From positions 1 to 64,000 of the forward strand of contig NZ_JAENIJ010000003.1 of NCBI RefSeq assembly GCF_016595435.1: a DNA stretch of 64,000 nt. Reading direction: 5' to 3'. Shown here piece by piece: positions 1 to 64,000 of this stretch. The notes under the pieces are model-generated. The model had not been told where the DNA came from and ran no database searches. It saw only the letters and a program-made list of their open reading frames with translations. A program made the position numbers and the translations under genes. The stretch is from Luteolibacter pohnpeiensis. GTDB taxonomy: Bacteria > Verrucomicrobiota > Verrucomicrobiia > Verrucomicrobiales > Akkermansiaceae. The stretch's first letter is position 1; each line of letters starts with the position of its first letter.

Positions 1-2381
1 GCGTTTCCAGAGAGGAAGGAAGCCATCCCGGTTCCTGTAGCCGAACCGATAGCGAGGTAGCGTGGGCAGTTGAGGGTTCCGCCGGTTTGAACGAGGCTGC
101 CGTAGCTGCCGCCGAAACCAATGCGGATGCCGGATGGGCCAGATGTGGATGCGTTGAATGTTCCACCATCCAAACGGAATTCCGCATAGGCATTCGAGCC
201 GTTACCAACCGTGAAGTAGGCACCGCTCGTTCCGCTGGTGACCGTGCCGTTCGTTTGATGGAAAATCCCAACGGAGTCCGTGGCGTTACCGATCAGAGCG
301 CTGCCGGAATAGGTCAGCGAACCGGTGCTGTTCATCTCAAGGATGGTCTTGGCGCCGGTTTCGTTAGCCATCAACAAGCCACCGTTACCGGTGCTGCTGG
401 CGGATCCTGTAAACAGAAGTGTGCCAGAGCGGACGTTGGTTTTGCCGGTGAAAGTATTCTGGCCGGTGAGTTCGAGAATTCCGTCGCCACCCTTGCGGAT
501 TTCGGCGGATCCCGTGATCACCGAATTGATAGTGGCATCGTAATTGGTGTCGATGACTCCAGAGTCCAGGGAGAATGAACCGCCGGAAATGCTGTAGCCC
601 GCAGCGTTAAACTCAAGCAACGATGGGACAACCGTGCCGTTGATCGTGATGGCCTTGCTGGTTCCTTGTTCGCCGAAAATCGCATCGACCTCATCCACCC
701 AGGCAGTGGCTGAATCCGCAAACCAGTTGTTCAGTCCATCGTCCCAGACCGAGCTTTTGTCGCCGATCCAGTCCAGGGATGTGAGAGCGGGTTCTTCTGG
801 AACGTCCGTCGGAAGGGGAATGTCGAGAGTTTCCACCCGGCGGTTGGTGGTCATCGGATAGTCGGAGATGACCCGATCGATCACGTTCCATGTCAAGCCG
901 TCCGAGCTGCCTTCCAAGGTCCAGCGTTGTGGATCACGATCCGGATAGTCGTTGGCAGTTACAAAGCGGTAACCGTCGATCGCGGTGGCAGTTCCGAAAT
1001 CGAAAACGAGGGGTCCATTGACGCCCTGGTACCATTTGGTGGTGACGTCGCCGTCGATGACATTGGCTGGGCCTTCCGCATCGGGAGTGGTGGCACCGCC
1101 GTTGTCGACGGTGACGCCGTTGAGATTGACGAGTTGTCCGTTGTGCAGGAATTCGAATTCGGAGAACTGAATCGCAGTCGAGAAACGATCGCGCAAGCGT
1201 GTGGTGGTGAAACGGTAGTAGCGATAAGTCGATTCCTTACCGGTCGGCTTGGTGGCGCTCAGTGTCGTGGTATTCGATGCTTCGTCGTAAGTCGCTTCCA
1301 CTGGAGCAAGGGCGTAAAACCATGACTCATCGACAATCGACCGCTGATCTCCCGTGAGGACAACCTCACCACCTTGCAGAGCAAATTGAGGGTAGGTGCC
1401 GGAGCCGACGACAATCGATCCAAGTGAAAGGTGGCCGCCGGACATTTGGTAAGTGCCGCTGTTCTGGCGCGAAAGCGTCATGTTGCTGGTGCCCAGATCG
1501 ATTTCACCACCGGTCTGGTTTACCGTTCCAGCGGCCGAGCCATCACCGAGCCACATGGAGCCATTGTTGGTGTGGAGCGTTCCTCCGTTGAAATTCAAAA
1601 CCCCACCGTTTCCGGCTCCGACGATCAATGCGCCGGTCGTGTTGGTCAGGTTGATGTCACCACCATTCACCTCCATTTTGGAAAGGGTGTTGGTGGCGCT
1701 TTGGCGGCCGATGATGAAATATTGGAACGCATCGGCGTTCAGAGTACCTGAATCGATTTTGAGCGTCGCATTGCGGGAGACATAAAAACGCCGTCCCGTA
1801 GTTGCCGCAGAGAAATTTGCAATGCCACCGTTGAGATGGAAGAGATCGGAATTGGCTTGGATGCCGATCTGAATCTCCTCATCAATGTTGGTGGAGTTAT
1901 CGATCACGTTCAGCGTGCCGCCATTCAGCTCGTAGGTTCCATTGGACCCTTCATTTTGTGACAGATACCAACCGTCAGATACTGTGGAAGTGAGTGTGCC
2001 GCCATTCTGGACGATTTTTCCCTCAAGATTGCTGGCGCCAACGAAAAATGCTCCCGAATGCTGAAGCTCGCCACTGTTGATGGTCAGCGTGGCAGCTGCG
2101 TCCGTTGCGTTGAGGAAATTGACACCTGTCACCTGAAGAATGCCGCCGGACAGGGTGGTTTCCGCAGCCCGGGAAAGCTCCGTGGTGGTGGTTACTGTGC
2201 CTGCGGAAATAGCGACAGGGTCTGTGGCGGAAGGGGCAGTCGCCGGGGTCCAGTTTGCAGGAGTCAGATAGTCTCCATCAGTGCCATTCCAAGTATGATT
2301 GGTTTGAGCACTCGAAAAGCCTGTCGTGATGACAAAACTTGAAAGTGTGAAAAGTAGAACAATACGATTTTTCGATTTCAT
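1..2381 (-). CDS. Large exported beta-repeat (autotransporter-like) surface protein with internal discoidin-like domain, 3' end outside window
   Basis: The ORF opens with ATG at 2381 and runs without a stop to the window edge, about 793 residues seen. Residues 1-26 form a signal peptide (MKSKNRIVLLF, cut near SSAQ). A short TWNG motif follows, typical of passenger proteins, then many imperfect repeats of the type LNGGTLN, NGGDINL and QTGGTLNC, rich in G, N, T and S, as in right-handed beta-helix passengers. Around residues 380-505 the pattern is interrupted by an F5/8 type C (discoidin-like) segment (YRYYRF, FSEFEF, VIDGDVTTKW, RDPQRWTLEGSSDG). Repeats then resume (RYLAIGSATGTGM near the edge). 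A C-terminal beta-barrel or PEP-CTERM anchor would lie outside the window. The domain reading is by eye; a role in adhesion or glycan binding is inferred. Confidence 0.8.
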   Translation of the reverse strand, partial: MKSKNRIVLLFTLSSFVITTGFSSAQTNHTWNGTDGDYLTPANWTPATAPSATDPVAISAGTVTTTTELSRAAETTLSGGILQVTGVNFLNATDAAATLTINSGELQHSGAFFVGASNLEGKIVQNGGTLTSTVSDGWYLSQNEGSNGTYELNGGTLNVIDNSTNIDEEIQIGIQANSDLFHLNGGIANFSAATTGRRFYVSRNATLKIDSGTLNADAFQYFIIGRQSATNTLSKMEVNGGDINLTNTTGALIVGAGNGGVLNFNGGTLHTNNGSMWLGDGSAAGTVNQTGGEIDLGTSNMTLSRQNSGTYQMSGGHLSLGSIVVGSGTYPQFALQGGEVVLTGDQRSIVDESWFYALAPVEATYDEASNTTTLSATKPTGKESTYRYYRFTTTRLRDRFSTAIQFSEFEFLHNGQLVNLNGVTVDNGGATTPDAEGPANVIDGDVTTKWYQGVNGPLVFDFGTATAIDGYRFVTANDYPDRDPQRWTLEGSSDGLTWNVIDRVISDYPMTTNRRVETLDIPLPTDVPEEPALTSLDWIGDKSSVWDDGLNNWFADSATAWVDEVDAIFGEQGTSKAITINGTVVPSLLEFNAAGYSISGGSFSLDSGVIDTNYDATINSVITGSAEIRKGGDGILELTGQNTFTGKTNVRSGTLLFTGSASSTGNGGLLMANETGAKTILEMNSTGSLTYSGSALIGNATDSVGIFHQTNGTVTSGTSGAYFTVGNGSNAYAEFRLDGGTFNASTSGPSGIRIGFGGSYGSLVQTGGTLNCPRYLAIGSATGTGMASFLSGN

Positions 2382-2608
2382 GAGAACGGGCGGTCACAAC
2401 CAAGGCGACCGGCGCGCAAAGTGCCACTGAGTGGGCGGGGAAACAGACCCATTGTGTGAACTTATCGTAACATGAATGCCAATGTCTTTGGAAACGAATG
2501 AGCCTTGATTTTACTTAGGAATCGTTAGCAAAAACTGCGCTGGAAATCGTAATTTGCAGCTAAGTGATCGACCTAAACCAAGTAGTCATATCACTCATGT
2601 AAGAATCA

Positions 2609-2642
2609 TAAAAAAGCCGAACTCCGGCTTGGGAGTTCGGCT
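2609..2642 (-). terminator. Rho-independent terminator of the TPR gene
   Basis: Perfect 11-bp inverted repeat (AGCCGAACTCC at 2615-2625, GGAGTTCGGCT at 2632-2642) with a 6-nt loop, followed on the minus strand by a run of T. It sits about 30 bp past the stop of the TPR gene, oriented to end its transcription. Confidence 0.9.
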
Positions 2643-2670
2643 TATGAAAGCAATTGCGGTAAGAGCGGAA

Positions 2671-4047
2671 TTAGTAGGATGATTCCACCCGGGTCGCAAC
2701 ATCGCGATAGCCGTAGTCGACTTCGTAGATTTGCTTGAAGGAGTCGAGGGCGGCAGCTTTGTCGCCCATTTCGTCGTGGATCATGCCCTTTTCGTAAAGG
2801 ATTTCCTTCTTTGTGGCATCCATCACCTGGAGATCAGCCAAAGCATCGGTGAGCTGTTTGACGGCGATGTCGAACATGCCCTTCTGCTTGAAGGTGCGAC
2901 CGAGGGTAAGCAGAACCTTCGTACGAATGTGAGGGTTGCGGGTTGCTTGCTGGAGGTGAGGGATTGCCGCACTGTAATCTCCTGCTTGGTAAAGAGCGTG
3001 GCCAAGTTCGTAGCGCAGTTGAGGATCGGTCGGGTTTTGGTCGACGCGCTTTTTCGCCTCATCGACTTGCTCGACAAGTCGCGCGGCTTTGCTTTCGGCA
3101 AGTTGCTGCTGAAGCTCCGGATTTTCCGGATCGGCAGCGGCGGCAGCTTCGAGATTCTTCAGTTGGATTTCCGCAGCGCGGTCCTTCATCTGGACGCTCT
3201 TGTTTGCAAGGGCGACGTCGCCGTTACTGAGTGAGTAGGCCCATTGATAGAAGGTGTGGGAGTTTTGCCAGTCTTCCAATTGCTCGTAGATCGAGGCAAG
3301 GTCCTTGGAGGCAGCGAGATCATTTGGATTGGCGTTGTAGCGCTCAATGATTTTGTCGCGGCGTTCTTCAAGTTGCTCGCGGGTCAAGCCGGTGCGGGCA
3401 GCTTTTTCGAGTTCTTCGCTCTCCGCAGTGTTCTTCATCAGCGAGCGGATGTCCGCATTTTCGTCCCAGCGTTGTTTCTGCATGGACGCTTTGGCCGATG
3501 AGTCTTTCGCGCCTTTGACCGCCACCGAATCCGTTGGAACAAATTTGGTGATGTCGGTGTAGACTTCAGAGGCGGCAAGGTGGTTGTCTTGGGAAATGTA
3601 GAAATCAGCCAGCTTGTGAAGCAGTTTGATGTTTCCTTCCGGAGCACCCTTGCGGATGGTCTCAAGAGCGAAGGCAGCAGTTTCAGGAAGATCCATGCGA
3701 ACCGCGCAATCGAACAACAAATCGTTGTTCGCAGCATCCAACGGATCTTTTTCCAGATCTTTTTCGATCAGTGGAAGTGCAGCTGCGGGATCTTTTTTCG
3801 CAACGCCAGAATGTTTGCTGCTTCCACCGCCAAAAAGGCCGCCTTTTTTCTTAGGAGCACTGCCGGCGAGCTGAATTTCACATTTCCGGAGCAATTTGCG
3901 GCCCTCAAGGAAACCGGGGTTATCCTTGAGGATGGCTTGAACCAAGTTGATGGTGTAGGTGGGGTTGGAAGCTTGGACTGCACTGAGTGCTTTGAGCCAC
4001 AATGGCTTAATGTTTGCTGGCAGGTCCTTTTCGGTGATCTCAGGCAT
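2671..4047 (-). CDS. Tetratricopeptide repeat protein
   Basis: 458 residues, no signal peptide or membrane segment, so probably cytoplasmic. An N-terminal helical part (residues 1-60) is followed by a Lys/Gly/Ser linker (GGLFGGGSSKHSG, near 68-82). TPR-type helix pairs follow; the clearest are near 125-180, 240-290 and 335-440 (for example DPQLRYELGHALYQAGDY and KEILYEKGMIHDEMGD). A charged coiled-coil-like stretch rich in A, E, K and Q lies at about 280-335. TPR proteins are scaffolds; no partner can be named from the sequence. The gene stands alone, divergent from infA, with its own terminator. The fold is secure, the function unknown. Confidence 0.85.
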   Translation of the reverse strand: MPEITEKDLPANIKPLWLKALSAVQASNPTYTINLVQAILKDNPGFLEGRKLLRKCEIQLAGSAPKKKGGLFGGGSSKHSGVAKKDPAAALPLIEKDLEKDPLDAANNDLLFDCAVRMDLPETAAFALETIRKGAPEGNIKLLHKLADFYISQDNHLAASEVYTDITKFVPTDSVAVKGAKDSSAKASMQKQRWDENADIRSLMKNTAESEELEKAARTGLTREQLEERRDKIIERYNANPNDLAASKDLASIYEQLEDWQNSHTFYQWAYSLSNGDVALANKSVQMKDRAAEIQLKNLEAAAAADPENPELQQQLAESKAARLVEQVDEAKKRVDQNPTDPQLRYELGHALYQAGDYSAAIPHLQQATRNPHIRTKVLLTLGRTFKQKGMFDIAVKQLTDALADLQVMDATKKEILYEKGMIHDEMGDKAAALDSFKQIYEVDYGYRDVATRVESSY

Positions 4048-4256
4048 GGCTTGGGACTGTCTTCAGTTTTTTTGTAACCACAATCGGTGGCGGGGTGCAG
4101 GGAAAATGGAGGTTGTAGCAGACATTGGCAAGCATCTGCTTGTCCCGTTCTCAGGGGAAGCGTGTTTTTGGGATTGAAGAACGTTCGAATCTGGGGTATG
4201 AATCTGCCTGCCGGAGGCATTTTAGTTTTTCCCTCCGACTTATTCTTACTTTTTCC

Positions 4257-4559
4257 ATGCCTCCCCGCCCTAATAAATCACGCAGCAATTCTTCACGAGG
4301 AAATAACCGCCGTTTTGGTCCGTCCAGAAAGCCGGTCAAGGAAGGTGAAGAAAAAGCCGTGGAGGTGGAAGGCGAAATTTCATCCGTTCTCGCCGGCACG
4401 ATGTTCCGCGTCAAGCTGGCCAGCGGGCATGAAGTTCTTGCTCACATTTCCGGAAAAATGCGGAAACGTTTCATCCGTTTGGTCGTTGGTGACCGGGTGA
4501 AAATGGAAATGTCACCCTATGACCTCACCAAAGCACGGATCGTTTTCCGCTTGGGCTGA
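4257..4559 (+). CDS. infA: Translation initiation factor IF-1 with basic N-terminal extension
   Basis: 100 residues. Residues 33-100 match the IF-1 OB fold over its full length ([53 protein letters not shown]), as compact as the 72-residue E. coli protein. Residues 1-32 are an added low-complexity segment rich in R, K, N, S and P ([12 protein letters not shown]). IF-1 binds the 30S A site and helps IF-2 and IF-3 select the initiator tRNA. The reading frame stays open upstream to 4125, but 4257 is the only ATG giving a sensible start; no Shine-Dalgarno sequence precedes it. A start at an internal codon near residue 30 would remove the extension, but no ATG lies there. Confidence 0.95.
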
Positions 4560-4659
4560 TCCTTCGCGAGTGCAGCCTCTGAACTTCATCGGCTGCCATC
4601 ATAGCAGCTTGTCTCTAGTGAGAGGCCGGGCGCTTCGACGTTGCGAAACTGTAGGCCAA

Positions 4660-5439
4660 TCAATCAGTGATTTGGTCGGTTTCAGCGGCCTCAATTTCTG
4701 TCAGGCTGTTCAGGCTGCGGCGTTCAATCACGATTTCACCCAGCAGACTATTTTGTCGGACGACGAATTGATTCAACTTCATCAATTCCAAAACTGCGAG
4801 GAAACTGACAATGACCTCAGCTTTGGTGGTTGCGGTTTGGAATAAATCTTCGAATCGACGGGCAACACCGGGCTCGAAGCTTTCGAGCATGAATTCGATT
4901 TTGTCCGCAACGGTGTAACGGTCGTCGATGATGTCGCCGAAATCGTGGGATTCCTCGAAGCGTTTGAGAACGTTCTGGAACGCCCGGATCAGATCGAAAA
5001 TCGAGACTTCCGCCAATGGCACCGGCTCCTTGGGCGTGAGATCCTGCTTTTCGGGCTGATGCGCAAAGCGGCCTTCCTGTTCCATTTCGCGAATGGATAG
5101 AAATCCGGCGGCGTCTTTGAATTTCTTGTATTCGATCAGTTGTCGGATCAGTTCCCAGCGTGGATCGTCTTCTTCCGCATCCTCTTCCGGCGGTTGATCG
5201 ACTTTCGGGAGCAAGGTGCGGCTTTTCAAATACATCAGATTTGCCGCCATGACGATGAACTCCGAAGCAAGATCGATATTCAGCAGTTTGAAAGTGTTGA
5301 TGTAGTCGAGGTATTGCCGGGTGATGCGCTCAATGGAGATCGACTGGATATCGACTTCGTCCTTTTTGATCAGGTAAAGGAGCAGGTCGAGAGGACCTTC
5401 GAAGATTTCCAAACGCACTTTATAGTCATTGGCTTCCAC
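4660..5439 (-). CDS. scpA: Segregation and condensation protein A
   Basis: 259 residues, the usual length. The ScpA N-terminal signature is clear (KVRLEIFEGPLDLLLYLIKK at 7-26, then IERITRQYLDYI, and EFIVMAANLMYLKSRTLLP). An acidic linker follows (EEDAEEDDPRWE), then a C-terminal winged-helix part (FLAVLELMKLNQFVVRQN, near 213-230). ScpA is the kleisin that bridges SMC heads in the bacterial condensin complex. Its usual partner scpB is not in the window. The gene converges on infA across about 100 bp in which I see no clear terminator. Confidence 0.96.
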   Translation of the reverse strand: MEANDYKVRLEIFEGPLDLLLYLIKKDEVDIQSISIERITRQYLDYINTFKLLNIDLASEFIVMAANLMYLKSRTLLPKVDQPPEEDAEEDDPRWELIRQLIEYKKFKDAAGFLSIREMEQEGRFAHQPEKQDLTPKEPVPLAEVSIFDLIRAFQNVLKRFEESHDFGDIIDDRYTVADKIEFMLESFEPGVARRFEDLFQTATTKAEVIVSFLAVLELMKLNQFVVRQNSLLGEIVIERRSLNSLTEIEAAETDQITD

Positions 5440-5546
5440 GGGTCGGGTGTTATGCGATTGAAAGTGGTGGTGCGAGGCAAATTTCCACTGGTCTGAATGA
5501 GCGGCTGCGGTTTAGCTTCCTGCGTCCCTGTGGCGAGTCAAACTTT

Positions 5547-7133
5547 ATGGAGTCCCAGCAATCGCAAAATTTCAATGAACGCCTAAGCCAATGGGTGGCA
5601 AGTCAGGGCTTTTGGTTTCAACTTCGGCACTCAGGATCTGGCGGCGAGTCGCAAGGCCTTCTATTCCATTTCATGCAGCTGTGCTTCCGGCTGCTGGCTT
5701 TTTTGGTGGTTCTGGCTCTAATTGGATGGGGCTACTTGGTGATGCGAATCGATGGTCGGCCATTCCAGAAGGAGGTGGAGGACTCCATTGAGCGCTCCCT
5801 TGGCGCAAAGGATTTGGAAACGAACGGATTCAAGCGGACCGAGGGGCAGCTGAATCTGGTGAATCTGGAAATGAAAGGTTCTAAGGCCGCCTTTTTTGAT
5901 TCGTTGAAAGTTACCAGCATGAAATGTGAAATGTCCTTGCTGGACGGTTTCACCGGCGCTTGGGACACAGGCTTGATCACCGCCGCGTCCGCCAATCTGG
6001 AAATGCGTGCGGGCGCTGACGATGATGCAGCTGCGCAGCAAATCGGCGAGGCTTTGTTCAAGACATACGGCCGGGTAAAAGTAAGTGCCCTGCAAATCAA
6101 TGACTTCAACATGGGTTGGGGATTCTCGGATCAAACGAAAGGATCTATTCACGGCGCGGAAGCTCGCATTCAGCGCGTTGCGGAAGGCTGGAAAGTCGAT
6201 TTGAAAGGCGGCACCTTCAGCCAGAATTGGATCCGCGGCTTGAAAATCATTCACCTCGCTGCCACCTGCACGCCGGAGGGCATCACCTTTGACGATGCCA
6301 GGTTTGGTGATGACACTGCGAATCTGGATCTCACCGGATTGCACATCACAGGTGGCTCCAGGCCGACTTTGTCTGGCACGGCAGTGATGACCTCGGTGCC
6401 CATGTCTGCATTGATTCCCGTAGCTGCCCAGCGATTTATGGATGGCACCATTTCTGGTTCTTTCAAGGTTTCCGGATCACTCAACACTCCAAGCGGTGTG
6501 AATTTGGAAGGCACGGCGACGATCAGCGACTCGGATCGCCTGGTTTTCCGCGACAGCCTTCCGTTGCTGCGCTCTCTTTCAGTGGTGGATGCTTATCACA
6601 ATTACCGCCGCGTTGAGTTCAAGTCCGGGTCATTCAAACTGAAAACGGGCGGTGCCAAAATGGAACTATCGCAAGTCAAACTGAACGGCGGTGACTTGAT
6701 GACCGTCTCTGGCTCCCTTGAAGCAAGAACCCCGACACCGGAAGAAGTGCGGGAACTGATCGCGCAAGGTGCGGATCAATCGTCTGCGCAGTTTGATCTC
6801 TTCGTTGAAGACCCTTCCGATGATGTCGGCTCCGGCTCTGGCAAGTATGCGGAGCCGTCAAAGGACGATGATCAAGGTGCTTCACCTGCAGGGCAGGATT
6901 TAACCCGATTGCAGCAAGAAGCTGCGGAACGCGTCGCCAGCTCGATGCGCTATAAGGGAGAGTTCGAAATTTCCCTGAACGCCAATGCCTTTGATCGCGC
7001 TGAAATGCTGGCCGCGAAATACCCGGTCGATCCTGAGACTGGCCGGGTTGTGGTCAAAGTGCCGATCGATGCAGGCATCGGCAATATCACTCTGAAAATG
7101 GCTTCAGAGATTTACAAAGGCGGCAAACGCTGA
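5547..7133 (+). CDS. AsmA/TamB-like envelope protein, single N-terminal membrane anchor
   Basis: 528 residues. One strong transmembrane segment (LCFRLLAFLVVLALIGWGYL, about 44-63) follows a short cytoplasmic head, so the bulk should be periplasmic. The rest is rich in alternating beta strands (LNLVNLEMKG, GTISGSFKVSGSLNTP, LTGLHITGG, FKSGSFKLKTGGAKMEL, LMTVSGSLEAR), a texture seen in AsmA-family proteins involved in envelope lipid or protein handling. A charged low-complexity linker lies near 418-450. I cannot identify a specific family. The gene stands alone between divergent scpA and a convergent DUF4250 gene. Membrane topology is fairly secure; the AsmA relation is an inference from strand pattern. 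Confidence 0.75.
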   Translation: MESQQSQNFNERLSQWVASQGFWFQLRHSGSGGESQGLLFHFMQLCFRLLAFLVVLALIGWGYLVMRIDGRPFQKEVEDSIERSLGAKDLETNGFKRTEGQLNLVNLEMKGSKAAFFDSLKVTSMKCEMSLLDGFTGAWDTGLITAASANLEMRAGADDDAAAQQIGEALFKTYGRVKVSALQINDFNMGWGFSDQTKGSIHGAEARIQRVAEGWKVDLKGGTFSQNWIRGLKIIHLAATCTPEGITFDDARFGDDTANLDLTGLHITGGSRPTLSGTAVMTSVPMSALIPVAAQRFMDGTISGSFKVSGSLNTPSGVNLEGTATISDSDRLVFRDSLPLLRSLSVVDAYHNYRRVEFKSGSFKLKTGGAKMELSQVKLNGGDLMTVSGSLEARTPTPEEVRELIAQGADQSSAQFDLFVEDPSDDVGSGSGKYAEPSKDDDQGASPAGQDLTRLQQEAAERVASSMRYKGEFEISLNANAFDRAEMLAAKYPVDPETGRVVVKVPIDAGIGNITLKMASEIYKGGKR

Positions 7134-7168
7134 GCTGGCCGCATCACTTGTATTTTTACGACTGCACC

Positions 7169-7357
7169 TTAGCGGAATTGATTTTGCTCCGCCTGATAGG
7201 TGTAGCCGGACTTTGACATTTTTGCGATCAGCTCCTCTTGATCCAGATCGTGGGTTTTCACCAGATCATCCAATGAGTCGCAGTGATTGCGCAGTTCCGT
7301 ATTGAGCAAGCCCAGCAAAAGATGCGGGTCCATTTGCAGGTAGTTCGATAAATCCAC
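7169..7357 (-). CDS. DUF4250 small protein
   Basis: 62 residues from a GTG start. The pattern L-NY--MDPHLLLGLLNTELR, a middle DSLDDLV, and a C-terminal SGYTYQAEQNQFR matches the DUF4250 family of short helical proteins over its full length, including the terminal NQF. The family has no known function. Starting at GTG 7357 keeps the LSNY motif that precedes MDP in relatives; the ATG eight codons later would remove it. The gene converges on the AsmA-like gene with a 35-bp gap. Confidence 0.75.
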   Translation of the reverse strand: MDLSNYLQMDPHLLLGLLNTELRNHCDSLDDLVKTHDLDQEELIAKMSKSGYTYQAEQNQFR

Positions 7358-7498
7358 AGTGCGGAAAAAATCGCACCCTCAGGTATCACTCGCAAGAGAA
7401 AGGTGATGGCTGCCGGAAACATCATCTGCTCTGATTTTCCGACAGTTTGTTCGAATTCAGTGACCGCAATGCGGGGCAGCAGTCACCGGCAGGCGGGA

Positions 7499-7948
7499 TT
7501 ACTCCAGCTCTTCCTCAATGAAATCCATCAGCAGGTCGAGCACCTCATCCAATCCGCCAGGCAGCTCTTCTTCGATCGTTGCGAGGTAATCCGCCTCGGT
7601 TTCGCTGTAGTCGTTGCGATCCTGACTGCGGTTTCCACACCAGCGGCTGGCGTTGAGCGGATCGACAAGGGTGGTCGCACCGATCAGTTCGAAGGAGTTG
7701 ATCACCCGTTGATGGTCCACCCCACTTTGCCAAAATTCATGCAATCCATCTTCGCTTTCGAGAATGGGGACGGTTTCATAGACATCGATCACAGCACGTT
7801 CTTCGCGAGTGAGCTCGCGCTTTGCGGACTCACCTTCAAGTCGATCGATGAGAATCTCAACTTCATCTGGCCATTCAATTGGTTCCTGAGAAAACATTTC
7901 GCGCGGGTCTAAATGAGGGTGGTTCGCTTTGCAAAGCGCTAAAATCAC
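7499..7948 (-). CDS. DUF4375/DMP19-like acidic protein
   Basis: 149 residues from GTG 7948, or 132 from ATG 7897. Very acidic, no signal peptide. The middle (LTREERAVIDVYETVPILES, then DGLHEFWQSG, then VINSFELIGA) resembles the DMP19/DUF4375 core, in which a Gly- and aromatic-rich loop precedes an E-x-IGA helix. The C-terminus is almost wholly acidic helix (DLLMDFIEEELE). DMP19 of Neisseria is a DNA mimic, and the negative charge here would fit that, but that role is only a guess. No SD sequence decides between the two starts. Confidence 0.65.
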   Translation of the reverse strand: MILALCKANHPHLDPREMFSQEPIEWPDEVEILIDRLEGESAKRELTREERAVIDVYETVPILESEDGLHEFWQSGVDHQRVINSFELIGATTLVDPLNASRWCGNRSQDRNDYSETEADYLATIEEELPGGLDEVLDLLMDFIEEELE

Positions 7949-8096
7949 TTTTCACACATCGGACTCCGACGGACTTGGCACCGGAGCCATTCGGTGTAGA
8001 TGCCAGAAAATCAGTATGCATTGAAGAATCTCCCGCTGGGGTTCCTGCAGACAATTGATCGTTGTGAGATCGAAGGATGCTTTCTATAAGCATGAA

Positions 8097-9044
8097 ATGC
8101 CGAATGGATGGTGGGTGTCCTTAATTCTGATACTTGCGCGGTTCCCTGCAGTCCTGGCGCAGGAGGTGGCGCCTGTGGTGGTGACACTGGGACCCGCAGA
8201 ATCGAGGGAAGGTGGACGCCGCATTTGGAAGACATCGCATTTCGAATTGGAATCCATCGGCCAAGTGCCGGAGTCTGCGGTGAAACGCTTGGCCGTGCTT
8301 GGGGAATCGACCGCCGCCGCCTTGAAAGCATTTGCGTTACCCGTGGCTGCTCCACCAACCCGGGAGATGCCGAAAATTTCGATTTTTGCAGAGGGCGCGG
8401 CTTACGAGCAGGCAGGCGCTGCCAAAGGGTCGGCCGGATTTTATCTCGGTCGTGGACAGGCAAGGGTGCTGATTCGAGCGGATTACTTTTTGAACGCCGT
8501 GGTGGCTCATAGAACAGCACGGACGCCGACGGTGGATGAAGATCTTGCCGTGCATGAATTGGTCCATCTGGGAATGCATGAAAAGATGGAGAGATTGCCG
8601 CCTTGGTTTATCGATGGCATCGCGGAATATTTCGCTGCAGCGCACAGCGGCGGAGGGAGATTTTAATTCAGCAAAATGGATGCGGCTGTCCGGGATCATT
8701 TAAAAGGAAGATTGGGAACGACCCGCCAACCCACCATTCGCCTCGTTCCGGTATCGAAAGTGCTCCATTTGGAAGGGCGGGGATGGGTGCAGTTGATGGA
8801 GGAACTTCCGCCGGATGATCGCTACCGAGCTTACGGAACTGCGTTACTTCTGACCCACTATTACCTGAATGGCGGACCTGATCGGCAGCAGGTGGTTCGA
8901 AAAATGTTAGAACAGGCTGGCAGACGGGGGAGGCCCAATGAGATGGTGGATGAAGCTCCGGAGGAGATTGAGGCCAGGCTGACGAAGTTCTGGAACAAGC
9001 GCGATCTGCCTTTGGAATTTGCCCTATCGGAGGGCATTAAGTGA
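8097..9044 (+). pseudogene. Exported gluzincin-type (peptidase MA-like) metalloprotease, broken by in-frame TAA
   Basis: One continuous frame interrupted by a single TAA at 8664-8666. Before it: signal peptide from ATG 8097 (MPNGWWVSLILILA, cut near VLAQ), and a zinc-protease core with HELVH and, 18 residues on, DGIAEYF, matching HExxH plus a downstream Glu as in gluzincins. After the stop, the same frame continues FSKMDAAVRDHLKG and then about 120 residues that look like the normal helical C-terminal half (RYRAYGTALLLTHYYLNGG). The frame upstream stays open to 8055. The stop falls right after the catalytic segment, so the product would lack its C-terminal half. It could be a recent nonsense mutation, a sequencing error, or two polypeptides with re-initiation at ATG 8676. 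Confidence 0.75.
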
Positions 9045-9143
9045 CCAGCGCTTGGTCCCGCCTTTTTATGTTGGAGAGGTTTGCGCGGTTCTGAAATGGA
9101 TCTTGATCGGTGAAGAAGCCGACCTTAGCTTGCAGAACCCGCC

Positions 9144-10238
9144 ATGCGGCGGCCGATACAACTGATGGCTCTGCTGATTATTTACATTCTGTTGGCACTG
9201 ACGGTTTCGTTCCTGTGCTCGATCTTGGAGGCAGTTTTGCTTTCGATCACTCCGGCTTCGATCGCAGGCGCAAAGGAAAAGGGGGCGAAATGGGGAGAGC
9301 GCATGGAGGGGCTGAAGTCTGATATTGATCGCCCGCTTTCCGCGATTTTGACCCTGAACACCTTCGCTCACACCATGGGCGCGGCTGGCGCGGGTGCACA
9401 GTATGCTAGTTTGTTTGGGAATGTGGGAGAATCGATCTTTGCAGGCGGCCTGACTTTGGCGATCCTGGTCATCACGGAAATCATTCCCAAAACTCTGGGG
9501 GCGAGGTTTGCGGTTCCACTGGCAGCTCCGGTTTCGGTGATGCTGGTTTTTCTAACAACCACTCTCAAGCCACTTGTATGGTGCTCCAAGCAGATCACCA
9601 AGTTGATCACTCCGAAAGGCGGGGAAAGTCACACCATGCAGCGGGAAGAAATTCTGGCGATGGCGCGCATGGCGGCGGAATCAGGATCGCTTGGACCGCG
9701 TGAAAGCCAATTCATGCAAAACCTCATCCAGCTACATGGCATGAAGGTGAAAGACATCATGACGCCGCGGCCGGTGATTTTTGCGCTGCCGCAAAGCACC
9801 AGCTTGGTCGAATTTGTGGAAAAAATCGAAGGCAAACCATTCACCCGAATTCCGGTTTATAAGACGAATCGGGATGAGGTGACCGGGTTTGTCATTCGTG
9901 AAGAAGCGTTGATCGCGCACCTGAAGGACGCGGATGATACCGGGACATTGGAACAAGTCGTGCGGCCGATCGCAGTGACGCCGGAATACACGCCGGTGGA
10001 TGTGTTGTTCCAAAGATTTATTTCTGAACGGCATCAGATCATGTTGGTCACCGATGAATTCGGCACCACCATAGGATTGGTGAGTTTCGAGGATGTGATC
10101 GAAACGATTTTCGGCTTTGAGATTGTGGATGAGAAAGACAAAGTCGCTGATCTCCAGACACATGCTCGCACGCTATGGCATGAGCGCGCCAAAAAGATGG
10201 GCATCGTGTTGGAGGAGGAAGTGCCGAAAGCCGATTAG
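9144..10238 (+). CDS. CNNM/CorC-type membrane protein with DUF21 and CBS pair
   Basis: 364 residues. Residues 1-150 hold about four hydrophobic segments with DUF21 features (LCSILEAVLLSITPA, NTFAHTMGAAGAGA, ITEIIPKTLGARFA). Residues 199-325 form a CBS pair (VKDIMTPRPVIFALP, FTRIPVYK, HQIMLVTDEFGTTIGLVSFEDV). CNNM/CorC proteins are linked to divalent-cation efflux, with CBS domains sensing ATP or Mg. The C-terminal CorC/HlyC domain seen in many relatives is absent; only about 40 residues follow the CBS pair. Another in-frame ATG lies at 9168. Three co-directional genes (this, the phosphoesterase and LysE) follow each other closely and may share transcription. Confidence 0.88.
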   Translation: MRRPIQLMALLIIYILLALTVSFLCSILEAVLLSITPASIAGAKEKGAKWGERMEGLKSDIDRPLSAILTLNTFAHTMGAAGAGAQYASLFGNVGESIFAGGLTLAILVITEIIPKTLGARFAVPLAAPVSVMLVFLTTTLKPLVWCSKQITKLITPKGGESHTMQREEILAMARMAAESGSLGPRESQFMQNLIQLHGMKVKDIMTPRPVIFALPQSTSLVEFVEKIEGKPFTRIPVYKTNRDEVTGFVIREEALIAHLKDADDTGTLEQVVRPIAVTPEYTPVDVLFQRFISERHQIMLVTDEFGTTIGLVSFEDVIETIFGFEIVDEKDKVADLQTHARTLWHERAKKMGIVLEEEVPKAD

Positions 10239-10318
10239 CTGGCTGCTGGATCGCCACGATTCTCGCATCGACAGAACCGAGAATTGTCAGGATAAGAGGC
10301 GCGGCGATGAGGTGGAAG

Positions 10319-11161
10319 ATGAGCAGACGAAAGTTTTTCGCGCTGGGCGGAGGATCGCTTTTGGCGGCTGGTGGCGGGATCGCTGAAGGCAAGCGCGAGG
10401 CGAAGTTGTTAGAGACAACCTTCAAGAAAATCACGGGGCTTGGGTTGAAACAACCGATTCGGGTTTTGCATCTCTCGGATCTGCATGCTTCCAGCGTGGT
10501 GCCTTGGTGGTTAATTTCCGAAGCGGTTCGGATCGGTCTTTCCCACAAGCCGGACATGGTTTTTCTAACAGGTGACTTTGTGACTGGCGGTGACTTTCAA
10601 TTCAAAGATTACCCGAAGCATCTGGCGGCATTGGAAGGTCAGCCCAATTGTTATGCCTGCCTTGGAAATCATGATTTGCCCTATTGGCCGGAGCACAAGC
10701 CGATGTCCGTCGCGCGGCGGCTGGAGCTGGATTTGAAATCGGTCGGGGTCAAGCTGCTGTTCAATCAGCGTGAAGACATTGAAGTGGCGGGTCAGCGGTT
10801 GCGCATCGCTGGCTTGGGAGATCTTTGGTGCAAGGAAGTCAAGCCGGAGGAATGCCTTGATCGTGTGGACCGTGAAATGACCGATGAGATCCCCACGTTA
10901 CTTTTGGCGCACAATCCAGATACGAAGAAGCGCGTGGCGGATTACCGCTGGGACGTGATGTTTTCCGGCCACACCCATGGCGGGCAGTTGGTGATTCCAG
11001 TGCTTGGCTGGCGGCCGATTTTGCCCGTTGAGGATCGCTCGATGGCAGAAGGGTTGCATGATTGGCGGGGACGGAAAGTTCATGTCACACGCGGTGTGGG
11101 GAATCTTCACGGGGTCCGGCTCAATTGCCCACCTGAGGTGAGTTTGTTAGATCTTTCCTGA
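10319..11161 (+). CDS. Tat-exported calcineurin-like metallophosphoesterase
   Basis: 280 residues. The N-terminus MSRRKFFALGGGSLLAAGGG is a twin-arginine signal. All metallophosphoesterase motifs are present: LHLSDLH (near 50), LTGDFV (near 84), LGNHD (near 116) and the metal-binding FSGHTHGGQ (near 216). The arrangement matches the YkuE-like group of membrane-proximal phosphoesterases. The substrate cannot be told. I chose ATG 10319 because a GAGGTGG stretch precedes it at good spacing and the Tat motif starts there; ATG 10307 is four codons upstream in the same frame. The next gene starts 8 bp after the stop, suggesting translational coupling. Confidence 0.9.
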   Translation: MSRRKFFALGGGSLLAAGGGIAEGKREAKLLETTFKKITGLGLKQPIRVLHLSDLHASSVVPWWLISEAVRIGLSHKPDMVFLTGDFVTGGDFQFKDYPKHLAALEGQPNCYACLGNHDLPYWPEHKPMSVARRLELDLKSVGVKLLFNQREDIEVAGQRLRIAGLGDLWCKEVKPEECLDRVDREMTDEIPTLLLAHNPDTKKRVADYRWDVMFSGHTHGGQLVIPVLGWRPILPVEDRSMAEGLHDWRGRKVHVTRGVGNLHGVRLNCPPEVSLLDLS

Positions 11162-11169
11162 CGGCGACG

Positions 11170-11793
11170 ATGTTTTCAGAATCCAAGTTGATTTTGTTTT
11201 TCGCGGCAACGGTCGCGATGATTCTAACACCCGGGCCTGCGGTGCTGTACATCGTGGCACGAGGTTTCAGCCAAGGCGTTAGATCGACGCTGATATCGGT
11301 CACTGGGATTTTTGTTGGAAATTTAAGCCATGCACTCGCGGCTGCGTTGGGCTTATCGGCGGTTTTCGCTTCGTCTCCGCTGGCGTATGCGATGTTGAAG
11401 TATCTGGGGGCTGGCTACTTGCTCTATCTGGGAATTCGAAAATTCATGACCAAGCCAGTGCCTGTGACAGATCCGACGTTCCAACAGGAAAATGCGGCAG
11501 CTGTTTTCCGCCAGGGCATGATGGTGGGATTGTTCAACCCGAAGATCGCCTTGTTCCTGTTGGCATTTTTACCTCAGTTCACCTCGCCGGGAACGAGCCC
11601 GATGTGGCTCCAGTTGCTGATTCTTGGAGTTGCCTTTGTGTTGATGGGCTATGTGGGAGATAGCTGCTTCGCCCTGCTTTCGGGATCGATCGGCGGCTGG
11701 ATCAGACGCCACCCGAAGTTTGGTGAAATGGAACGCTGGATCTCCGGCGGGATCTTCTGCTTGTTAGGGATCGGGCTTCTGTTGATCAAATAA
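11170..11793 (+). CDS. LysE/RhtB family amino-acid exporter
   Basis: 207 residues, the family's usual length, with about six hydrophobic segments. The N-terminus carries the family motif (LFFAATVAMILTPGPAVLYI, with TPGPA), followed by GVRSTLISVTGIFVGNLSH and a later GLFNPKIALFLLAFLPQF, all hallmarks of LysE translocators. Members export basic amino acids, homoserine, threonine or similar solutes across the inner membrane. The specific substrate is unknown. It follows the phosphoesterase by 8 bp. Confidence 0.92.
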   Translation: MFSESKLILFFAATVAMILTPGPAVLYIVARGFSQGVRSTLISVTGIFVGNLSHALAAALGLSAVFASSPLAYAMLKYLGAGYLLYLGIRKFMTKPVPVTDPTFQQENAAAVFRQGMMVGLFNPKIALFLLAFLPQFTSPGTSPMWLQLLILGVAFVLMGYVGDSCFALLSGSIGGWIRRHPKFGEMERWISGGIFCLLGIGLLLIK

Positions 11794-11810
11794 GCTCTGA
11801 ATGGGAAAAG

Positions 11811-11840
11811 AAAAACCCCGCCCTCGGAGGAGAGCGGGGT
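11811..11840 (-). terminator. Rho-independent terminator of the SASA esterase gene
   Basis: Stem ACCCCGC (11815-11821) with GCGGGGT (11834-11840), extended inward by three pairs past one mismatch, then a T run on the minus strand. It lies about 32 bp past the stop of the esterase gene. On the plus strand no T run follows, so it should not end the LysE gene well. Confidence 0.82.
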
Positions 11841-11872
11841 GATCCTGAATCGTTCTGAATCCGTGATTCGGA

Positions 11873-14800
11873 TCAGGAGTCTTCCGGTGTCACCAAGCGG
11901 AAGAACGCTTTAGGATGCGAAACCAGATTGATTTCCACGGTCCATGAATCGGTGAGACGGCTGCTGGTGACATCTTCGTCTTCCGAGCTGCTGACCGGAT
12001 ACCAGGTGACCAAATCATACGAGTATTCCAGCTCGATAGATGCGTCTGCAGCGTCCGGGTTGAGCGGGATGCTGTAGCTGGCTACGGTGCCGTTTTCGCC
12101 GGTGCTGACCTGGACTTGAGGCAGCGAGTTCGCCACCAGCGGATGGTAGCCCAGGGCATACTCCATCGCATTGCTCAGGCCATCGCCATCGGGGTCCGCA
12201 TCGTTCGCAGCTGCTGAATCTTCGGTGTTCTCCCAATAAAGTGCTTGGTATGCCGGATAGCCGACCTCTGTGGAAAGGAATCGAACATTGTCGAAATCGA
12301 GCACAGTTCCGGCTCCCGCAGTTTTGATCACACGGATGGCGAGGACTTGGTTGGCTGTGACGGTATCTCCGGTGGTGTAGGTGAGCCCCACGTCGGTGAA
12401 TGTCCCGGCAGCGTTACCGTTTTCCATGGCGTCCAGGTCTTCCTTGCTGAATGAAGCGGAAGCGACGGTTTCACCATTGGCCAGGATTTCGATGGTTGCA
12501 CCGCCAAAGGTGGATGGGTCATCGCGAACGCCGAGCGCGACCTTGAGAACGTGCGCGGTGTTGGGCTTTACCAAGGCCCGGGTGGTGTGCAGGAAGTAAT
12601 TTCCAGCGGAGCCGCCATCGAGAACGGCGACATGGCGACCGTTCATGTGGGACATGACACCGCTTTGGATGCGGTCCACTGCACCCGCGTAGGTTGCACT
12701 GCCTGGGTTGAAGATTCCATTGCTTCCATCGGCTGCGTTTTGGCCGTCAGCGGTGAGAATGCGCCAGCCAAGGATGGATGGGGAATCGGTGTTGGTATCG
12801 GTGGTGACCAGTTGTGAAGCGTCATCGGAAAGCAATCCCAGACCCGTGATGGTGGAGTCCCGGTTGTCCTCGAAGTTGCCGTTCCGTGGTGTCATGCCTG
12901 GAGTTCCGTTGAGAATTTCCAGCCATTGATCCGAGTGATCGGCCATACCGGCCGCGTTGAAATGGACGGTGTCTTTGAGTTTTCCGCCGTTTGCATCTTC
13001 CAAATGGAAACCGTCTGTCGTAGGTCCGATGAATACCAGTGGATCGGCGAAAATCGTCGCCCGCTGCCCGGCGGTAACCGGTTCTTCCTGCTTCAGGACC
13101 GCAGATGGATGGAACGATGCTTCCGCCATGTACCAAGGGGCGTCCCAGCCGCAATCGATTCTGGATTGTGAAATGATGGATGCCATCCGGGCGGCGTAAG
13201 TCACTGCAGTCGTGCTGTAGACCGAGTCGGTTTCACCTTGGTGCCACAAGACCGCGCGGAATCCGTGGTCCGGGAATGATTGCACGGCTGGTTTCAACCG
13301 ATCGTCATAGTGAGATTGGCCGGGAACCCATTGGCTTGTTTGCGTGCCGCCGACGCCCACGCAGATGAACCCGATGGGGAGATCGGTGGCGGCAGCGAGC
13401 TTGTCGCCGAGGCGTGACCAAACCGAGCCGTCGCTTGCGGTTGCAATCGGCATCGGATCGTAGGCGTGACGCCAGGTGGAGCCGGACACCGAAAGCCGGA
13501 CGCTGACCCGGTCATCGGTCGGAGTATAAGCCGGGCCACCATCGTTGGCGGAATTCGATTGGCCGGCGGTGACATAAACATCACCGACTCCGACTTTTTC
13601 CACCACCGCAGTCGCGGAAGGGGTGTCGTCGGTGACGGCGCGAACTTCAATCTGATACCAACCGCCAGCGGCAACCCCACTCAGGGTGCCCGAGTAGCTG
13701 CCCGCAGTCGGATTGGTCACGATCGTTTGCCAATCGGTGGTGGTGCCATTGTTCGTGGTGCCATCCATCACGACTGCGCGGGCCTCGATCCGGTCGCCCG
13801 TGCCGCTGAAGGTTCCGGAAATGGGAATGTCGGCGGTGTTGGAGTCACCGCGTTGGATGACTTCACGGGTTGATGGACGCTCGATCGTGGCTTGTTTCGG
13901 AACATCGCCAACGGCGTATCCAGCCACGTCGATTTCCTGGATCACGATGCCGTTGTTGGTGCCAGTCCCTCGGGTCGGGGTTTCAAAATTGAATCGGACT
14001 GCGTCCACTCCACTGGCGATGATTCCCGTTGGCGAGGACAGGACGACTTTTGAGATCGCGGCGGTGTTGCTCGCACTGCTGAACGGGCTGTAGTCGACGC
14101 TTTGTGCTGCGAGCCAGGTCGATGTGCCGACGAGTCGATACTCCAGGGAATACTTTTGGTTGGCGTAGGTTTGGGTACCTCCGGACTTCCAGCCAGCGAT
14201 TGTTTGCACGGAGGAAATCACGTAACCTCCGGTATTGGTCCCGACGTTCAGCTCGAACGTGAGAGTCGCCGGAAGCCGACCGCCACCAGTGCGGTAGAAC
14301 GCTGCGGACGATGTGGAGGCCAGGCCATAACTTCCATCGTTTTGGCCACCGGCTCCGAATTGCGGGGCGATCGAACTGGTGAGTGAGCTGAAGGTTGGCT
14401 GGCCGCTATTGACCAAATCGGAAGTCATCACGTCTTCCGCAAAGGCTGCATCCGTATCACTCCACGTTGCATTCACCGAAACGGCGGGTAGCTCGGGAGC
14501 GGCGGCCGAAGGTGTGCCGGCGACATCGATTTCCCGAATCACCGTTCCCGGGTTCGGGGTGATGGTTGATCCTGGATCGCCAAAAATGAAGCGGATGCTA
14601 TCGACTCCGCTGGCGATCACTCCCTCCGTGTCGGTTAATTTGACGTGGCTTTCATAAGTGCCGCCGGTGCTTGAGAAGGGTTGATACAACACATTGCTCA
14701 GCGGGATGTATCCGGATGAGCCGACGAGACTGACCTCGACGGTGAAATCCTGATTCGCCTGGATTTGAGCGGAGTTTGCCCAGCCCATGAAGGTATCGAT

Positions 14801-15127
14801 CGAAGTGATGTCGTAGCCATTCGTATTCACCGAAACATCCAGATCGTAGGTGACTTCCGCAGGGAAATCCGTGGTTGCCTGGAAATAGGTATTCGCGGCA
14901 TACGGGCTGTTTGCGTAGACGCCATCGTTGATTCCTGTTGCTGGGAAGGTGGCACTGGTGGAGGTGGCCGTAACGCTTGCCAAGGTAGATTGGCCATTGT
15001 TGATGAGATCGGTGGCACTCGCCTGGTCAGCGAAGGCCAGTGCCGTCGTCGATTGCTCGGTTTGAATGTTGATCTCTCCATGCGCCATCGTAGCTAGCAG
15101 CAAGAGATAAGGGAAAGGTGACTTCAC
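11873..15127 (-). CDS. Exported SASA-type (sialate O-acetylesterase-like) esterase with duplicated N-terminal domains
   Basis: 1,084 residues from GTG 15127 (an upstream in-frame GTG at 15157 lies inside a hairpin). Signal peptide KSPFPYLLLLATMAHG. Two tandem copies of a roughly 190-residue beta domain follow (shared marks: SxLVNSGQPT or DLINNGQST, NDGxY, IASGVDxxRF, IREIDVAG or IQEIDVAG). A fibronectin-like linker domain comes next, then a SASA/CE6-type SGNH hydrolase core with VTAGQSNSAN (near 520), WHQGETD (near 626) and DTVHFNAAG (near 719), matching Ser, Glu and Asp-His catalytic blocks. A jelly-roll-like domain follows, and the C-terminus has DPDGDGLSNAMEYALG (near 980) plus a beta module ending FFRLVT. 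Probable role: deacetylation of polysaccharide outside the cytoplasm; the substrate is unknown. Confidence 0.88.
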   Translation of the reverse strand: MKSPFPYLLLLATMAHGEINIQTEQSTTALAFADQASATDLINNGQSTLASVTATSTSATFPATGINDGVYANSPYAANTYFQATTDFPAEVTYDLDVSVNTNGYDITSIDTFMGWANSAQIQANQDFTVEVSLVGSSGYIPLSNVLYQPFSSTGGTYESHVKLTDTEGVIASGVDSIRFIFGDPGSTITPNPGTVIREIDVAGTPSAAAPELPAVSVNATWSDTDAAFAEDVMTSDLVNSGQPTFSSLTSSIAPQFGAGGQNDGSYGLASTSSAAFYRTGGGRLPATLTFELNVGTNTGGYVISSVQTIAGWKSGGTQTYANQKYSLEYRLVGTSTWLAAQSVDYSPFSSASNTAAISKVVLSSPTGIIASGVDAVRFNFETPTRGTGTNNGIVIQEIDVAGYAVGDVPKQATIERPSTREVIQRGDSNTADIPISGTFSGTGDRIEARAVVMDGTTNNGTTTDWQTIVTNPTAGSYSGTLSGVAAGGWYQIEVRAVTDDTPSATAVVEKVGVGDVYVTAGQSNSANDGGPAYTPTDDRVSVRLSVSGSTWRHAYDPMPIATASDGSVWSRLGDKLAAATDLPIGFICVGVGGTQTSQWVPGQSHYDDRLKPAVQSFPDHGFRAVLWHQGETDSVYSTTAVTYAARMASIISQSRIDCGWDAPWYMAEASFHPSAVLKQEEPVTAGQRATIFADPLVFIGPTTDGFHLEDANGGKLKDTVHFNAAGMADHSDQWLEILNGTPGMTPRNGNFEDNRDSTITGLGLLSDDASQLVTTDTNTDSPSILGWRILTADGQNAADGSNGIFNPGSATYAGAVDRIQSGVMSHMNGRHVAVLDGGSAGNYFLHTTRALVKPNTAHVLKVALGVRDDPSTFGGATIEILANGETVASASFSKEDLDAMENGNAAGTFTDVGLTYTTGDTVTANQVLAIRVIKTAGAGTVLDFDNVRFLSTEVGYPAYQALYWENTEDSAAANDADPDGDGLSNAMEYALGYHPLVANSLPQVQVSTGENGTVASYSIPLNPDAADASIELEYSYDLVTWYPVSSSEDEDVTSSRLTDSWTVEINLVSHPKAFFRLVTPEDS

Positions 15128-15154
15128 GACTGAGGTTTTTGTTATGTTATAGAA

Positions 15155-15212
15155 CACTTGGAATAAAAATAGGGTCTTTCGATGAACCGATCAAATCGGT
15201 GCGTTCCAAGTG
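15155..15212 (-). promoter_or_regulatory. Nested inverted repeats in the leader of the esterase gene
   Basis: Outer arms CACTTGGAA (15155-15163) and TTCCAAGTG (15204-15212) are perfect complements; between them sits a second perfect hairpin, ACCGAT with ATCGGT and a 3-nt loop (15186-15200). The outer stem overlaps the possible GTG start at 15157 and ends 28 bp before GTG 15127. It could be an operator or a structured mRNA leader. No known riboswitch class is recognised. Confidence 0.4.
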
Positions 15213-15647
15213 ATTCGAATGCTCTTGATTTTCGAATTAGGTGACAAGCATTGAATTGCGTGAATTTTAGTTTGTTAGGGTGAAATTATAAGATGTCATC
15301 CATTTTCAATACCATGAATATGAGTGAATTATGTAAATTTGCATAAAGGTGGGCACCGTTGTTTTCAAGGATTTGAGGGAGTTTATCGAAACGTAATTTT
15401 CTGGGTCGGTCTTGGAGTTTGGTTAGCATAAATAATTAACAAAATTGCTGCAAAATGATGAGTCATAATCGAATTGTGCATGTTATCTATCGAAGAGTTC
15501 ATTTTGTGCATAATTGTCATATCGCCTGAGAGTGCCTGATAACCATCAAGATATTCCTGCTACAAAATCTCTCATGTGGATGCGTCTCCAAATTCGGGCC
15601 GAAATTCTCGCTTGCCGGGAGGGGAGGATCGCGCAGAGGGTCAGGAT
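15213..15647. other. AT-rich intergenic gap between divergent genes
   Basis: About 435 bp clearly richer in A and T than its surroundings, between the divergent esterase and oxidoreductase genes. I see no convincing ORF, tRNA or long repeat. It probably carries both promoters, but no single -35/-10 pair stands out. Confidence 0.5.
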
Positions 15648-16658
15648 ATGAGTTTGATGGAAAATGCTGACACTGTGAGATGGGGAGTGCTGGGCCCTGG
15701 TCGGATCGCCCGTGATGTTGTCAGGGATCTTCAAATGACTCCGAACGCCGTGCTGGAAGTGGTTTGCAGCCGCAGCCTGGATCGGGCAGAGGCGTTCGCT
15801 CAAGAATTCGGATTTCGTCGTGCGATGGAAGGGGAGGAGGCATTGGCTGCGGATCCGGACGTGGACATCGTCTACATTGCTTCGCCCCATCCGGCTCATT
15901 TTGAATCCGCCAAGCGCATGCTGCTTGCAGGCAAGCCGGTGGTTTGTGAAAAGCCGATGACGATGGATGCGGCTCAAGCTCGTGAGCTGATCGCCATTTC
16001 CAAACAGCAAAATGTGTTCCTGATGGAGGCTGTCTGGACGCGCTGTTTACCGGTCTTTCAAGTTGTCCGCAAATGGCTGCAGGAAGAGCGTGTCGGCCCC
16101 GGCAAACCGCGATTGGTCTCATCTTCGTTTTGTGTGGGTCTATCGAAAGATCCGAAGGATCGCTGGTTGAACCCGGAGCTGGGTGGCGGTGGCTTGCTGG
16201 ATCTGGGCGTTTATCCATTGACGGTGAGCCAGCTCGCCATGGGTGGTGGTGCACCGGTCGAGATCAAGGTGATGGCGGATTTCGCCGAAACCGGGGTGGA
16301 CGAAATGGTTTCCGGCTTGATGCGCTACGAGCATGGCGGGGTGGCGCGGTTCACCTGCAGCATGCGGACCGAATTCGAATGCCCGCTCGAAATCGGTGGC
16401 GAGGACGGATTCATTCGTGTCCCATCCCGATTTCTCGATGCAAACGAGGCAACTCTCACGGTGGGAAATCATAGCGAAACCGTGCGTGCGCCCCGTCGAG
16501 GCCAAGGCTATGTCCACGAGCTGGAGGAGGCGATGCGCTGTTTGCGATCGGGAGAGATCGAAAGCCCGATGATTTCGCACGCAGATACCCTGGCGACGAT
16601 GGAAACGATGGACCGCATTCGCGCACAAATCGGCCTGAAATATCCAGGCGAAGAATAG
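15648..16658 (+). CDS. Gfo/Idh/MocA family NAD(P)-dependent oxidoreductase
   Basis: 336 residues. An N-terminal Rossmann fold begins at once (VRWGVLGPGRIARDVVRDL, near 10-28), followed by the family signature EKPMTMDAAQARELI (with the EKP lysine, near 101) and LMEAVWTRCLPVFQ. A C-terminal substrate-binding part includes GGGLLDLGVYPL. Closest in style to the dimeric dihydrodiol/D-xylose dehydrogenase group. Members oxidise sugars or related polyols. ATG 15648 is preferred over the frame's earlier opening at 15576 because GAGGGTCAGGAT precedes it and the Rossmann strand starts nine residues later. Confidence 0.92.
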   Translation: MSLMENADTVRWGVLGPGRIARDVVRDLQMTPNAVLEVVCSRSLDRAEAFAQEFGFRRAMEGEEALAADPDVDIVYIASPHPAHFESAKRMLLAGKPVVCEKPMTMDAAQARELIAISKQQNVFLMEAVWTRCLPVFQVVRKWLQEERVGPGKPRLVSSSFCVGLSKDPKDRWLNPELGGGGLLDLGVYPLTVSQLAMGGGAPVEIKVMADFAETGVDEMVSGLMRYEHGGVARFTCSMRTEFECPLEIGGEDGFIRVPSRFLDANEATLTVGNHSETVRAPRRGQGYVHELEEAMRCLRSGEIESPMISHADTLATMETMDRIRAQIGLKYPGEE

Positions 16659-16779
16659 CAGCCAATAGCAGCCGACCGATGGAGCGGGGGATTGAGCGCT
16701 AACGACTCGCAAACGGGCTGCAATCCACGTGGCGGTGGGGCTTGATATTGTGCCGCAGCGGGGCAGAATCCATGCGCGC

Positions 16780-17562
16780 ATGACGACGACTTTTCCCGCC
16801 AATCTGGCACCACGACTGGACCCCATCCGGCAGCAGTTGCTGGAGCACCGGCTTTATCCACTGCTTACGGATCTCAAGTCGATCCGCTGTTTCATGGAGT
16901 ATCATGTGTTTGCGGTGTGGGATTTCATGTCGCTGTTGAAGGCCTTGCAGCGTGGCCTTACCTGCGTGGAAGTGCCGTGGCTGCCAGCCAAGGAACCGAA
17001 GCTCGCGCGCTTGATCAATGAGATCGTGCTGGGTGAGGAAAGTGATCTTTCGATCGGTGGTGAGCCCGGGAGCCATTATGAAATTTACCTGCATGCGATG
17101 GAGGAATGCGGCGCGGACACCGGGCCGATCGAGGCAGTGATTGCCAGACTACGGTCCGGTGCATGGCTGGAAGTCGCCTTGGCGGAGATCGAGGCACCAC
17201 AGTGCGTGCTCGATTTCGTTCAGCATACTTTCAAAGTGTTAACCGGCGGCAAATTGCATGAAATCGCGGCGGCGTTCACCTACGGTCGTGAGGATTTGAT
17301 TCCGGCCATGTTCGGCGAACTTGTGGCCAAGGTGGACGATTCGACACAAGGCAAGCTCAGCAAATTTCGTTATTATCTGCAACGGCATATCGAGCTCGAT
17401 GGTGACGAGCACGGCGAGATGGGCCGACAAATGGTTGCGCTGCTATGTGGCGATGATTCTGCACTTCAAAATGAGGCGGCGAATGCAGCTGCCGCTGCTC
17501 TAGAAGCGCGGCTGAAATTGTGGGATGGGATTGCAGAGATGCTGGAGAAAAAGGCGAAGTAA
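16780..17562 (+). CDS. DUF3050 protein (haem-oxygenase-like fold)
   Basis: 260 residues from ATG 16780. DUF3050 marks are clear: LYPLLTDLKSIRCFMEYHVF then AVWDFMSLLKALQRGLTC, VPWLPAKEP, INEIVLGEESD and SHYEIYLHAME, with a later HIELDGDEHGEMG. The conserved His and Glu residues in an all-helical frame resemble haem-oxygenase-like metal enzymes; no reaction is known for the family. A GTG at 16729 would add 17 residues that do not look conserved. It lies about 120 bp after the oxidoreductase on the same strand. Confidence 0.9.
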   Translation: MTTTFPANLAPRLDPIRQQLLEHRLYPLLTDLKSIRCFMEYHVFAVWDFMSLLKALQRGLTCVEVPWLPAKEPKLARLINEIVLGEESDLSIGGEPGSHYEIYLHAMEECGADTGPIEAVIARLRSGAWLEVALAEIEAPQCVLDFVQHTFKVLTGGKLHEIAAAFTYGREDLIPAMFGELVAKVDDSTQGKLSKFRYYLQRHIELDGDEHGEMGRQMVALLCGDDSALQNEAANAAAAALEARLKLWDGIAEMLEKKAK

Positions 17563-17607
17563 CGGTAATGGATTGAAAGCGTCATTGAATCACTTCACTT
17601 TCGCGAG

Positions 17608-17850
17608 GTGAAGAAGTTTTCGTTTATGCTTTTTGGCTTCGCCGTCTTTTCAATGATGTGGTGCTTTATGGTGCTGCTGAACATGGATCCGAAGGAGCTA
17701 TGGGCAGTTCCGATAGGGATAGCTTTTCTGGTCCTTTTTGGCATTGCTGCAACAATGGCTTTCGCCCTTAAAGCCTTGGAGAAATCCATAATAGAAATGA
17801 AAGTGATTCCCAAAGATGCTACTACTAATCAAGATGCACCGAACGCATGA
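17608..17850 (+). CDS. Small two-helix membrane protein
   Basis: 80 residues from GTG 17608, with GCGAG just upstream. Two hydrophobic segments (FSFMLFGFAVFSMMWCFMVL and VPIGIAFLVLFGIAATMAFA) are joined by a short loop, with a charged tail (KSIIEMKVIPKD). I do not recognise the family. It lies 45 bp past the DUF3050 gene. Codon use looks ordinary for the region, but with no homologue to cite its reality rests on the membrane pattern. Confidence 0.5.
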   Translation: MKKFSFMLFGFAVFSMMWCFMVLLNMDPKELWAVPIGIAFLVLFGIAATMAFALKALEKSIIEMKVIPKDATTNQDAPNA

Positions 17851-17887
17851 CGAGCTCTCAAATCAAGGAAGCCGATCTCTCAATAAG

Positions 17888-18379
17888 TTAATAGCTGTCA
17901 GGTGAGTAGACTTTAGGGTCTCTTGGTGGCTGGTATTTAGGGAGTCGACGATTGGGGAAGAATTTGAGTTTCGGACGAACATTGAGCCATAAGCCTGCAC
18001 CGCAAATGACTGCTCCATAAGCAATAATAGCAGTTCCGCCAAAGTTGAAAGCTACTACAAGAGTAAACAGCGAAAATAGCAATCCGATGATTAAAAGACC
18101 AAGTCCGAGATTGGCCTTTAACTCTAATTTTTCTCGGTATCGTTGATTGGCAGCGGACCCATGGGGCAAGCTCGCTGGATTTTCGCGTAGTTCGATGCAT
18201 TCTACAGCCGCGCACGCCCATTCCCATGGCCAACCATTTTTGGTCAACCTTTGTGCCACTTCGATGGGAGTTTGGGTTTGTAGCAAGATGCGAATGCTAT
18301 TTCGCTCGGCATCGAATGCTTCTTGATACGTGCTGGCAGGATTTTTCATCGAACTTTTCAGAATGCTGTCAGATTGCAT
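17888..18379 (-). CDS. Hypothetical membrane protein
   Basis: 163 residues. The N-terminal 90 residues are soluble and helical (ERNSIRILLQTQTPIEVAQR, NGWPWEWACAAVECIELREN). Two transmembrane segments follow (LGLGLLIIGLLFSLFTLVVA and TAIIAYGAVICGAGLWLNV), and the tail is basic and Pro-rich (RRLPKYQPPRDPKVYSP). The domain is not recognised. It faces the small membrane protein convergently with a 37-bp gap. A second possible start, ATG at residue 11, would lose little. Confidence 0.6.
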   Translation of the reverse strand: MQSDSILKSSMKNPASTYQEAFDAERNSIRILLQTQTPIEVAQRLTKNGWPWEWACAAVECIELRENPASLPHGSAANQRYREKLELKANLGLGLLIIGLLFSLFTLVVAFNFGGTAIIAYGAVICGAGLWLNVRPKLKFFPNRRLPKYQPPRDPKVYSPDSY

Positions 18380-18436
18380 CGTAGATGCGATTAAATTCGA
18401 TGAAGCAAAATAGTTATTCAGAGTCGAATGAACTGC

Positions 18437-19564
18437 CTAACGCGATAGAGCATCGGATTGCTGGACGAAATCGTCGCCATCCCATTCTGCATCATTTTTA
18501 ACCATGGCGGCCCGCTCCTTGGCAGCAGCTTGTTCGGCTTTACGTTCGGTTTGCATCCGGACCAACTCTGCGTGGGTGGTGAAGTAGGGAAGGCTGAGTC
18601 CACGGAAATCATCGAGAGTCTCAAATTTTTTGCTCTCCATGAATTCCAGAAGCCCTTCGCAAAGGTCTTTTGCCATGCCGTAGCCGAACTTCATCACGCC
18701 AGTGCATACCTGAACGGTATTGCTGCCAAGCAGGATGAATTGAGCTGCATCGGCTCCTGTTTCGATGCCTCCCAATCCCGATAATGATCGGCCGGGAAAT
18801 TCTTTTTTGATGAGCTGCGCGATCTCCATCACCATCCGAAGTGCGATCGGTTTCACCGCTTTGGATGAATAGCCGCCGGGAGTGGTATAACCTTCAACGG
18901 TAGGTTCCGGGCGCAGCGTTTCCAAATTGACGCCCATCACACTGCGGATCGTGTTGATAGCGGAAACTCCTTGGCAACCGGATTTCAGAGCGGCTGCCGT
19001 CGGCTCCTCAATGTGGGTCACATTCGGGGTCATCTTGGCCCAAACCGGGATCTTGGCGACGTCCATGACCCAACCACAAACTTCTTCAAGAATTGCCGGA
19101 TCCTGGCCCATGGCAGCGCCCATTTTTCGTTCGGGCAAGCCGTGCGGGCAGGAAAAATTCAACTCGAAGGCATCGACCCCGGCATCCTGGCAGCGTTCGA
19201 TGATTTCGCACCATGCGTCCTTGCGATATTCCTCCATCACGGAGGCGATCAGCATGCCCTCGGGATATTCGTCTTTGGCTTCCTTGAATTCATCAAGCCA
19301 GGTTTCGAATTTTCGATCGCTGATCAGTTCAATGTTTTCCCAACCGATGACTTCTTTTTGATCGGCTGCATAGAGCTTGGCATAGCGTGGCCCAACATTG
19401 ACGACCTTCGATGGATCAAGGCTGACGGTTTTCGCAATGACTCCACCCCAGCCTTCCTTGAAGGCGCGCTTGATGACCTTGACGTTGGTTCCGGGTGGCC
19501 CGGAGCCGATCACGAACGGGTTCTTGAATTTCAGACCGTCGACGGTCGTTTCCAGCGTAGCCAT
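18437..19564 (-). CDS. PreA-like NAD-dependent dihydropyrimidine dehydrogenase, no C-terminal ferredoxin domain
   Basis: 375 residues. A dihydroorotate-dehydrogenase-type FMN barrel: FKNPFVIGSGPPGTN (14-28), NFSCPHGLPERKMG (136-149, with the catalytic Cys at 139), VWAKMTPNVTHI, and GLGGIETGADAAQFILLGSN. These are the marks of the pyrimidine-reducing half of dihydropyrimidine dehydrogenase (PreA in E. coli), which reduces uracil and thymine. E. coli PreA ends in two 4Fe-4S clusters; here the last 60 residues hold no CxxCxxC motif and instead form a charged helix (RMQTERKAEQAAAKERAAM). The partner PreT is not adjacent, so the electron donor is unknown. Confidence 0.9.
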   Translation of the reverse strand: MATLETTVDGLKFKNPFVIGSGPPGTNVKVIKRAFKEGWGGVIAKTVSLDPSKVVNVGPRYAKLYAADQKEVIGWENIELISDRKFETWLDEFKEAKDEYPEGMLIASVMEEYRKDAWCEIIERCQDAGVDAFELNFSCPHGLPERKMGAAMGQDPAILEEVCGWVMDVAKIPVWAKMTPNVTHIEEPTAAALKSGCQGVSAINTIRSVMGVNLETLRPEPTVEGYTTPGGYSSKAVKPIALRMVMEIAQLIKKEFPGRSLSGLGGIETGADAAQFILLGSNTVQVCTGVMKFGYGMAKDLCEGLLEFMESKKFETLDDFRGLSLPYFTTHAELVRMQTERKAEQAAAKERAAMVKNDAEWDGDDFVQQSDALSR

Positions 19565-19660
19565 GATTTTCCAAGGGTTTGGGGGTAAAGGAATCAGGGG
19601 AAGCTAAAAGCATGCCTGATTGGAAAATTCTGTAAACGCAGAAACGCCATGACTGGGGAT

Positions 19661-19942
19661 TTACTTGCGATAAATCAGTCCAAGGCCAAAGCCGATCGCA
19701 AATGCAACCATGAGATTCCGGCCCGGATGATTGCGTGTATCATATTCCGCACGCAGCTTGGCTTGCTGGAGTTTGACTGCGGCAAATGCCTTGAGTTCCT
19801 GGGCTTTTGCAGCTGCTAATTCCTGAGCCTCCGCGGCCTTCTCACGGGCTGCGAGCTTCAGCGCGAGGGTGATGTCGGATTCAGTTGAAGGGGCACTAAC
19901 AGGAGCGAAATCGTTAGATGGTTCGGTCAGTTGTTTGATCAT
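19661..19942 (-). CDS. Small DUF883/YqjD-like protein with C-terminal glycine-zipper anchor
   Basis: 93 residues. A long Ala/Lys/Glu/Gln-rich amphipathic helix (residues 27-68) is followed by NHPGRNLMVAFAIGFGLGLI and a basic end (YRK). This matches the layout of ElaB/YqjD/DUF883 proteins, inner-membrane tail-anchored proteins associated with stationary phase. It starts 34 bp after the yihY-like gene on the same strand, so the two are probably co-transcribed. Family assignment is from architecture, not a close match. Confidence 0.65.
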   Translation of the reverse strand: MIKQLTEPSNDFAPVSAPSTESDITLALKLAAREKAAEAQELAAAKAQELKAFAAVKLQQAKLRAEYDTRNHPGRNLMVAFAIGFGLGLIYRK

Positions 19943-19976
19943 GGGAGGTTTGGGTTGGATAAGGGATTAAAGAAAA

Positions 19977-20855
19977 TCATGCCGAGCCGACGCGGACCGC
20001 ACCGGGTTTGGGTTCGATGCGTCGCCCTTTGGAGCGTGCATAAACTTGGGTGAATTCTGCGCCGAAAAGCAGGATGTTGGAGGAGTAATATACCCAACTC
20101 AGGATCAGGATCAATGCGCCAGCGGCTCCATAAGTTGACGCGGCCTCTTGCCGACCGAGGTAAAGCGCGAGCAGGAGTTTGCCGATTGAAAATAGACAAG
20201 CTGTTAGAAATGCGCCGATCCAGACATCTTCCCACTTCACCGTCGCATCAGGAAGAATTTTGAAAATCATCGCGAAAAGCAACGTGATCACCGAGATGGA
20301 GATGAGGAAGCTCACCAAGAGCCAGAGGAACCCGGGGATGGGCAGAATTGCCGCCAAATAATCGGTGGTCGCAGCTACAGCGGCTGAGAGTAACAATGAA
20401 ATTAACAACAGGAAGCCGATCACCAAGACCATGGTTAGGGAAAGGATTCGATCTTTCGCGATGGCTAATATGCCGCGACCCGGCTTCACCTCAATTTGCC
20501 ACACCGTGTTCATGGCATCTTTGAGTTGAGCGAATACCCCGGAGGCGCTGACCAATAAAACCAAGACTCCCACAACCGCCATGATCGCGTTGTTGCCGCT
20601 TTTATGAGCGCCGCTGATCATTTCCTGAACCGCAGTGGCTGCGTCATCGCCAATGGCACCAGTCAATTGATCCCGAACCGCTCCACGCGCCGCATCTTCA
20701 CCAAAAATCGCACCAGCGATGGAGATGGCGACGATCAATAACGGGGCGAGTGAGAAGACCGAATAATAGGCCAAGGCTGCACTCAGTCGCATGGATTTAT
20801 CGGACATCCATTCGCTGGCAGCGGACTTGAGGAGTTGGAAGGGAGTCATGATCAT
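19977..20855 (-). CDS. YihY/BrkB-type inner-membrane protein
   Basis: 292 residues with six membrane segments. The family signature is clear: SDKSMRLSAALAYYSVFSLA then PLLIVAISIAG, a central SGVFAQLKDAMNTVW, and near the end YGAAGALILILSWVYYSSNI and FGAEFTQVYA. YihY proteins have no proven function; early claims of RNase BN activity were withdrawn. I chose ATG 20855 because AAGGATCGCGA gives a good SD at correct spacing; an earlier ATG at 20876 touches the base of a hairpin. Confidence 0.92.
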   Translation of the reverse strand: MIMTPFQLLKSAASEWMSDKSMRLSAALAYYSVFSLAPLLIVAISIAGAIFGEDAARGAVRDQLTGAIGDDAATAVQEMISGAHKSGNNAIMAVVGVLVLLVSASGVFAQLKDAMNTVWQIEVKPGRGILAIAKDRILSLTMVLVIGFLLLISLLLSAAVAATTDYLAAILPIPGFLWLLVSFLISISVITLLFAMIFKILPDATVKWEDVWIGAFLTACLFSIGKLLLALYLGRQEAASTYGAAGALILILSWVYYSSNILLFGAEFTQVYARSKGRRIEPKPGAVRVGSA

Positions 20856-20876
20856 TCGCGATCCTTGCAAACCCAT

Positions 20877-20909
20877 CAGCAGCCCTTCTGTGTATTCGAA
20901 GGGCTGCTG
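20877..20909. other. Perfect 12-bp hairpin between fasciclin and yihY-like genes
   Basis: Arms CAGCAGCCCTTC (20877-20888) and GAAGGGCTGCTG (20898-20909) with a 9-nt loop. Neither strand shows a T run after it, so it is not a standard intrinsic terminator. On the minus strand it lies after the fasciclin stop (20939) and before the yihY-like SD, so it may attenuate read-through or protect mRNA ends. Confidence 0.5.
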
Positions 20910-20938
20910 TTAGAATATGAGTTTCTGTTAGAGGGATT

Positions 20939-21685
20939 TTAGCGCTCTGCGGTTTTTGCCGCAGTCGTCGATGCTGGATTTTCCTTTGCAGGCTCGATGG
21001 TCATCGTAGGTGGAACCAGCACCTTATCGACGACATGGATCACGCCATTGGTGGCCATGATGTCGGTGCGAATGACTTTGGCTCCCTGGAGCGTGATCGA
21101 CCCATCATCGGTTGCCGCGAAAATCAAATTCTCACCTTCAGCTGTTTTGTAGTCTCCTGGAACGATGTCCTCGGCGGTCAGTTTTTGGTTAAGGAGGTGA
21201 TAGGACAGCAAGCTCTTCAGCATTTCCTTGTTTTCCGGATTCATCAGAGTTTCCAAAACTCCTTCTGGCAGCGCGTCGAATGCCTCATTCGTCGGGGCGA
21301 AAACGGTGAAGGGGCCGTCACCCTTCAAGGTGTCCTGCATTCCGGCGGCCTTGATGGCAGCAACAAACGTGGTGAAATCTTCCGAGCCTTTGACGATTTC
21401 TGTGATGGTCAGTTCCGGAGCTGGCTTTTCGCTTTTCTCCATGATTTTTTCCACGTCTTTATCAACGGGCTTGATGTCGATTGCTTGGGCCTTATTGACG
21501 CCAGATTCGGGAATGGCAGGAGTTTCCTTTTCGTTAGAAGCGGGTGTCGATTTATGCCATTCAGCGGGTGGGGTGCCAACGACTGGTGGCGATACGGTTT
21601 CAGCGTTTGCTCCAAGGGAAAAAATTAATGCCAGGGTGGCGGCAGATAGGCAAATGGAACGGTGATTGGGAATTGAAGTTTTCAT
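20939..21685 (-). CDS. Exported fasciclin (FAS1) domain protein
   Basis: 248 residues from ATG 21685, which opens a clear signal peptide (KTSIPNHRSICLSAATLALI, cut near ANAE); the frame is open further upstream but that part lacks a signal. A Pro/Lys/Glu linker (residues 25-90) leads to one FAS1 domain (about 91-230) with both family boxes: GPFTVFAPTNEAFDALP and TNGVIHVVDKVLVPP, plus the YHLL motif between. FAS1 proteins act in adhesion or surface organisation. The linker and tail are disordered in look. Same strand as the yihY-like gene, 83 bp upstream of its start. Confidence 0.92.
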   Translation of the reverse strand: MKTSIPNHRSICLSAATLALIFSLGANAETVSPPVVGTPPAEWHKSTPASNEKETPAIPESGVNKAQAIDIKPVDKDVEKIMEKSEKPAPELTITEIVKGSEDFTTFVAAIKAAGMQDTLKGDGPFTVFAPTNEAFDALPEGVLETLMNPENKEMLKSLLSYHLLNQKLTAEDIVPGDYKTAEGENLIFAATDDGSITLQGAKVIRTDIMATNGVIHVVDKVLVPPTMTIEPAKENPASTTAAKTAER

Positions 21686-21939
21686 GAGATCAATGGGATG
21701 AGGTTTGTTTGACACAAGCATCACATGGCGGTGATGAAGGTTGTTGAGATCCAATCGCATATTCGGTGCCGGAATGTTAGTATCTGTAATTCGCACACAG
21801 TCAGTATGATGTAGGAATTGATATAATTCGGAATTTCAACCAAACCATGCATAGGTAAAAGTCTTCGTGCATATTGCTACATCAATCTTGAATCATTTGG
21901 TCCGTTCGCTGCTTGTAGGATGAAGCTAGTAATTGAATC

Positions 21940-24090
21940 ATGATTGAGCGTCCCAACGACCTGCCGAATCACTCTCGGGTTGATCCGTTCATTGGTTGCG
22001 AAGCGGCCGATTTGCCAAAGCCCGAAGGGATTGCCGCGACCTGGTGGCGAGCGAAGCCGCCTATCGGAAATACTCACCCGGGCGCTTGCTTGCCGTTTGG
22101 CATGGTCTCGGCGTGTGCCTATTCGGGAGCTTACGTATCGGGCTATGGCCGCTATGGCTTGTCACTAAGTGGCGGTGCTCCACCGGTGATGTTCGAAAAA
22201 AACGAGGCGATTGGAATCGCCCATTTCCAGCAAAGTGGAACGGGGCGGATTCGCATGTATTACAACTACCTTCTAACCACACCGTTGGGAAAAGGTGGGC
22301 TTGATGAGCGATTGATGCGCCGCGAATTGGTTCAGGAAAAAGCATGGCCGGGCTATTACGGCGGCCAATTTCAGGCCGATGGGATCGGGTTTGAGGTTAC
22401 CGCCACGGAGCGTGGAGCGGTACATCGCTATCATTTTCCGGAATCCATTGAGCCAACCGTGGTGGTCGATGTCTCTGCAGGCGGATTGCTGGTGGATGAC
22501 ATGGGAACCTATCCGCAGGCAGCGGAATTTCGCATCTTGGAAGACGGATCCGTTGCCGGACATGTGGTGATGGAAGGCATTCCGCTGCATTTTCGATGCG
22601 TCGGAGAAGGGCATGCATTTTTGTGGGAGGAAGAGGAGCAAATCGACGACCAGACCTACGAGCTCACTTTGGAGAAACAGAAATACCGCCCGACGTTTGG
22701 TTTCGGATTTTCCGGCGGAAATGGCCGCCAAATGGAGTTGTCGTTTGGTTTTTCCGTGCAGTCATCGATGCGGGCGAATGATGCCATGCCGGGATGTGGT
22801 TTGGTTTCGGCAGCTCGTGATGCTGCAGAGAGATGGGAGGGGGCGCTTGCGAAAATCGAAGTGGAAGGCGGCACCGATGAACAGCGGCAGGTTTTTGCCA
22901 CCGCTCTGTATCATGCGACCCTGAAGCCGGCGGAGTTCACCGATGAAAACCCATTCACCGGGAAATCAGGGCCGTTTTTCTTCGATCTCTCGACCTTGTG
23001 GGATTTGTATAAGACGCAACTCCCGTTACTGATGACTCTGTGGCCGGAGCGCGGGGCGCGATTCGTTGAATTCTTGTGCGAAGTGGCGGCACGTGAAGGT
23101 GGTTTTCCGATCAGTTATCTCATGGACAATGTGCCGGATCGGTTCACCAAACAGGCGACTGGCCTTTGCCATGCCATTCTTGAGGATGCCCGGGTTCGTG
23201 GCATCCAGGCGGATTGGGATCGGGTGCTGTCATTGCTCTGGAAAACCAGCCAAAGTGGAAAGGGGCGAAAAAGCCGGTTTGGCGAATATGGCAGAAGTTA
23301 TGTCGTAAATCCTTTGTCCCATACACTCGACATCGCCTACGCCCATTTCTGCATGGCGCGGATGGCACGAACGGTCGGCCATCAGGTGATTCACGACAGG
23401 GCGTCCGCATTATCCGTGCATTGGCGGAATGCCTTCGACCCGGCAACCGGTTTGTTACGTGAAGACTCCACGTATTATGAAGGCGAAAACTGGAATTATT
23501 CGTTCCGGCTGCTTCATGACATGCGTGCCCGCATCGAGCTTGCGGGGGGAGAAGGTCGATTTGTGCAACTGCTGGACAAGTTTTTCGGCTTTGCGGAACC
23601 AGGACACGGCGAGCGGATTTTCCGCTTTGAAGGGTTGAACAATGAGCCGGATATGGAGGCACCGTTTGCCTATCTTTATGCCGGGCGCCACGATCGCACG
23701 GCGCGCATCGTCCGAAGGGTGATGGACCACCAATTTACCATCGGCCCCGGAGGATTGCCCGGAAATGAGGACTCCGGTGGACTTTCGTCTTGGTATGTGT
23801 GGAATGCCATCGGGCTCTTTCCAGTCTGCGGGCAACCGCTGATGTTGATTGGTAGTCCGCTCTTCGACGCGGCCAAAATCCAGCTGCCGGATGGCGAGTT
23901 TACCATCTTGGTGGAGGGAAATTCCCGCGAAAATGTGTTTATCCAGAAGGCAGTGCTGAATGGTGATGAGATTGGTCGCAGTTGGCTGAAAATAGGTGAG
24001 TTGTGTGGAGGTGGATGTCTCCATTTAACCATGGGGCCGGAGCCATCGGAGTTTGGAATGAAGGAGCGCCCTCCCAGCTTCTTTTCCTGA
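21940..24090 (+). CDS. GH92-like glycoside hydrolase, apparently cytoplasmic
   Basis: 716 residues. GH92 marks: VDPFIG and GNTHPGACLPFGMVSA near the N-terminus, GYGRYGLSLSGG, FFFDLSTLWDLYKTQLPLL in the middle, and GNEDSGGLSSWYVWNAIGLF (about 608-627), the counterpart of the GH92 GNDDxGxxSAWYVF box. GH92 enzymes are mostly calcium-dependent exo-alpha-mannosidases. Two oddities: there is no signal peptide, whereas most are exported, and the central acid-bearing region (WNETxM in typical members) is not evident; instead EGGFPISYLMDNVPDRF occurs. The specificity may therefore differ. The glycosyltransferase gene begins 51 bp after the stop. Confidence 0.82.
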   Translation: MIERPNDLPNHSRVDPFIGCEAADLPKPEGIAATWWRAKPPIGNTHPGACLPFGMVSACAYSGAYVSGYGRYGLSLSGGAPPVMFEKNEAIGIAHFQQSGTGRIRMYYNYLLTTPLGKGGLDERLMRRELVQEKAWPGYYGGQFQADGIGFEVTATERGAVHRYHFPESIEPTVVVDVSAGGLLVDDMGTYPQAAEFRILEDGSVAGHVVMEGIPLHFRCVGEGHAFLWEEEEQIDDQTYELTLEKQKYRPTFGFGFSGGNGRQMELSFGFSVQSSMRANDAMPGCGLVSAARDAAERWEGALAKIEVEGGTDEQRQVFATALYHATLKPAEFTDENPFTGKSGPFFFDLSTLWDLYKTQLPLLMTLWPERGARFVEFLCEVAAREGGFPISYLMDNVPDRFTKQATGLCHAILEDARVRGIQADWDRVLSLLWKTSQSGKGRKSRFGEYGRSYVVNPLSHTLDIAYAHFCMARMARTVGHQVIHDRASALSVHWRNAFDPATGLLREDSTYYEGENWNYSFRLLHDMRARIELAGGEGRFVQLLDKFFGFAEPGHGERIFRFEGLNNEPDMEAPFAYLYAGRHDRTARIVRRVMDHQFTIGPGGLPGNEDSGGLSSWYVWNAIGLFPVCGQPLMLIGSPLFDAAKIQLPDGEFTILVEGNSRENVFIQKAVLNGDEIGRSWLKIGELCGGGCLHLTMGPEPSEFGMKERPPSFFS

Positions 24091-24141
24091 CGGCACGGAA
24101 TCTGCCACCCTGCGGAAATCGAAATTTTTACCCCGCAGCTT

Positions 24142-25440
24142 ATGCCTTACTCAAATCGACAGCTTCCGATCCAAAACGCAGTCTTTCTCGTTCGCGCCGA
24201 TCCGATTATTTGTGGCCACTCTACGGAGGCCCGCAATCTTGCCGAGGCGGCACTGGCGCTCGGCATGGAGAATGTGCACATCGTAAGCTACCCGATTTCA
24301 ACTCTGGAAGAGAGCTCTTTGCCGCTGAAACCGCTCGAAACGATCAGCCCGTATTCGCCGGGTATCACTGTTGATAGGCCTGATCCGCTAGGGGATTACA
24401 AGGTGTTGGATGGCCGATTGGGCTTGGGAATCGGCGGGCACTTGGTCGATTTGCTTCATCGCCTGCCCGGAGAAACGATGCTGATGGATCTCTATTTGGT
24501 TCCTCATGGCCAAATGGTGATGCAGGCAGTGAACAGCTTTCGCCTGTCCGGGTGCAGTTCATCGGTTTACACCGTGGGGGAGGCAGTGGGTTCTGACATC
24601 ACCAATGTGGTGGGAAATGCCCTGGCTGAAGGGCGTCTGGGTGCTGCACAGATTTTGCTGTCCAACTACCTTGAGCATGACCTGCCGGTCGCGGTCAGTC
24701 GGTTTACCAAAGATCTCATCATCGCTGCTGGGCGGGAGGTTGATTCGCATCTCGGGACTCTTTTCACGGGTCAGCTGGAGCAGCGGGTCGGCATCAGCTA
24801 TCCGGCTATCGATACGGCAGCCTATTTGGAAATCGAAAAACAGCCTGATCGAGTCGACGAGGTTTTGAAAAACCGTGGGCTGGAGCGGGATGGATATGTG
24901 ATGTTCTTATCACGGATCGCCCCAGCCAAAGGGGTCGATGATTTGCTGGCTGCATGGAGAAATTGTCGTCTCCGTGGGGCAAAGAAATTGATCATTTGTG
25001 GCAACGGACCATCCAAAGCACTCATCCGTGAATTGGCCTCAGATATGCCGGATGTGCTGGTTCTGGATGATGTGAGTGACGCAGAAAAAGGAGCACTGAT
25101 GCATGCGTGCTATGCTTGGTGTTTGCCCAGCAAGCCAAGGACTGAGTTTGTCGAAACCTTTGGAATCGCCGTGGCTGAAAAAATGCTGGCTGGCGGATTA
25201 GGTCCAGTGATCACCACGCGGACTGGAGGAATCCCGGAAGCAAGTGGCGGCCATTGCCTGGAACATGAGCCGGGCGATGTGGAAGGGTTGCAGTCTTGCC
25301 TCAATCAGGTGGCACAGATGAGCGACCAGCAACGCGCTGATCTTTCTGCGAAAGCCCGAGCCTTCGCGCTGCGGTTTGATCGGAAGGAGATATTGGTTAA
25401 TCTTGTCGATCGGGCAGCGTCACAAGTTGAGGCTGCATAA
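24142..25440 (+). CDS. Glycosyltransferase group 1 (GT4-like)
   Basis: 432 residues with a two-domain GT-B layout. The N-terminal half includes PIICGHSTEARNLAEAALAL, a typical opening of the acceptor domain. The C-terminal half has the group 1 core: YVMFLSRIAPAKGVDDLLAA (near 252), KLIICGNGP, and the nucleotide-sugar loop PRTEFVETFGIAVAEKMLAG with the E-x7-E motif (near 330-345), then TRTGGIPEA. Donor and acceptor are unknown. Placed right after the GH92-like gene, it may build or remodel the same glycan in the cytoplasm. It converges on DUF4235 with an 8-bp gap. Confidence 0.9.
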   Translation: MPYSNRQLPIQNAVFLVRADPIICGHSTEARNLAEAALALGMENVHIVSYPISTLEESSLPLKPLETISPYSPGITVDRPDPLGDYKVLDGRLGLGIGGHLVDLLHRLPGETMLMDLYLVPHGQMVMQAVNSFRLSGCSSSVYTVGEAVGSDITNVVGNALAEGRLGAAQILLSNYLEHDLPVAVSRFTKDLIIAAGREVDSHLGTLFTGQLEQRVGISYPAIDTAAYLEIEKQPDRVDEVLKNRGLERDGYVMFLSRIAPAKGVDDLLAAWRNCRLRGAKKLIICGNGPSKALIRELASDMPDVLVLDDVSDAEKGALMHACYAWCLPSKPRTEFVETFGIAVAEKMLAGGLGPVITTRTGGIPEASGGHCLEHEPGDVEGLQSCLNQVAQMSDQQRADLSAKARAFALRFDRKEILVNLVDRAASQVEAA

Positions 25441-25448
25441 TCGATGGA

Positions 25449-25745
25449 TCAAACCAAGCGATCCGCTTTTTTCTCCAAATCATAGCCTTCAGCCGGAACA
25501 GGAGAGCCTGCCATGGATCTTCTAACAACCAATCGGGTGAGTCCTCCAATCATGCCGGAAACCAATGTCCATACGATGGCATCTTTCCAGGCAACATCAG
25601 GGTGAGCAGGGTTTTTCGGCGGGTCCATGTGGGTGACTGCATGATATCCCGCACCCGCCGCCGAGCGAGCAGCTCGGGCGGCGATTGCAGGGAGAATCAG
25701 TCCTAAACCGATGAGGGATAACGATGAAATTTTTGACGATTTCAT
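25449..25745 (-). CDS. DUF4235-like small membrane protein
   Basis: 98 residues. Hydrophobic N-terminus (ISSLSLIGLGLILPAIAARA), then DPPKNPAHPDVAWKDAIVWT, then a second segment with a Gly-rich face (LVSGMIGGLTRLVVRR). The P-x-NP-x-x-PDVxW motif followed by SGxxxGLxRLxxRR fits the DUF4235 family of small membrane proteins of unknown role. It lies 20 bp downstream of the DUF1328 gene on the same strand and is probably co-transcribed. Confidence 0.7.
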   Translation of the reverse strand: MKSSKISSLSLIGLGLILPAIAARAARSAAGAGYHAVTHMDPPKNPAHPDVAWKDAIVWTLVSGMIGGLTRLVVRRSMAGSPVPAEGYDLEKKADRLV

Positions 25746-25765
25746 AGTCCTGCCGGTATAATTTC

Positions 25766-25915
25766 TTAGTGGAAGAAGTAGGAGATGATTGCGAGAACGA
25801 TGAATACCAACAATAGAATTTTGGCAATACCTGCGAACTCACTGGCGACTCCACCAAAGCCAAAAATAGCAGCAATCAACGCAAGAATGGCAAATGTAAT
25901 AACGAGTGTGATCAT
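25766..25915 (-). CDS. DUF1328 small membrane protein (YtjA/UPF0391-like)
   Basis: 49 residues from ATG 25915. Nearly all membrane: MITLVITFAILALIAAIFGF, then GGVASEFAGIAKILL with the family's GxAxxxAGIAKIL core, then VFIVLAIISYFF. This matches DUF1328, short stress-associated hydrophobic proteins, over its full length. The frame is open upstream to 26032, but the added residues are polar and unlike the family. A cluster of TTGCGA-type motifs lies upstream. Confidence 0.85.
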   Translation of the reverse strand: MITLVITFAILALIAAIFGFGGVASEFAGIAKILLLVFIVLAIISYFFH

Positions 25916-25963
25916 AATTTCATGGGGTAAAATCGAAACTGAATCGTCTCGACTCCTTTCCCT

Positions 25964-26075
25964 TTCGCAATCGTGATGCCATTCCTTTTGAGACGGGAAA
26001 TCCTTGCAGTTATCAGGGTTCCTAATTCGCAACTACAATTTTCATGAGATATTTTGCGATTGATGATTGCGAATT
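25964..26075. promoter_or_regulatory. Cluster of TTGCGAA/TTCGCAA motifs upstream of DUF1328
   Basis: TTCGCAA at 25964-25970, AATTCGCAA at 26024-26032, TTGCGAT at 26054-26060 and TTGCGAATT at 26067-26075. The second and fourth are perfect 9-bp inverted complements 34 bp apart. Position between the divergent-facing upstream region of DUF1328 and the antiporter's end suggests binding sites of one regulator. No known consensus is claimed. Confidence 0.35.
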
Positions 26076-26099
26076 GCACTCATCGTAAGTGTGCAGCCA

Positions 26100-27179
26100 T
26101 CAAGCTGCCCTAAGACTACGACGCCCGAGCCAAACGGAGACGAAGAGGGAGATCGCTGCGAAGGGTAAGGCATAGTAGAGCATGATATGCCGAAAGGCTG
26201 ATAGATGGGCGCTCCCCGTGGCGCTCATTAAGAGATCGGTTAGATAGGCTGCGTAGATGGCGATGAAGAAAATGCCATTTAGCCGGCTAACTCGATAACG
26301 GGCATAGAAGAGTGGGAGGCAGACTGCCGCAATTCCAACCATGATGGGAATGTCAAAGTGCAGGGCTGCGAGTGGGACCGGTATTCCTTTTGGCGAAACC
26401 GCCGCAGAGATGCCGAGGACGGAGACGATGTTGAAGATATTGCTGCCGATGACATTTCCCACGGCGATGTCTTTTTCTCCCCGGAATGCAGCGATCAACG
26501 AGGTTGCGACTTCAGGGAGCGAGGTGCCTAGCGAGATGATCGTGAGGCCAATCACCAGCTCGGATACGCCGAATTGGCGCGCGATCAAGACGGCGCTATC
26601 GACCAGCCATTTGGAGCCGAGAATCATGCCGCCGATGCCGATGCAAACCATCACGATGTTTTTGAACCATGAGGATTTCTCTTTTTTCGATGCACTGAAT
26701 TCACCTGCGTATTCGGCTTCCAGAACGGGTTTGCGGCGACTGATCCGAATCAAGTAGGTGACGTAGAAAATCGCGATGACGAATAGAATCACGCCATCCA
26801 CCCGGCTGATTTGTTGATCCAGCCCCATGATCCACATCAGGATGGAAAGGCCGATCATCACGGGGACATCAAGGCGGACCAATTGTTTCGCGACGACCAA
26901 TGGCGTGATGACCGCGGAAAGACCGAGGATCACCAGCACATTGAAAATATTGCTGCCGACGATGTTTCCCAGGCCGATATCCGCTTGGCCACTGAAAGTT
27001 GCCACCGTGCTGACCGCCAATTCTGGCGCGCTGGTTCCAAAAGCAACCACGGTCAGGCCCACGACCAGTGGAGAAATTCCAAATGCTGCTGCCAGCCGCG
27101 ATGCACCGCGGACCAAGCTTTCCGCACTGATGACAAGCAGCACAAGGCCAAGGAGGAGAAATACGATGGCGTGTGTCAT
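26100..27179 (-). CDS. Calcium/sodium antiporter, CaCA family (YrbG-like)
   Basis: 359 residues from ATG 27179, with about ten membrane segments and two inverted halves. Each half has the ion-binding alpha repeat: VVAFGTSAPELAVS (about 45-58) and IISLGTSLPEVATS (about 213-226), with the key Glu after P in both; each is followed by GNIVGSNIFNVL or GNVIGSNIFNIV. These are diagnostic of the family, which exchanges Ca2+ for Na+ across the inner membrane. The frame reads 21 codons further upstream, but those are polar and the membrane segment starts right after MTHAIV. Confidence 0.95.
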   Translation of the reverse strand: MTHAIVFLLLGLVLLVISAESLVRGASRLAAAFGISPLVVGLTVVAFGTSAPELAVSTVATFSGQADIGLGNIVGSNIFNVLVILGLSAVITPLVVAKQLVRLDVPVMIGLSILMWIMGLDQQISRVDGVILFVIAIFYVTYLIRISRRKPVLEAEYAGEFSASKKEKSSWFKNIVMVCIGIGGMILGSKWLVDSAVLIARQFGVSELVIGLTIISLGTSLPEVATSLIAAFRGEKDIAVGNVIGSNIFNIVSVLGISAAVSPKGIPVPLAALHFDIPIMVGIAAVCLPLFYARYRVSRLNGIFFIAIYAAYLTDLLMSATGSAHLSAFRHIMLYYALPFAAISLFVSVWLGRRSLRAA

Positions 27180-27272
27180 GATGAATGAGCGCAAATATTG
27201 TTGCGGATCACTACCTCTACCCGTTCTAGGGTTTGGGACCAATTGGAAAAATCGACCGCGATTCCCATCAGC

Positions 27273-28706
27273 TCAATCTAACAGAACCGGACGAAGTGGG
27301 ATGCGGATTACAAACCGGCTGCCTTTTCCCAGCTCGCTCGTGAGATGGATGTTTCCACCATGCGCCTCCACAATGGTTCGGGTGATGGCCAGCCCCAGGC
27401 CACTGCCACCACTTTTGTTGCTGCGTGAAGGATCAACCCGGAAAAAGCGTTCGAAAATGTGATCCTGCAGTTCATGAGGGACTCCAATGCCTGTATCGGC
27501 GACCTCGATGCAGGCCATGGTTGGTTCTGTCCAACATTTCAAGCTGACTGTCCCGTTTGGTCGATTGAATCGGACGGCATTTGCCAGAAGATTGATCACT
27601 GCCTGACTGAGTTGCCGCTCATCGGCGATCAATTGCACTGGCTGCAGATCCACTTCTAACGCAATGCTCCGCAAAGCAGCCAGGGGCTCGGTAATCTGCC
27701 TTGCCTGCAGCAGCACATCTTCTAACTGAATCGGTGTTGGATTGAGCAATGCGTCTTTTGAGTCGAATGCAGCCAAGGCTCCGAGTGATTCGATCAGGCT
27801 CTTCATGTGTTGGGCTGATTCATGGCAAACCTCGATGGTTTCGAGATACCGCTCCGGTGGGCGTTCGCGTTTGAGGGAATACTGACAGTCTGCCAAAATG
27901 GCTGCGACCGGAGTGCGTAGTTCGTGTGATGCATCGGCCGTGAATTGGACCTGACGCTGGACTGCAGCCTCTAACCGCGAGAAGGTTTTGTTGAGAACAA
28001 CGGCGAGTTGACCAAGCTCTGATCGCTGGCTTCCGGTATCGATCCGCTCGCTGAAATCGCCTTCGGCAATTCGGGTAGCGGACTCGCTGATCATGGAGAT
28101 CGGTTTGAGCGAAAACCGTAGAATCAGCATTCCAACCAACGAGGTGATGACCGTAATCGCGGCGCCGATGGCTCCTGCTACAACAGTAAGATGCCGCACT
28201 TCTTGTTCAAGAGCTACGGAGCTGGTTCCGATGATTACACGATCCTGTTGGGCCGTTTGGTGGCTGTAGAGAATCCATCCGGGCATCTCGGTGATGGAGG
28301 ATGGCTTGCCCTCAGGAATGGGGGGCGCATTCAACGAGGTTGGCCATGTGGGGGAGCGGAATTTTACAACGGCATCATGGTCGATTGCAGCGAGGAAAAA
28401 TCCGTTGTGCTCCATGCTTTCGACATCCTCCTTCAGCTGGCGGGTGTCGATACGCGGCGGCGGAGGAGGGGCGGGGCCTCTTCCATTGGGCGGGCCCTGG
28501 TGGCCTGGTGCAAAAAAGAGCGGCATGTAGCGCATCGCCAGTTCCTGCATTTCTGAAGTGCGTGAACGGATCCGGCTTTGTTTTTCATAAGTGTGGAATC
28601 CGGCAATCAGAAGGCTGATGACCAGTAGATGAAGCAGCGTGTAATAGAAAAATACCCGCCATTTGATGCTTTGCGTGATGGCTGCGATGTGGCTCGAAAA
28701 CTTCAT
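27273..28706 (-). CDS. Sensor histidine kinase
   Basis: 477 residues. Two membrane segments (about 17-38 and 178-198) flank a periplasmic sensor loop of roughly 140 residues containing a Pro-rich stretch (GRGPAPPPPPRID). HAMP follows (about 200-252), then the HisKA H-box FTADASHELRTPVAAI (His near 260), N-box QAVINLLANAVRFN (near 370), G1 VADTGIGVPHE (near 405) and G2 GGSGLGLAI (near 435). Closest in layout to the QseC/CusS type paired with OmpR-family regulators. The start ATG overlaps the regulator's stop by 4 bp. The signal is unknown; the Pro-rich loop is unusual. Confidence 0.95.
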   Translation of the reverse strand: MKFSSHIAAITQSIKWRVFFYYTLLHLLVISLLIAGFHTYEKQSRIRSRTSEMQELAMRYMPLFFAPGHQGPPNGRGPAPPPPPRIDTRQLKEDVESMEHNGFFLAAIDHDAVVKFRSPTWPTSLNAPPIPEGKPSSITEMPGWILYSHQTAQQDRVIIGTSSVALEQEVRHLTVVAGAIGAAITVITSLVGMLILRFSLKPISMISESATRIAEGDFSERIDTGSQRSELGQLAVVLNKTFSRLEAAVQRQVQFTADASHELRTPVAAILADCQYSLKRERPPERYLETIEVCHESAQHMKSLIESLGALAAFDSKDALLNPTPIQLEDVLLQARQITEPLAALRSIALEVDLQPVQLIADERQLSQAVINLLANAVRFNRPNGTVSLKCWTEPTMACIEVADTGIGVPHELQDHIFERFFRVDPSRSNKSGGSGLGLAITRTIVEAHGGNIHLTSELGKGSRFVIRIPLRPVLLD

Positions 28707-29359
28707 GATTGGAAGATATAACCAAGACCGCGCCGGGTTTGGATTTTGTGTTTTCCGAGTTTGCTGCGGAGTCGATAAATATAAACATCCAACATGTTGG
28801 AAAGTGATTCATCCTCATCATCGAATAATCTTTCGTAGAGGTAATCACGGGATACGATATTGCCGTGTTTGGAGGCTAAAATTTCGAGGAGCGCAAATTC
28901 GCGGGCTGATAGATCCACCGGGATTCCTCCGAGCGAAGCGATGCGATTGGTCGTGTCTAACGAAACGTCGCCGAAAGTTCGCAACGGTGATGGGCTGCCA
29001 GCCGCTCTCCGCAGCGCTGCGCGGACACGGGCGACGAGTTCTTCCATTTCGAATGGTTTGATCAGATAATCATCTGCGCCCCCGTTCAGTCCGCGCAGTC
29101 GATCCGCCAATTGATCTTTTGCGGTCAACATGATGACCGGGGTTGAGCTGCCTGATTGACGAAGGTGTTGCAAGATCGTCCAACCATCGGTAACCGGCAA
29201 CATCACATCTAGAATGATGAGGTCATACTCCCAGTTGGTTGCTTTGTGTAGGCCATCTTCTCCATCCGCAGCGCAGCTGACCACGAAGCCTTCGTCCTGC
29301 AGGTAATCTGCCAGGCTCTTAAGCAAGCGTTCGTTATCTTCCACGACCAGCAACTTCAT
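28703..29359 (-). CDS. OmpR-family response regulator
   Basis: 218 residues. Receiver domain: acidic pair ED (7-8), phosphoacceptor LIILDVMLP (Asp 51), switch LTAKD and Lys in DDYLIKPF. DNA-binding winged helix from about 125, with LSAREFALLEILASKHGNIV, EDESLSNMLDVYIYRLRSKL and the terminal RGLGYIFQS. First gene of a two-gene operon with the histidine kinase (ATGA overlap). It is divergent from the cytochrome c peroxidase gene, and the inverted repeat at 29384-29447 lies between them, so autoregulation is likely. Confidence 0.95.
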   Translation of the reverse strand: MKLLVVEDNERLLKSLADYLQDEGFVVSCAADGEDGLHKATNWEYDLIILDVMLPVTDGWTILQHLRQSGSSTPVIMLTAKDQLADRLRGLNGGADDYLIKPFEMEELVARVRAALRRAAGSPSPLRTFGDVSLDTTNRIASLGGIPVDLSAREFALLEILASKHGNIVSRDYLYERLFDDEDESLSNMLDVYIYRLRSKLGKHKIQTRRGLGYIFQS

Positions 29360-29383
29360 CTCGCGAATTTCATATCAAAATGA

Positions 29384-29447
29384 ACCTGAATGGAAGATGA
29401 ATAAAAAAGATATAACAAAGGGTCGTGGATTCATCTTCGTTTCAGGT
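29384..29447. promoter_or_regulatory. Symmetric 19-bp inverted repeat between response regulator and peroxidase genes
   Basis: Left arm 29384-29402 (ACCTGAATGGAAGATGAAT) and right arm 29429-29447 (ATTCATCTTCGTTTCAGGT) pair at 17 of 19 positions across a 26-bp spacer. The centre lies 56.5 bp from the first base of each divergent start codon (29359 and 29472), so each gene sees the same arm in the same place. Best read as paired operator sites for one regulator, most simply the adjacent response regulator. A hairpin role is the alternative. Confidence 0.6.
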
Positions 29448-29471
29448 GGTGGTGTTAGACCTTGAGGCGTT

Positions 29472-30833
29472 ATGAAAGTAAAACCCATAATCCCGCTTCT
29501 TGCCGCTCTTGTAGCTTCGGCATTTTCCCAGGACGGGGTGCTTGATTTGACCGCTCCGGCCAATTATGCCAACCAGCCCATTCCTGATTATATCACCAAA
29601 GATAACACCCCGGCCGATAATTCGATCACAGATTTAGGGGCGACCCTCGGAAGAGTCATGTTTTACGACAAGCGTCTCTCGGCGAATAATGCGGTTTCTT
29701 GCTCGTCATGCCATCAACAGGAACACGCGTTTGGTGATCCATCTGTGGCAAGTGTGGGTGTGGCGGGTACGACCGGCCGGCATTCCATGAGATTGATCAA
29801 TGCGCGTTTCTCGGATGAATCACGGTTTTTCTGGGATGAGCGTGCTGATAGCGCGGAGGATCAGGCGACACAGCCGATCCAAGACCACAAAGAGATGGGC
29901 TTCAGCGGGACAGAGGGTGATGGGGATTTCTCAGATTTGATCGAGAAATTGTCTGGCTACGAAGAATACCAGGTTCTGTTCCAAGGAGTGTACGGCGATC
30001 CGCAGATTACGGAAGAAAGGGTGGGCAAGTCACTGGCGCAATTTGTTCGCAGTATCCAATCATTCGATAGCCGCTACGATGAAGGACGTAGTCAGGTTGC
30101 CAATGACGGGCAGCCATTTCCAAATTTCACCGCCAATGAAAATGCAGGAAAGCAGATCTTCCTCAATCCGCCCAATCTGGGTGGTGCGGGGTGCGCGGGG
30201 TGCCATCAGCCGCCGGAGTTTTCGATCGATCCGGCGAGCGGCAACAATGGCATCGTAAGCTCGTTTTCGGGTGTGAGTGATTTCACGAATACACGTGCGC
30301 CGAGTCTGCGAAATCTGGTGGATCGCAATGGAAGCCCACACGGCGGATTCATGCATGATGCCTCGCTCACGACCATACTGGCCGTCATCAATCACTATGA
30401 TTCGATTCCTGAAAATGTCACCGGATTGGACACAAGGCTTCTTCGCGCGGGTGGAGCAACGCAGCAACTTGGCCTGACTGAACAACAAAAGGCAAACCTC
30501 GCCTCGTTTCTGGAAACTCTAACAGGCAACGCGGTTTATACCGATGAGCGATATGCAACGCCGTTCGCGGAAGATGGATCGCTGGAATTGCTCGTCTTGC
30601 CAAACCACGGCACGACCATGGATTTTTCCACAGTCGATGATCAGATGATGGTGACGATTCATTCGCCAGCGGTGCCAAATGTGAGTTACCTGTTCCAGAC
30701 TTCGAGCGATCTCGAACATTGGGAGTCGACGCGTGTTACCGCTTCTGCGGATGGCTGGCTGGATGTGATGACTCCGACTGTTCAATCAGGAACCTCGCAG
30801 TTCTATCGCTTCGCCTATCAGGCTGAAGAATGA
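29472..30833 (+). CDS. Di-haem cytochrome c peroxidase / MauG family, exported
   Basis: 453 residues. Signal peptide KVKPIIPLLAALVASAFSQ. Haem 1 site CSSCHQQEHAFGD (near 77) with a nearby LGRVMFYDKRLS, haem 2 site CAGCHQPPEFS (near 240), plus RAPSLRNLVDRNGSPHGGFM, all matching the bacterial di-haem peroxidase/MauG fold through residue 365. The last 85 residues are an extra beta module (YLFQTSSDLEHWES, ending FYRFAYQ) that resembles the C-termini of two other exported proteins here. Members reduce hydrogen peroxide or oxidise proteins in the periplasm. Expression is probably governed by the adjacent two-component pair. Confidence 0.93.
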   Translation: MKVKPIIPLLAALVASAFSQDGVLDLTAPANYANQPIPDYITKDNTPADNSITDLGATLGRVMFYDKRLSANNAVSCSSCHQQEHAFGDPSVASVGVAGTTGRHSMRLINARFSDESRFFWDERADSAEDQATQPIQDHKEMGFSGTEGDGDFSDLIEKLSGYEEYQVLFQGVYGDPQITEERVGKSLAQFVRSIQSFDSRYDEGRSQVANDGQPFPNFTANENAGKQIFLNPPNLGGAGCAGCHQPPEFSIDPASGNNGIVSSFSGVSDFTNTRAPSLRNLVDRNGSPHGGFMHDASLTTILAVINHYDSIPENVTGLDTRLLRAGGATQQLGLTEQQKANLASFLETLTGNAVYTDERYATPFAEDGSLELLVLPNHGTTMDFSTVDDQMMVTIHSPAVPNVSYLFQTSSDLEHWESTRVTASADGWLDVMTPTVQSGTSQFYRFAYQAEE

Positions 30834-30898
30834 TTGTGGCAACCAGAGGCCGGGATATTTTCTTATTTACGAAGCCGGATTGGGTGTATTTTGGGCAT

Positions 30899-31804
30899 AT
30901 GTCAGCGAACTCGATTCTGATTGGCTCCTTGCTGGGAGATGCGATTTGCCTCGGCCCTCACTGGGTTTATGACCCACAGGAGATTGTTCAAAAAATACCC
31001 AATCCGGAACAATTCCACAATCCGATCACTGAATACCATCCTGGCAAACACGCCGGGAATCAGACCCACTATGGGGATCAGGCCGTTCTATTGTTCATGT
31101 ATCTCATGAAAGCGAAGTCATTCGATCTGGATGGCTACGCGCGGGTATGGCAAAAGTTTTGGGACGATCCGGCAACGGTTAGTTATCGCGATGGGGCAAC
31201 GAAGGAAACCCTGAAAAACCTTCACTTCGGTTTACCCGCGGAAAGTGCGGGATCGCATTCCCATGATCTCGGCGGGGCAGCACTGATTGCTCCGCTCTTT
31301 TCGTTAGAATGGCCGGACGATGATGCGCTACTTGCAGCCTGCCGAAAAGTAACTGCTTTTACCCACAATGATCCCGATGTGATCGGAGCTGCCGAATTTT
31401 TTGCAAAGGTGATCCTTGAGATTCAGTCAGGGCGCACCATTCCTGAATCAATCGATTCGGTGGGCGCCTTGTTCGGCACCAGTTCAATTGGACGCTGGCT
31501 TGGCTCCGCAAGAGAATCCGCCGATTCATCGCGGACCGATCTCCAAGCTTTAGCGGATCACAAATTGAGTTGCCGTGTGGATGGTGCGTTTCCCGGAGTG
31601 TGCCACTTGCTGCTTCGGCATCCCGCAGATCCATTTGTTGCAATGGTCGAAAATGCACGCGCAGGGGGTGATAGCGCGGCTCGTGGCATGATGTTGGGGA
31701 TGATTTATGGCGCAGCCGAAATCATCGACAGCTTGCCACTTGAATGGACCGAGGAGCTCGAAGCGCGTGATTTGGTCTTGGGTGCGACGACCAAAAGTCC
31801 CTGA
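30899..31804 (+). CDS. ADP-ribosylglycohydrolase family protein
   Basis: 301 residues from ATG 30899; the frame opens at 30830, overlapping the peroxidase stop, but the conserved fold starts after MSANSILIGSLLGDAICLGP. That phrase, HYGDQAVLLF, SHSHDLGGAALIAPLF, FTHNDPDVIGAAEF and NARAGGDSAARGMMLG match the ADP-ribosylglycohydrolase/crystallin J1 group. In true hydrolases the last motif is GGDxDTxAA; here Asp-x-Asp is replaced by SAA, so metal binding and activity may differ. Enzymes of this fold remove ADP-ribose from proteins. It may be co-transcribed with the peroxidase. Confidence 0.85.
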   Translation: MSANSILIGSLLGDAICLGPHWVYDPQEIVQKIPNPEQFHNPITEYHPGKHAGNQTHYGDQAVLLFMYLMKAKSFDLDGYARVWQKFWDDPATVSYRDGATKETLKNLHFGLPAESAGSHSHDLGGAALIAPLFSLEWPDDDALLAACRKVTAFTHNDPDVIGAAEFFAKVILEIQSGRTIPESIDSVGALFGTSSIGRWLGSARESADSSRTDLQALADHKLSCRVDGAFPGVCHLLLRHPADPFVAMVENARAGGDSAARGMMLGMIYGAAEIIDSLPLEWTEELEARDLVLGATTKSP

Positions 31805-31811
31805 AAGCGCC

Positions 31812-33539
31812 TCATTCCGGTTCGCCTTCAAGGGTCGCTGTTTTTTCTAAATCGGCAGCGACCGCCGCCTGATGCACGGTGATTTGTGCGAATGGTATGA
31901 CCCAGTTTTCAGCGTTCGCCGTGTCCACGCAAATGTGCTGGATACGGCGCGGCAGCGCATTGTAGCGCTGGGCCATTTCGCCATCGAAGTCCACCAAGAT
32001 TCGATAATCCAACGAGGATGCGGCAGCGTTTTCGAACTCCACCTTGATGGAGCGCACTTTCTCCCGGCTGAATTCTCCGATGAGTGTCGTAGTTAACGCG
32101 CGCAACAGGATCTTGGGAATGGTGGTAGTGGCTTCAGCCTGGTGCTGGTAGTCGACGCCGAAGGTGCAGGATACGCGGAATCCATGCGAAAGATTCTGAG
32201 GATTCGATTCTAGATACTCGTTCGTGGGCAAGGTTGTTAGACTTCCTCCAAGGCGCAGGATGACGATGTATTCCGGTGACTGGCTGATGATTTTCCCAAA
32301 AATATCATTGGATAGAACCACCCAATCGTCGACCTCGGAAGGAAACCACGGCTCCTTGGGATCTTGCTTGCGCGAGATCATCCCCATCAACTCGCGGATC
32401 GGCACGCGTAACGTGCCACCTTGCAGATTCGGATTCACCAAGCGGCTGTAGAACCCGAGTGCGGCGACCTTCCAGGGTAATCCCTGATAGATCAGCCGTT
32501 CGCCTTCGCGGACGGGGCCGAGATTGAGCAACAGGCGGACTTGTTCAAGATACGGCGGCAGTGCGGTTTTTCCAGCCCAGGCAATGCCGAATAGTGCCAC
32601 GACTGTTAGTGTTAGAAGTAGCCAATCACCACGACTGTAAAATACCAGAAGCACACCAATTACCGCGATGAGCACTGCTAGCACCATGGCTACGATGTCT
32701 GAGATTCTGCTAAACAGGCTGCCTTTCCCAGATCTCAATCCGGGGCTGTAGCGACGAATCAGGCGGTAGATGCGGCGTGTGCCAAAAAAGCCGACTGCCG
32801 CTACCAGCAACGCCAAAAGCAGATTCATGCCTCGGCTTTTGAAGAAATTGCTGAACAAGCGCGAAACCGTGGTCCATATCGGTTCCTGATGACTTTCACG
32901 ATCCTCGATTTGCACCTGGATCACCTCGATTTGTCCTGCGGCCTCAGCCATCCGATCAGCCCACAATTGCCGGGCTGATGTGACTTCCGGAATCAAATCC
33001 TGATCTTGGTTGATCGCCAAAATTTGATCGATCCGATCGACGATATCGGATGATTTTTTCTTCCGCTCCTGCCACATTTTGAGCGATTTTCGAAGTTCAT
33101 CCATTTCCCTTGGCTTCGATGTCGCTTCGCGCAGCTCACCTAACAACGGATCTAACAACTCTGTTACCTGCTCCTGCAGATTGGTATCCGCGACTTTCGA
33201 GCCTTCGTATTCAGCGGCTTCAGCACCACCGAGAATTCCCCGGAAATTGCTGCGCAACGAGGCGACACGCGTCATCGCCGCGTCGATCTGAGTTTGGATG
33301 CTCTGTTTTTCCTCTTCCGAGCTGGCCCGCGCCCAATCACCGCGCAATTTCTCAACTTCCTGGACTGCGTCGGAAAGTGGTCCAATGACAGTTTTCAACG
33401 AACTTAAACTTCTCTCGACCGTCGCAGATGCTGGCTTTTGAGCCGTATTTTCAATGGGTTGAACCGGCGGCTGGGTTTCTTGTGCGGAGACAATAACTGC
33501 AAGAAACAGCCACAAAATCATCAATCGGCGAACTCCCAT
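31812..33539 (-). CDS. Mechanosensitive ion channel (MscS family) with large N-terminal periplasmic domain
   Basis: 575 residues from ATG 33539. Signal peptide GVRRLMILWLFLAVIVSAQE. Residues 25-245 are a helical, coiled-coil-like region (LKTVIGPLSDAVQEVEKLRG, RLVEQ-type heptads). Three or four membrane segments follow (MNLLLALLVAAVGFFG, IVAMVLAVLIAVIGVLLVFY, WLLLTLTVVALFGIAWAGK), then a beta domain like the MscS vestibule (ERLIYQGLPWKVAALGFYSR). MscS channels release solutes on hypo-osmotic shock. An extra ATG lies 5 codons upstream. Divergent from the amidohydrolase, with a palindrome in the 88-bp gap. Confidence 0.85.
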   Translation of the reverse strand: MGVRRLMILWLFLAVIVSAQETQPPVQPIENTAQKPASATVERSLSSLKTVIGPLSDAVQEVEKLRGDWARASSEEEKQSIQTQIDAAMTRVASLRSNFRGILGGAEAAEYEGSKVADTNLQEQVTELLDPLLGELREATSKPREMDELRKSLKMWQERKKKSSDIVDRIDQILAINQDQDLIPEVTSARQLWADRMAEAAGQIEVIQVQIEDRESHQEPIWTTVSRLFSNFFKSRGMNLLLALLVAAVGFFGTRRIYRLIRRYSPGLRSGKGSLFSRISDIVAMVLAVLIAVIGVLLVFYSRGDWLLLTLTVVALFGIAWAGKTALPPYLEQVRLLLNLGPVREGERLIYQGLPWKVAALGFYSRLVNPNLQGGTLRVPIRELMGMISRKQDPKEPWFPSEVDDWVVLSNDIFGKIISQSPEYIVILRLGGSLTTLPTNEYLESNPQNLSHGFRVSCTFGVDYQHQAEATTTIPKILLRALTTTLIGEFSREKVRSIKVEFENAAASSLDYRILVDFDGEMAQRYNALPRRIQHICVDTANAENWVIPFAQITVHQAAVAADLEKTATLEGEPE

Positions 33540-33557
33540 GCTGTGATTTTGCATTTT

Positions 33558-33574
33558 GTTGCAACGATTGCAAC
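33558..33574. promoter_or_regulatory. 17-bp palindrome in mscS/amidohydrolase divergent promoter region
   Basis: GTTGCAA CGA TTGCAAC, a perfect palindrome around a 3-bp centre, in an 88-bp gap between divergent start codons 33539 and 33628. The TTGCAA half-site style recalls LacI-family operators, but the centre has odd spacing, and no LacI gene is in the window. A dimeric repressor or activator acting on one or both genes is inferred. Confidence 0.4.
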
Positions 33575-33627
33575 CGGTCGATGCCTGGAAATCCTTGATT
33601 GGACTGGAATCCGCGCTAAGTCGGACC

Positions 33628-35058
33628 ATGGAAGAGCATCGCATTTCGGAATTGCCCAACTATCAAAATACCGTTCATCGGCGCGGATTCATCGTCAGCA
33701 GTCTTTCCGCCGGAGTGGCACTGGGTGCCGGCCGTCTTTTCGGGGCGGAGAAAGCATCCGCCAAATCCGAAGAATATGTCCTCAGTGGAGCCACGCTTTT
33801 GTCCCAAGCGGGAAATGAACTCGACGGCTCAAAGGTGGATATCCATGTGAAAGACGGCGCCATTTTCGCCATCGCTGCTTCGATTGAGGCACCGGGGGTG
33901 AGTCGAATCGATCTCAGTGGAACCCTGGTGATGCCCGGTTTTGTCGACACTCATTGGCACATGTGGAATACCATCGCACGCGGGATTCAGAGCAGTGCAA
34001 AGGGTGATTTCTTCGCAACCCAGAAAGCCTTGGCCAAGACATGGACGGCGGAAGCCAGCGGAGTGGGGGTGCGTTTGGCGCTCGCGGAGGCGGTGAATTC
34101 CGGGATCACCACCGTGAACAACTGGGCACACAATGTGCGGGCCCGCGAATTTGCCGATGCGGAATTGGAAGCTCAACTCGCATCTGGCGTGCGCGGCCGG
34201 TTCTCCTACGGCTATCCTCAGGACATTGCTGAAGACGAGGTGATGGATGTCGATTCGCTGGCTGCCACACAGAAGCGGCTTGCTGAGCTGGACAACCCGC
34301 TCATTCACCTCGGCCTTTGCGTTCGTGGGCCGGATCGCTGCGAGGAAAAAGTCTGGCGCGCCGAGTGGGAGGCCGCACGGTCCATGAAACTTCCACTCAC
34401 CACTCACATTGCCTCGACCGCTGCCAAAGCTGCAAATGGCAGCATCCGCAAACTTCACCAGAACGGCTTGTTAGGTCCCGATATTCAACTGGTCCACGCA
34501 ACTCACGCGAAGCTCGACGATTTCAAATTGATAGCGGATGCCGGGTCGCCACTTTCGATCAGCCCGTGGACTGAACTTGAAGTCGGTTACGGATTGCCGC
34601 CGTTGCTGGAAATTGCCAAATCCGGTGTGGAGCTCGGGCTTTCTGTCGACAACATGGTGCTGGCCGGGCGCGCGGATATGTTTGAGGTCATGAAAATCAC
34701 CGCCGATCTTGCAGCTGGATTGGCGACCCAAATGTTGCCCATTTCGTTATCGAAGGTTGTTTCCTGGGCTACCATCGGCGGGGCGAGGGGATTGCAGCTG
34801 GGCGAGCAAACCGGATCGCTTGAAGTCGGCAAGCGCGCCGATCTGATCGCCGTCCGCACCGATCGCCTCAACACTTCACCAGTTGGTTCCGCTGAGTTCA
34901 TGCTCACTCATTCCGCGAATCCGGCGTCCGTCGATTTCGTGATGATCGATGGCAAGATCCACAAGCAAGGCGGCCGTCTGGCGAAGGTGGATCTGCCTGC
35001 CTTGCTGGAGGAATCGCAGACAATGATCAGTTCACTGAAAAAATCTGCCGGTCTGTGA
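33628..35058 (+). CDS. Tat-exported metal-dependent amidohydrolase (TrzA/AtzA-like)
   Basis: 476 residues from ATG 33628. The N-terminus includes a twin-arginine-like signal (HRRGFIVSSLSAGVALGAGR, cut near ALGA or GAE). A composite TIM-barrel hydrolase follows with metal motif GFVDTHWHMWN (near 105-115), a His in TTHIAS (near 258), VHATH (near 289) and SVDN with the metal Asp (near 338), as in chlorohydrolase/cytosine-deaminase-type enzymes. The C-terminal beta part includes GSLEVGKRADLIAV. The natural substrate (aminopyrimidine, hydantoin or similar) is unknown. Confidence 0.9.
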   Translation: MEEHRISELPNYQNTVHRRGFIVSSLSAGVALGAGRLFGAEKASAKSEEYVLSGATLLSQAGNELDGSKVDIHVKDGAIFAIAASIEAPGVSRIDLSGTLVMPGFVDTHWHMWNTIARGIQSSAKGDFFATQKALAKTWTAEASGVGVRLALAEAVNSGITTVNNWAHNVRAREFADAELEAQLASGVRGRFSYGYPQDIAEDEVMDVDSLAATQKRLAELDNPLIHLGLCVRGPDRCEEKVWRAEWEAARSMKLPLTTHIASTAAKAANGSIRKLHQNGLLGPDIQLVHATHAKLDDFKLIADAGSPLSISPWTELEVGYGLPPLLEIAKSGVELGLSVDNMVLAGRADMFEVMKITADLAAGLATQMLPISLSKVVSWATIGGARGLQLGEQTGSLEVGKRADLIAVRTDRLNTSPVGSAEFMLTHSANPASVDFVMIDGKIHKQGGRLAKVDLPALLEESQTMISSLKKSAGL

Positions 35059-35069
35059 TGGGTTGAAAT

Positions 35070-36548
35070 TCAGAACCTCACCGCGATCGAGCTGGTCAAT
35101 TGCGCGTCGTGATGCTCACGGCCATCTGCTGGAATATTTTCATAGCCGTAGTTCGCGCCGATGCGCCAGATCAGCCGATCGCTAAGAGTCGTATCTAACG
35201 AGATCGCAGCGATCGCGTTGAAGTTTTCCAAATTCTCCAACTCGGAGGTTGCAGTGACTGATTGCTTCAGCGCGAAGCGTTCGTTGAACGTGTGGCTGAA
35301 TCGCTGGGCAGCAACGGCGGAGGCGAAGTTGTCTGTGTCTTCGCCGGTCTTTTCAAACGTGTATGATGGACCGGCTTCGAATGATAATTTGGTGCGATCG
35401 GTTTTGATGAACGAGTACCCTGCAACCACGGATGGCGCGACCCGATACGCGATTTCCGCCGGCTCATCGCGAAGAAATGAAACGCCGCTGCCGATGAAAA
35501 ATCGGTCGCTGAGATAGCGATTCTCCTGAACACGGGATATCAACCGATCATTGGCGGTTTCGCCGTCGTTCTCGCCGTAATTGTATCCAAGATCGAAAAA
35601 GAACTCCCGCTCACTGCTGATGTAGGCGGTGTTCCAATCGAAGGTCAGGCCGGTTTTTTCCGCATTCCCACGGTTTGCGGAAAGTCCCAAAGCGGCGGTG
35701 GTTTTCCAACCATCCTTCTTCGCTGCAGAGCTGGTGGTGCCGGGCATCAAACTGCGTCGAGCTTCCGAGCCTGCACTTGGATCCGGCAACCCGTTGAAAT
35801 CATAGGCCAGACCCAGTAGCAGCGAGGTGTCTGATTTTCCATTGCCATCACCCGGTGTGTCGTCCACCCGATGCCGCACGAACGTCCGCAGTGAAACCTT
35901 GCGCGTGATGCGAGTTTCGATGCCGGCTTCGAGCTCGATGATCGAGTCGGATGGATCGTCGGTGCGCGGCGTCCAGCCGAGCGATTGCCAGAGTTTCGAG
36001 GTTGCTGAGAATCGATATTCAAAGCGTTCCGCCAGTCGCAAGGTGGGAAAGGAATCGCTTTCGGCGTCGCGACTTTCCCAAGCGTAGCCAGGGCCTGCTT
36101 CGAACGATAAAGTGGTCTTGTTAGACTTTAGGATGTGGTATCCCAACAGCGCGCTGACATCCGTGCGATAATCCAGGGCGGATGCGTTGTCGCGGAAATA
36201 TGAACCGTAACCACCGACATACCATCGGTCGCCGATATCCCGGTTATACTGGCCGAAAAGTTTCAGGCTGTCCGTGCTGGTGACGTCTTCGCTTTCAGCG
36301 TAAAAGTAATCAACACCAAGGTAGGCTTCGTTTTTGTCCTTTTGGTAAGAAGCCAAAAGTTGCAACGAGCAAGCTACCGAATCGGAATTTCCATCGCTAA
36401 CCGCAAGTCCTGCAGCTCCCGTGATTTCCCATGGTGATTGGCTTGAAGACTTGGCGATTTCTGGGGCTGGTGAAACCTGGGCGTCTTTCGCCAAAATCGT
36501 TCCGGTTGTCGGCATTAGCGCGATCACTAGGGTCTTCGAAAAATTCAT
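35070..36548 (-). CDS. Outer-membrane protein with two tandem DUF481 barrels
   Basis: 492 residues from ATG 36548, signal peptide NFSKTLVIALMPTTGTILA. Two similar halves of about 210-220 residues. Each begins with GLAVSDGNSDS or GLSANRGNAEK, continues with FFxDxGYxYxE-type strands, and includes SFEAGPGYAWE or SFEAGPSYTFE and LAERFEYRFS or AAQRFSHTFN; the second ends in a terminal Phe (SIAVRF), usual for outer-membrane barrels. DUF481 proteins are salt-induced outer-membrane barrels, normally single. The two halves are joined by a Pro/Ser/Ala linker (SEARRSLMPGTTSSA). Function unknown. Confidence 0.88.
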   Translation of the reverse strand: MNFSKTLVIALMPTTGTILAKDAQVSPAPEIAKSSSQSPWEITGAAGLAVSDGNSDSVACSLQLLASYQKDKNEAYLGVDYFYAESEDVTSTDSLKLFGQYNRDIGDRWYVGGYGSYFRDNASALDYRTDVSALLGYHILKSNKTTLSFEAGPGYAWESRDAESDSFPTLRLAERFEYRFSATSKLWQSLGWTPRTDDPSDSIIELEAGIETRITRKVSLRTFVRHRVDDTPGDGNGKSDTSLLLGLAYDFNGLPDPSAGSEARRSLMPGTTSSAAKKDGWKTTAALGLSANRGNAEKTGLTFDWNTAYISSEREFFFDLGYNYGENDGETANDRLISRVQENRYLSDRFFIGSGVSFLRDEPAEIAYRVAPSVVAGYSFIKTDRTKLSFEAGPSYTFEKTGEDTDNFASAVAAQRFSHTFNERFALKQSVTATSELENLENFNAIAAISLDTTLSDRLIWRIGANYGYENIPADGREHHDAQLTSSIAVRF

Positions 36549-36728
36549 ACCACCCCCGGGTGCCATGGCTGGCCACGAGGGGCAAGCGATTAGGTCACTC
36601 AAATGTCCTCAAAAATCCCGGATGGCGGGGATCTAACAAAAAAACAGATGCATGCATCGAATCATGTGACAAACTGATCGAAATCCATGAATTGAGCCGA
36701 CTGGTATGTTGGCTGCATCGTTTTCACC

Positions 36729-38357
36729 ATGGCATGGTTCCGACACCAAAACGAAATTGATGAGCCGCAATTGGAGCGCGGTCTCAAGAATCTCGTCTAC
36801 GACGGCATTTGCTCGCAGGCGATGGGCGTGCTCACCGGGGGCGCGTTTCTGGTTGCCTTCGCACTGGAACTGGGTGCGTCGAACTTCGTGGTCGGCTCAT
36901 TTGCTGCGATCATGCCACTTTGCCAGTTGCTGCAAATACCGGCTATTTTCCTTGTTGAGAAAACCGGCGGACGCAAGGCCTTGGTGGTTCTTCCGGTGAT
37001 TCTCGGGCGCTTGGTTTGGATGGTGATTCCGATTCTTCCTTGGATTGTTCCTCCGGCCTGGCAGGTGACGGCATTGGTTCTACTGCTTTTCTGGTACTTC
37101 GGAGTCAGCTCCATCGCCGGATGCTCTTATAACTCGTGGATGCGTGATTTGATCCCGGAGGCGCGATACGGAATTTTCTTCAGCCATCGCTTCGCAGTTA
37201 TCACGCTCGTTGGGGCATTGCTCACGTTGGTGGCGAGTTTCGGCGTCGAGCCCCTGCGTGCATGGACAGGGAGCAATATCATTCCGTACAGCGCCATGCT
37301 TGGAATTGGTGGTTTGGCCGGTCTCATCGGCGTGATCTTCCTCGGACGTGTGCCTGAACCGCCACCGCCACCTCAGGAAAAAGTTTCGCCATTTCGGATG
37401 CTGGCCGAGCCGTTCAAATCAAAGGATTTTCTGCGGCTATTGCGGTTCATGGGACCATGGAACTTTGCGATCAATATGGCCGCCGCATTCTTTGGCGTGT
37501 ACATGCTGCGGCGGTTGGAGATGCCCATCTCGACCGTGATTTTCCTCGCGGTGGCGAGCCAGTTGGTGAACGTGTTTTTCTTCAAAATCTGGGGGACGAT
37601 CGCGGATCGTTGGAGCAATCGAGCGGCACTGATCGTTGCCGGGCAATTGTTCTTCCTCAGTTTGTTGCTCTGGCCATTCACGACGATGCCGGAGAAGCAT
37701 GCGGGCACGTTGCCGCTGCTCATCATCATTCACGTCCTTTCGGGAATTTCCACCGCAGGGGTGAACCTCTGTGCGGGGAATCTCGCGATGATCAGTGCGC
37801 CACGCGGCAAGGCGACTTCGTTTCTCGCAGCGAATGCCGTGGTCGCTGGAATCGCAGCAACGATCGGACCGTTGGTGGGTGGTTACATGGCGGATCGAAT
37901 GGCGGATGTTCAGGTAACCATCGACCTATCTTATACCGCGGCTGTTGATAAAATCGTACCGAAAGAAATTCCTGCGATCAATCTGCAGGGCCTGGACTTC
38001 GTTTTTCTAGCAGCGGTGATTGTCGGATTCTATTCGATTCATCGCCTTGCCTATGTTCGTGAGGTTTCAAAAACGGAAGCCCCGCTTCGGTTGCCGGTCT
38101 TGTTCAACGAAACCCGGCGAGCCATGGCTCACGTCTCGAACGTTGCCGGACTTCGGAAGCTGACCTACTTCCCGTTTGAGCTGCTGACTCGCGCCAAACC
38201 TGGCTCACGGCAGAATGCCGGGAAGTCAAAACATCCCGGTCCGCAGCGCCCGGCTGGCCCGCAGATTCCGATCGGAGAATTCACTCCGATGCCGGAGCCT
38301 TCCACTCATGAATCCACGCAGGATCATCCTGAAAAATCCGATCATGAGCCGGAGTAG
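36729..38357 (+). CDS. Major facilitator superfamily transporter
   Basis: 542 residues with about twelve membrane segments between residues 30 and 445. N-terminal half includes GASNFVVGSFAAIMPLCQLL and the A-like motif EKTGGRKALVV; loop 6-7 is long (RVPEPPPPPQEKVSPFRMLA). The second half holds LPLLIIIHVLSGISTAGVNL. The last 60 residues form a Pro/His/Glu-rich, disordered cytoplasmic tail. No substrate can be named. Divergent from the DUF481 gene. Confidence 0.88.
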   Translation: MAWFRHQNEIDEPQLERGLKNLVYDGICSQAMGVLTGGAFLVAFALELGASNFVVGSFAAIMPLCQLLQIPAIFLVEKTGGRKALVVLPVILGRLVWMVIPILPWIVPPAWQVTALVLLLFWYFGVSSIAGCSYNSWMRDLIPEARYGIFFSHRFAVITLVGALLTLVASFGVEPLRAWTGSNIIPYSAMLGIGGLAGLIGVIFLGRVPEPPPPPQEKVSPFRMLAEPFKSKDFLRLLRFMGPWNFAINMAAAFFGVYMLRRLEMPISTVIFLAVASQLVNVFFFKIWGTIADRWSNRAALIVAGQLFFLSLLLWPFTTMPEKHAGTLPLLIIIHVLSGISTAGVNLCAGNLAMISAPRGKATSFLAANAVVAGIAATIGPLVGGYMADRMADVQVTIDLSYTAAVDKIVPKEIPAINLQGLDFVFLAAVIVGFYSIHRLAYVREVSKTEAPLRLPVLFNETRRAMAHVSNVAGLRKLTYFPFELLTRAKPGSRQNAGKSKHPGPQRPAGPQIPIGEFTPMPEPSTHESTQDHPEKSDHEPE

Positions 38358-38386
38358 CGATTGAACTCAATGGTTCTAACAAAAAC

Positions 38387-39238
38387 CTAGCAGCCTAACC
38401 GATGGAGGCAACGCTCGACCATGGATTGATATCCTGACCCGAAAAGATTCACATGATTGAGGGCGTGGTAGAGGTCATAAATCGGTTTGCGCTGATCTCT
38501 CCCGACGGCTGGATCTCCATAACCTTGGAGGAAATCCGGATCGAGCGGTGGACCAAAAAGTTCCATCATCGCCAAGTCGGTTTCCGGATCGCCGAAATAC
38601 GGGGCGGGATCAAACACCACGGCGGAACCATCAGTCAAAGATCCAAAATTGCCGGACCAAAGATCGCCGTGCAGCAGCGCCGGGAGAGGGGAATGAGCTT
38701 CGAGCCGATCTCGAATGGCAGTGATGATCCTACCCAACCGATCGAACTGAAAAAATCCTGCGGCGGCTGCGAGACGCCATTGGGGCTTGATGCGATGCTC
38801 GATGAAGAATTCGGTCCAATCTTTTGAGCGGGTGTTGTCTTGGGGAGTCGTGCCGATGAAATTGTTTTCAGCCAAACCATATTCATCCGAAGTAACCGCG
38901 TGCAGCTGCCTGAGTTGTTCTCCGAGATCGCGCTTTGAAGCTCTGGATTCGATGGTTAGATCGAGCCACTCCAATGCGATCCAATACCCATGGTCCGGCA
39001 ATTGTCGCTGATCGATCAATCTTGGCACCCGGATGTGAGGGGAGAGGAGCTTCAGACCATGGGCTTCAGCTTGCAGGAGTTTCGCAAGATGGCCTGCACC
39101 TGATTTTACAAACAAGGTGCGACCATCATCCAAATCCATGCGTCTCGCAGCATGAATGCAGCCGCCTCCCACGGGCGTGACTCGCTGTAGATCAGCTCCC
39201 AGTTGCGCTGCAATCAGGTGGTCTGCATCGTCTGCCAT
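38387..39238 (-). CDS. Fructosamine kinase family protein
   Basis: 283 residues, the family's usual length. Kinase-like fold: GGGCIHAARRM at the N-terminal loop, LFVKSGAG lysine, LLHGDLWSGNFGSL (186-199, the catalytic D and N), then AVVFDPAPYFGDPETDLAMM (metal Asp) and YDLYHALNHVNLFG near the end. These are diagnostic of fructosamine-3-kinase/ribulosamine kinase, which phosphorylate sugars on glycated lysines so that they fall off. A 41-codon ORF lies just upstream. Otherwise single, convergent with the MFS gene. Confidence 0.93.
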   Translation of the reverse strand: MADDADHLIAAQLGADLQRVTPVGGGCIHAARRMDLDDGRTLFVKSGAGHLAKLLQAEAHGLKLLSPHIRVPRLIDQRQLPDHGYWIALEWLDLTIESRASKRDLGEQLRQLHAVTSDEYGLAENNFIGTTPQDNTRSKDWTEFFIEHRIKPQWRLAAAAGFFQFDRLGRIITAIRDRLEAHSPLPALLHGDLWSGNFGSLTDGSAVVFDPAPYFGDPETDLAMMELFGPPLDPDFLQGYGDPAVGRDQRKPIYDLYHALNHVNLFGSGYQSMVERCLHRLGC

Positions 39239-39252
39239 ACTTTCATCATGGT

Positions 39253-39378
39253 TTAGGATTCATTCGGTGAATATCTGAAAGCGAACGACGTATCAACCGT
39301 GGAGTCGAGAAGCGTGCCGTCATCCACATGGTAAAAACTTCGCAGGGAATACTGGCGATATCCGCGATCTTGGTTCAT
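39253..39378 (-). CDS. Possible 41-residue ORF upstream of the fructosamine kinase gene
   Basis: An ATG at 39378 opens 41 codons ending TAA, 14 bp before the kinase start. The product (starts NQDRGYRQYSLRSF, ends AFRYSPNES) is polar, with no motif I recognise. It could be a leader ORF, a remnant of a longer gene, or chance. No clear SD precedes it. Confidence 0.25.
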   Translation of the reverse strand: MNQDRGYRQYSLRSFYHVDDGTLLDSTVDTSFAFRYSPNES

Positions 39379-39401
39379 GATGTGAGACGATCCAATTTCG
39401 C

Positions 39402-40670
39402 ATGACCCTCCTCCAATTCTATCTTTCCAAAATCAAATCCATGTTGTGGGTGAGGCCGGTGTTGCTCAGTGGCGCTGCGATTTTTTGGATCATTTTTGCT
39501 TCTCTAGCAGATAAGCGATTTCCGGAAAAATGGACGATCCAGATCGAGAAAGAGACCTTGGTTGATTTGTTTACGATTCTTGCGACTACCATGCTCACCG
39601 TAGCTACGTTTTCAGTGTCAGCGGTTGCGTCGGCATTTGCATCGGTCGCCAGTTCCGCTTCGCCGCGGGCGACACGGATTGTCATGAGTGATACCGGTGT
39701 TCAGTCGACTCTGGCGTCATTTCTAGCTGCTTTTATCTATGCCTTGGTTTCGATTACCGCGCTGAGTGGTTTCAGTTTCGGTCGCTCGGGGCGCTTCGTC
39801 TTGTTTGTAGGATTTGTCGCGATCGTCGCCTGGGTGCTGATGTCTTTCTTGCGCTGGGTCGATCGTGTATCGCGCTTGGGTAAACTTGGGGACACGTTGG
39901 ACCGAGTCAGCCTAGCTGCCCGGGAAACTCTCTCGAACCCGCAAATGGTCGGACCTCTTGGCGGTCGACCTTTGTCGGAATCCAATCATGAGCAATCCGC
40001 AGGCTTGGCGTGGTTTCCGGAGAAGTTCGGTTACATCCAATACATCAACATGGAGGAGCTGCAGAAGCTGGCGGAAGAGTTGAAAACGGAAATCGTGCTT
40101 CAGGTGAGACCCGGTTCGCTCGTCACCAAAAACATCCCCATCGGGAAATTGTATGGCGGCACCAAACCGGATGACGAAGTTTGGAGAAAACTTCAGCGCT
40201 GCCTGGCAATCGATAACAACCGCAACGAAACCACGGATCCGCGCTTTGCCATGATCCTGATGGCCGAGGTGGCGGATCGGGCACTATCTCCAGCGGTCAA
40301 TGATCCCGGGACGGCGATTGAGGTGCTCTCCATCCAGACCGAACTCTTCCACATTTGGGCAACCAATGACCTCGACCGCAAAGTCGGTCAGGCTGATTTT
40401 GATCGGATCTTTGCCCCCTGCATCGCCGCGGAAGATCTTGTTTTTGACGCCTTCCATCCGATCGCGCGTGATGGCTCGGCGATGGTGGAAGTCGGGATGC
40501 GACTGCAAAAAGCGCTTTGGTCCATCATGCATCTGGATCACGAAGATTTGCGCCAAGCGGCGGACGGATTTCGCCAGACCGCGTTGGAGTATTTTGAGCA
40601 CGGGCTTTTGATCGAGTCTCAACGGCAGCGTGTGAGAGAGCTGGCGCGGAGAGAGCTTTCCAGAGACTAG
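39402..40670 (+). CDS. DUF2254 membrane protein
   Basis: 422 residues. Four membrane segments in the first 160 residues, including TMLTVATFSVSAVASAFASV then ASPRATRIVMSDTGVQ, the family's most conserved phrase. A soluble C-terminal part includes GYIQYINMEELQKLAEEL and MILMAEVADRALSPAVNDPG then TAIEVLSIQ, again DUF2254 hallmarks. No function is known. Its TAG stop and the LysR gene's stop share the palindrome CTAG on opposite strands. Confidence 0.93.
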   Translation: MTLLQFYLSKIKSMLWVRPVLLSGAAIFWIIFASLADKRFPEKWTIQIEKETLVDLFTILATTMLTVATFSVSAVASAFASVASSASPRATRIVMSDTGVQSTLASFLAAFIYALVSITALSGFSFGRSGRFVLFVGFVAIVAWVLMSFLRWVDRVSRLGKLGDTLDRVSLAARETLSNPQMVGPLGGRPLSESNHEQSAGLAWFPEKFGYIQYINMEELQKLAEELKTEIVLQVRPGSLVTKNIPIGKLYGGTKPDDEVWRKLQRCLAIDNNRNETTDPRFAMILMAEVADRALSPAVNDPGTAIEVLSIQTELFHIWATNDLDRKVGQADFDRIFAPCIAAEDLVFDAFHPIARDGSAMVEVGMRLQKALWSIMHLDHEDLRQAADGFRQTALEYFEHGLLIESQRQRVRELARRELSRD

Positions 40671-41590
40671 CGAGAATCTGGAGTGCGGTGGGCTGTCGGT
40701 TCGGCGATAGATCGGGTGGATGCTGCTTTGAGAAAACTCGCCAATGCGGGCGATGGATCATCCGTTCTCCACGCCATCGAAATTTCCAGACATGGGGCTT
40801 CGCCATCGAGATCGATGAAAGAAATGCCGGACATTTTCAGGCACATGGAAGGTGCTGCAGAAAAGTGAATACCGGCTCCGGAGGTGACCAATCCCATGCA
40901 ATGTTCCTGCTCCGTTTTGACCCGGATTTTCGGCCGGAAGCCGCTCCGTTCGCAGCAGCGCAGAATCCCTTCGAACATCCCTGGATCTTGGGCACGTTGA
41001 TGCAAGATGAACGTTTCGTGGCGAAACTGATTCAGGCTTACGGCCCCTGGTTCTTTGGCCAGCGGATGATCATCGCGCACTGCCAATTGCAAGCGAACTG
41101 AGGCAAACAGGACCGATGATAATTCCGAATGCAGCACAGGCGGTAAGACAAATCCAACGTCCAAATTTCCGGATGCCAGTGCCTCCAGTTGATCCGCCGA
41201 ATTCATTCCCACCATTTCCACGGCCATGCTCGGTTCAGTTCGGCCGAAATGATTCATCAGTTCCGGCAGGCCTGTAAAATACGCCGATGAAGTGCTGCCC
41301 ACCCGCAGCGGTCGGGCTTGTGAGCTGACTTCGTGTCGGATTCTCCGGCCAGCTGCTGCGGCTGCATCCAGCAGTGATCGCGCTTCCTCCAAAAACAGCC
41401 AGCCCGCGCGTGTCAGTTCCACTTTCCGCGTGCTGCGCACAAAAAGCTGGGCATCGATTTGGTCTTCCAAAGTCGAAATCATCCGGCTGAGCGGTGGCTG
41501 GCTCATGTGCAAACGCTCCGCTGCTTTCCGAAAATTCAATTCTTCCGCGACAGCGACAAAGGCGCGCAGCACTCGGAGGTCGTCAATCAT
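40667..41590 (-). CDS. LysR-family transcriptional regulator
   Basis: 307 residues. The N-terminal helix-turn-helix is typical (LRVLRAFVAVAEELNFRKAA, ERLHMSQPPLSRMISTLE, AQLFVRSTRKVELTRAG). A periplasmic-binding-protein-like effector domain follows (LRVGSTSSAYFTGLPEL, LDVGFVLPPV, PLAKEPGAVSL). Such regulators often control a divergent gene; here the divergent neighbour is a methyltransferase 75 bp away. The effector is unknown. Confidence 0.95.
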   Translation of the reverse strand: MIDDLRVLRAFVAVAEELNFRKAAERLHMSQPPLSRMISTLEDQIDAQLFVRSTRKVELTRAGWLFLEEARSLLDAAAAAGRRIRHEVSSQARPLRVGSTSSAYFTGLPELMNHFGRTEPSMAVEMVGMNSADQLEALASGNLDVGFVLPPVLHSELSSVLFASVRLQLAVRDDHPLAKEPGAVSLNQFRHETFILHQRAQDPGMFEGILRCCERSGFRPKIRVKTEQEHCMGLVTSGAGIHFSAAPSMCLKMSGISFIDLDGEAPCLEISMAWRTDDPSPALASFLKAASTRSIAEPTAHRTPDSR

Positions 41591-41665
41591 TGATGCGTAT
41601 TAGGTATCAATCGTCTTGCGGAATGGGAAGTACGAAACAGGCCGACACTGGTTTATGAATCCGCC

Positions 41666-42397
41666 ATGACCTCAAATGATCCACTTCTTAAGCCCACTGC
41701 CCCAGAGCTGCTTTTTGATCGCGAACGCGCGGCGAATTACGACCAATTCACGGGGCGTATTCCCGGTTTGCGCGATACGATGCTGCATTTCCTCGGTGCA
41801 GTCATGGCGGATTTACCGGCGGATTCGCGAATTCTTTGTGTCGGAGTGGGAACTGGAAATGAACTCATCTTCCTCGCCAAACTTTACCCGGACTGGACTT
41901 TTGTCGGGATCGATCCTTCGGAGCCGATGATGAACATTTGTCGCACAAAAGTCGCTGAAGCAGGTTTGGCGGATCGCTGCGAACTTCACACCGGCTATCT
42001 TGATTCGTTGGCACTGGATCGCGGTTTTGATGCGGCAACCTGCTTGCTGGTTTCGCATTTCCTGATGGAAACAAGCGAACGACAGGAGCTGTTTGCGAAC
42101 ATCGCGAAGCATTTGAAGCCCGGCGGAATGTTGGTGAGCGCGGATTTGGCGACTGCCATCGATACTCCGGCCTACCGAGCACTTACGGCTCCGTGGTTCC
42201 GGTTGCTGTTGCCACCGGAGGCCACGCAGAAGGATTTTGAAAATGCCCGTTCCGCCCACGGCACGGCGGTGGCTTTGTTAGATCCTGTGGAGGTCGAATC
42301 GCTGATTCAATCCGCTGGTTTCACTCAGCCGGTCCGGCTTTACCAGTGCCTCCTGATACACGGCTGGGTCAGTTACCAATTGGCGCCAGCTGACTGA
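41666..42397 (+). CDS. Class I SAM-dependent methyltransferase
   Basis: 243 residues. SAM-binding motif I ILCVGVGTGNELIFLAKLYP (about 55-74), then VGIDPSEPMM (acidic loop), FDAATCLLVSHFLME and LKPGGMLVSADLA. A fairly ordinary Rossmann methyltransferase of the type-11/12 group. The N-terminal part (ANYDQFTGRIPGLRD) suggests a small-molecule substrate. Divergent from the LysR gene, which may regulate it. Confidence 0.88.
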   Translation: MTSNDPLLKPTAPELLFDRERAANYDQFTGRIPGLRDTMLHFLGAVMADLPADSRILCVGVGTGNELIFLAKLYPDWTFVGIDPSEPMMNICRTKVAEAGLADRCELHTGYLDSLALDRGFDAATCLLVSHFLMETSERQELFANIAKHLKPGGMLVSADLATAIDTPAYRALTAPWFRLLLPPEATQKDFENARSAHGTAVALLDPVEVESLIQSAGFTQPVRLYQCLLIHGWVSYQLAPAD

Positions 42398-42416
42398 AAA
42401 TCGGATTGCGCAAGCC

Positions 42417-43340
42417 TCAACCGTTGGTTGGCGTCTTCGCAAGCGTGTCCAGGCCAAGGCTGGCGTAGATTTCACGGGTCGCGTGGCTTTTGTTCAGCGT
42501 GTAAAAATGCAGCCCGTCCACGCCCTCGTCCAAAAGTCCGGCACATTGTTCGGCAGCGTAGTGGATGCCAACGCGTTCGACGCTTGCGGGATCTCCATTG
42601 GCCCGGCTGAGGGTGCGCAGGAGTTTGGCAGGATAGCGCGCGCCAGCGGCTAATTCTGCCATCCGGCGCATGCCTTGCTCGGAGGTGATGGGCATGATTC
42701 CGGCAATGATTGGGACCTGAATGCCAGCCAGTCGGCATCGATCGCGGAAATCGAGGAAATCGTGGTTATCGAAGAAAAGCTGGGTGCAGATGTAGTCGGC
42801 GCCGGCGTCGATTTTCGCTTTCAAGAAATCCATTTCATTCATCCGGTTCGGAGTGGCAGGGTGGCCTTCAGGAAATCCAGCCACGCCGATGCCAAAACCT
42901 TGTGGCTGAGGATGACAGTCGGTCTGATTGAATTCTGCGATGAATGCGACCAGGTCTTTGGCATGGGTGAAATCTCCCTGCGACCAGTCGTAATTCGGCT
43001 GGTCGCGTGGCGGATCGCCCCGGAGTGCGAGGATGTTGCCAACGCCAGCGGCAGCGTAGCGTTCCAAAATCGAACGGATCTCTTCCTGGGTATGACCGAC
43101 ACAGGTCAGGTGCGGGACCGGAGGAATGGAAGTGGTGTGTTTGATGCGCAAGACCAGATCATGCGTCAGCTCCCGGGTGCCGCCACCCGCTCCATAGGTG
43201 ATCGAGACAAACGACGGGGAAAGTGGCTCCAATTCCCGGATCGTCTGGTAAAGATCTTCGCATGCGGCTTCGGATCGTGGCGGAAAGAATTCGAACGATA
43301 GTGAAGGCTTGCGTTGGGCGAGAATGTCGTGAATGTGCAT
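42417..43340 (-). CDS. metF: 5,10-methylenetetrahydrofolate reductase
   Basis: 307 residues, usual length. Motifs: PSLSFEFFPPRSEAACEDLY near the N-terminus (Glu for FAD/N5 protonation), FVSITYGAGGGTRE, LTCVGHTQEE, NILALRGDPP, and GADYICTQLFFDNHDFLDF. MetF reduces methylene-THF to methyl-THF with FAD, feeding methionine synthesis. No riboswitch of a class I know is visible upstream. It converges on the methyltransferase with a 19-bp gap and is divergent from the EF-hand gene. Confidence 0.96.
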   Translation of the reverse strand: MHIHDILAQRKPSLSFEFFPPRSEAACEDLYQTIRELEPLSPSFVSITYGAGGGTRELTHDLVLRIKHTTSIPPVPHLTCVGHTQEEIRSILERYAAAGVGNILALRGDPPRDQPNYDWSQGDFTHAKDLVAFIAEFNQTDCHPQPQGFGIGVAGFPEGHPATPNRMNEMDFLKAKIDAGADYICTQLFFDNHDFLDFRDRCRLAGIQVPIIAGIMPITSEQGMRRMAELAAGARYPAKLLRTLSRANGDPASVERVGIHYAAEQCAGLLDEGVDGLHFYTLNKSHATREIYASLGLDTLAKTPTNG

Positions 43341-43472
43341 GGGAATGCGAAAAAGACCGGTTGGGATGACCGTGGATTTACCTGAAACTTTGCTGGGTTG
43401 ATGGTGTTTTTATCGGTGGAGCGGCTCAATGATGGGCCGGAAACCTGGTCAAGAAAAACGCTTATTTTGCCG

Positions 43473-44165
43473 ATGAAAACAATCTCCATTTCGCAAATCG
43501 TCGCAGGACTGCTGCTGCCGGGTGCTGTTCAGGCCCAAGAGGTTCCCAAGAATCCACCGCAAGAGCAGCACGTTCCGGGACCCCATGCTCACGACGATGG
43601 AGATCCTGGCGGCCCGCCGGACGATCAAGGTTGGCGCAAAGCTGACACCGACGGCGATGGAAAGCTCTCGAAAGAAGAATTCATGGCAATCACCAGAATT
43701 GGCCAGTTGCCGGAAGAGAAACGGGAATTGCTGTTCGCTCGCTTGGATAAAGACTCAAATGGCAGCTTGGATGCGGATGAACTGGAGCGAGGTCGGCCCC
43801 GTCGTGGCCGTCCAATGCGTCGGCTCTGGGAGCTGGATGTGGACCACAGCGGCGGCGTGAGCTTCGAGGAATTTAAAAATGGCGAGATGTTCAGCAAACT
43901 GCCACCGGAAAAATGTGAGGAACTCTTCAAGCGACTCGACACCGATGGGGATGGGGAGATCACGGGCAAGGACCGACCAGAACCACGGCCCGCACCTGAA
44001 CCCGCCGAAATTGTCAAAATGTTGGACACCGACGGCGATGGATTGGTGTCCTACGAAGAATTCAAGAAGGACCCGTTTGTCGAGCGAATGATCGATCGCG
44101 AGATTGAACGCGAAATGAACGACAGCCCGCCGGAATTTGATCCTGAAGAGAATTCAGGAGAGTGA
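43473..44165 (+). CDS. Exported EF-hand calcium-binding protein, five EF loops
   Basis: 230 residues from ATG 43473; the frame opens at 43398 but the signal peptide (KTISISQIVAGLLLPGAVQA) starts here. A His/Pro-rich stretch (HVPGPHAHDDGDPGGPPDD) follows, then five EF loops: DTDGDGKLSKEEF, DKDSNGSLDADEL, DVDHSGGVSFEEF, DTDGDGEITGKD and DTDGDGLVSYEEF. Each has the Dx[DN]x[DS]G pattern with Glu or Asp at the end. Such proteins bind Ca2+ in the periplasm or outside; the target is unknown. A bidirectional terminator follows. Confidence 0.92.
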   Translation: MKTISISQIVAGLLLPGAVQAQEVPKNPPQEQHVPGPHAHDDGDPGGPPDDQGWRKADTDGDGKLSKEEFMAITRIGQLPEEKRELLFARLDKDSNGSLDADELERGRPRRGRPMRRLWELDVDHSGGVSFEEFKNGEMFSKLPPEKCEELFKRLDTDGDGEITGKDRPEPRPAPEPAEIVKMLDTDGDGLVSYEEFKKDPFVERMIDREIEREMNDSPPEFDPEENSGE

Positions 44166-44200
44166 GAAAATATCGGAATTCTTCGATCGAATGATCGACT

Positions 44201-44238
44201 AAAAAAGGCCACCCGGAGTGATCCAGGTGGCCATTTTT
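44201..44238. terminator. Bidirectional terminator between EF-hand gene and secDF
   Basis: Stem GGCCACC (44207-44213) with GGTGGCC (44226-44232), a 12-nt loop, T run on the plus side after one A, and six A (T on the minus strand) on the other side. It lies 36 bp after the EF-hand stop and 24 bp after the secDF stop, so it serves both convergent genes. Confidence 0.88.
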
Positions 44239-44261
44239 GGAATGGGGATGAGTGGCTCGCT

Positions 44262-46700
44262 TTATTGATTGGCCACGGTGATTTCCGCATCACCGTTGGA
44301 GCGGGCGACCGCGCGGCGGATGTTGTTTCCTTTGCGGTTGCTCCAGATGTAAACCAGCGGAGAAGCGAGGAAGATCGAGGACAGGGTGCCGATCACCAAG
44401 CCGATGAGGACGGTGAATGAGAAGTCCCGGAGAGTCGGGCCACCGAAGATATACAAGACAACCACGGTGAGGATGGTGGTGCCGGAGGTCAGCAAGGTCC
44501 GTGACAGCGTGGAGTTGATCGCGCCATTCATGATGTCTTTGATGGAGCCGGTATCCACTTGCAGGCGCTCACGGATGCGGTCGTAGACGATGATGGTGTC
44601 GTTGATCGAATAACCAGCCAGCAACAGCAGCGCACCGACATGGATGAGCGAAAGTTCCTGACCGCAGAGAATCACAATGCCGAGGGTCATCAAGACGTCG
44701 TTGATCGTGGTGATGAACGCACCAACTGCGAATGCAAATTCGAACCGGATCGAGATATAAATCAGGATGCCGACAAGGCTCAGGCCAAGTGCGATCAGCG
44801 ATTGGTAAAGGAAGCTTTTACCGAGCAGGGAGGAAACCAGCTGTTTGTCAGCGCTGATGTCGTAAATGGTTTCCCCGGATTTTGCGTCCTGGTGTGATTC
44901 GCCGAGCAGGGCAACAGAGCTGCGAAGGCCGGTGATGACTTTGTCCACGTCTTCGTTCGCGCAGCGAATGCTCATGGTGACTCCGGTTGCCGGATTGCTC
45001 AGTTCCGTGGCATAGGCTTCCTTCTGCAACTTGAGTGAGGCGAGAGAGGATTTTACCTCATTCAGTGGCAGGCTTTTGCCTTCCGGAATTTGGAAATCAA
45101 TGGTGGTGCCCCCAGTGAAATCGATCCCGAAGATCTTGTCCTTGTGAATCAAGCCACCGGCGATGCTGGCCACATAGATGACGGCAAGCAGGATGAAGCT
45201 GAGTTTCCGCTTGGAGAGGAAATCGGTGGTGAGTGAAGGGACCAGATGAAGGAAGCTAAGCTTTTTGAGAATCCCGAAGTGCAAACCCCAGCGGAACAGA
45301 ACGCGGGTCACCAGGATCGATGCGAACATGGTGGAAATGAGTCCGACGATGAGCGTGATCGCGAAGCCGCGGATCGGGCCACTGGCGAAGTGATACAGAA
45401 TTCCAGCGGTCAGCAGCGAGGTGATGTTGGAGTCAAAAATCGCGCTGAATGCCTTCTCGTAGGCGAGATTGACACTGTGCTGGAGGGACTTTCCGCTTTC
45501 AATTTCTTCCCGCAGGCGCTCGTAGATCAGCACGTTGGCGTCGACCGCCATACCGATGGTGAGAACCAGACCGGCGATACCTGGGAGTGTGAAAGGGAAG
45601 CCGAACATGGCCATCGCTCCGAAAAGGATGATGCCGTTAACGATCAGGCCGATGATGGCGATGAAACCAGCGGTGCGGTAGTAAACCAGGACAAACAAGA
45701 AGGTAAGCGCGAGGCCAACAATCCCCGCATAGATGCCTTGTTTGATCAGCGCAGTACCGTAGGAGGCGGAAACGTGCTCGTTGGATTCAACCGTGAGCGG
45801 GTTCTCCAGCGGGTTCATCAATGCATCGGAAAGTTCTTTTGATTCACCGGCTTCGTAGAGTCCCGAGATTGAGAATTGAGATCCGAGAGGAACTGACTGA
45901 ACGGTTGGCGCGCTAATCACCTCACCGTCGAGAACGATGGCGATCCGGTCGGTGCCGGGTTGCATGTCCTTGGTCAGTCGGATCATCTTATCACCACCTT
46001 CGGAGTTGAGGTTGATCTCGACCTGGGTTGAATCTTGTGGATTCGGAAAAGCGACTTTGACATCGGCACCTCCAAGGGCGGCAGCGCGCTTCAGGAGAAT
46101 GGGTTTTTCAAAGGTTTTTCCATCATCGGTTTTGCCCTTGTAGACAAAGGCCTTGTAGCCAGGTTCGATTTCGTTGCCTTCCGAGACACGCTGGGCCAGC
46201 GTTTTGCCAGCAGCATCCGGCTTCTCGGAATCACGGCTCACGGCGTGAAGTTCCAGTTTAGCGACTTTTTGGATAACCTTCTCGATGTTTGCAGCCTCTT
46301 CTTCGGTCACCCCGGGCATTTGCACCAAGATGCGGTCTTCGCCTTGGCGCACGATTTGGGCTTCATTGGTGCCGGTGCTGTCCAGACGCTTCCGAAGAAT
46401 GGAAATCGCCTGGGCGATTTGATCATCGGTTGGCGGTGTGGGATTGTCTTTGTCGCGTGGTTGGACCCTGAGGGTGAAGGACGAACCACCGATGATGTCG
46501 ATACCGCCCTTGAGTTTCTCACTTGGTGGCACGACTGCGGACAGGCAGAGCGTGCAGATGATAATCAGGAGGAGGGAACCCAGATTTCGCTTGTACTTTT
46601 CGATATCGGTCGCGAAGTACCAGAAGAACAGGATGAGCAGTGCAAGACCGATGATGAACAGCACCAACGGGTCTTTATATATATCGATGAATGCAAGCAT
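44262..46700 (-). CDS. secDF: Protein translocase subunit SecDF (fused)
   Basis: 812 residues, SecD and SecF in one chain. The SecD half has a large periplasmic region (GGSSFTLRVQPRD, RILVQMPGVTEEEAANIEKV) and the motif TIGMAVDANVLIYERLREE (near 378-396). The SecF half begins with a signal-like membrane segment after FLSKRKLSF and carries GIDFTGGTTIDFQ and the motif LAGYSINDTIIVYDRIRERL (near 690-709). About twelve membrane segments in all. SecDF uses the proton gradient to pull exported proteins through SecYEG. Third gene of the tgt-yajC-secDF operon, 56 bp after yajC. Confidence 0.97.
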   Translation of the reverse strand: MLAFIDIYKDPLVLFIIGLALLILFFWYFATDIEKYKRNLGSLLLIIICTLCLSAVVPPSEKLKGGIDIIGGSSFTLRVQPRDKDNPTPPTDDQIAQAISILRKRLDSTGTNEAQIVRQGEDRILVQMPGVTEEEAANIEKVIQKVAKLELHAVSRDSEKPDAAGKTLAQRVSEGNEIEPGYKAFVYKGKTDDGKTFEKPILLKRAAALGGADVKVAFPNPQDSTQVEINLNSEGGDKMIRLTKDMQPGTDRIAIVLDGEVISAPTVQSVPLGSQFSISGLYEAGESKELSDALMNPLENPLTVESNEHVSASYGTALIKQGIYAGIVGLALTFLFVLVYYRTAGFIAIIGLIVNGIILFGAMAMFGFPFTLPGIAGLVLTIGMAVDANVLIYERLREEIESGKSLQHSVNLAYEKAFSAIFDSNITSLLTAGILYHFASGPIRGFAITLIVGLISTMFASILVTRVLFRWGLHFGILKKLSFLHLVPSLTTDFLSKRKLSFILLAVIYVASIAGGLIHKDKIFGIDFTGGTTIDFQIPEGKSLPLNEVKSSLASLKLQKEAYATELSNPATGVTMSIRCANEDVDKVITGLRSSVALLGESHQDAKSGETIYDISADKQLVSSLLGKSFLYQSLIALGLSLVGILIYISIRFEFAFAVGAFITTINDVLMTLGIVILCGQELSLIHVGALLLLAGYSINDTIIVYDRIRERLQVDTGSIKDIMNGAINSTLSRTLLTSGTTILTVVVLYIFGGPTLRDFSFTVLIGLVIGTLSSIFLASPLVYIWSNRKGNNIRRAVARSNGDAEITVANQ

Positions 46701-46756
46701 GGCGTGATGTTTCTGGTAGGTGTGCGCGGATCAGCGCGAAATGGCAAAAACCTGGA

Positions 46757-47080
46757 TTACTTCCCGGCGGTATCTTTCTTGGCAACGTTTGCGATGGCGG
46801 GTTTGTCGAATTCGAGAATCGTTCCTTCCGCGACTTTCACCATCACTGTGTGCTCTTTGACGTGGTGAACGATGCCGTGGAGACCAGCCGTGGTGACGAC
46901 GCGATCACCATTTTGAAGCGCTGCAATGCGAGCTGCTTGTTCCTTCCGCTGCTTCTGTTGTGGCCGAATCATGAGGAAATACATGATGACGATCAGGCCG
47001 ATGAACATGGGCGCCTGACTCGTGAATGGATTGGGTGTGGTATTGGCGGCTAGGACGGAAACAGCGGAAAGTGGACTCAT
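46757..47080 (-). CDS. yajC: Preprotein translocase subunit YajC
   Basis: 107 residues. One membrane segment with the family core APMFIGLIVIMYFLMIRPQQ then KQRKEQAARIAALQNGDRVV, followed by TTAGLHGIVHHVKEHTVMVK, the usual YajC fold. YajC is part of the SecDF-YajC holotranslocon. The start overlaps the tgt stop by 4 bp, so translation is coupled. Confidence 0.97.
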   Translation of the reverse strand: MSPLSAVSVLAANTTPNPFTSQAPMFIGLIVIMYFLMIRPQQKQRKEQAARIAALQNGDRVVTTAGLHGIVHHVKEHTVMVKVAEGTILEFDKPAIANVAKKDTAGK

Positions 47081-48219
47081 GGCGTGGTGGATTGCGAATT
47101 ACGGGTGTAGCGATCGATGAAATTCTTTTTGAAATCGAGGAAATTTCCGGCGGAAATGGCCTCACGCGCCTCACTGACAAGGCGGAGGTAGAAATGCAGA
47201 TTATGAAAGGAAAGCAAGCGCAACCCTAGGATTTCCCCGGCGCGGAAAAGATGGCGCAGGTAAGCGCGTGAAAATCCGGCGACGTGTGGATGCGCGCTTT
47301 CGCAAATCGGCCGCGGATCTTTGGCGTGAATCAGGTTTTTGATGTTGATCGGCCCGTCCAGCGTGACGGCCATGCCGTGGCGGGCAATCCGGGTTGGCAT
47401 GACGCAATCGAACATGTCGACGCCTCGACCGATCATTTCCAGAATTTGCGGTGGGGTGCCAAGTCCCATGGCATAGCGCGGCTTGTTCTGCGGCAAAAAT
47501 GGCACGGCGTTGTCGATCGCGCGGAACATTTCTTCTTCGGGTTCGCCGACGGAAACCCCGCCGACTGCGTAGCCGTCGAAGTCCATTTCCACCAATTCGC
47601 GGGCTGATTGCTCGCGCAGGTTGGCATAGATGGAGCCTTGAACGATGCCGAAGTGATGCTGGCGTCCGGTGCCGGAGCGTGGCTCGTTGGCTGTTATCCA
47701 GTCCTTGCAACGTCTGGCCCAACGAGTGGTCAATGCCAGAGACTTGGCGGCGTAGGCTTCATCGCACGGATAGGGCGGGCATTCGTCGAACAACATCGCA
47801 ATGTCCGATCCAAGTGCTGCCTGGATTTCCATGCTCAGTTCAGGGGTGAGCAGCATTTTTGAACCATCCAGGTGGTTTTGGAAATGAACGCCCTCCTCCG
47901 TGATCTTACGAAGTTTGGATAGTGACCAGACCTGAAATCCGCCGGAATCGGTGAGAATCGGTTTCTGCCAGGTGGTGAAATCATGCAAGCCACCAAGTTC
48001 CTTGATCAATTCGTGCCCCGGGCGGAGCCAGAGGTGGTAGGTATTACCGAGAATGATCTGTGCCCCGAGCAGATCCAGCTCTGTTGGGTGCAAGGTTTTG
48101 ACCGATCCTTGAGTGCCAACCGGCATGAAAATCGGGGTCTCGACCTTGCCATGAGGCAGCACGAGCTCGCCTCGGCGAGCGGAGGATGCGGGATCAGCGG
48201 CTAGAACGGTGAATGACAA
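47077..48219 (-). CDS. tgt: tRNA-guanine transglycosylase, zinc cluster altered
   Basis: 380 residues, normal length. Catalytic blocks are intact: TPIFMPVGTQGSVKTLHPTE, LTDSGGFQVWSLSKLRKI (Asp for base binding), AVGGVSVGEPEEEM, and VDMFDCVMPTRIARHGMAVT (nucleophile Asp). Tgt exchanges guanine 34 for preQ1 in Asp, Asn, His and Tyr tRNAs. The C-terminal zinc site is odd: ordinary Tgt has CxCxxC three residues before the SRAYL motif; here the stretch reads PICESAHPHVAGFSRAYL, with one Cys and two His displaced from the usual places, while the later His in LSFHNL remains. First gene of the tgt-yajC-secDF operon. Confidence 0.95.
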   Translation of the reverse strand: MSFTVLAADPASSARRGELVLPHGKVETPIFMPVGTQGSVKTLHPTELDLLGAQIILGNTYHLWLRPGHELIKELGGLHDFTTWQKPILTDSGGFQVWSLSKLRKITEEGVHFQNHLDGSKMLLTPELSMEIQAALGSDIAMLFDECPPYPCDEAYAAKSLALTTRWARRCKDWITANEPRSGTGRQHHFGIVQGSIYANLREQSARELVEMDFDGYAVGGVSVGEPEEEMFRAIDNAVPFLPQNKPRYAMGLGTPPQILEMIGRGVDMFDCVMPTRIARHGMAVTLDGPINIKNLIHAKDPRPICESAHPHVAGFSRAYLRHLFRAGEILGLRLLSFHNLHFYLRLVSEAREAISAGNFLDFKKNFIDRYTRNSQSTTP

Positions 48220-48418
48220 GGGACGGGGTGGATACGGCAGAAGAGCCTCCAGGCCAAGTGAAAAGGGGGTTCCAGCGGCAACCTGCGCACCGGAAAGCGA
48301 TTTTTAGCGGAAAAAACGAATAAATTTTCCTGACGACTTTCTTATGATCGCGTAGTTTCATCATCCGAAGTCGGATTTCCACGAAACCAACCCATCGAAC
48401 CCCTAATCACCAAAAACC

Positions 48419-48688
48419 ATGAAATATCTGTTCAGCATGCTTTTCGTCGCTTCCATGACCGCTTCCTTCGCACACGCTGAGTGCGAAAAATGCAAGGATG
48501 GCGAAAAGAAAAAGGAAACTGTGACCCTCACCGATTGCGACAAGTGCAAGAAGGGTGACAAGAAGGAAGAAACCGCGCTCGCCGAATGCGACAAGTGCAA
48601 GAAGGGCGATAAGAAGGAAGAAACTGCCCTTGCTGATTGCGACAAGTGCAAGAAAGGCGATAAGAAGGAAGAAACTGCGATCGCTTGA
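48419..48688 (+). CDS. Small exported CxxC/Lys-Glu repeat protein
   Basis: 89 residues. Signal peptide KYLFSMLFVASMTASFAHA, cut before ECEK. The mature chain of about 70 residues is four copies of one unit: a first diverged copy (ECEKCKDGEKKKET) and three close copies of 17 residues (DCDKCKKGDKKEETALA). Each has one CxxC followed by Lys/Glu-rich sequence, giving eight Cys. No domain is recognised. It may bind metal ions or be held by disulfides; neither is shown. Strong terminator just after the stop, so it is its own transcript or the end of one. Confidence 0.75.
   Translation: MKYLFSMLFVASMTASFAHAECEKCKDGEKKKETVTLTDCDKCKKGDKKEETALAECDKCKKGDKKEETALADCDKCKKGDKKEETAIA
48533..48685 (+). repeat. 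Three tandem 51-bp coding repeats
   Basis: Units at 48533-48583, 48584-48634 and 48635-48685, each 17 codons; neighbouring units differ at only a few positions, mostly synonymous. A diverged 54-bp unit lies before them (48479-48532). Unit length is a multiple of three, so copy-number change by slippage would keep the frame. Confidence 0.92.
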
Positions 48689-48712
48689 TTCGAGTTTTTT
48701 GAGTCTTCAGTC

Positions 48713-48754
48713 AGCCGTCCGGGGAATTTTTCTACCGGCGGCTTTTTTATTTTT
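48713..48754 (+). terminator. Rho-independent terminator of the CxxC repeat gene
   Basis: Arms AGCCG-T-CCGG (48713-48722) and CCGG-CGGCT (48735-48743) with one bulged T and a 12-nt loop, then TTTTTATTTTT. It lies 25 bp past the repeat gene's stop and just before mutT. Confidence 0.88.
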
Positions 48755-48765
48755 ATCATTCAGAG

Positions 48766-49155
48766 ATGCTGGAAGTCGTTTGCGGGTTAATGCTGGATGC
48801 GGACGGGAGGGTGCTGGCGTGTCGTCGAGCGCCGGGCCGCTCCATGGGTGGTTTTTGGGAGTTTCCCGGCGGAAAAATTGAAATCGGAGAAGCGCCGGAA
48901 CAGGCGTTGCGGCGGGAATTGATGGAGGAGCTGGCGGTGGATGTGAAAGTGGGTGAGCCTCTTGAGCCGGTAGTCTGGGAAGGTGATACGACGCGAATCC
49001 GGCTTTCTCCCTTCTTGTGCAGAATCTCCGGTGGGACTCTCGTGCCGATTGAACACGATGAAATCCGTTGGTGTGCCTGGACCGAGCTGGCAGATCTGGA
49101 ATGGGCGCCGGCCGATCGGCCGATTGTGAATGAATTCATAACTCGAAACAGCTGA
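48766..49155 (+). CDS. mutT: MutT-type Nudix hydrolase ((d)NTP pyrophosphohydrolase)
   Basis: 129 residues, typical MutT length. Opens EVVCGLMLDADGRVLACRRA then SMGGFWEFPGG, and the Nudix box is complete: GKIEIGEAPEQALRRELMEE (38-57, G-x5-E-x7-RE-x2-EE). The tail DEIRWCAWTELADLEWAPAD is the usual MutT close. It hydrolyses oxidised nucleotides such as 8-oxo-dGTP, or a related (d)NTP. Symbol given for family; activity on 8-oxo-dGTP is inferred. Confidence 0.88.
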   Translation: MLEVVCGLMLDADGRVLACRRAPGRSMGGFWEFPGGKIEIGEAPEQALRRELMEELAVDVKVGEPLEPVVWEGDTTRIRLSPFLCRISGGTLVPIEHDEIRWCAWTELADLEWAPADRPIVNEFITRNS

Positions 49156-49202
49156 TTGACTTGGGAAAATGGAGTCTCTAGTTTGAAGTAGTCTCCAAAC
49201 CC

Positions 49203-51137
49203 ATGAAGATTCTTTCTCTCCTGCCAATTTTCGGCTCCGGGGTGACAGCGCTGCTCATCAGCGTGTTGCCCGCCGGAGCACAGACGACCCGACCGCAAGA
49301 TGATCCGGCTTACCTGAAGAAGGCCGCTCTTAAAATCGATCAGCACATTGCGTCGTTTTACAAGAAGCAGGGGCTTTCGGTGCCGGAGGTGACCGATGAT
49401 GCGACCTTTTTGCGGCGCGCATTTTTGGTTTCGATCGGCCGCATTCCTAGTGCTGAAGAGGCACTGGCATTTCTGGAAATTGAAGATCCGGATAAACGGG
49501 AGCAGCTCATTTCCTATCTTCTGGCATCACCAGGCTATTCCAGTCACATGACGAACTGGGCCTTTGACCTGCTTCGGGTGCGGGACCGGGTCGAGGGAAA
49601 ACCCATTGATTTCGAACCCTACCGGAACTGGGTAAGGACGGCGATCGACAACGATATGCCGTGGAATGAAATGACGCATCAACTGCTTGCTTCGGCAGGT
49701 GATGGCTGGGATCCGGAAACGGCAGCCGTCGGCTACTACACGGCCGATCGTGGCATGCCGCTCGATAACGTGGCCAATAGCATGCGGGTCTTTCTGGGAT
49801 CACGCATGGAGTGCGCGCAGTGCCACGACGATCCATTCGGAAACCAGACCGAGCGACTGGATTTTTATGAATTGGCGGCGTTCACGAATGGTCAGGAGCC
49901 GCTAAGGCGCGATTACATGCAGGAGCTTTATGATGAACTGAACAAGGGCAAGGAATACGCGACCCGGAAATTCAGCATCGCCCAGCTGATGTATAACAAA
50001 GTCTACGGGCTGTCTTTAGGTGGTGGCGGCACTGGCAATATCCATCTACCGGAGGATTATCAATATCGCGGAGCCATGCCGGGGGAGCTTGTCGGTGCCC
50101 GCACGCCGTTTGGTCGGCAGGTTCGTGTTTCGGAAAAACGGCCCCGGGACGATGCCCGCAAAATGCTGGCCGAGTGGGTGACAGCCAAAACCGGAGATCA
50201 ATTTTCGGTCGTGATTGCCAATCGCATGTGGCGCCGGGTCATGGGGAAGGGGATTTACGAACCAGTCGACAGTTACATTCCCACTGAAGACAGCCATTAT
50301 CCTGAATTGGTGACGCTGGTTTCGAACCTGATGGTCGAAATGGGCTATGATTTGCGGGCATTTCAACATGTCCTGCTGCTGACACGCACATTCCAGTTCG
50401 CCACCAATCCGAATCCGTCAGTTGTCGCTGGCGGCGATGATTTCCACGGTCGTAAAATTGAGCGCCTTTCCGCCGAACAGATCTGGGACTCCTTGATCAC
50501 CCTTTCCGATGGAGATCCGGATCGGAAACCTCGCCGTGGTTTCGATGACCGGATCAAGATCGACGGCAAGCCGGTTCTGGTTGGTCAGAAAACGATGACA
50601 CAACTGTCCAAGGAAGTTCTCGCCCTCAAATCGAAGAAGGAGGTGACAGAGTATTACAATCACCTGGTGAGCCTGATCGAAGAAGGCAATCCGGGGGACG
50701 GCAACGCAGGCGGTAATGCCATGATGTCGATGATGTCCGGTGGCGAATTGTATGATAAAGATGCAATGGTGCGCGCTTCCGAGCTGCCTTCGCCCGCGCC
50801 ACCCGATCACTTTTTATCCACCTTTGGCCAATCCAATCGCGAAATTGTCGATGCCGATACCCGCGAGCCGAATATTGGTCAGGTGTTGTCTCTGATGAAT
50901 GGATTTGTTCAGGATAAGTTGGTCAATAATCCGAATGCTCACCTTTATCAAAGCCTGAAAGATGCGAAGACGGATCAGGATAAAATTCGGCGATTATACA
51001 TCACCATCCTGAGTCGACCACCCTCTCAAGAGGAGATGGGCTGGATGATGGATGAAGTGAAAACCCGCGGTGAAAACGGATATCACAACATCGTCGCAGC
51101 CTTGGTGATGTCTTCTGAATTCCTATTCCTCCAATAG
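49203..51137 (+). CDS. Exported DUF1549/DUF1553 protein
   Basis: 644 residues. Signal peptide KILSLLPIFGSGVTALLISV, cut near AGAQ. DUF1549 part (about 35-240) with FLRRAFLVSIGRIPSAEEAL and a CxxCH-like site MECAQCHDDPFG (near 203-210). DUF1553 part with AEWVTAKTGDQFSVVIANRM and W-RR, later SAEQIWDSLITLSDG and LYITILSRPPSQEEMGWM near the end. This pair is very common in Verrucomicrobia and Planctomycetes, encoded next to a DUF1501 gene; its role, perhaps in handling sulfated polysaccharide, is not established. The DUF1501 gene follows by 31 bp. Confidence 0.93.
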   Translation: MKILSLLPIFGSGVTALLISVLPAGAQTTRPQDDPAYLKKAALKIDQHIASFYKKQGLSVPEVTDDATFLRRAFLVSIGRIPSAEEALAFLEIEDPDKREQLISYLLASPGYSSHMTNWAFDLLRVRDRVEGKPIDFEPYRNWVRTAIDNDMPWNEMTHQLLASAGDGWDPETAAVGYYTADRGMPLDNVANSMRVFLGSRMECAQCHDDPFGNQTERLDFYELAAFTNGQEPLRRDYMQELYDELNKGKEYATRKFSIAQLMYNKVYGLSLGGGGTGNIHLPEDYQYRGAMPGELVGARTPFGRQVRVSEKRPRDDARKMLAEWVTAKTGDQFSVVIANRMWRRVMGKGIYEPVDSYIPTEDSHYPELVTLVSNLMVEMGYDLRAFQHVLLLTRTFQFATNPNPSVVAGGDDFHGRKIERLSAEQIWDSLITLSDGDPDRKPRRGFDDRIKIDGKPVLVGQKTMTQLSKEVLALKSKKEVTEYYNHLVSLIEEGNPGDGNAGGNAMMSMMSGGELYDKDAMVRASELPSPAPPDHFLSTFGQSNREIVDADTREPNIGQVLSLMNGFVQDKLVNNPNAHLYQSLKDAKTDQDKIRRLYITILSRPPSQEEMGWMMDEVKTRGENGYHNIVAALVMSSEFLFLQ

Positions 51138-51168
51138 AATCCTCTCTAAAACCCCAATCCACTTTCCC

Positions 51169-52482
51169 ATGAACCCATTCAATCGAGCTGACGAGCTAAC
51201 CCGCCGCCAATTCATGTCGAATGCCGCTCGAACTTATTTAGGCGTGCATTTGTTTCCCATGCTCGGCGGCAGTATCGCATCCGCCGCTCCGGCGAAAGAG
51301 ATCGCTGCCAAGGCCAGGGCCAAACACGTCATCTATCTCTACATGGATGGCGGGATGAGCCATGTTGATACCTTTGATCCAAAGCCTAAAAACAAGGCCA
51401 TCATGGGAAAAACGGAAGCCATTCCAACCAATGTCGACGGCATCATGGTGGGGCATTATTTGCCAAATACGGCGAAGGTGATGGACAAGCTGTGCGTCAT
51501 CAATTCCATGAATTCGACACAGGGCGCTCACGAGCAGGGTTCGTATGTGATGCATACCAGTTACAATTTGCTCAACACCATCCAGCATCCTTCACTCGGC
51601 GCATGGGTTCAGCGTTTGGGTGGACCGCTCCATCCTGACTTGCCTCCGTTTGTGGCGATCAATACCGCCGGGAAGCGGGTCGGCGGCGGATTTTTTGGTG
51701 CAAAGTTTGCGGCAGCGCCCGTGGGTGATCCGAATCAGGGCCTAAAGGATTCGAAATTGGCAAAAGAGGTCGGGCAGGACGATTTTTCCCGTCGCTTGGC
51801 CTTGGCCGACAAGATGAATCGGCAGTTTCACAACCGCTACCCCAACGCCGACGTGAAGGCATATGAGGAGCTGTATCGGGATGCGATCAATCTGATGAAT
51901 TCCAAGGATCTGAAAGCTTTCGATCTATCTCAGGAATCAGAGCAAACTCGCAAACTTTACGGTTCCGGCCGTTTTGCCCAAGGGTGCTTGCTGGCGCGCC
52001 GTCTGGTGCAGAACGATGTTCGTTTTGTGGAAGTCGCGCTTGGAGGGTGGGACACCCATTATGACAATTTTGCCGGGGTCGAAGGGCGGTGCAAAGAATT
52101 TGACCAAGCCTATGCGGCGCTCATCACGGATCTCGCGGCTTGCGGGAAACTTCAAGACACTTTGGTCGTCGTCGCGACTGAGTTCGGTCGGACACCCGAG
52201 TTGAATGCGGAGCATAACAATGGGCGGGACCATCATCCGGCTGCATTTTCATGCGTTCTCGCAGGGGGCGGAGTGAAAGGAGGAATGACCCATGGCTTGA
52301 CCGATGCCGGAGCCAACAAAGTCAAAGAGGGGCTGGTTTCAGTGCAGGATTTGAACACCACCATCGGCTATGCCCTCGGGCTGCCTTATGATCTCGTGCT
52401 CTATTCCCCAAGCAAACGGCCCTTTAAAATGGCTGGTGCTGATAAAAATCAGGGCAAACCTGTGACCGAGCTTTTTAGTTAA
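51169..52482 (+). CDS. DUF1501 protein
   Basis: 437 residues. Twin-arginine-like start (ADELTRRQFMSNAARTYLGV). DUF1501 marks: KHVIYLYMDGGMSHVDTFDP, GAHEQGSYVMHTSYNLLN, VALGGWDTHYDNFAGVEGRC, TLVVVATEFGRTPELN, GRDHHPAAFSCVLAGGGVKG. The fold is related to alkaline phosphatase/sulfatase; many conserved Asp and His residues would hold metals. Partner of the DUF1549 gene just upstream, in one operon. Confidence 0.95.
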   Translation: MNPFNRADELTRRQFMSNAARTYLGVHLFPMLGGSIASAAPAKEIAAKARAKHVIYLYMDGGMSHVDTFDPKPKNKAIMGKTEAIPTNVDGIMVGHYLPNTAKVMDKLCVINSMNSTQGAHEQGSYVMHTSYNLLNTIQHPSLGAWVQRLGGPLHPDLPPFVAINTAGKRVGGGFFGAKFAAAPVGDPNQGLKDSKLAKEVGQDDFSRRLALADKMNRQFHNRYPNADVKAYEELYRDAINLMNSKDLKAFDLSQESEQTRKLYGSGRFAQGCLLARRLVQNDVRFVEVALGGWDTHYDNFAGVEGRCKEFDQAYAALITDLAACGKLQDTLVVVATEFGRTPELNAEHNNGRDHHPAAFSCVLAGGGVKGGMTHGLTDAGANKVKEGLVSVQDLNTTIGYALGLPYDLVLYSPSKRPFKMAGADKNQGKPVTELFS

Positions 52483-52598
52483 GTTAAGATTTTTTAGTTT
52501 TCATGGCGGATGAGTTGCTGATATTACATTTGTGTGCGTGAAGTGCGTTGCTGGTAAGCGATTCATTTCTATCCACTAGCTCCCGAACAAACAGACAA

Positions 52599-53273
52599 AT
52601 GCTGAAAAAACCACTCGCAATACTTGCGTTGATGGCGGCTGGATTGGTGTCCAGTCATGCGGCCATCACGATCACTGAACCTACCGACACCATCGGCGCT
52701 GGTACCTTGGATTCTGGCACTGGAATCTTTACCATTGCTACCGCCCAAAGCGGATTTCTGGGTAACTATTATCCAGCTGGCGAATCCCCAGCAATGGCGA
52801 TAGATGGCAATCCAGAAACCAAGTATCTGAACTTTAACTCGCGTAATACCGGATACATTGTAACTCCCACTTACTCGTCCTACATCGTAACGAGTTTGTT
52901 CCTGTCCACCGGGGGCGATGCTCCAGAGCGTGATCCGTTGACTTTCTCTCTCTATGGAAGCAACTCCGTGACGGCTTCTTCCACACCCGATGATACCTTT
53001 GACCTGGCTGATTTCACTCCGATCGTCCTCGACATGTCGACTGGTCTTGAGACCGATCCGGGCCGCAACACCGCATCTGCGAGCCAACCAACCTTCGCGA
53101 ACGATACGGCCTACACCACCTACCTCTTGGTTTTCCCAACGGTTCGTCAATCGGATGGAAGCCCTCTTTTCCAGATTGGAGAAGCCCGCTTGGAAGCGGT
53201 TCCAGAACCGACTTCCGCGCTGTTGTTGAGCTTAGGAGCCCTGGGCTTCCTTGGCTTCCGCCGTCGCAACTGA
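52599..53273 (+). CDS. PEP-CTERM protein with discoidin-like domain
   Basis: 224 residues from ATG 52599. Signal peptide LKKPLAILALMAAGLVSSHA. Middle part like F5/8 type C modules (SPAMAIDGNPETKYLNF, RDPLTFSLYGSNS, TYLLVFPTVRQSDGSPLFQI). The C-terminus is a full PEP-CTERM signal: VPEPTSALLLSLGALGFLGF followed by RRRN. Exosortase would cut there and release or anchor the protein; no exosortase gene lies in the window. Strong terminator right after. Confidence 0.93.
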   Translation: MLKKPLAILALMAAGLVSSHAAITITEPTDTIGAGTLDSGTGIFTIATAQSGFLGNYYPAGESPAMAIDGNPETKYLNFNSRNTGYIVTPTYSSYIVTSLFLSTGGDAPERDPLTFSLYGSNSVTASSTPDDTFDLADFTPIVLDMSTGLETDPGRNTASASQPTFANDTAYTTYLLVFPTVRQSDGSPLFQIGEARLEAVPEPTSALLLSLGALGFLGFRRRN

Positions 53274-53293
53274 TTTTCTAAGAATTCTTCCAG

Positions 53294-53325
53294 GCCAGTC
53301 GGGTTTAACCCGGCTGGCTTTTTTT
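53294..53325 (+). terminator. Rho-independent terminator of the PEP-CTERM gene
   Basis: Stem GCCAGTCGGG (53294-53303) with CCCGGCTGGC (53309-53318), all paired with one T-G wobble, loop of 5 nt, then seven T. It ends the PEP-CTERM gene and its tail touches the stop of the convergent membrane-protein gene. Confidence 0.93.
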
Positions 53326-54016
53326 ATGGAGTTGAAGCGCGCTGCCTTTCCAAATCCAACATTTTGGCGAATCCATCCGGGTGAACATTTTTCAAGCGAG
53401 CCCAGCCTGAAGGAATGCCTAGGCCATATCTTAGACACAGCCGACCCTGAATTCCCCAAAGAATCACTACAGCTGCAAACATGATGAATATGCCAGTGAG
53501 GAGAATAATCGATAAGGTTTCAAGCCGGATGTTGGCTTGAGATATTCCTAATCCGATACCTAAAAAGAAAGTCGCTATCCCAACTACAAACATCCCGATC
53601 GCAATCCTGATGCGTCTACGATCGCGAAGAACCGCAGTTTTATCCCGATAAAGCCGAATATTGATAGACTTTGGTTCCCTCGGTGATTTTGGGAATAATC
53701 GACGCAGAAGGATCAGCGATAAAGGTAAAAGAACCATGAGGGCGATTTCTACAAATAGGCTCAGTCCTATTCTTGGTGCGAAGATCAAGGGTAGTAATGT
53801 GAAATAAATCAGCTGCGCCCAAAACGGCATACCGCCAAAAAGTCGCATCGGAACTTCGATCAATTCAGCGTCATCATCACCGGTATCGAGATTCACCTTG
53901 GGCAAGGCCGCATGATTTCTAACCAGAATATTGAGTCCATCAATATACCAATCGTGCGGAGACTCCACCGGATCTTCCATGAGTTCCGGGGGAGCGTAGG
54001 GATTGGTGGCTTGCAC
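53324..54016 (-). CDS. Hypothetical four-helix membrane protein
   Basis: 230 residues. Opens MQATNPYAPPELMEDP, a Pro-rich start (NPYAPP) shared by many planctomycete and verrucomicrobial membrane proteins. Soluble N-terminal 60 residues, then two pairs of membrane segments (FWAQLIYFTLLPLIFAPRIG, LFVEIALMVLLPLSLILLR; IAIGMFVVGIATFFLGIGLG, LSIILLTGIFIMFAAVVILW) around a basic loop. Function unknown. It follows cimA on the same strand by 9 bp, so it may be the last gene of the trpB-cimA run. Confidence 0.65.
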   Translation of the reverse strand: MQATNPYAPPELMEDPVESPHDWYIDGLNILVRNHAALPKVNLDTGDDDAELIEVPMRLFGGMPFWAQLIYFTLLPLIFAPRIGLSLFVEIALMVLLPLSLILLRRLFPKSPREPKSINIRLYRDKTAVLRDRRRIRIAIGMFVVGIATFFLGIGLGISQANIRLETLSIILLTGIFIMFAAVVILWGIQGRLCLRYGLGIPSGWARLKNVHPDGFAKMLDLERQRASTP

Positions 54017-54025
54017 GTTTGGGTG

Positions 54026-55603
54026 TTACTCCAATCGGGTTACCCCTTGGAGAAAAAGATCAATCCCATCGGTTAGAGCCAGCCAACTGGCTTCGATGAT
54101 GTTGTCGGAAACACCAATGGTGCTCCATGTTTTTTCTCCATCGGTGGAAACAATCAAAACGCGGGTGATCGATGCCGTCGCGTCGCGCCCTTCCAGAATC
54201 CGGACTTTGTAATCGAGCAGCGATACGTTGGCGATTTGTGGGTAGAAGGGCAGTAGTGCTTTCCGTAATGCCAGATCCAGAGCGTTCAGGACGCCTTTTC
54301 CTTCTGCGACTGTAAGCTCAGGGGTGCCATTGACTTCGAGTTTCACGGTTGCTTCACAAACCGGCGGGTGGCCGTCGCGATATTGTCGGAAGCTGGTGTG
54401 GTATTCGTTGAGAGTGAATGGCTTGGTGTAACGTTCAAGCTCTTTCAGAATCAGCAATTCCAGCGAGCCGGACGCGCTTTCGAAGGAGTAGCCATCGTGT
54501 TCCAGCTCTTTCACCCGGCGCAGGACGGCGCTTGCTTCGGATGATCCTTTTTCCAATGGAATGCCGAGCTGCTCCGCCTTGATGAGGATGTTCGATTGGC
54601 CGCTGAGCTCGGAAACGAGAATGTTTTGCGAATTGCCGACACTTTCCGGGACGATGTGCTCGTAGCTGCGGGCCAGCTTTTGCACCGCGTTGACGTGCAT
54701 GCCGCCTTTGTGCGCGAAGGCGGTGCGACCGATGAATGCGGCGCGCGCAAAGTGTGGATTGTTCGAGATGTCGTCTACGAAATAGGAAAGATCGCGCAGG
54801 TTCTCAAGCTGAGGAACCACGTCGAGCCCGAGCTTCAATTGCAGAATCGGGATTACGGAAGTTAGGTTGCAGTTTCCTGTTCGCTCGCCGTAACCATTGA
54901 TGGTTCCCTGGACTTGCTTGGCTCCCGCGCGGACCGCAGCGATCGCGTTGGCGACCCCGAGTTCGCAGTCATTGTGGGTGTGGATGCCGAATGGCGTGTC
55001 AGGAATGCGGGCTTTGACGACTGAACAGATTTTCTCAATCTCGGAAGGGAGTGTGCCGCCATTGGTATCGCAGAGGACCAGGCAGGAGGCCCCCCCTTCG
55101 GCAGCGGCGATCAGGGTGCTGAGCGCATGTTCGGGGCCGTCCTTGTAGCCATCGAAAAAATGCTCTGCATCATAGATCACCTCGCGGCCATTTTGAACCA
55201 AATGGGCCACGGTATCGCGAATCATCGCCTGATTTTCCTCAATGGTGGTGCGCAAAACCTCGGTGACCTGCAACTCCCAGCTTTTGCCGAAAATCGTGAC
55301 CACCGGGGTTTCCGCGGCGAGAAGCAGTGCCACTTGTGGATCGTCTTCCACCGCGGTGTTGGCACGGCGGGTCGATCCAAATGCGGCGAGCTTCGCGTGC
55401 TTCAGCTCAAGCTTCTTCGCTTCCTGAAAAAACTCGACGTCCTTCGGGTTCGATCCCGGCCAGCCGCCTTCAATATAATCCACGCCGAATTCATCCAACC
55501 GAATCGCAATTCGCAGCTTGTCGAGGCCGGAAAGTTGGAAGCCTTCGCCCTGCGTGCCATCACGCAGGGTCGTATCGTATAGGAAAACGGGTTTGTCGCT
55601 CAT
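54026..55603 (-). CDS. cimA: (R)-citramalate synthase
   Basis: 525 residues. HMGL-like barrel with VFLYDTTLRDGTQGEGFQLS (6-25), YIEGGWPGSNPKD, HTHNDCELGVANAIAAVRAG (metal His, near 206) and TINGYGERTGNCNL. The RTGNxNL and GGWPGxNP phrases are specific for citramalate synthase rather than isopropylmalate synthase. The C-terminal regulatory domain (about 395-520) ends with a dimerisation fold (DYKVRILEGRDATASITRVL). It joins pyruvate and acetyl-CoA in the threonine-independent isoleucine route. Downstream of trpB by 60 bp. Confidence 0.95.
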   Translation of the reverse strand: MSDKPVFLYDTTLRDGTQGEGFQLSGLDKLRIAIRLDEFGVDYIEGGWPGSNPKDVEFFQEAKKLELKHAKLAAFGSTRRANTAVEDDPQVALLLAAETPVVTIFGKSWELQVTEVLRTTIEENQAMIRDTVAHLVQNGREVIYDAEHFFDGYKDGPEHALSTLIAAAEGGASCLVLCDTNGGTLPSEIEKICSVVKARIPDTPFGIHTHNDCELGVANAIAAVRAGAKQVQGTINGYGERTGNCNLTSVIPILQLKLGLDVVPQLENLRDLSYFVDDISNNPHFARAAFIGRTAFAHKGGMHVNAVQKLARSYEHIVPESVGNSQNILVSELSGQSNILIKAEQLGIPLEKGSSEASAVLRRVKELEHDGYSFESASGSLELLILKELERYTKPFTLNEYHTSFRQYRDGHPPVCEATVKLEVNGTPELTVAEGKGVLNALDLALRKALLPFYPQIANVSLLDYKVRILEGRDATASITRVLIVSTDGEKTWSTIGVSDNIIEASWLALTDGIDLFLQGVTRLE

Positions 55604-55663
55604 CGCTTGGGGGGCGGAGCGTAATGAGTGTTAGTAAGTTGGGCAAGTTTGTTCTGAAGCGGC

Positions 55664-56860
55664 TTAAAGCAGATGCTTCGCCGCTTGTTCGACATCCTTG
55701 TCGCCCCGACCCGATAAATTCGCGATGATGATCGAGTCTTTCGGCAAACTACCCGCGATTTTCGCGACATAGGCCATCGCGTGAGAACTCTCAAGAGCTG
55801 GGATAATGCCTTCGCAATAAGCAAGTTGCTTGAATGCGGCCAGCGCTTCATCGTCGGTCGCGTAGGTGTATTCCACACGTCCGGCGTTTTGAAGGTAGGC
55901 ATGCTCCGGTCCCACTGCTGCGTAGTCCAAACCTGCGGAAATCGAGTGCGTGAGCTGGATTTGACCGTCGTCATCCGCCAGCAACCAAGTCTTGGTTCCT
56001 TGTAAAACGCCGAGCTTGCCGCCTTGGAATCGGGCAGCGTGTTGCTCCGGTAAAATTCCGTGACCACCGGCTTCCACGCCCACCATGCGGACGTCCGTGT
56101 CCTGCAAAAATGGATGGAAAAGCCCGATCGCGTTGGAACCGCCACCGACACAGGCGACCAATAAATCAGGCAGGCGGCCTTCTTTTTCCAGAATCTGCTG
56201 ACGCGCTTCGAGCCCGATCACCCGATGGAAATCGCGGACGATCATCGGGAAAGGATGGGAGCCCAAGGCGGAGCCGAGAATGTAGTGGGTGGTTTCCACG
56301 GTGGCTACCCAGTCGCGCATCGCTTCGTTCACCGCTTCCTTGAGTGTCGCCTGACCTGCCGTGACGGCACGGACTTCAGCGCCCATCAAACGCATGCGCG
56401 CAACATTCAGCGCCTGGCGTTCCATATCGACCGAGCCCATGTAAACCACGCATTCCATGCCGAAGCGTGCGCAAACGGTCGCGGTGGCAACGCCGTGTTG
56501 ACCGGCGCCGGTTTCCGCAATGATGCGGGTTTTGCCGAGCCGTTTGGCGAGAAGAATCTGGCCGATCGCATTGTTGATCTTGTGCGCCCCGGTGTGGAGC
56601 AGGTCCTCACGCTTCAGGTAAATTTTTGCGCCACCCAGCTCTCTCGTCCATCGCTCCGCAAAATAAAGTGGCGTGGGGCGGCCCACGTAATGGGTGAGGA
56701 GATCGTTGAGTTCCTCATGAAACGCCGGATCAGCCTTGGCTTCCTCGTATGCGCGGGAAAGTTCCTGCAACGGGGTCATCAAGGTTTCGGGCACGAACAT
56801 ACCACCGAATTGGCCGAAATGGCCGGTGGCATCAGGCATGTTAGGAAGCGCGGAAGGCAT
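55664..56860 (-). CDS. trpB: Tryptophan synthase beta chain
   Basis: 398 residues, usual length. [20 protein letters not shown] near the N-terminus, [20 protein letters not shown] with the PLP lysine (near 90), [20 protein letters not shown], and the phosphate loop [17 protein letters not shown] (near 236). It condenses indole and serine into tryptophan. trpA is not in the window. Upstream start of the probable trpB-cimA operon. Confidence 0.97.
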
Positions 56861-56957
56861 CTGCAGCGATCATTCCTCGTGATTCGCTATGATTCAAGGG
56901 CGAGTTGCGTTTTCGCGGATGGAAGCGGCAACTGATCCGATCCGAGCAAGGAATCCG

Positions 56958-57164
56958 TTAATCCGGATTTTGATCTTTTTTGCCCTTTTGATAAAACCAG
57001 TTTGCGAGCAGCCCAAGCAGTCCTCCTATCACAAACAGCGCCAGAACCCCTGGTAGGTCTGCCCGTACTCTTCCGCCTAAAGCCAGAGCAAGTCCGGCTA
57101 AAATAAAGAAAAATAGCAAGCAGCCGAGGCCACCTTGAAGAAATGATTTCGTTTTACGAGGCAT
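56958..57164 (-). CDS. Small two-helix membrane protein
   Basis: 68 residues. Two hydrophobic segments (GGLGCLLFFFILAGLALALG and LPGVLALFVIGGLLGLLANW) with a basic start (PRKTKSF) and a charged tail (QKGKKDQNPD), a simple helical hairpin. Family not recognised. It lies about 97 bp before trpB on the same strand and could be transcribed with it. The 187 bp up to the sulfatase stop hold nothing I can identify. Confidence 0.55.
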   Translation of the reverse strand: MPRKTKSFLQGGLGCLLFFFILAGLALALGGRVRADLPGVLALFVIGGLLGLLANWFYQKGKKDQNPD

Positions 57165-57351
57165 GGCGGCAGATGGCTAGATTCTGTTGCTTTCGTGAGT
57201 TCTGATGAGAACTACTCGCATGTCGTCGCGAGTCAATGTTGAAGCGATCTCTCAAAGTGCATTCTGAGAATTGCGGATCTTCGATGATGAATGATTGCTG
57301 CTAGCATTCGAATTAATGGATTCAGAAGGGGGGCCTTCAGAAAGGGTGCCG

Positions 57352-58839
57352 TCATTTGCCAGACTGCCCGCTGAATTTCTCAACCACGATCGGCGCATCA
57401 TTTTGCTGTTTATCGCCGGGTGTGCTGCGGCCGTCGGCGATTTGTTGTTCCAGCAGGGCTCTCAAATGGGTGACGACTTCCGGATGTTCGGCCTCAACAT
57501 TGGTGGTTTCGGAGATGTCCTTGCTCAGATCGTAAAGCTGCACCGCAGGCAGGCCACGTTTCATGGCAGCTTGATCGGTTGGATTTCCCCAGCCGCCACT
57601 GCCGGGGCAGAGTTCCAATTTCCATGAACCTTCGCGAATGGCGAAACTGCCATTGTTCGAATGATGAACGATGGATCGGCGAGGGGCTTCACCCGTTTTA
57701 CCCAGAAGAAGTGGCAGAATGCTGATGCTGTCCTCGGCGGCATTGTCGGGAAGTTTGACTTCTAACAGGTCGGCGCAAGTGGCCATGAAATCGCCGAGGC
57801 AAATGAGAGCCGGGTTGGTGCTTCCAGCTGCCACTTTGCCAGGCCATCTCACCACAAACGGCAAACGGTGGCCGCCTTCCCAGATGTCGGACTTGAGACC
57901 CCGAAATTGAGCACTGGGATGATGACCTTGCTCCTCCAAGGCTTTCACTCCAGCCATGGGCGCACAACCGTTGTCACTGGTGACGATCACCAGTGTTTGC
58001 TCGGCAATGCCGGTTTCATCCAAAGCAGCAAGTACGGTGCCGATCGTAGCATCGGTTTGCATCACGAAATCCCCATAAGGACCGAGACCGCTTTTGACCT
58101 GCCATTCCTTACTGGGAACCAGCGGCGTGTGCGGCGCGGTCAGAGGAAGGTAGAGAAAAAATGGTTTATCGGATTTCGCATGCTTGCGGATGTATTCGTC
58201 TGCTTTTTGGGTCAGCATCGGCAATACCTCGATCGCCTCAAAATCTTTCGCCGCTGGTCCAACGCGGTCCATGAACAAGGACTTTTCAGTATCGATGGCC
58301 GGTGAGAAATGATCGCCATCGATGAAGCTGTAGGGCGGCATGTCGAGTGACGCTGCAATTCCAAAGAACTCGTCAAAACCACGGCTTGATGGGGTATCGA
58401 GGATCTTCTCATTCAAATGATCGCGACTAGGCAAAGTCATACCCAAATGCCACTTGCCGAAGCAGGCGGTATCATAGCCGTGATTCTTCAGCAGGGTCGC
58501 CACGGTCATGCGATCCGGCGCGATCAATGGTTTTGCAAAACCGCCGGGGACACCGCTTTGCAAGTGCGTTCTCCAGTTGTAGCGACCTGTTAGAATGCTG
58601 TAGCGGCTGGGAGTGCAAACGGATGAGCTGCTATGCGCATCCGTGAAACGCATCCCTTCAGCCGCAAGCTGATCGATATGGGGTGTCGCGATTTTGCCGT
58701 CCGGATTGAGGCAATGGACATCTCCGTATCCAAGGTCATCCGCGAGGATGTAGACGATGTTCGGAGTTTCGGATTTTGCCGTCGTCAGTTGAGCGAGACC
58801 AAGGAAAATGAGAAAACAGACAAGGGGCTTGGGTTTCAT
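57352..58839 (-). CDS. Exported sulfatase (arylsulfatase type)
   Basis: 495 residues. Signal peptide KPKPLVCFLIFLGLAQLTTA. Sulfatase fold: PNIVYILADDLGYGDVHCLN (metal Asp pair), the formylglycine site SSVCTPSRYSILTGRYNWR (Cys 75, C-x-P-S-R), FGKWHLGMTL, and VIVTSDNGCAP. The C-terminal domain has RSIVHHSNNGSFAIREGSW. Cys 75 must be oxidised to formylglycine by a separate enzyme that is not nearby. Divergent from the second sulfatase; both probably act on sulfated polysaccharide. Confidence 0.94.
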   Translation of the reverse strand: MKPKPLVCFLIFLGLAQLTTAKSETPNIVYILADDLGYGDVHCLNPDGKIATPHIDQLAAEGMRFTDAHSSSSVCTPSRYSILTGRYNWRTHLQSGVPGGFAKPLIAPDRMTVATLLKNHGYDTACFGKWHLGMTLPSRDHLNEKILDTPSSRGFDEFFGIAASLDMPPYSFIDGDHFSPAIDTEKSLFMDRVGPAAKDFEAIEVLPMLTQKADEYIRKHAKSDKPFFLYLPLTAPHTPLVPSKEWQVKSGLGPYGDFVMQTDATIGTVLAALDETGIAEQTLVIVTSDNGCAPMAGVKALEEQGHHPSAQFRGLKSDIWEGGHRLPFVVRWPGKVAAGSTNPALICLGDFMATCADLLEVKLPDNAAEDSISILPLLLGKTGEAPRRSIVHHSNNGSFAIREGSWKLELCPGSGGWGNPTDQAAMKRGLPAVQLYDLSKDISETTNVEAEHPEVVTHLRALLEQQIADGRSTPGDKQQNDAPIVVEKFSGQSGK

Positions 58840-59010
58840 GGATGGAGCGGAGAAGGAGTGGTGAAAACGATGGGTTTGAAGCTCGTTCTACTCATTTCAA
58901 TCGATGATCGCCGAATAGGGCGATTACAAATTGTGACGAAAAAGCGGCGACAAGGGGAACGTTTGGAGGGGATCTAACATACAATGGTAGGCTCGTAGCC
59001 CTTTTGACTG

Positions 59011-60435
59011 ATGAAACGAAATAAACGCAACTGGATCTTGGCCGGATGGATGGTGATTTTCGGATCGGTTTCCTTTTTTCAGACCGCCTGTGCCGCTGAG
59101 GAAAAAACTGAGGAATCGCGGCCGAATTTTCTGATCATCGTTGCTGATGATCTCTGCTGGCGTGATCTCGGCTTTGAAGGGAATCAGGATGTGAAAACTC
59201 CCAATCTGGATAAGCTGCGCACCGAGTCGATGCTGTTGGAAGGAATGTTCGATCCCGCATCCACGTGCTCGCCGACGCGCCACGCACTTTACACGGGACT
59301 GTATCCAATCCGCAGCGGTGCTTATCCAAATCACACCCGGCTCTACGATGGGACTCGTAGTTTGTTTTCAGAATTGAAGGATGCTGGCTACCGGGTTGCG
59401 TTGCAAAATAAAGAGCATGTCGGGCCGGTTGCGTCATTTCCCTACCAGCACATCGAAGGGGCGGATGACCTTTCGGTCACTCGCTCGTTCCTGAGCCGGG
59501 ATGCCAAACAGCCGTGGTTTTTGGTTTATGCATCGAATGATCCGCACAGCCCGTGGACTCGCGGAACGCCCGCCGATCCCGATAAAATCAAGATTCCGCC
59601 TTATCTTCATGATAATCCGGTGACCCGCAAGTTGCTCGCGAAATACTATGGCGAAGTCGGAAAATTTGATTCGCAGGTGGGGAATCTGCTGAAGTTGTTG
59701 GAGGAAACCCAACAGGCTGAAAACACACTGGTGTTGTTTGTTAGCGAGCAAGGCAGCAGTTTTCCATACGGCGGAAAATGGAGTCTCTACGACAATGGAA
59801 TCCATGCTTCGGCGCTGGCACGCTGGCCCGGCAAAATCAAACCCGGAAGTAACAGCAAGGCCTTGATGCAATATGTGGATGTCGCTCCGACATTTCTTGA
59901 GGCTGCTGGCATTGATCCCACGAAAGTTGATGTCAAATGCCCCGATGCCAAGGGGAATACCGGATTCGATGGCCGTAGCTTTCTCTCGATTCTGGAAGGT
60001 GGAGATGACCAGCTCCGCGACTATATCTTTTCACAACATACTACCATTCGGATGTTCGGCGCCATTGGGCCATACCCGATGCGTGCGGTGCGGGATCAAC
60101 GATATAAGCTGATCCGCAACCTGGCTCCTGAGCTGACATTCAGCATCGGTGGTCTCCATAAATCGCAACCGCTGATTTCATGGAAAAAGAACGCGGAGAA
60201 GCAGCATGACGATGCATTGGCGGCGAGGGTCGATTGGCTGTTTCATCGACCGGGAGCCGAGTTATACGATCTTCAGGAAGATCCGTATGAAACCAAAAAC
60301 CTGGCGGAACAACCCGAGATGGCAGAGATCAAAGAGCGGCTCCAGAAGGAACTGGATCAATGGATGGACCAACAGGGGGATAAGGGGATGGAAACAGAGA
60401 AGGAAGCCAAAAACCGTGGGCCAGCCGGTGATTGA
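59011..60435 (+). CDS. Exported sulfatase (N-sulfoglucosamine sulfohydrolase-like layout)
   Basis: 474 residues. Signal segment AGWMVIFGSVSFFQTACAAE; the QTAC could be a lipobox. PNFLIIVADDLCWRDLGFEG, formylglycine site ASTCSPTRHALYTGLYP (Cys 86, C-x-P-T-R), YASNDPHSPWTRGTPADPD and LVLFVSEQGSSFPYGGKWSL, with the short C-terminal domain of the heparan-N-sulfatase-like group (LYDLQEDPYETKNLAEQPE). Substrate not known. Starts 171 bp from the divergent sulfatase start, so they may share control. Confidence 0.92.
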   Translation: MKRNKRNWILAGWMVIFGSVSFFQTACAAEEKTEESRPNFLIIVADDLCWRDLGFEGNQDVKTPNLDKLRTESMLLEGMFDPASTCSPTRHALYTGLYPIRSGAYPNHTRLYDGTRSLFSELKDAGYRVALQNKEHVGPVASFPYQHIEGADDLSVTRSFLSRDAKQPWFLVYASNDPHSPWTRGTPADPDKIKIPPYLHDNPVTRKLLAKYYGEVGKFDSQVGNLLKLLEETQQAENTLVLFVSEQGSSFPYGGKWSLYDNGIHASALARWPGKIKPGSNSKALMQYVDVAPTFLEAAGIDPTKVDVKCPDAKGNTGFDGRSFLSILEGGDDQLRDYIFSQHTTIRMFGAIGPYPMRAVRDQRYKLIRNLAPELTFSIGGLHKSQPLISWKKNAEKQHDDALAARVDWLFHRPGAELYDLQEDPYETKNLAEQPEMAEIKERLQKELDQWMDQQGDKGMETEKEAKNRGPAGD

Positions 60436-60439
60436 TGGT

Positions 60440-61003
60440 TCACGGGCTGTCTGTCAAATCGATGCTCACCGTAGTATTGAATGAGCGGATCAGTTCCACC
60501 ACCTTGCTTCCTTCCTTACCCTCCGGTGCTGCGAGGAGAACGTAGGTCCTGTGGGACATGACTTCGTGATGGATTACGGTATATTCCAAATTGAATTTTG
60601 AAATCAGCTCGCCTGGTGGAGGTATGAATTTAAGGGCCGCCGCAATGACCATTCGTGGATGTGACAACACATGTTCATGGGGATTGGACGGGTCTGAATC
60701 GGATTCAATGGGGCGGGTATCCGGTTTGAGTTCAAGGTCACCGATTTCCACCGTCCACTTTTTCCCGTCTGGAGATTCAGGATGAATCCGTTCTGCTAGA
60801 TATTTTCGCAACAGCGGAAATGCCTTTTCCTTGGCGGGGAGCGGCTTTTTAAGAGCCAGCTCCAGCTCCGATAAGGGCAGGATCAGGGATGCCGAAATGG
60901 CTGCATCGGAGGGTCGGAGTAGCAGTTCGGAATGCGGGGCAGGATGTGCTTGTAGAGCCACGCAGACGAACAGCGAAATCGCGATGACAATGAGTGATTT
61001 CAT
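60440..61003 (-). CDS. Exported protein, possible HupE-type periplasmic domain without membrane part
   Basis: 187 residues. Signal peptide KSLIVIAISLFVCVALQAHP. The first mature residues (AHPAPHSELLLRPSDAAISA) recall the periplasmic N-terminal domain of HupE/UreJ-like proteins, but the membrane part seen in those is missing: no other hydrophobic segment occurs. The middle is beta-rich (KKWTVEIGDLELKP). The start overlaps the DUF3500 stop by 4 bp, so the two are translated together. The relation to HupE is a weak inference. Confidence 0.6.
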   Translation of the reverse strand: MKSLIVIAISLFVCVALQAHPAPHSELLLRPSDAAISASLILPLSELELALKKPLPAKEKAFPLLRKYLAERIHPESPDGKKWTVEIGDLELKPDTRPIESDSDPSNPHEHVLSHPRMVIAAALKFIPPPGELISKFNLEYTVIHHEVMSHRTYVLLAAPEGKEGSKVVELIRSFNTTVSIDLTDSP

Positions 61004-62709
61004 GGTGCCGTTACGACAATTCTGAAAAACAGCGGTGGGGTAGAGTCAGTGATCGAGATCACGGCAGACTGGTAGTCATCCGACTCATCGCTGAGCTCGA
61101 TGGAGATTTGATCATTTTCTTCTAACGAAATCCAATCGGTTAGATTCGTGCTGGTCTGAGGATCCCACGTAACACTGCCAGTGTCCGCCGGGATCAGGAA
61201 TGAAAATGACAAGGTCGAGGTGCTGGAATCATAGCTAGCTGTCGGAAGGATCTCTGAATCGGGAGTAGCAGGGTCACCCCCGAAAAACCATTCCAGAAGT
61301 GCACTGATGCCGTCTCCATCGCTATCATCCTCTGCGTCAGACAGATTATTTTCTTCGAGAAACGTCTCAAAAGGCTCGGTGGATGCCTCGGTTACAACGA
61401 TCGTGGCGACGTCACTGGTCGTTTTTCCAGCCGTGCTGGTCACTGTGACTTTATATTCGCCTGCGTCGTTGGTCGTGGCCGATGTCACCTCATACGTTGC
61501 ATCGGTTGCGTCGGTAATTGCGGTGTCATCCAGATACCATTGATAGCTGAACTCAGAGGGCGTGCCGGTGGCCGCTACAGTTAATGTCAGGGTGTCACCC
61601 TCAGCGATTTCAGCACTCGCGGGCTGGGAGGTAATTTCCGGAGGAAGTAGGGTGGTCGCTACGGTTGTCGAGCCGTAGGCGGCTCCGTAGTCCGCGAGTT
61701 TATCACGAACCACCGAGTGATCATGGATGCCACTTTGATCATAGACTCCTCCTTGGACGACATATTCGATCCATAGCCGTGGGCCATCCACCCGGAAATA
61801 GCTGCCGCTTGATCCAAGCGTGGTAGAACTTCCTCCATATCCGATGTAGGTGTCTGCAAGAGCTTCGGGGCTGGTGTAGTTCGCCGCCATCACATCCGAG
61901 ATGGAGGCATCTGGTTTGTTGATCCAAAAATTGATATATTCCAGAACGAGCTCCTGTTGGGCGGTGGTCAGAGAGGAATACAGCTGGCCGCGGTCGGAAG
62001 TTGGATAGGATTTTGGCTGCACGGTATCGTGATTTCCGGTTCCATTGGGGCCGAATACCACATCGCTGAAAGTGCCGCTTAGCTTTGCGCTCGTGGTCAG
62101 AGTGGGACGAAGGGATTCCAGAATTTCCCTTGGCGTGCCGAGTGGACTGTAGGTCGTGCCGCTGATGGTGAAACTGTTGGGTTCCGTTCCTGAGAACATC
62201 GGAGTTCCGCTGACGTAAGTCCCATTGTAGGTCAGATTATAGGCGAGGTGGTGTCCACCAATTTGCAACGTCCATGGCGTGGTGGTGGAGGGAGTGCCGA
62301 TGAAGGCGATATAGTATTTATAAAACCCCCACATGCTGTTGGTCGTGCCTTTTGAGTTGGTCACTTCACCGCTGATGTATTTGTCTGCCAGCCGGATTTC
62401 ATCGAATAGGGTGACACCTTGGTCACTGAGCGCGGTTTCCACGACGGCCAGTGCTGCATTGTATTGCTCGGTGGTTAGTCCTGAGAATTGGAGTCCGTTG
62501 CGAGTGGATGCTGAAACAGGGACGTTTGACCAAGTCGTGACGTTTCCGATGGTGGCACTGAATAGACAAGTGCTGTTGGATTGCGAGGATGATACGGTTT
62601 TCTGAGAAGTGGAAAGCAACGCCATGAAATCGTTGGCGGCTTCCACAACTGCCTCGGTATCGGCATAGACAGGAGCGCTAAGCAGTAGGGTAAAAAGCAG
62701 AGTTTTCAT
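61000..62709 (-). CDS. Exported DUF3500 protein with Ig-like and C-terminal beta module
   Basis: 569 residues. Signal peptide KTLLFTLLLSAPVYA. DUF3500 domain (about 20-335) with GLQFSGLTTEQYNAALAVVE, WTLQIGGHHLAYNLTYN, SGTEPNSF and LRPTLTTSAKLSG. An Ig-like domain follows (about 351-436: YQWYLDDTAITDATDATYEV, AGEYKVTVTSTAG), then DSDGDGISALLEWFFGGDPA and a terminal beta module (TSTNLTDWISLEEN, ending FFRIVVTAP) like those of the SASA esterase and peroxidase. DUF3500 has no known function. First gene of a two-gene operon; phased direct repeats lie upstream. Confidence 0.88.
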   Translation of the reverse strand: MKTLLFTLLLSAPVYADTEAVVEAANDFMALLSTSQKTVSSSQSNSTCLFSATIGNVTTWSNVPVSASTRNGLQFSGLTTEQYNAALAVVETALSDQGVTLFDEIRLADKYISGEVTNSKGTTNSMWGFYKYYIAFIGTPSTTTPWTLQIGGHHLAYNLTYNGTYVSGTPMFSGTEPNSFTISGTTYSPLGTPREILESLRPTLTTSAKLSGTFSDVVFGPNGTGNHDTVQPKSYPTSDRGQLYSSLTTAQQELVLEYINFWINKPDASISDVMAANYTSPEALADTYIGYGGSSTTLGSSGSYFRVDGPRLWIEYVVQGGVYDQSGIHDHSVVRDKLADYGAAYGSTTVATTLLPPEITSQPASAEIAEGDTLTLTVAATGTPSEFSYQWYLDDTAITDATDATYEVTSATTNDAGEYKVTVTSTAGKTTSDVATIVVTEASTEPFETFLEENNLSDAEDDSDGDGISALLEWFFGGDPATPDSEILPTASYDSSTSTLSFSFLIPADTGSVTWDPQTSTNLTDWISLEENDQISIELSDESDDYQSAVISITDSTPPLFFRIVVTAP

Positions 62710-62753
62710 AGGATACGGGGTTTCTCCAGCAATCGACGTATAACTTCTTTCGC

Positions 62754-62773
62754 ATTAAGTCATGATTAAGTCA
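62754..62773 (-). promoter_or_regulatory. Two 11-bp-phased direct repeats upstream of the DUF3500 operon
   Basis: ATTAAGTCA occurs twice (62754-62762, 62765-62773), start to start 11 bp, about one helical turn, 45 bp upstream of the DUF3500 start. Tandem direct repeats at this phasing are how OmpR-family dimers bind. Whether any regulator binds is not known. Confidence 0.4.
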
Positions 62774-62867
62774 CGCCTTTCTGGTTGGGTGAAATCGAGC
62801 AGAATGTTTTTTTGCGGAAATTCATCTGGGGGCTTGGGGGCGGAGGCCGCTTGTGCTTGCCTTCACC

Positions 62868-63644
62868 ATGTCACTCGATTCGCAACAGGAACGGTCCGCC
62901 GCGCAATTTGATCGTCAGGCGGGAAACTATGGGCGGGGTCATATTTTGGAGGACACGCGGGATGTCCGCGAGCTGCTGGCACTCATTTCCGAGCCTAAAG
63001 GACGGGCTTTGGATGTTGCGACGGGTGGCGGTCACGCCGGGCTTGCTCTGGCAAAAGCGGGCTATGAGGTCGTGCTTGGTGATCTTGCGCCCGCGATGAT
63101 TGCCAATGCAGTGAATCTTTTGAAGGAAGAAGGCTTTGAGGTGGAGTCCGCCCTGTTTCCAGCAGAGCGGTTTCCATTTCCGGACGCGAGCTTTGATCTC
63201 GTTTCATGCCGGGTCGCTCCACATCATTTCAGCGATGTCGCTAGTTTTGTGAGGGAAGCGTTTCGCGTGCTGAAATCCGGCGGCTATTTCATGGTGATCG
63301 ACGGCAGTCTGGCCGATGGTGATCCGGAGACGGCGGCGTGGCTGCATCAGGTCGAAAAACTGCGTGATCCATCCCACGGCCGACTTTTGGATCGACGGGA
63401 ATGGACCGATCTGGCGACCGATGCCGGGTTTGATGTCATCCACGCAGAACTGCTGCCGATGAACCAACCGGACCTCGAGTGGTATTTCAAAGCTGCCGCT
63501 ACTCCCGAAGAAAATCGGGCGAAGGTGCGGGAATTGATCGCAACAGCGAGCCCGCAAGTGCGCTCGACGATGAAGCTCATCGATGATGACGGCCCGATCC
63601 GGTGGACGTGGCAACGTCTGTCGATGCTTTGCAAAAAGCCATGA
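62868..63644 (+). CDS. Class I SAM-dependent methyltransferase (UbiE/type 11-like)
   Basis: 258 residues from ATG 62868; ATG 62853 adds five residues. Opens AAQFDRQAGNYGRGHILEDT, then motif I ALDVATGGGHAGLALAKAGY (near 45-64), acidic loop LGDLAPAMIANA, FPFPDASFDLVSCRVAPHHF and LKSGGYFMVIDG. Layout matches small-molecule methyltransferases of the UbiE/Methyltransf_11 group. No substrate can be named. It is upstream of uraH by 54 bp on the same strand. Confidence 0.9.
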   Translation: MSLDSQQERSAAQFDRQAGNYGRGHILEDTRDVRELLALISEPKGRALDVATGGGHAGLALAKAGYEVVLGDLAPAMIANAVNLLKEEGFEVESALFPAERFPFPDASFDLVSCRVAPHHFSDVASFVREAFRVLKSGGYFMVIDGSLADGDPETAAWLHQVEKLRDPSHGRLLDRREWTDLATDAGFDVIHAELLPMNQPDLEWYFKAAATPEENRAKVRELIATASPQVRSTMKLIDDDGPIRWTWQRLSMLCKKP

Positions 63645-63698
63645 CGGGCTTTCGCGCTTTATTCTGGATGCCGACGCTTTTTGTTGGATGATTCAGGA

Positions 63699-64000
63699 AT
63701 GGGAAAGCTGACGACGCACGTTCTAGATACCGTTTCCGGGATTCCCGCGCGCGGTATGCGGATTCGGCTTTTCCATGCCGGGAGCCTTTTGAAGGAAATC
63801 CGTACGAATGCGGACGGGCGATGCGACACTGCGCTTGTTGAAGCGGATGATCGGCTCGCTGGAATCTACGAACTGATCTTTTCAGTCCGGGAATATTTTG
63901 AGGCTCAGGGGATCGAAAGTCCGTTTCTCGACGAAATTCCCATTCGGTTTGAGATGGCGGATGGGTTGAATTATCATGTGCCATTGCTTTGTTCCCCCTG
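63699..64000 (+). CDS. uraH: 5-hydroxyisourate hydrolase (transthyretin-like), 3' end outside window
   Basis: The frame opens at ATG 63699 and runs to the edge, about 100 residues, nearly full length (usual about 110-115). N-terminus [20 protein letters not shown] with the family His, a middle GRCDTALVE, and near the edge [11 protein letters not shown] with the second conserved His. The closing YRGS tetrapeptide would lie beyond the window. It hydrolyses 5-hydroxyisourate in urate breakdown. The window also holds a PreA-like pyrimidine enzyme, but far away. Confidence 0.93.

Follow-up and report, generated by a model that had tools for sequence, protein, structure and literature searches.

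A near-core, probably secreted family of CxxC repeat proteins in a verrucomicrobial genus

Introduction

A short gene in the 64-kb stretch of DNA analysed here (hereafter the window) encodes little other than a signal-like N terminus and a string of units carrying paired cysteines. What such a protein is, how widely it is held and what it might do for the cell are the questions raised by this locus. The gene is easily overlooked because it is short, low in complexity and without conserved partners. We find that it belongs to a near-core, repeat-built, probably secreted family that is unnamed in the libraries and literature searched. Our proposal for the function of the protein is a reasoned guess.

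Results

A protein of four CxxC units

The repeat gene encodes 89 residues, in which a putative Sec-type signal peptide is followed by units of 18, 17, 17 and 17 amino acids, each consisting of one CxxC and a stretch rich in Lys and Glu (Table 1). The C terminus coincides exactly with the hydrophobic tail of unit 4. A preliminary description of this DNA had reported the open reading frame, the signal-like N terminus, the four units and the 51-bp period, and we recovered all of them. It had rightly called three units nearly identical, because unit 1 is 18 residues long and diverged; the changes among the 17-residue units 2 to 4 are limited to D/E and L/I.

Tandem Repeats Finder places the array at 48475-48684, with a period of 51, 4.1 copies and a score of 246, and reports no other tandem array in the window. 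Identity at a lag of 51 is 0.68 inside the array; among 210-bp stretches taken across the window in steps of 10 and compared at lags 30-79, the best other one reaches 0.44. Opposite the repeat gene, an antisense frame of 118 amino acids is open (48403-48759, minus strand), and several relatives are likewise open on that strand. These frames are probably a by-product of the repeats.

Secretion of the protein is probable, as predicted from its signal-like N terminus. In the alignment of 80 family members, M1 and K2 of the signal peptide are invariant; the hydrophobic N-terminal stretch common to all members is imposed by the selection filter of our script, and the signal pattern was read by eye.

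Table 1. Positions of the repeat gene, its parts and its surroundings in the window
Feature	Position	Strand	Basis
CDS of the repeat protein, stop codon included	48419..48688	+	ORF, homologues, purifying selection between units
Putative Sec-type signal peptide MKYLFSMLFVASMTASFAHA; Glu21 the likely first residue after cleavage	48419..48478	+	by-eye reading
Unit 1 ECEKCKDGEKKKETVTLT, diverged, 18 aa	48479..48532	+	unit parsing
Unit 2 DCDKCKKGDKKEETALA	48533..48583	+	Tandem Repeats Finder, DNA identity
Unit 3 ECDKCKKGDKKEETALA	48584..48634	+	Tandem Repeats Finder, DNA identity
Unit 4 DCDKCKKGDKKEETAIA	48635..48685	+	Tandem Repeats Finder, DNA identity
A/T-rich UP-element-like block GAATAAATTTTC, upstream of the promoter-like boxes	48318..48329	+	Gibbs motif, 86 upstream regions
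-35-like CTGACG, one base off the family consensus CTGGCG	48330..48335	+	Gibbs motif
-10-like TAGTTT, family consensus GG.TAnnnT	48353..48358	+	Gibbs motif, exact counts
Presumed 5' leader, A/C-rich, G-poor, without Shine-Dalgarno-like site	48365..48418	+	base composition
Intrinsic terminator, hairpin and T-run	48714..48749	+	RNA fold; kept downstream of relatives
Divergent neighbour of the repeat gene	47077..48219	-	ORF; context only
Downstream neighbour of the repeat gene	48766..49155	+	ORF; context only

Selection on the units

The DNA of units 2 to 4 is pairwise identical at 44, 45 and 46 of 51 bases; the preliminary description took the likeness of the repeats in DNA to suggest recent duplication. 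The nature of the differences refutes this: they lie mainly at silent sites, where 14 are counted over 26.7 synonymous sites, as against 4 over 126.3 non-synonymous sites, and this silent-site divergence rules out recent duplication of the 51-bp units. Across the family, pS is 0.333, pN is 0.047 and pN/pS is 0.142 (254 unit pairs from 56 proteins), only pairs of units equally long and no less than 60% identical being compared, a choice that pulls pN down, so that the ratio serves as a guide. It lies below 1 in all 56 proteins tested. Units 2 to 4 are old at silent sites and are held alike as peptide by selection. That selection preserves the peptide argues that this frame is translated.

The preliminary description had suggested comparing repeat number across related genomes. 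It varies between species, the 80 complete members carrying 2-10 units each, and it differs even in similar species with identical signal peptides (7 units in G001, 5 in G013). Leaving out first units, 348 units were compared; 214 of them are most like another unit of their own protein, 108 are most like a unit of a different protein and 26 tie, a distribution that fits partial homogenisation.

Distribution of the family

A single-sequence search at E 0.1 matched 37 of 99 relatives, a few of them falsely. With a profile of 11 members (A1; E 0.001), matches were obtained in 67 of the 73 genomes of the genus, a few of them fragments at contig ends, and in 45 of the 48 genomes of good quality. 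Homologues with this unit, on whose existence the preliminary description had made its case depend, are present, and the family is near-core in one verrucomicrobial genus.

Among 288 genomes drawn from the order, the A1 profile matched 50, in 6 of 50 genera. One of these six, g29, contributes one atypical protein (L156), and genus g21, with genomes of 2.2-3.5 Mb, gave no match among the genomes listed. When 387 genomes of the phylum were searched with a larger profile (A2), two weak matches appeared outside the family (G408 and G476); both come from short Cys/Lys proteins that lack the bead tail, and they were not counted as members. A match in G087 and a weak second match in the window's own genome proved false on reading. 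The long-frame matches of G022 and G053:C98 were assumed to be false, and a weak second match (G316:C28) was left aside.

The 91 holders comprise these 67 in the genus and 24 outside it. A distinct ORF was obtained from 86 of them under a filter of a signal-like start, at least 4 Cys and K+E+D above 33%, and 80 of the 86 reach a stop. The holders that gave none are three contig-end fragments (G020, G026 and G104), one locus without a start (G037) and one that passed no filter (G249). Named holders are Roseibacillus persicicus, which is filed under Verrucomicrobiales, and R. ishigakijimensis.

Anatomy and composition of the beads

The 80 complete members yield 430 units, or beads, when the proteins are cut by a pattern. 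Exactly two Cys occur in 360 of these units, three in 30, four or more in 27, and one or none in 13. The spacing between two Cys is 2 residues in 191 units, 4 in 75, 3 in 68 and 5 in 24. Mature chains contain 2337 Lys, a single Arg and 11 aromatics in 8853 residues, and the filter on Cys and K+E+D by which members were selected leaves Arg and aromatics unconstrained. Cys makes up 10.8% and Lys 26.4%. About half of the His (47 of 95) directly precede Cys, all as HCGKC.

Lys, Asp and Glu together account for 56% of mature residues, and the mature protein is predicted to be disordered (AlphaFold2 with 80 sequences: pLDDT 48.5, pTM 0.18, short helices at three CxxC). Disorder, repeats and such a composition would suit a hydrophilin or stress protectant that is secreted and works through its Lys/Glu-rich disorder, with Cys playing a secondary part. 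Against this very unlikely reading stand the strict pairing of Cys in most units and C22, which is invariant in the alignment of 80.

The paired Cys would find a use in a disulfide-linked extracellular or envelope matrix, in which Cys pairs would link chains, the charged beads would form a hydrated gel or coat and bead number would set the cross-link density. An oxidising compartment favours disulfides, and the predominance of two Cys per unit, the signal-like N terminus, the disorder, the polyampholyte beads and the hydrophobic tail of each bead all agree with such a coat. However, Cys residues so near each other are more apt to form a loop inside their unit than a cross-link, HCGKC units would be superfluous for cross-linking, and inspection by eye showed neither a surface anchor nor a sorting signal. 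We regard both the matrix and its tuning by bead number as doubtful.

The tails of the beads are themselves regular. Ala closes 390 of the 430 units and 75 of the 80 proteins (Val 4, Ile 1), 42 of the 80 proteins end in TLA, and the oriented tail motif occurs 214 times forward and once reversed. A hydrophobic tail closes 79 of the 80 proteins, exactly at the C terminus, the exception being the atypical L156. Moreover, the units meet at TLA|DC in a way that resembles the end of the signal peptide, AFA|DC. The Ala-ended tails, these junctions and the tail placed at the C terminus could mean that the protein is a multicopy precursor, cut by a protease after the TLA-type tails into several nearly identical two-Cys peptides of 16-25 residues with a role as signals, metallophores or antimicrobials; if the tail were a mere linker, it would not have to stand exactly at the C terminus. 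On the other hand, no recurring linked protease, transporter or receptor was seen by eye, the sequences diverge quickly between species, and whole-unit duplication alone also predicts a complete last unit. On balance, we consider such processing unlikely.

Expression signals and neighbourhood

The repeat gene stands alone. Gibbs sampling of 86 upstream regions, with the sampler forced to place one site in each, gave GAATAA(A/T)TTTC followed by CTGGCG, about 17 bases and TAnnnT. Exact GAATAA, at a median of 86 nt before the ATG, is found in 45 of the 86 regions (shuffled mean 5.3), exact CTGGCG in 30 (shuffled mean 1.9), and CTGGCG with TAnnnT after 16-18 bases in 24 (shuffled mean 0.1), counts drawn from related and hence not independent species. 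The excess over shuffled sequence points to a promoter conserved in part of the family. The putative promoter is read here as one of sigma-70 type, preceded by an A/T element; its hexamers match sigma-70 poorly, and an ECF-like reading (GAATAA ... TCTGA) is a possible alternative. A promoter scan missed the -35-like box of the window.

A regulon sharing this promoter was considered but finds no support. The pattern GAATAAWTTTYNNCTGGCG, allowing up to 2 mismatches, matched 26 times in 12 genomes, where its reversed form matched 10 times; this slight surplus is spread over scattered places, in a weak test that recovered the repeat gene's own promoter in one (G031) of 10 genus genomes searched.

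Bases -45 to -1 of 86 members contain 40% A, 33% C and 10.5% G. None of the 86 leaders has a Shine-Dalgarno-like site; in a crude control of long ORFs, spurious frames included, 27 of 201 have one and G is 27%. The fold of the leader is unexceptional (z -0.19). A/C-rich, G-poor leaders without Shine-Dalgarno-like sites are seen across genera and may reflect a way of starting translation that is general in this group.

The gene had also been credited with a terminator of its own, and the downstream RNA agrees, folding at -17.1 kcal/mol (z -2.74, none of 200 shuffles as good). A terminator-like stem and T-run follow the gene in 68 of 80 family loci; in mononucleotide-shuffled DNA put through the same test, such hits average 1.25 and never exceed 4. 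This crude test misses 12 of the 80, the window copy included, and a strict terminator scan of the window called none behind the repeat gene, probably because the stem holds bulges.

The divergent neighbour, presumably tgt (tRNA-guanine transglycosylase), adjoins in 33 of 86 family loci. The downstream neighbour, which we take to be NUDIX/mutT-like, adjoins in 25 of the 76 loci with enough downstream DNA, and both neighbours are present in 18 of those 76. Because neighbours vary elsewhere, context does not tell the function. At some distance in the window (43398-44165, plus strand), a gene adjoining secDF encodes a protein with several DTDGDG-type calcium-binding motifs, presumably EF-hand-like.

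Searches of known families and literature

No curated family in Pfam, NCBIfam, PDB or PHROGs fits the repeat protein at the thresholds used, which upholds the earlier statement that it has no recognised domain. Metallothionein and copper-storage models of Pfam and NCBIfam match none of the 80 members at E 0.01. A PDB profile search gave nothing, nor did searches with the window protein of plasmids (tblastn) and PHROGs. Pfam and NCBIfam models for scorpion toxins, defensins, collagen-like adhesins, HPE1-like proteins and others each match at most 4 of 80 members, apparently by chance, through Cys or low-complexity patterns. A multihaem protein, suggested by CxxCK as a haem motif, was dismissed as well: CxxCK is not kept and the spacing varies. 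Literal unit strings are absent from the open-licence literature searched, and among the titles and abstract openings listed from open-licence work on bufferins and MNIO, metallothioneins and Verrucomicrobia, none describes the family.

MNIO enzymes and the repeat gene

Short Cys repeats behind a signal peptide invite comparison with bufferin-type RiPPs, in which case an MNIO enzyme would modify the Cys of the repeat protein before export. The window's genome does have one MNIO gene and, according to PMC12452194, a sizeable share of Buf1/Buf2 precursors are unlinked to MNIO genes, so that distance alone does not exclude this reading. The distribution of the enzyme nevertheless opposes it. MNIO (PF05114) is found in 12 of the 73 genus genomes, all 12 of them holders, and in 8 of the 24 holders outside the genus, leaving 71 of 91 holders, many of them draft genomes, without a detectable MNIO. 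In each of the 20 carriers, the MNIO gene and the repeat gene are on different contigs or separated by over 200 kb, and the MNIO gene in the window's genome adjoins its own small Cys precursor. NCBIfam bufferin models match none of the 80 members at E 0.01, in a weak test: two of four MNIO-linked control precursors matched BufA2 (1.3e-7 and 0.0024, both under the cut-off). On the strength of the MNIO distribution and the enzyme's own precursor, we reject bufferin-type modification as the general mechanism. It is unlikely in general, and for the repeat protein we judge it very improbable.

The MNIO operon of the window's genome (L116:4472-7517, contig C155) includes a 77-amino-acid Cys/Lys precursor of its own and partners that by eye look DUF2063-like, DoxX-like and sigma-factor-like. 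Another operon (L155:2480-4864, minus strand, genome G168) has a DUF2063-like gene and a precursor of GKDKDKDDCPGKDKEKKEETVLA-like units: five one-Cys beads of GKDKDKDDCPGKDKEKKEETVLA type, then Cys-free beads. Similar repeat precursors are seen in L204, L205, L206 and L208.

The A1 family profile matches the L155 precursor at E 3.2e-6, which raises the question of common descent. From 22 MNIO loci, 17 precursors were collected (4 loci gave none under the filter, and one precursor was found in two loci). With the unit profile, 12 of the 17 outscore all 200 shuffles. However, for 6 of the 17, two of which belong to those 12, the reversed sequence scores no lower, so that common descent is not established, and a sequence link was not upheld by this control. 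The oriented tail, which occurs 28 times forward and twice reversed in the 17 precursors, favours a link, the pattern having been written after the sequences were seen.

Discussion

An exported thiol polymer

As a class, explanations by metal binding or by disulfides still account best for the repeat protein. Within this class, our tentative preference, held at somewhat less than even confidence, is for a Sec-exported, unmodified, metallothionein-like thiol polymer that would buffer soft metals. This proposal builds on what was computed, namely the family and its architecture, selection on the units, conservation of the terminator and in part of the promoter, and the absence of MNIO in most holders. 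From there we infer export, expression, metal binding and a benefit to the cell.

Synthesis of the repeat protein would be driven by its own promoter and G-poor leader, and the signal peptide would direct it to the periplasm or outside and then be removed. Each bead would offer two Cys thiolates in a polyampholyte of Lys, Asp and Glu. Beads might pair up to hold thiophilic ions, for example Cu(I), Zn or Cd, in which case capacity would scale with bead number. Unlike bufferins, the protein would need no MNIO modification. Recombination would add, remove and homogenise beads, while selection would keep the peptide.

The metal reading rests on composition and analogy, and we put it slightly below an even chance. 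The composition of the protein recalls metallothioneins, and two kept Cys with floating spacing would be expected of a flexible ligand sooner than of a redox site in a folded protein. The rare but placed His, the predicted disorder and the selection that preserves the units are likewise counted for this reading, as is the likeness in build to the MNIO-operon precursors, whose wider class, the bufferins, chelates copper (PMC12452194). A Cys content of about 11% is low for a metallothionein and counts against it, as do the lack of matches to metallothionein and copper-storage models and the 6 of 17 MNIO precursors that fail the reversed-sequence control; in an oxidising periplasm the thiols may, besides, end up in disulfides and not bind metal. 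By eye, from cluster sequences, no recurring metal gene lies beside family loci, the usual neighbours being tgt and mutT; no metal-regulator site was identified, and the weak regulon test gave no clear regulon. A more specific version, to which we give rather less credence, sees in this near-core, single-copy protein, with its two-thiol bead string, a modular, enzyme-independent counterpart of bufferins, its bead number tuned by recombination and its TLA-like tails perhaps allowing protease release of metal-binding peptides.

A gene held by nearly every genome of a genus and yet outside every curated family searched is unlikely to be trivial. If metal buffering is correct, exported thiol buffering would be possible by plain repeats without RiPP enzymes, and the series of 2-10 beads would be a natural one for relating capacity to bead number. 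Since named Roseibacillus holders with strain numbers exist, the question is directly testable.

Comparison with known systems

Bacterial metallothioneins such as SmtA and MymT are Lys-rich and aromatic-poor. They are cytosolic and are not known to be tandem repeats, whereas the repeat protein has a signal-like N terminus and regular beads with tails. The family shares with metallothioneins that it is small, Cys-rich, Lys-rich and aromatic-poor, its Cys content being modest for that class. In a review (PMC7558416), a figure legend places metallothioneins in the cytosol, and SmtA resembles the repeat protein in being small and Cys-rich, folding only after metal binding. Csp1, in the same review, is likewise exported with many Cys, there for Cu(I); it carries a Tat signal and forms a rigid bundle of four helices, whereas the repeat protein is predicted to be disordered and has a putative Sec-type signal.

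Bufferins, which are MNIO-modified RiPPs, chelate copper according to PMC12452194. The Buf_EGKCG/oxazolin type described there has a Sec signal, as predicted for our family, and, like our family, a variable number of short repeats with two Cys motifs each, and Buf1 and Buf2 precursor genes are known apart from MNIO, as in the repeat family. In contrast to bufferins as presented there, the family lacks EGKCG repeats, gives no bufferin-model match at E 0.01 and is predicted to be disordered instead of beta-helical; MNIO is undetected in most holders and never adjacent in its carriers.

The nearest architectural parallels are the MNIO-operon precursors of the same bacterial family. They share the signal-like start, K/E/D-rich units almost without Arg and, in some, a variable repeat number, and 10 of the 17 have an oriented hydrophobic tail such as KKEETVLA, as the repeat family does. 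They differ in often having one Cys per unit (DDCPGKDK) and in their signal peptide.
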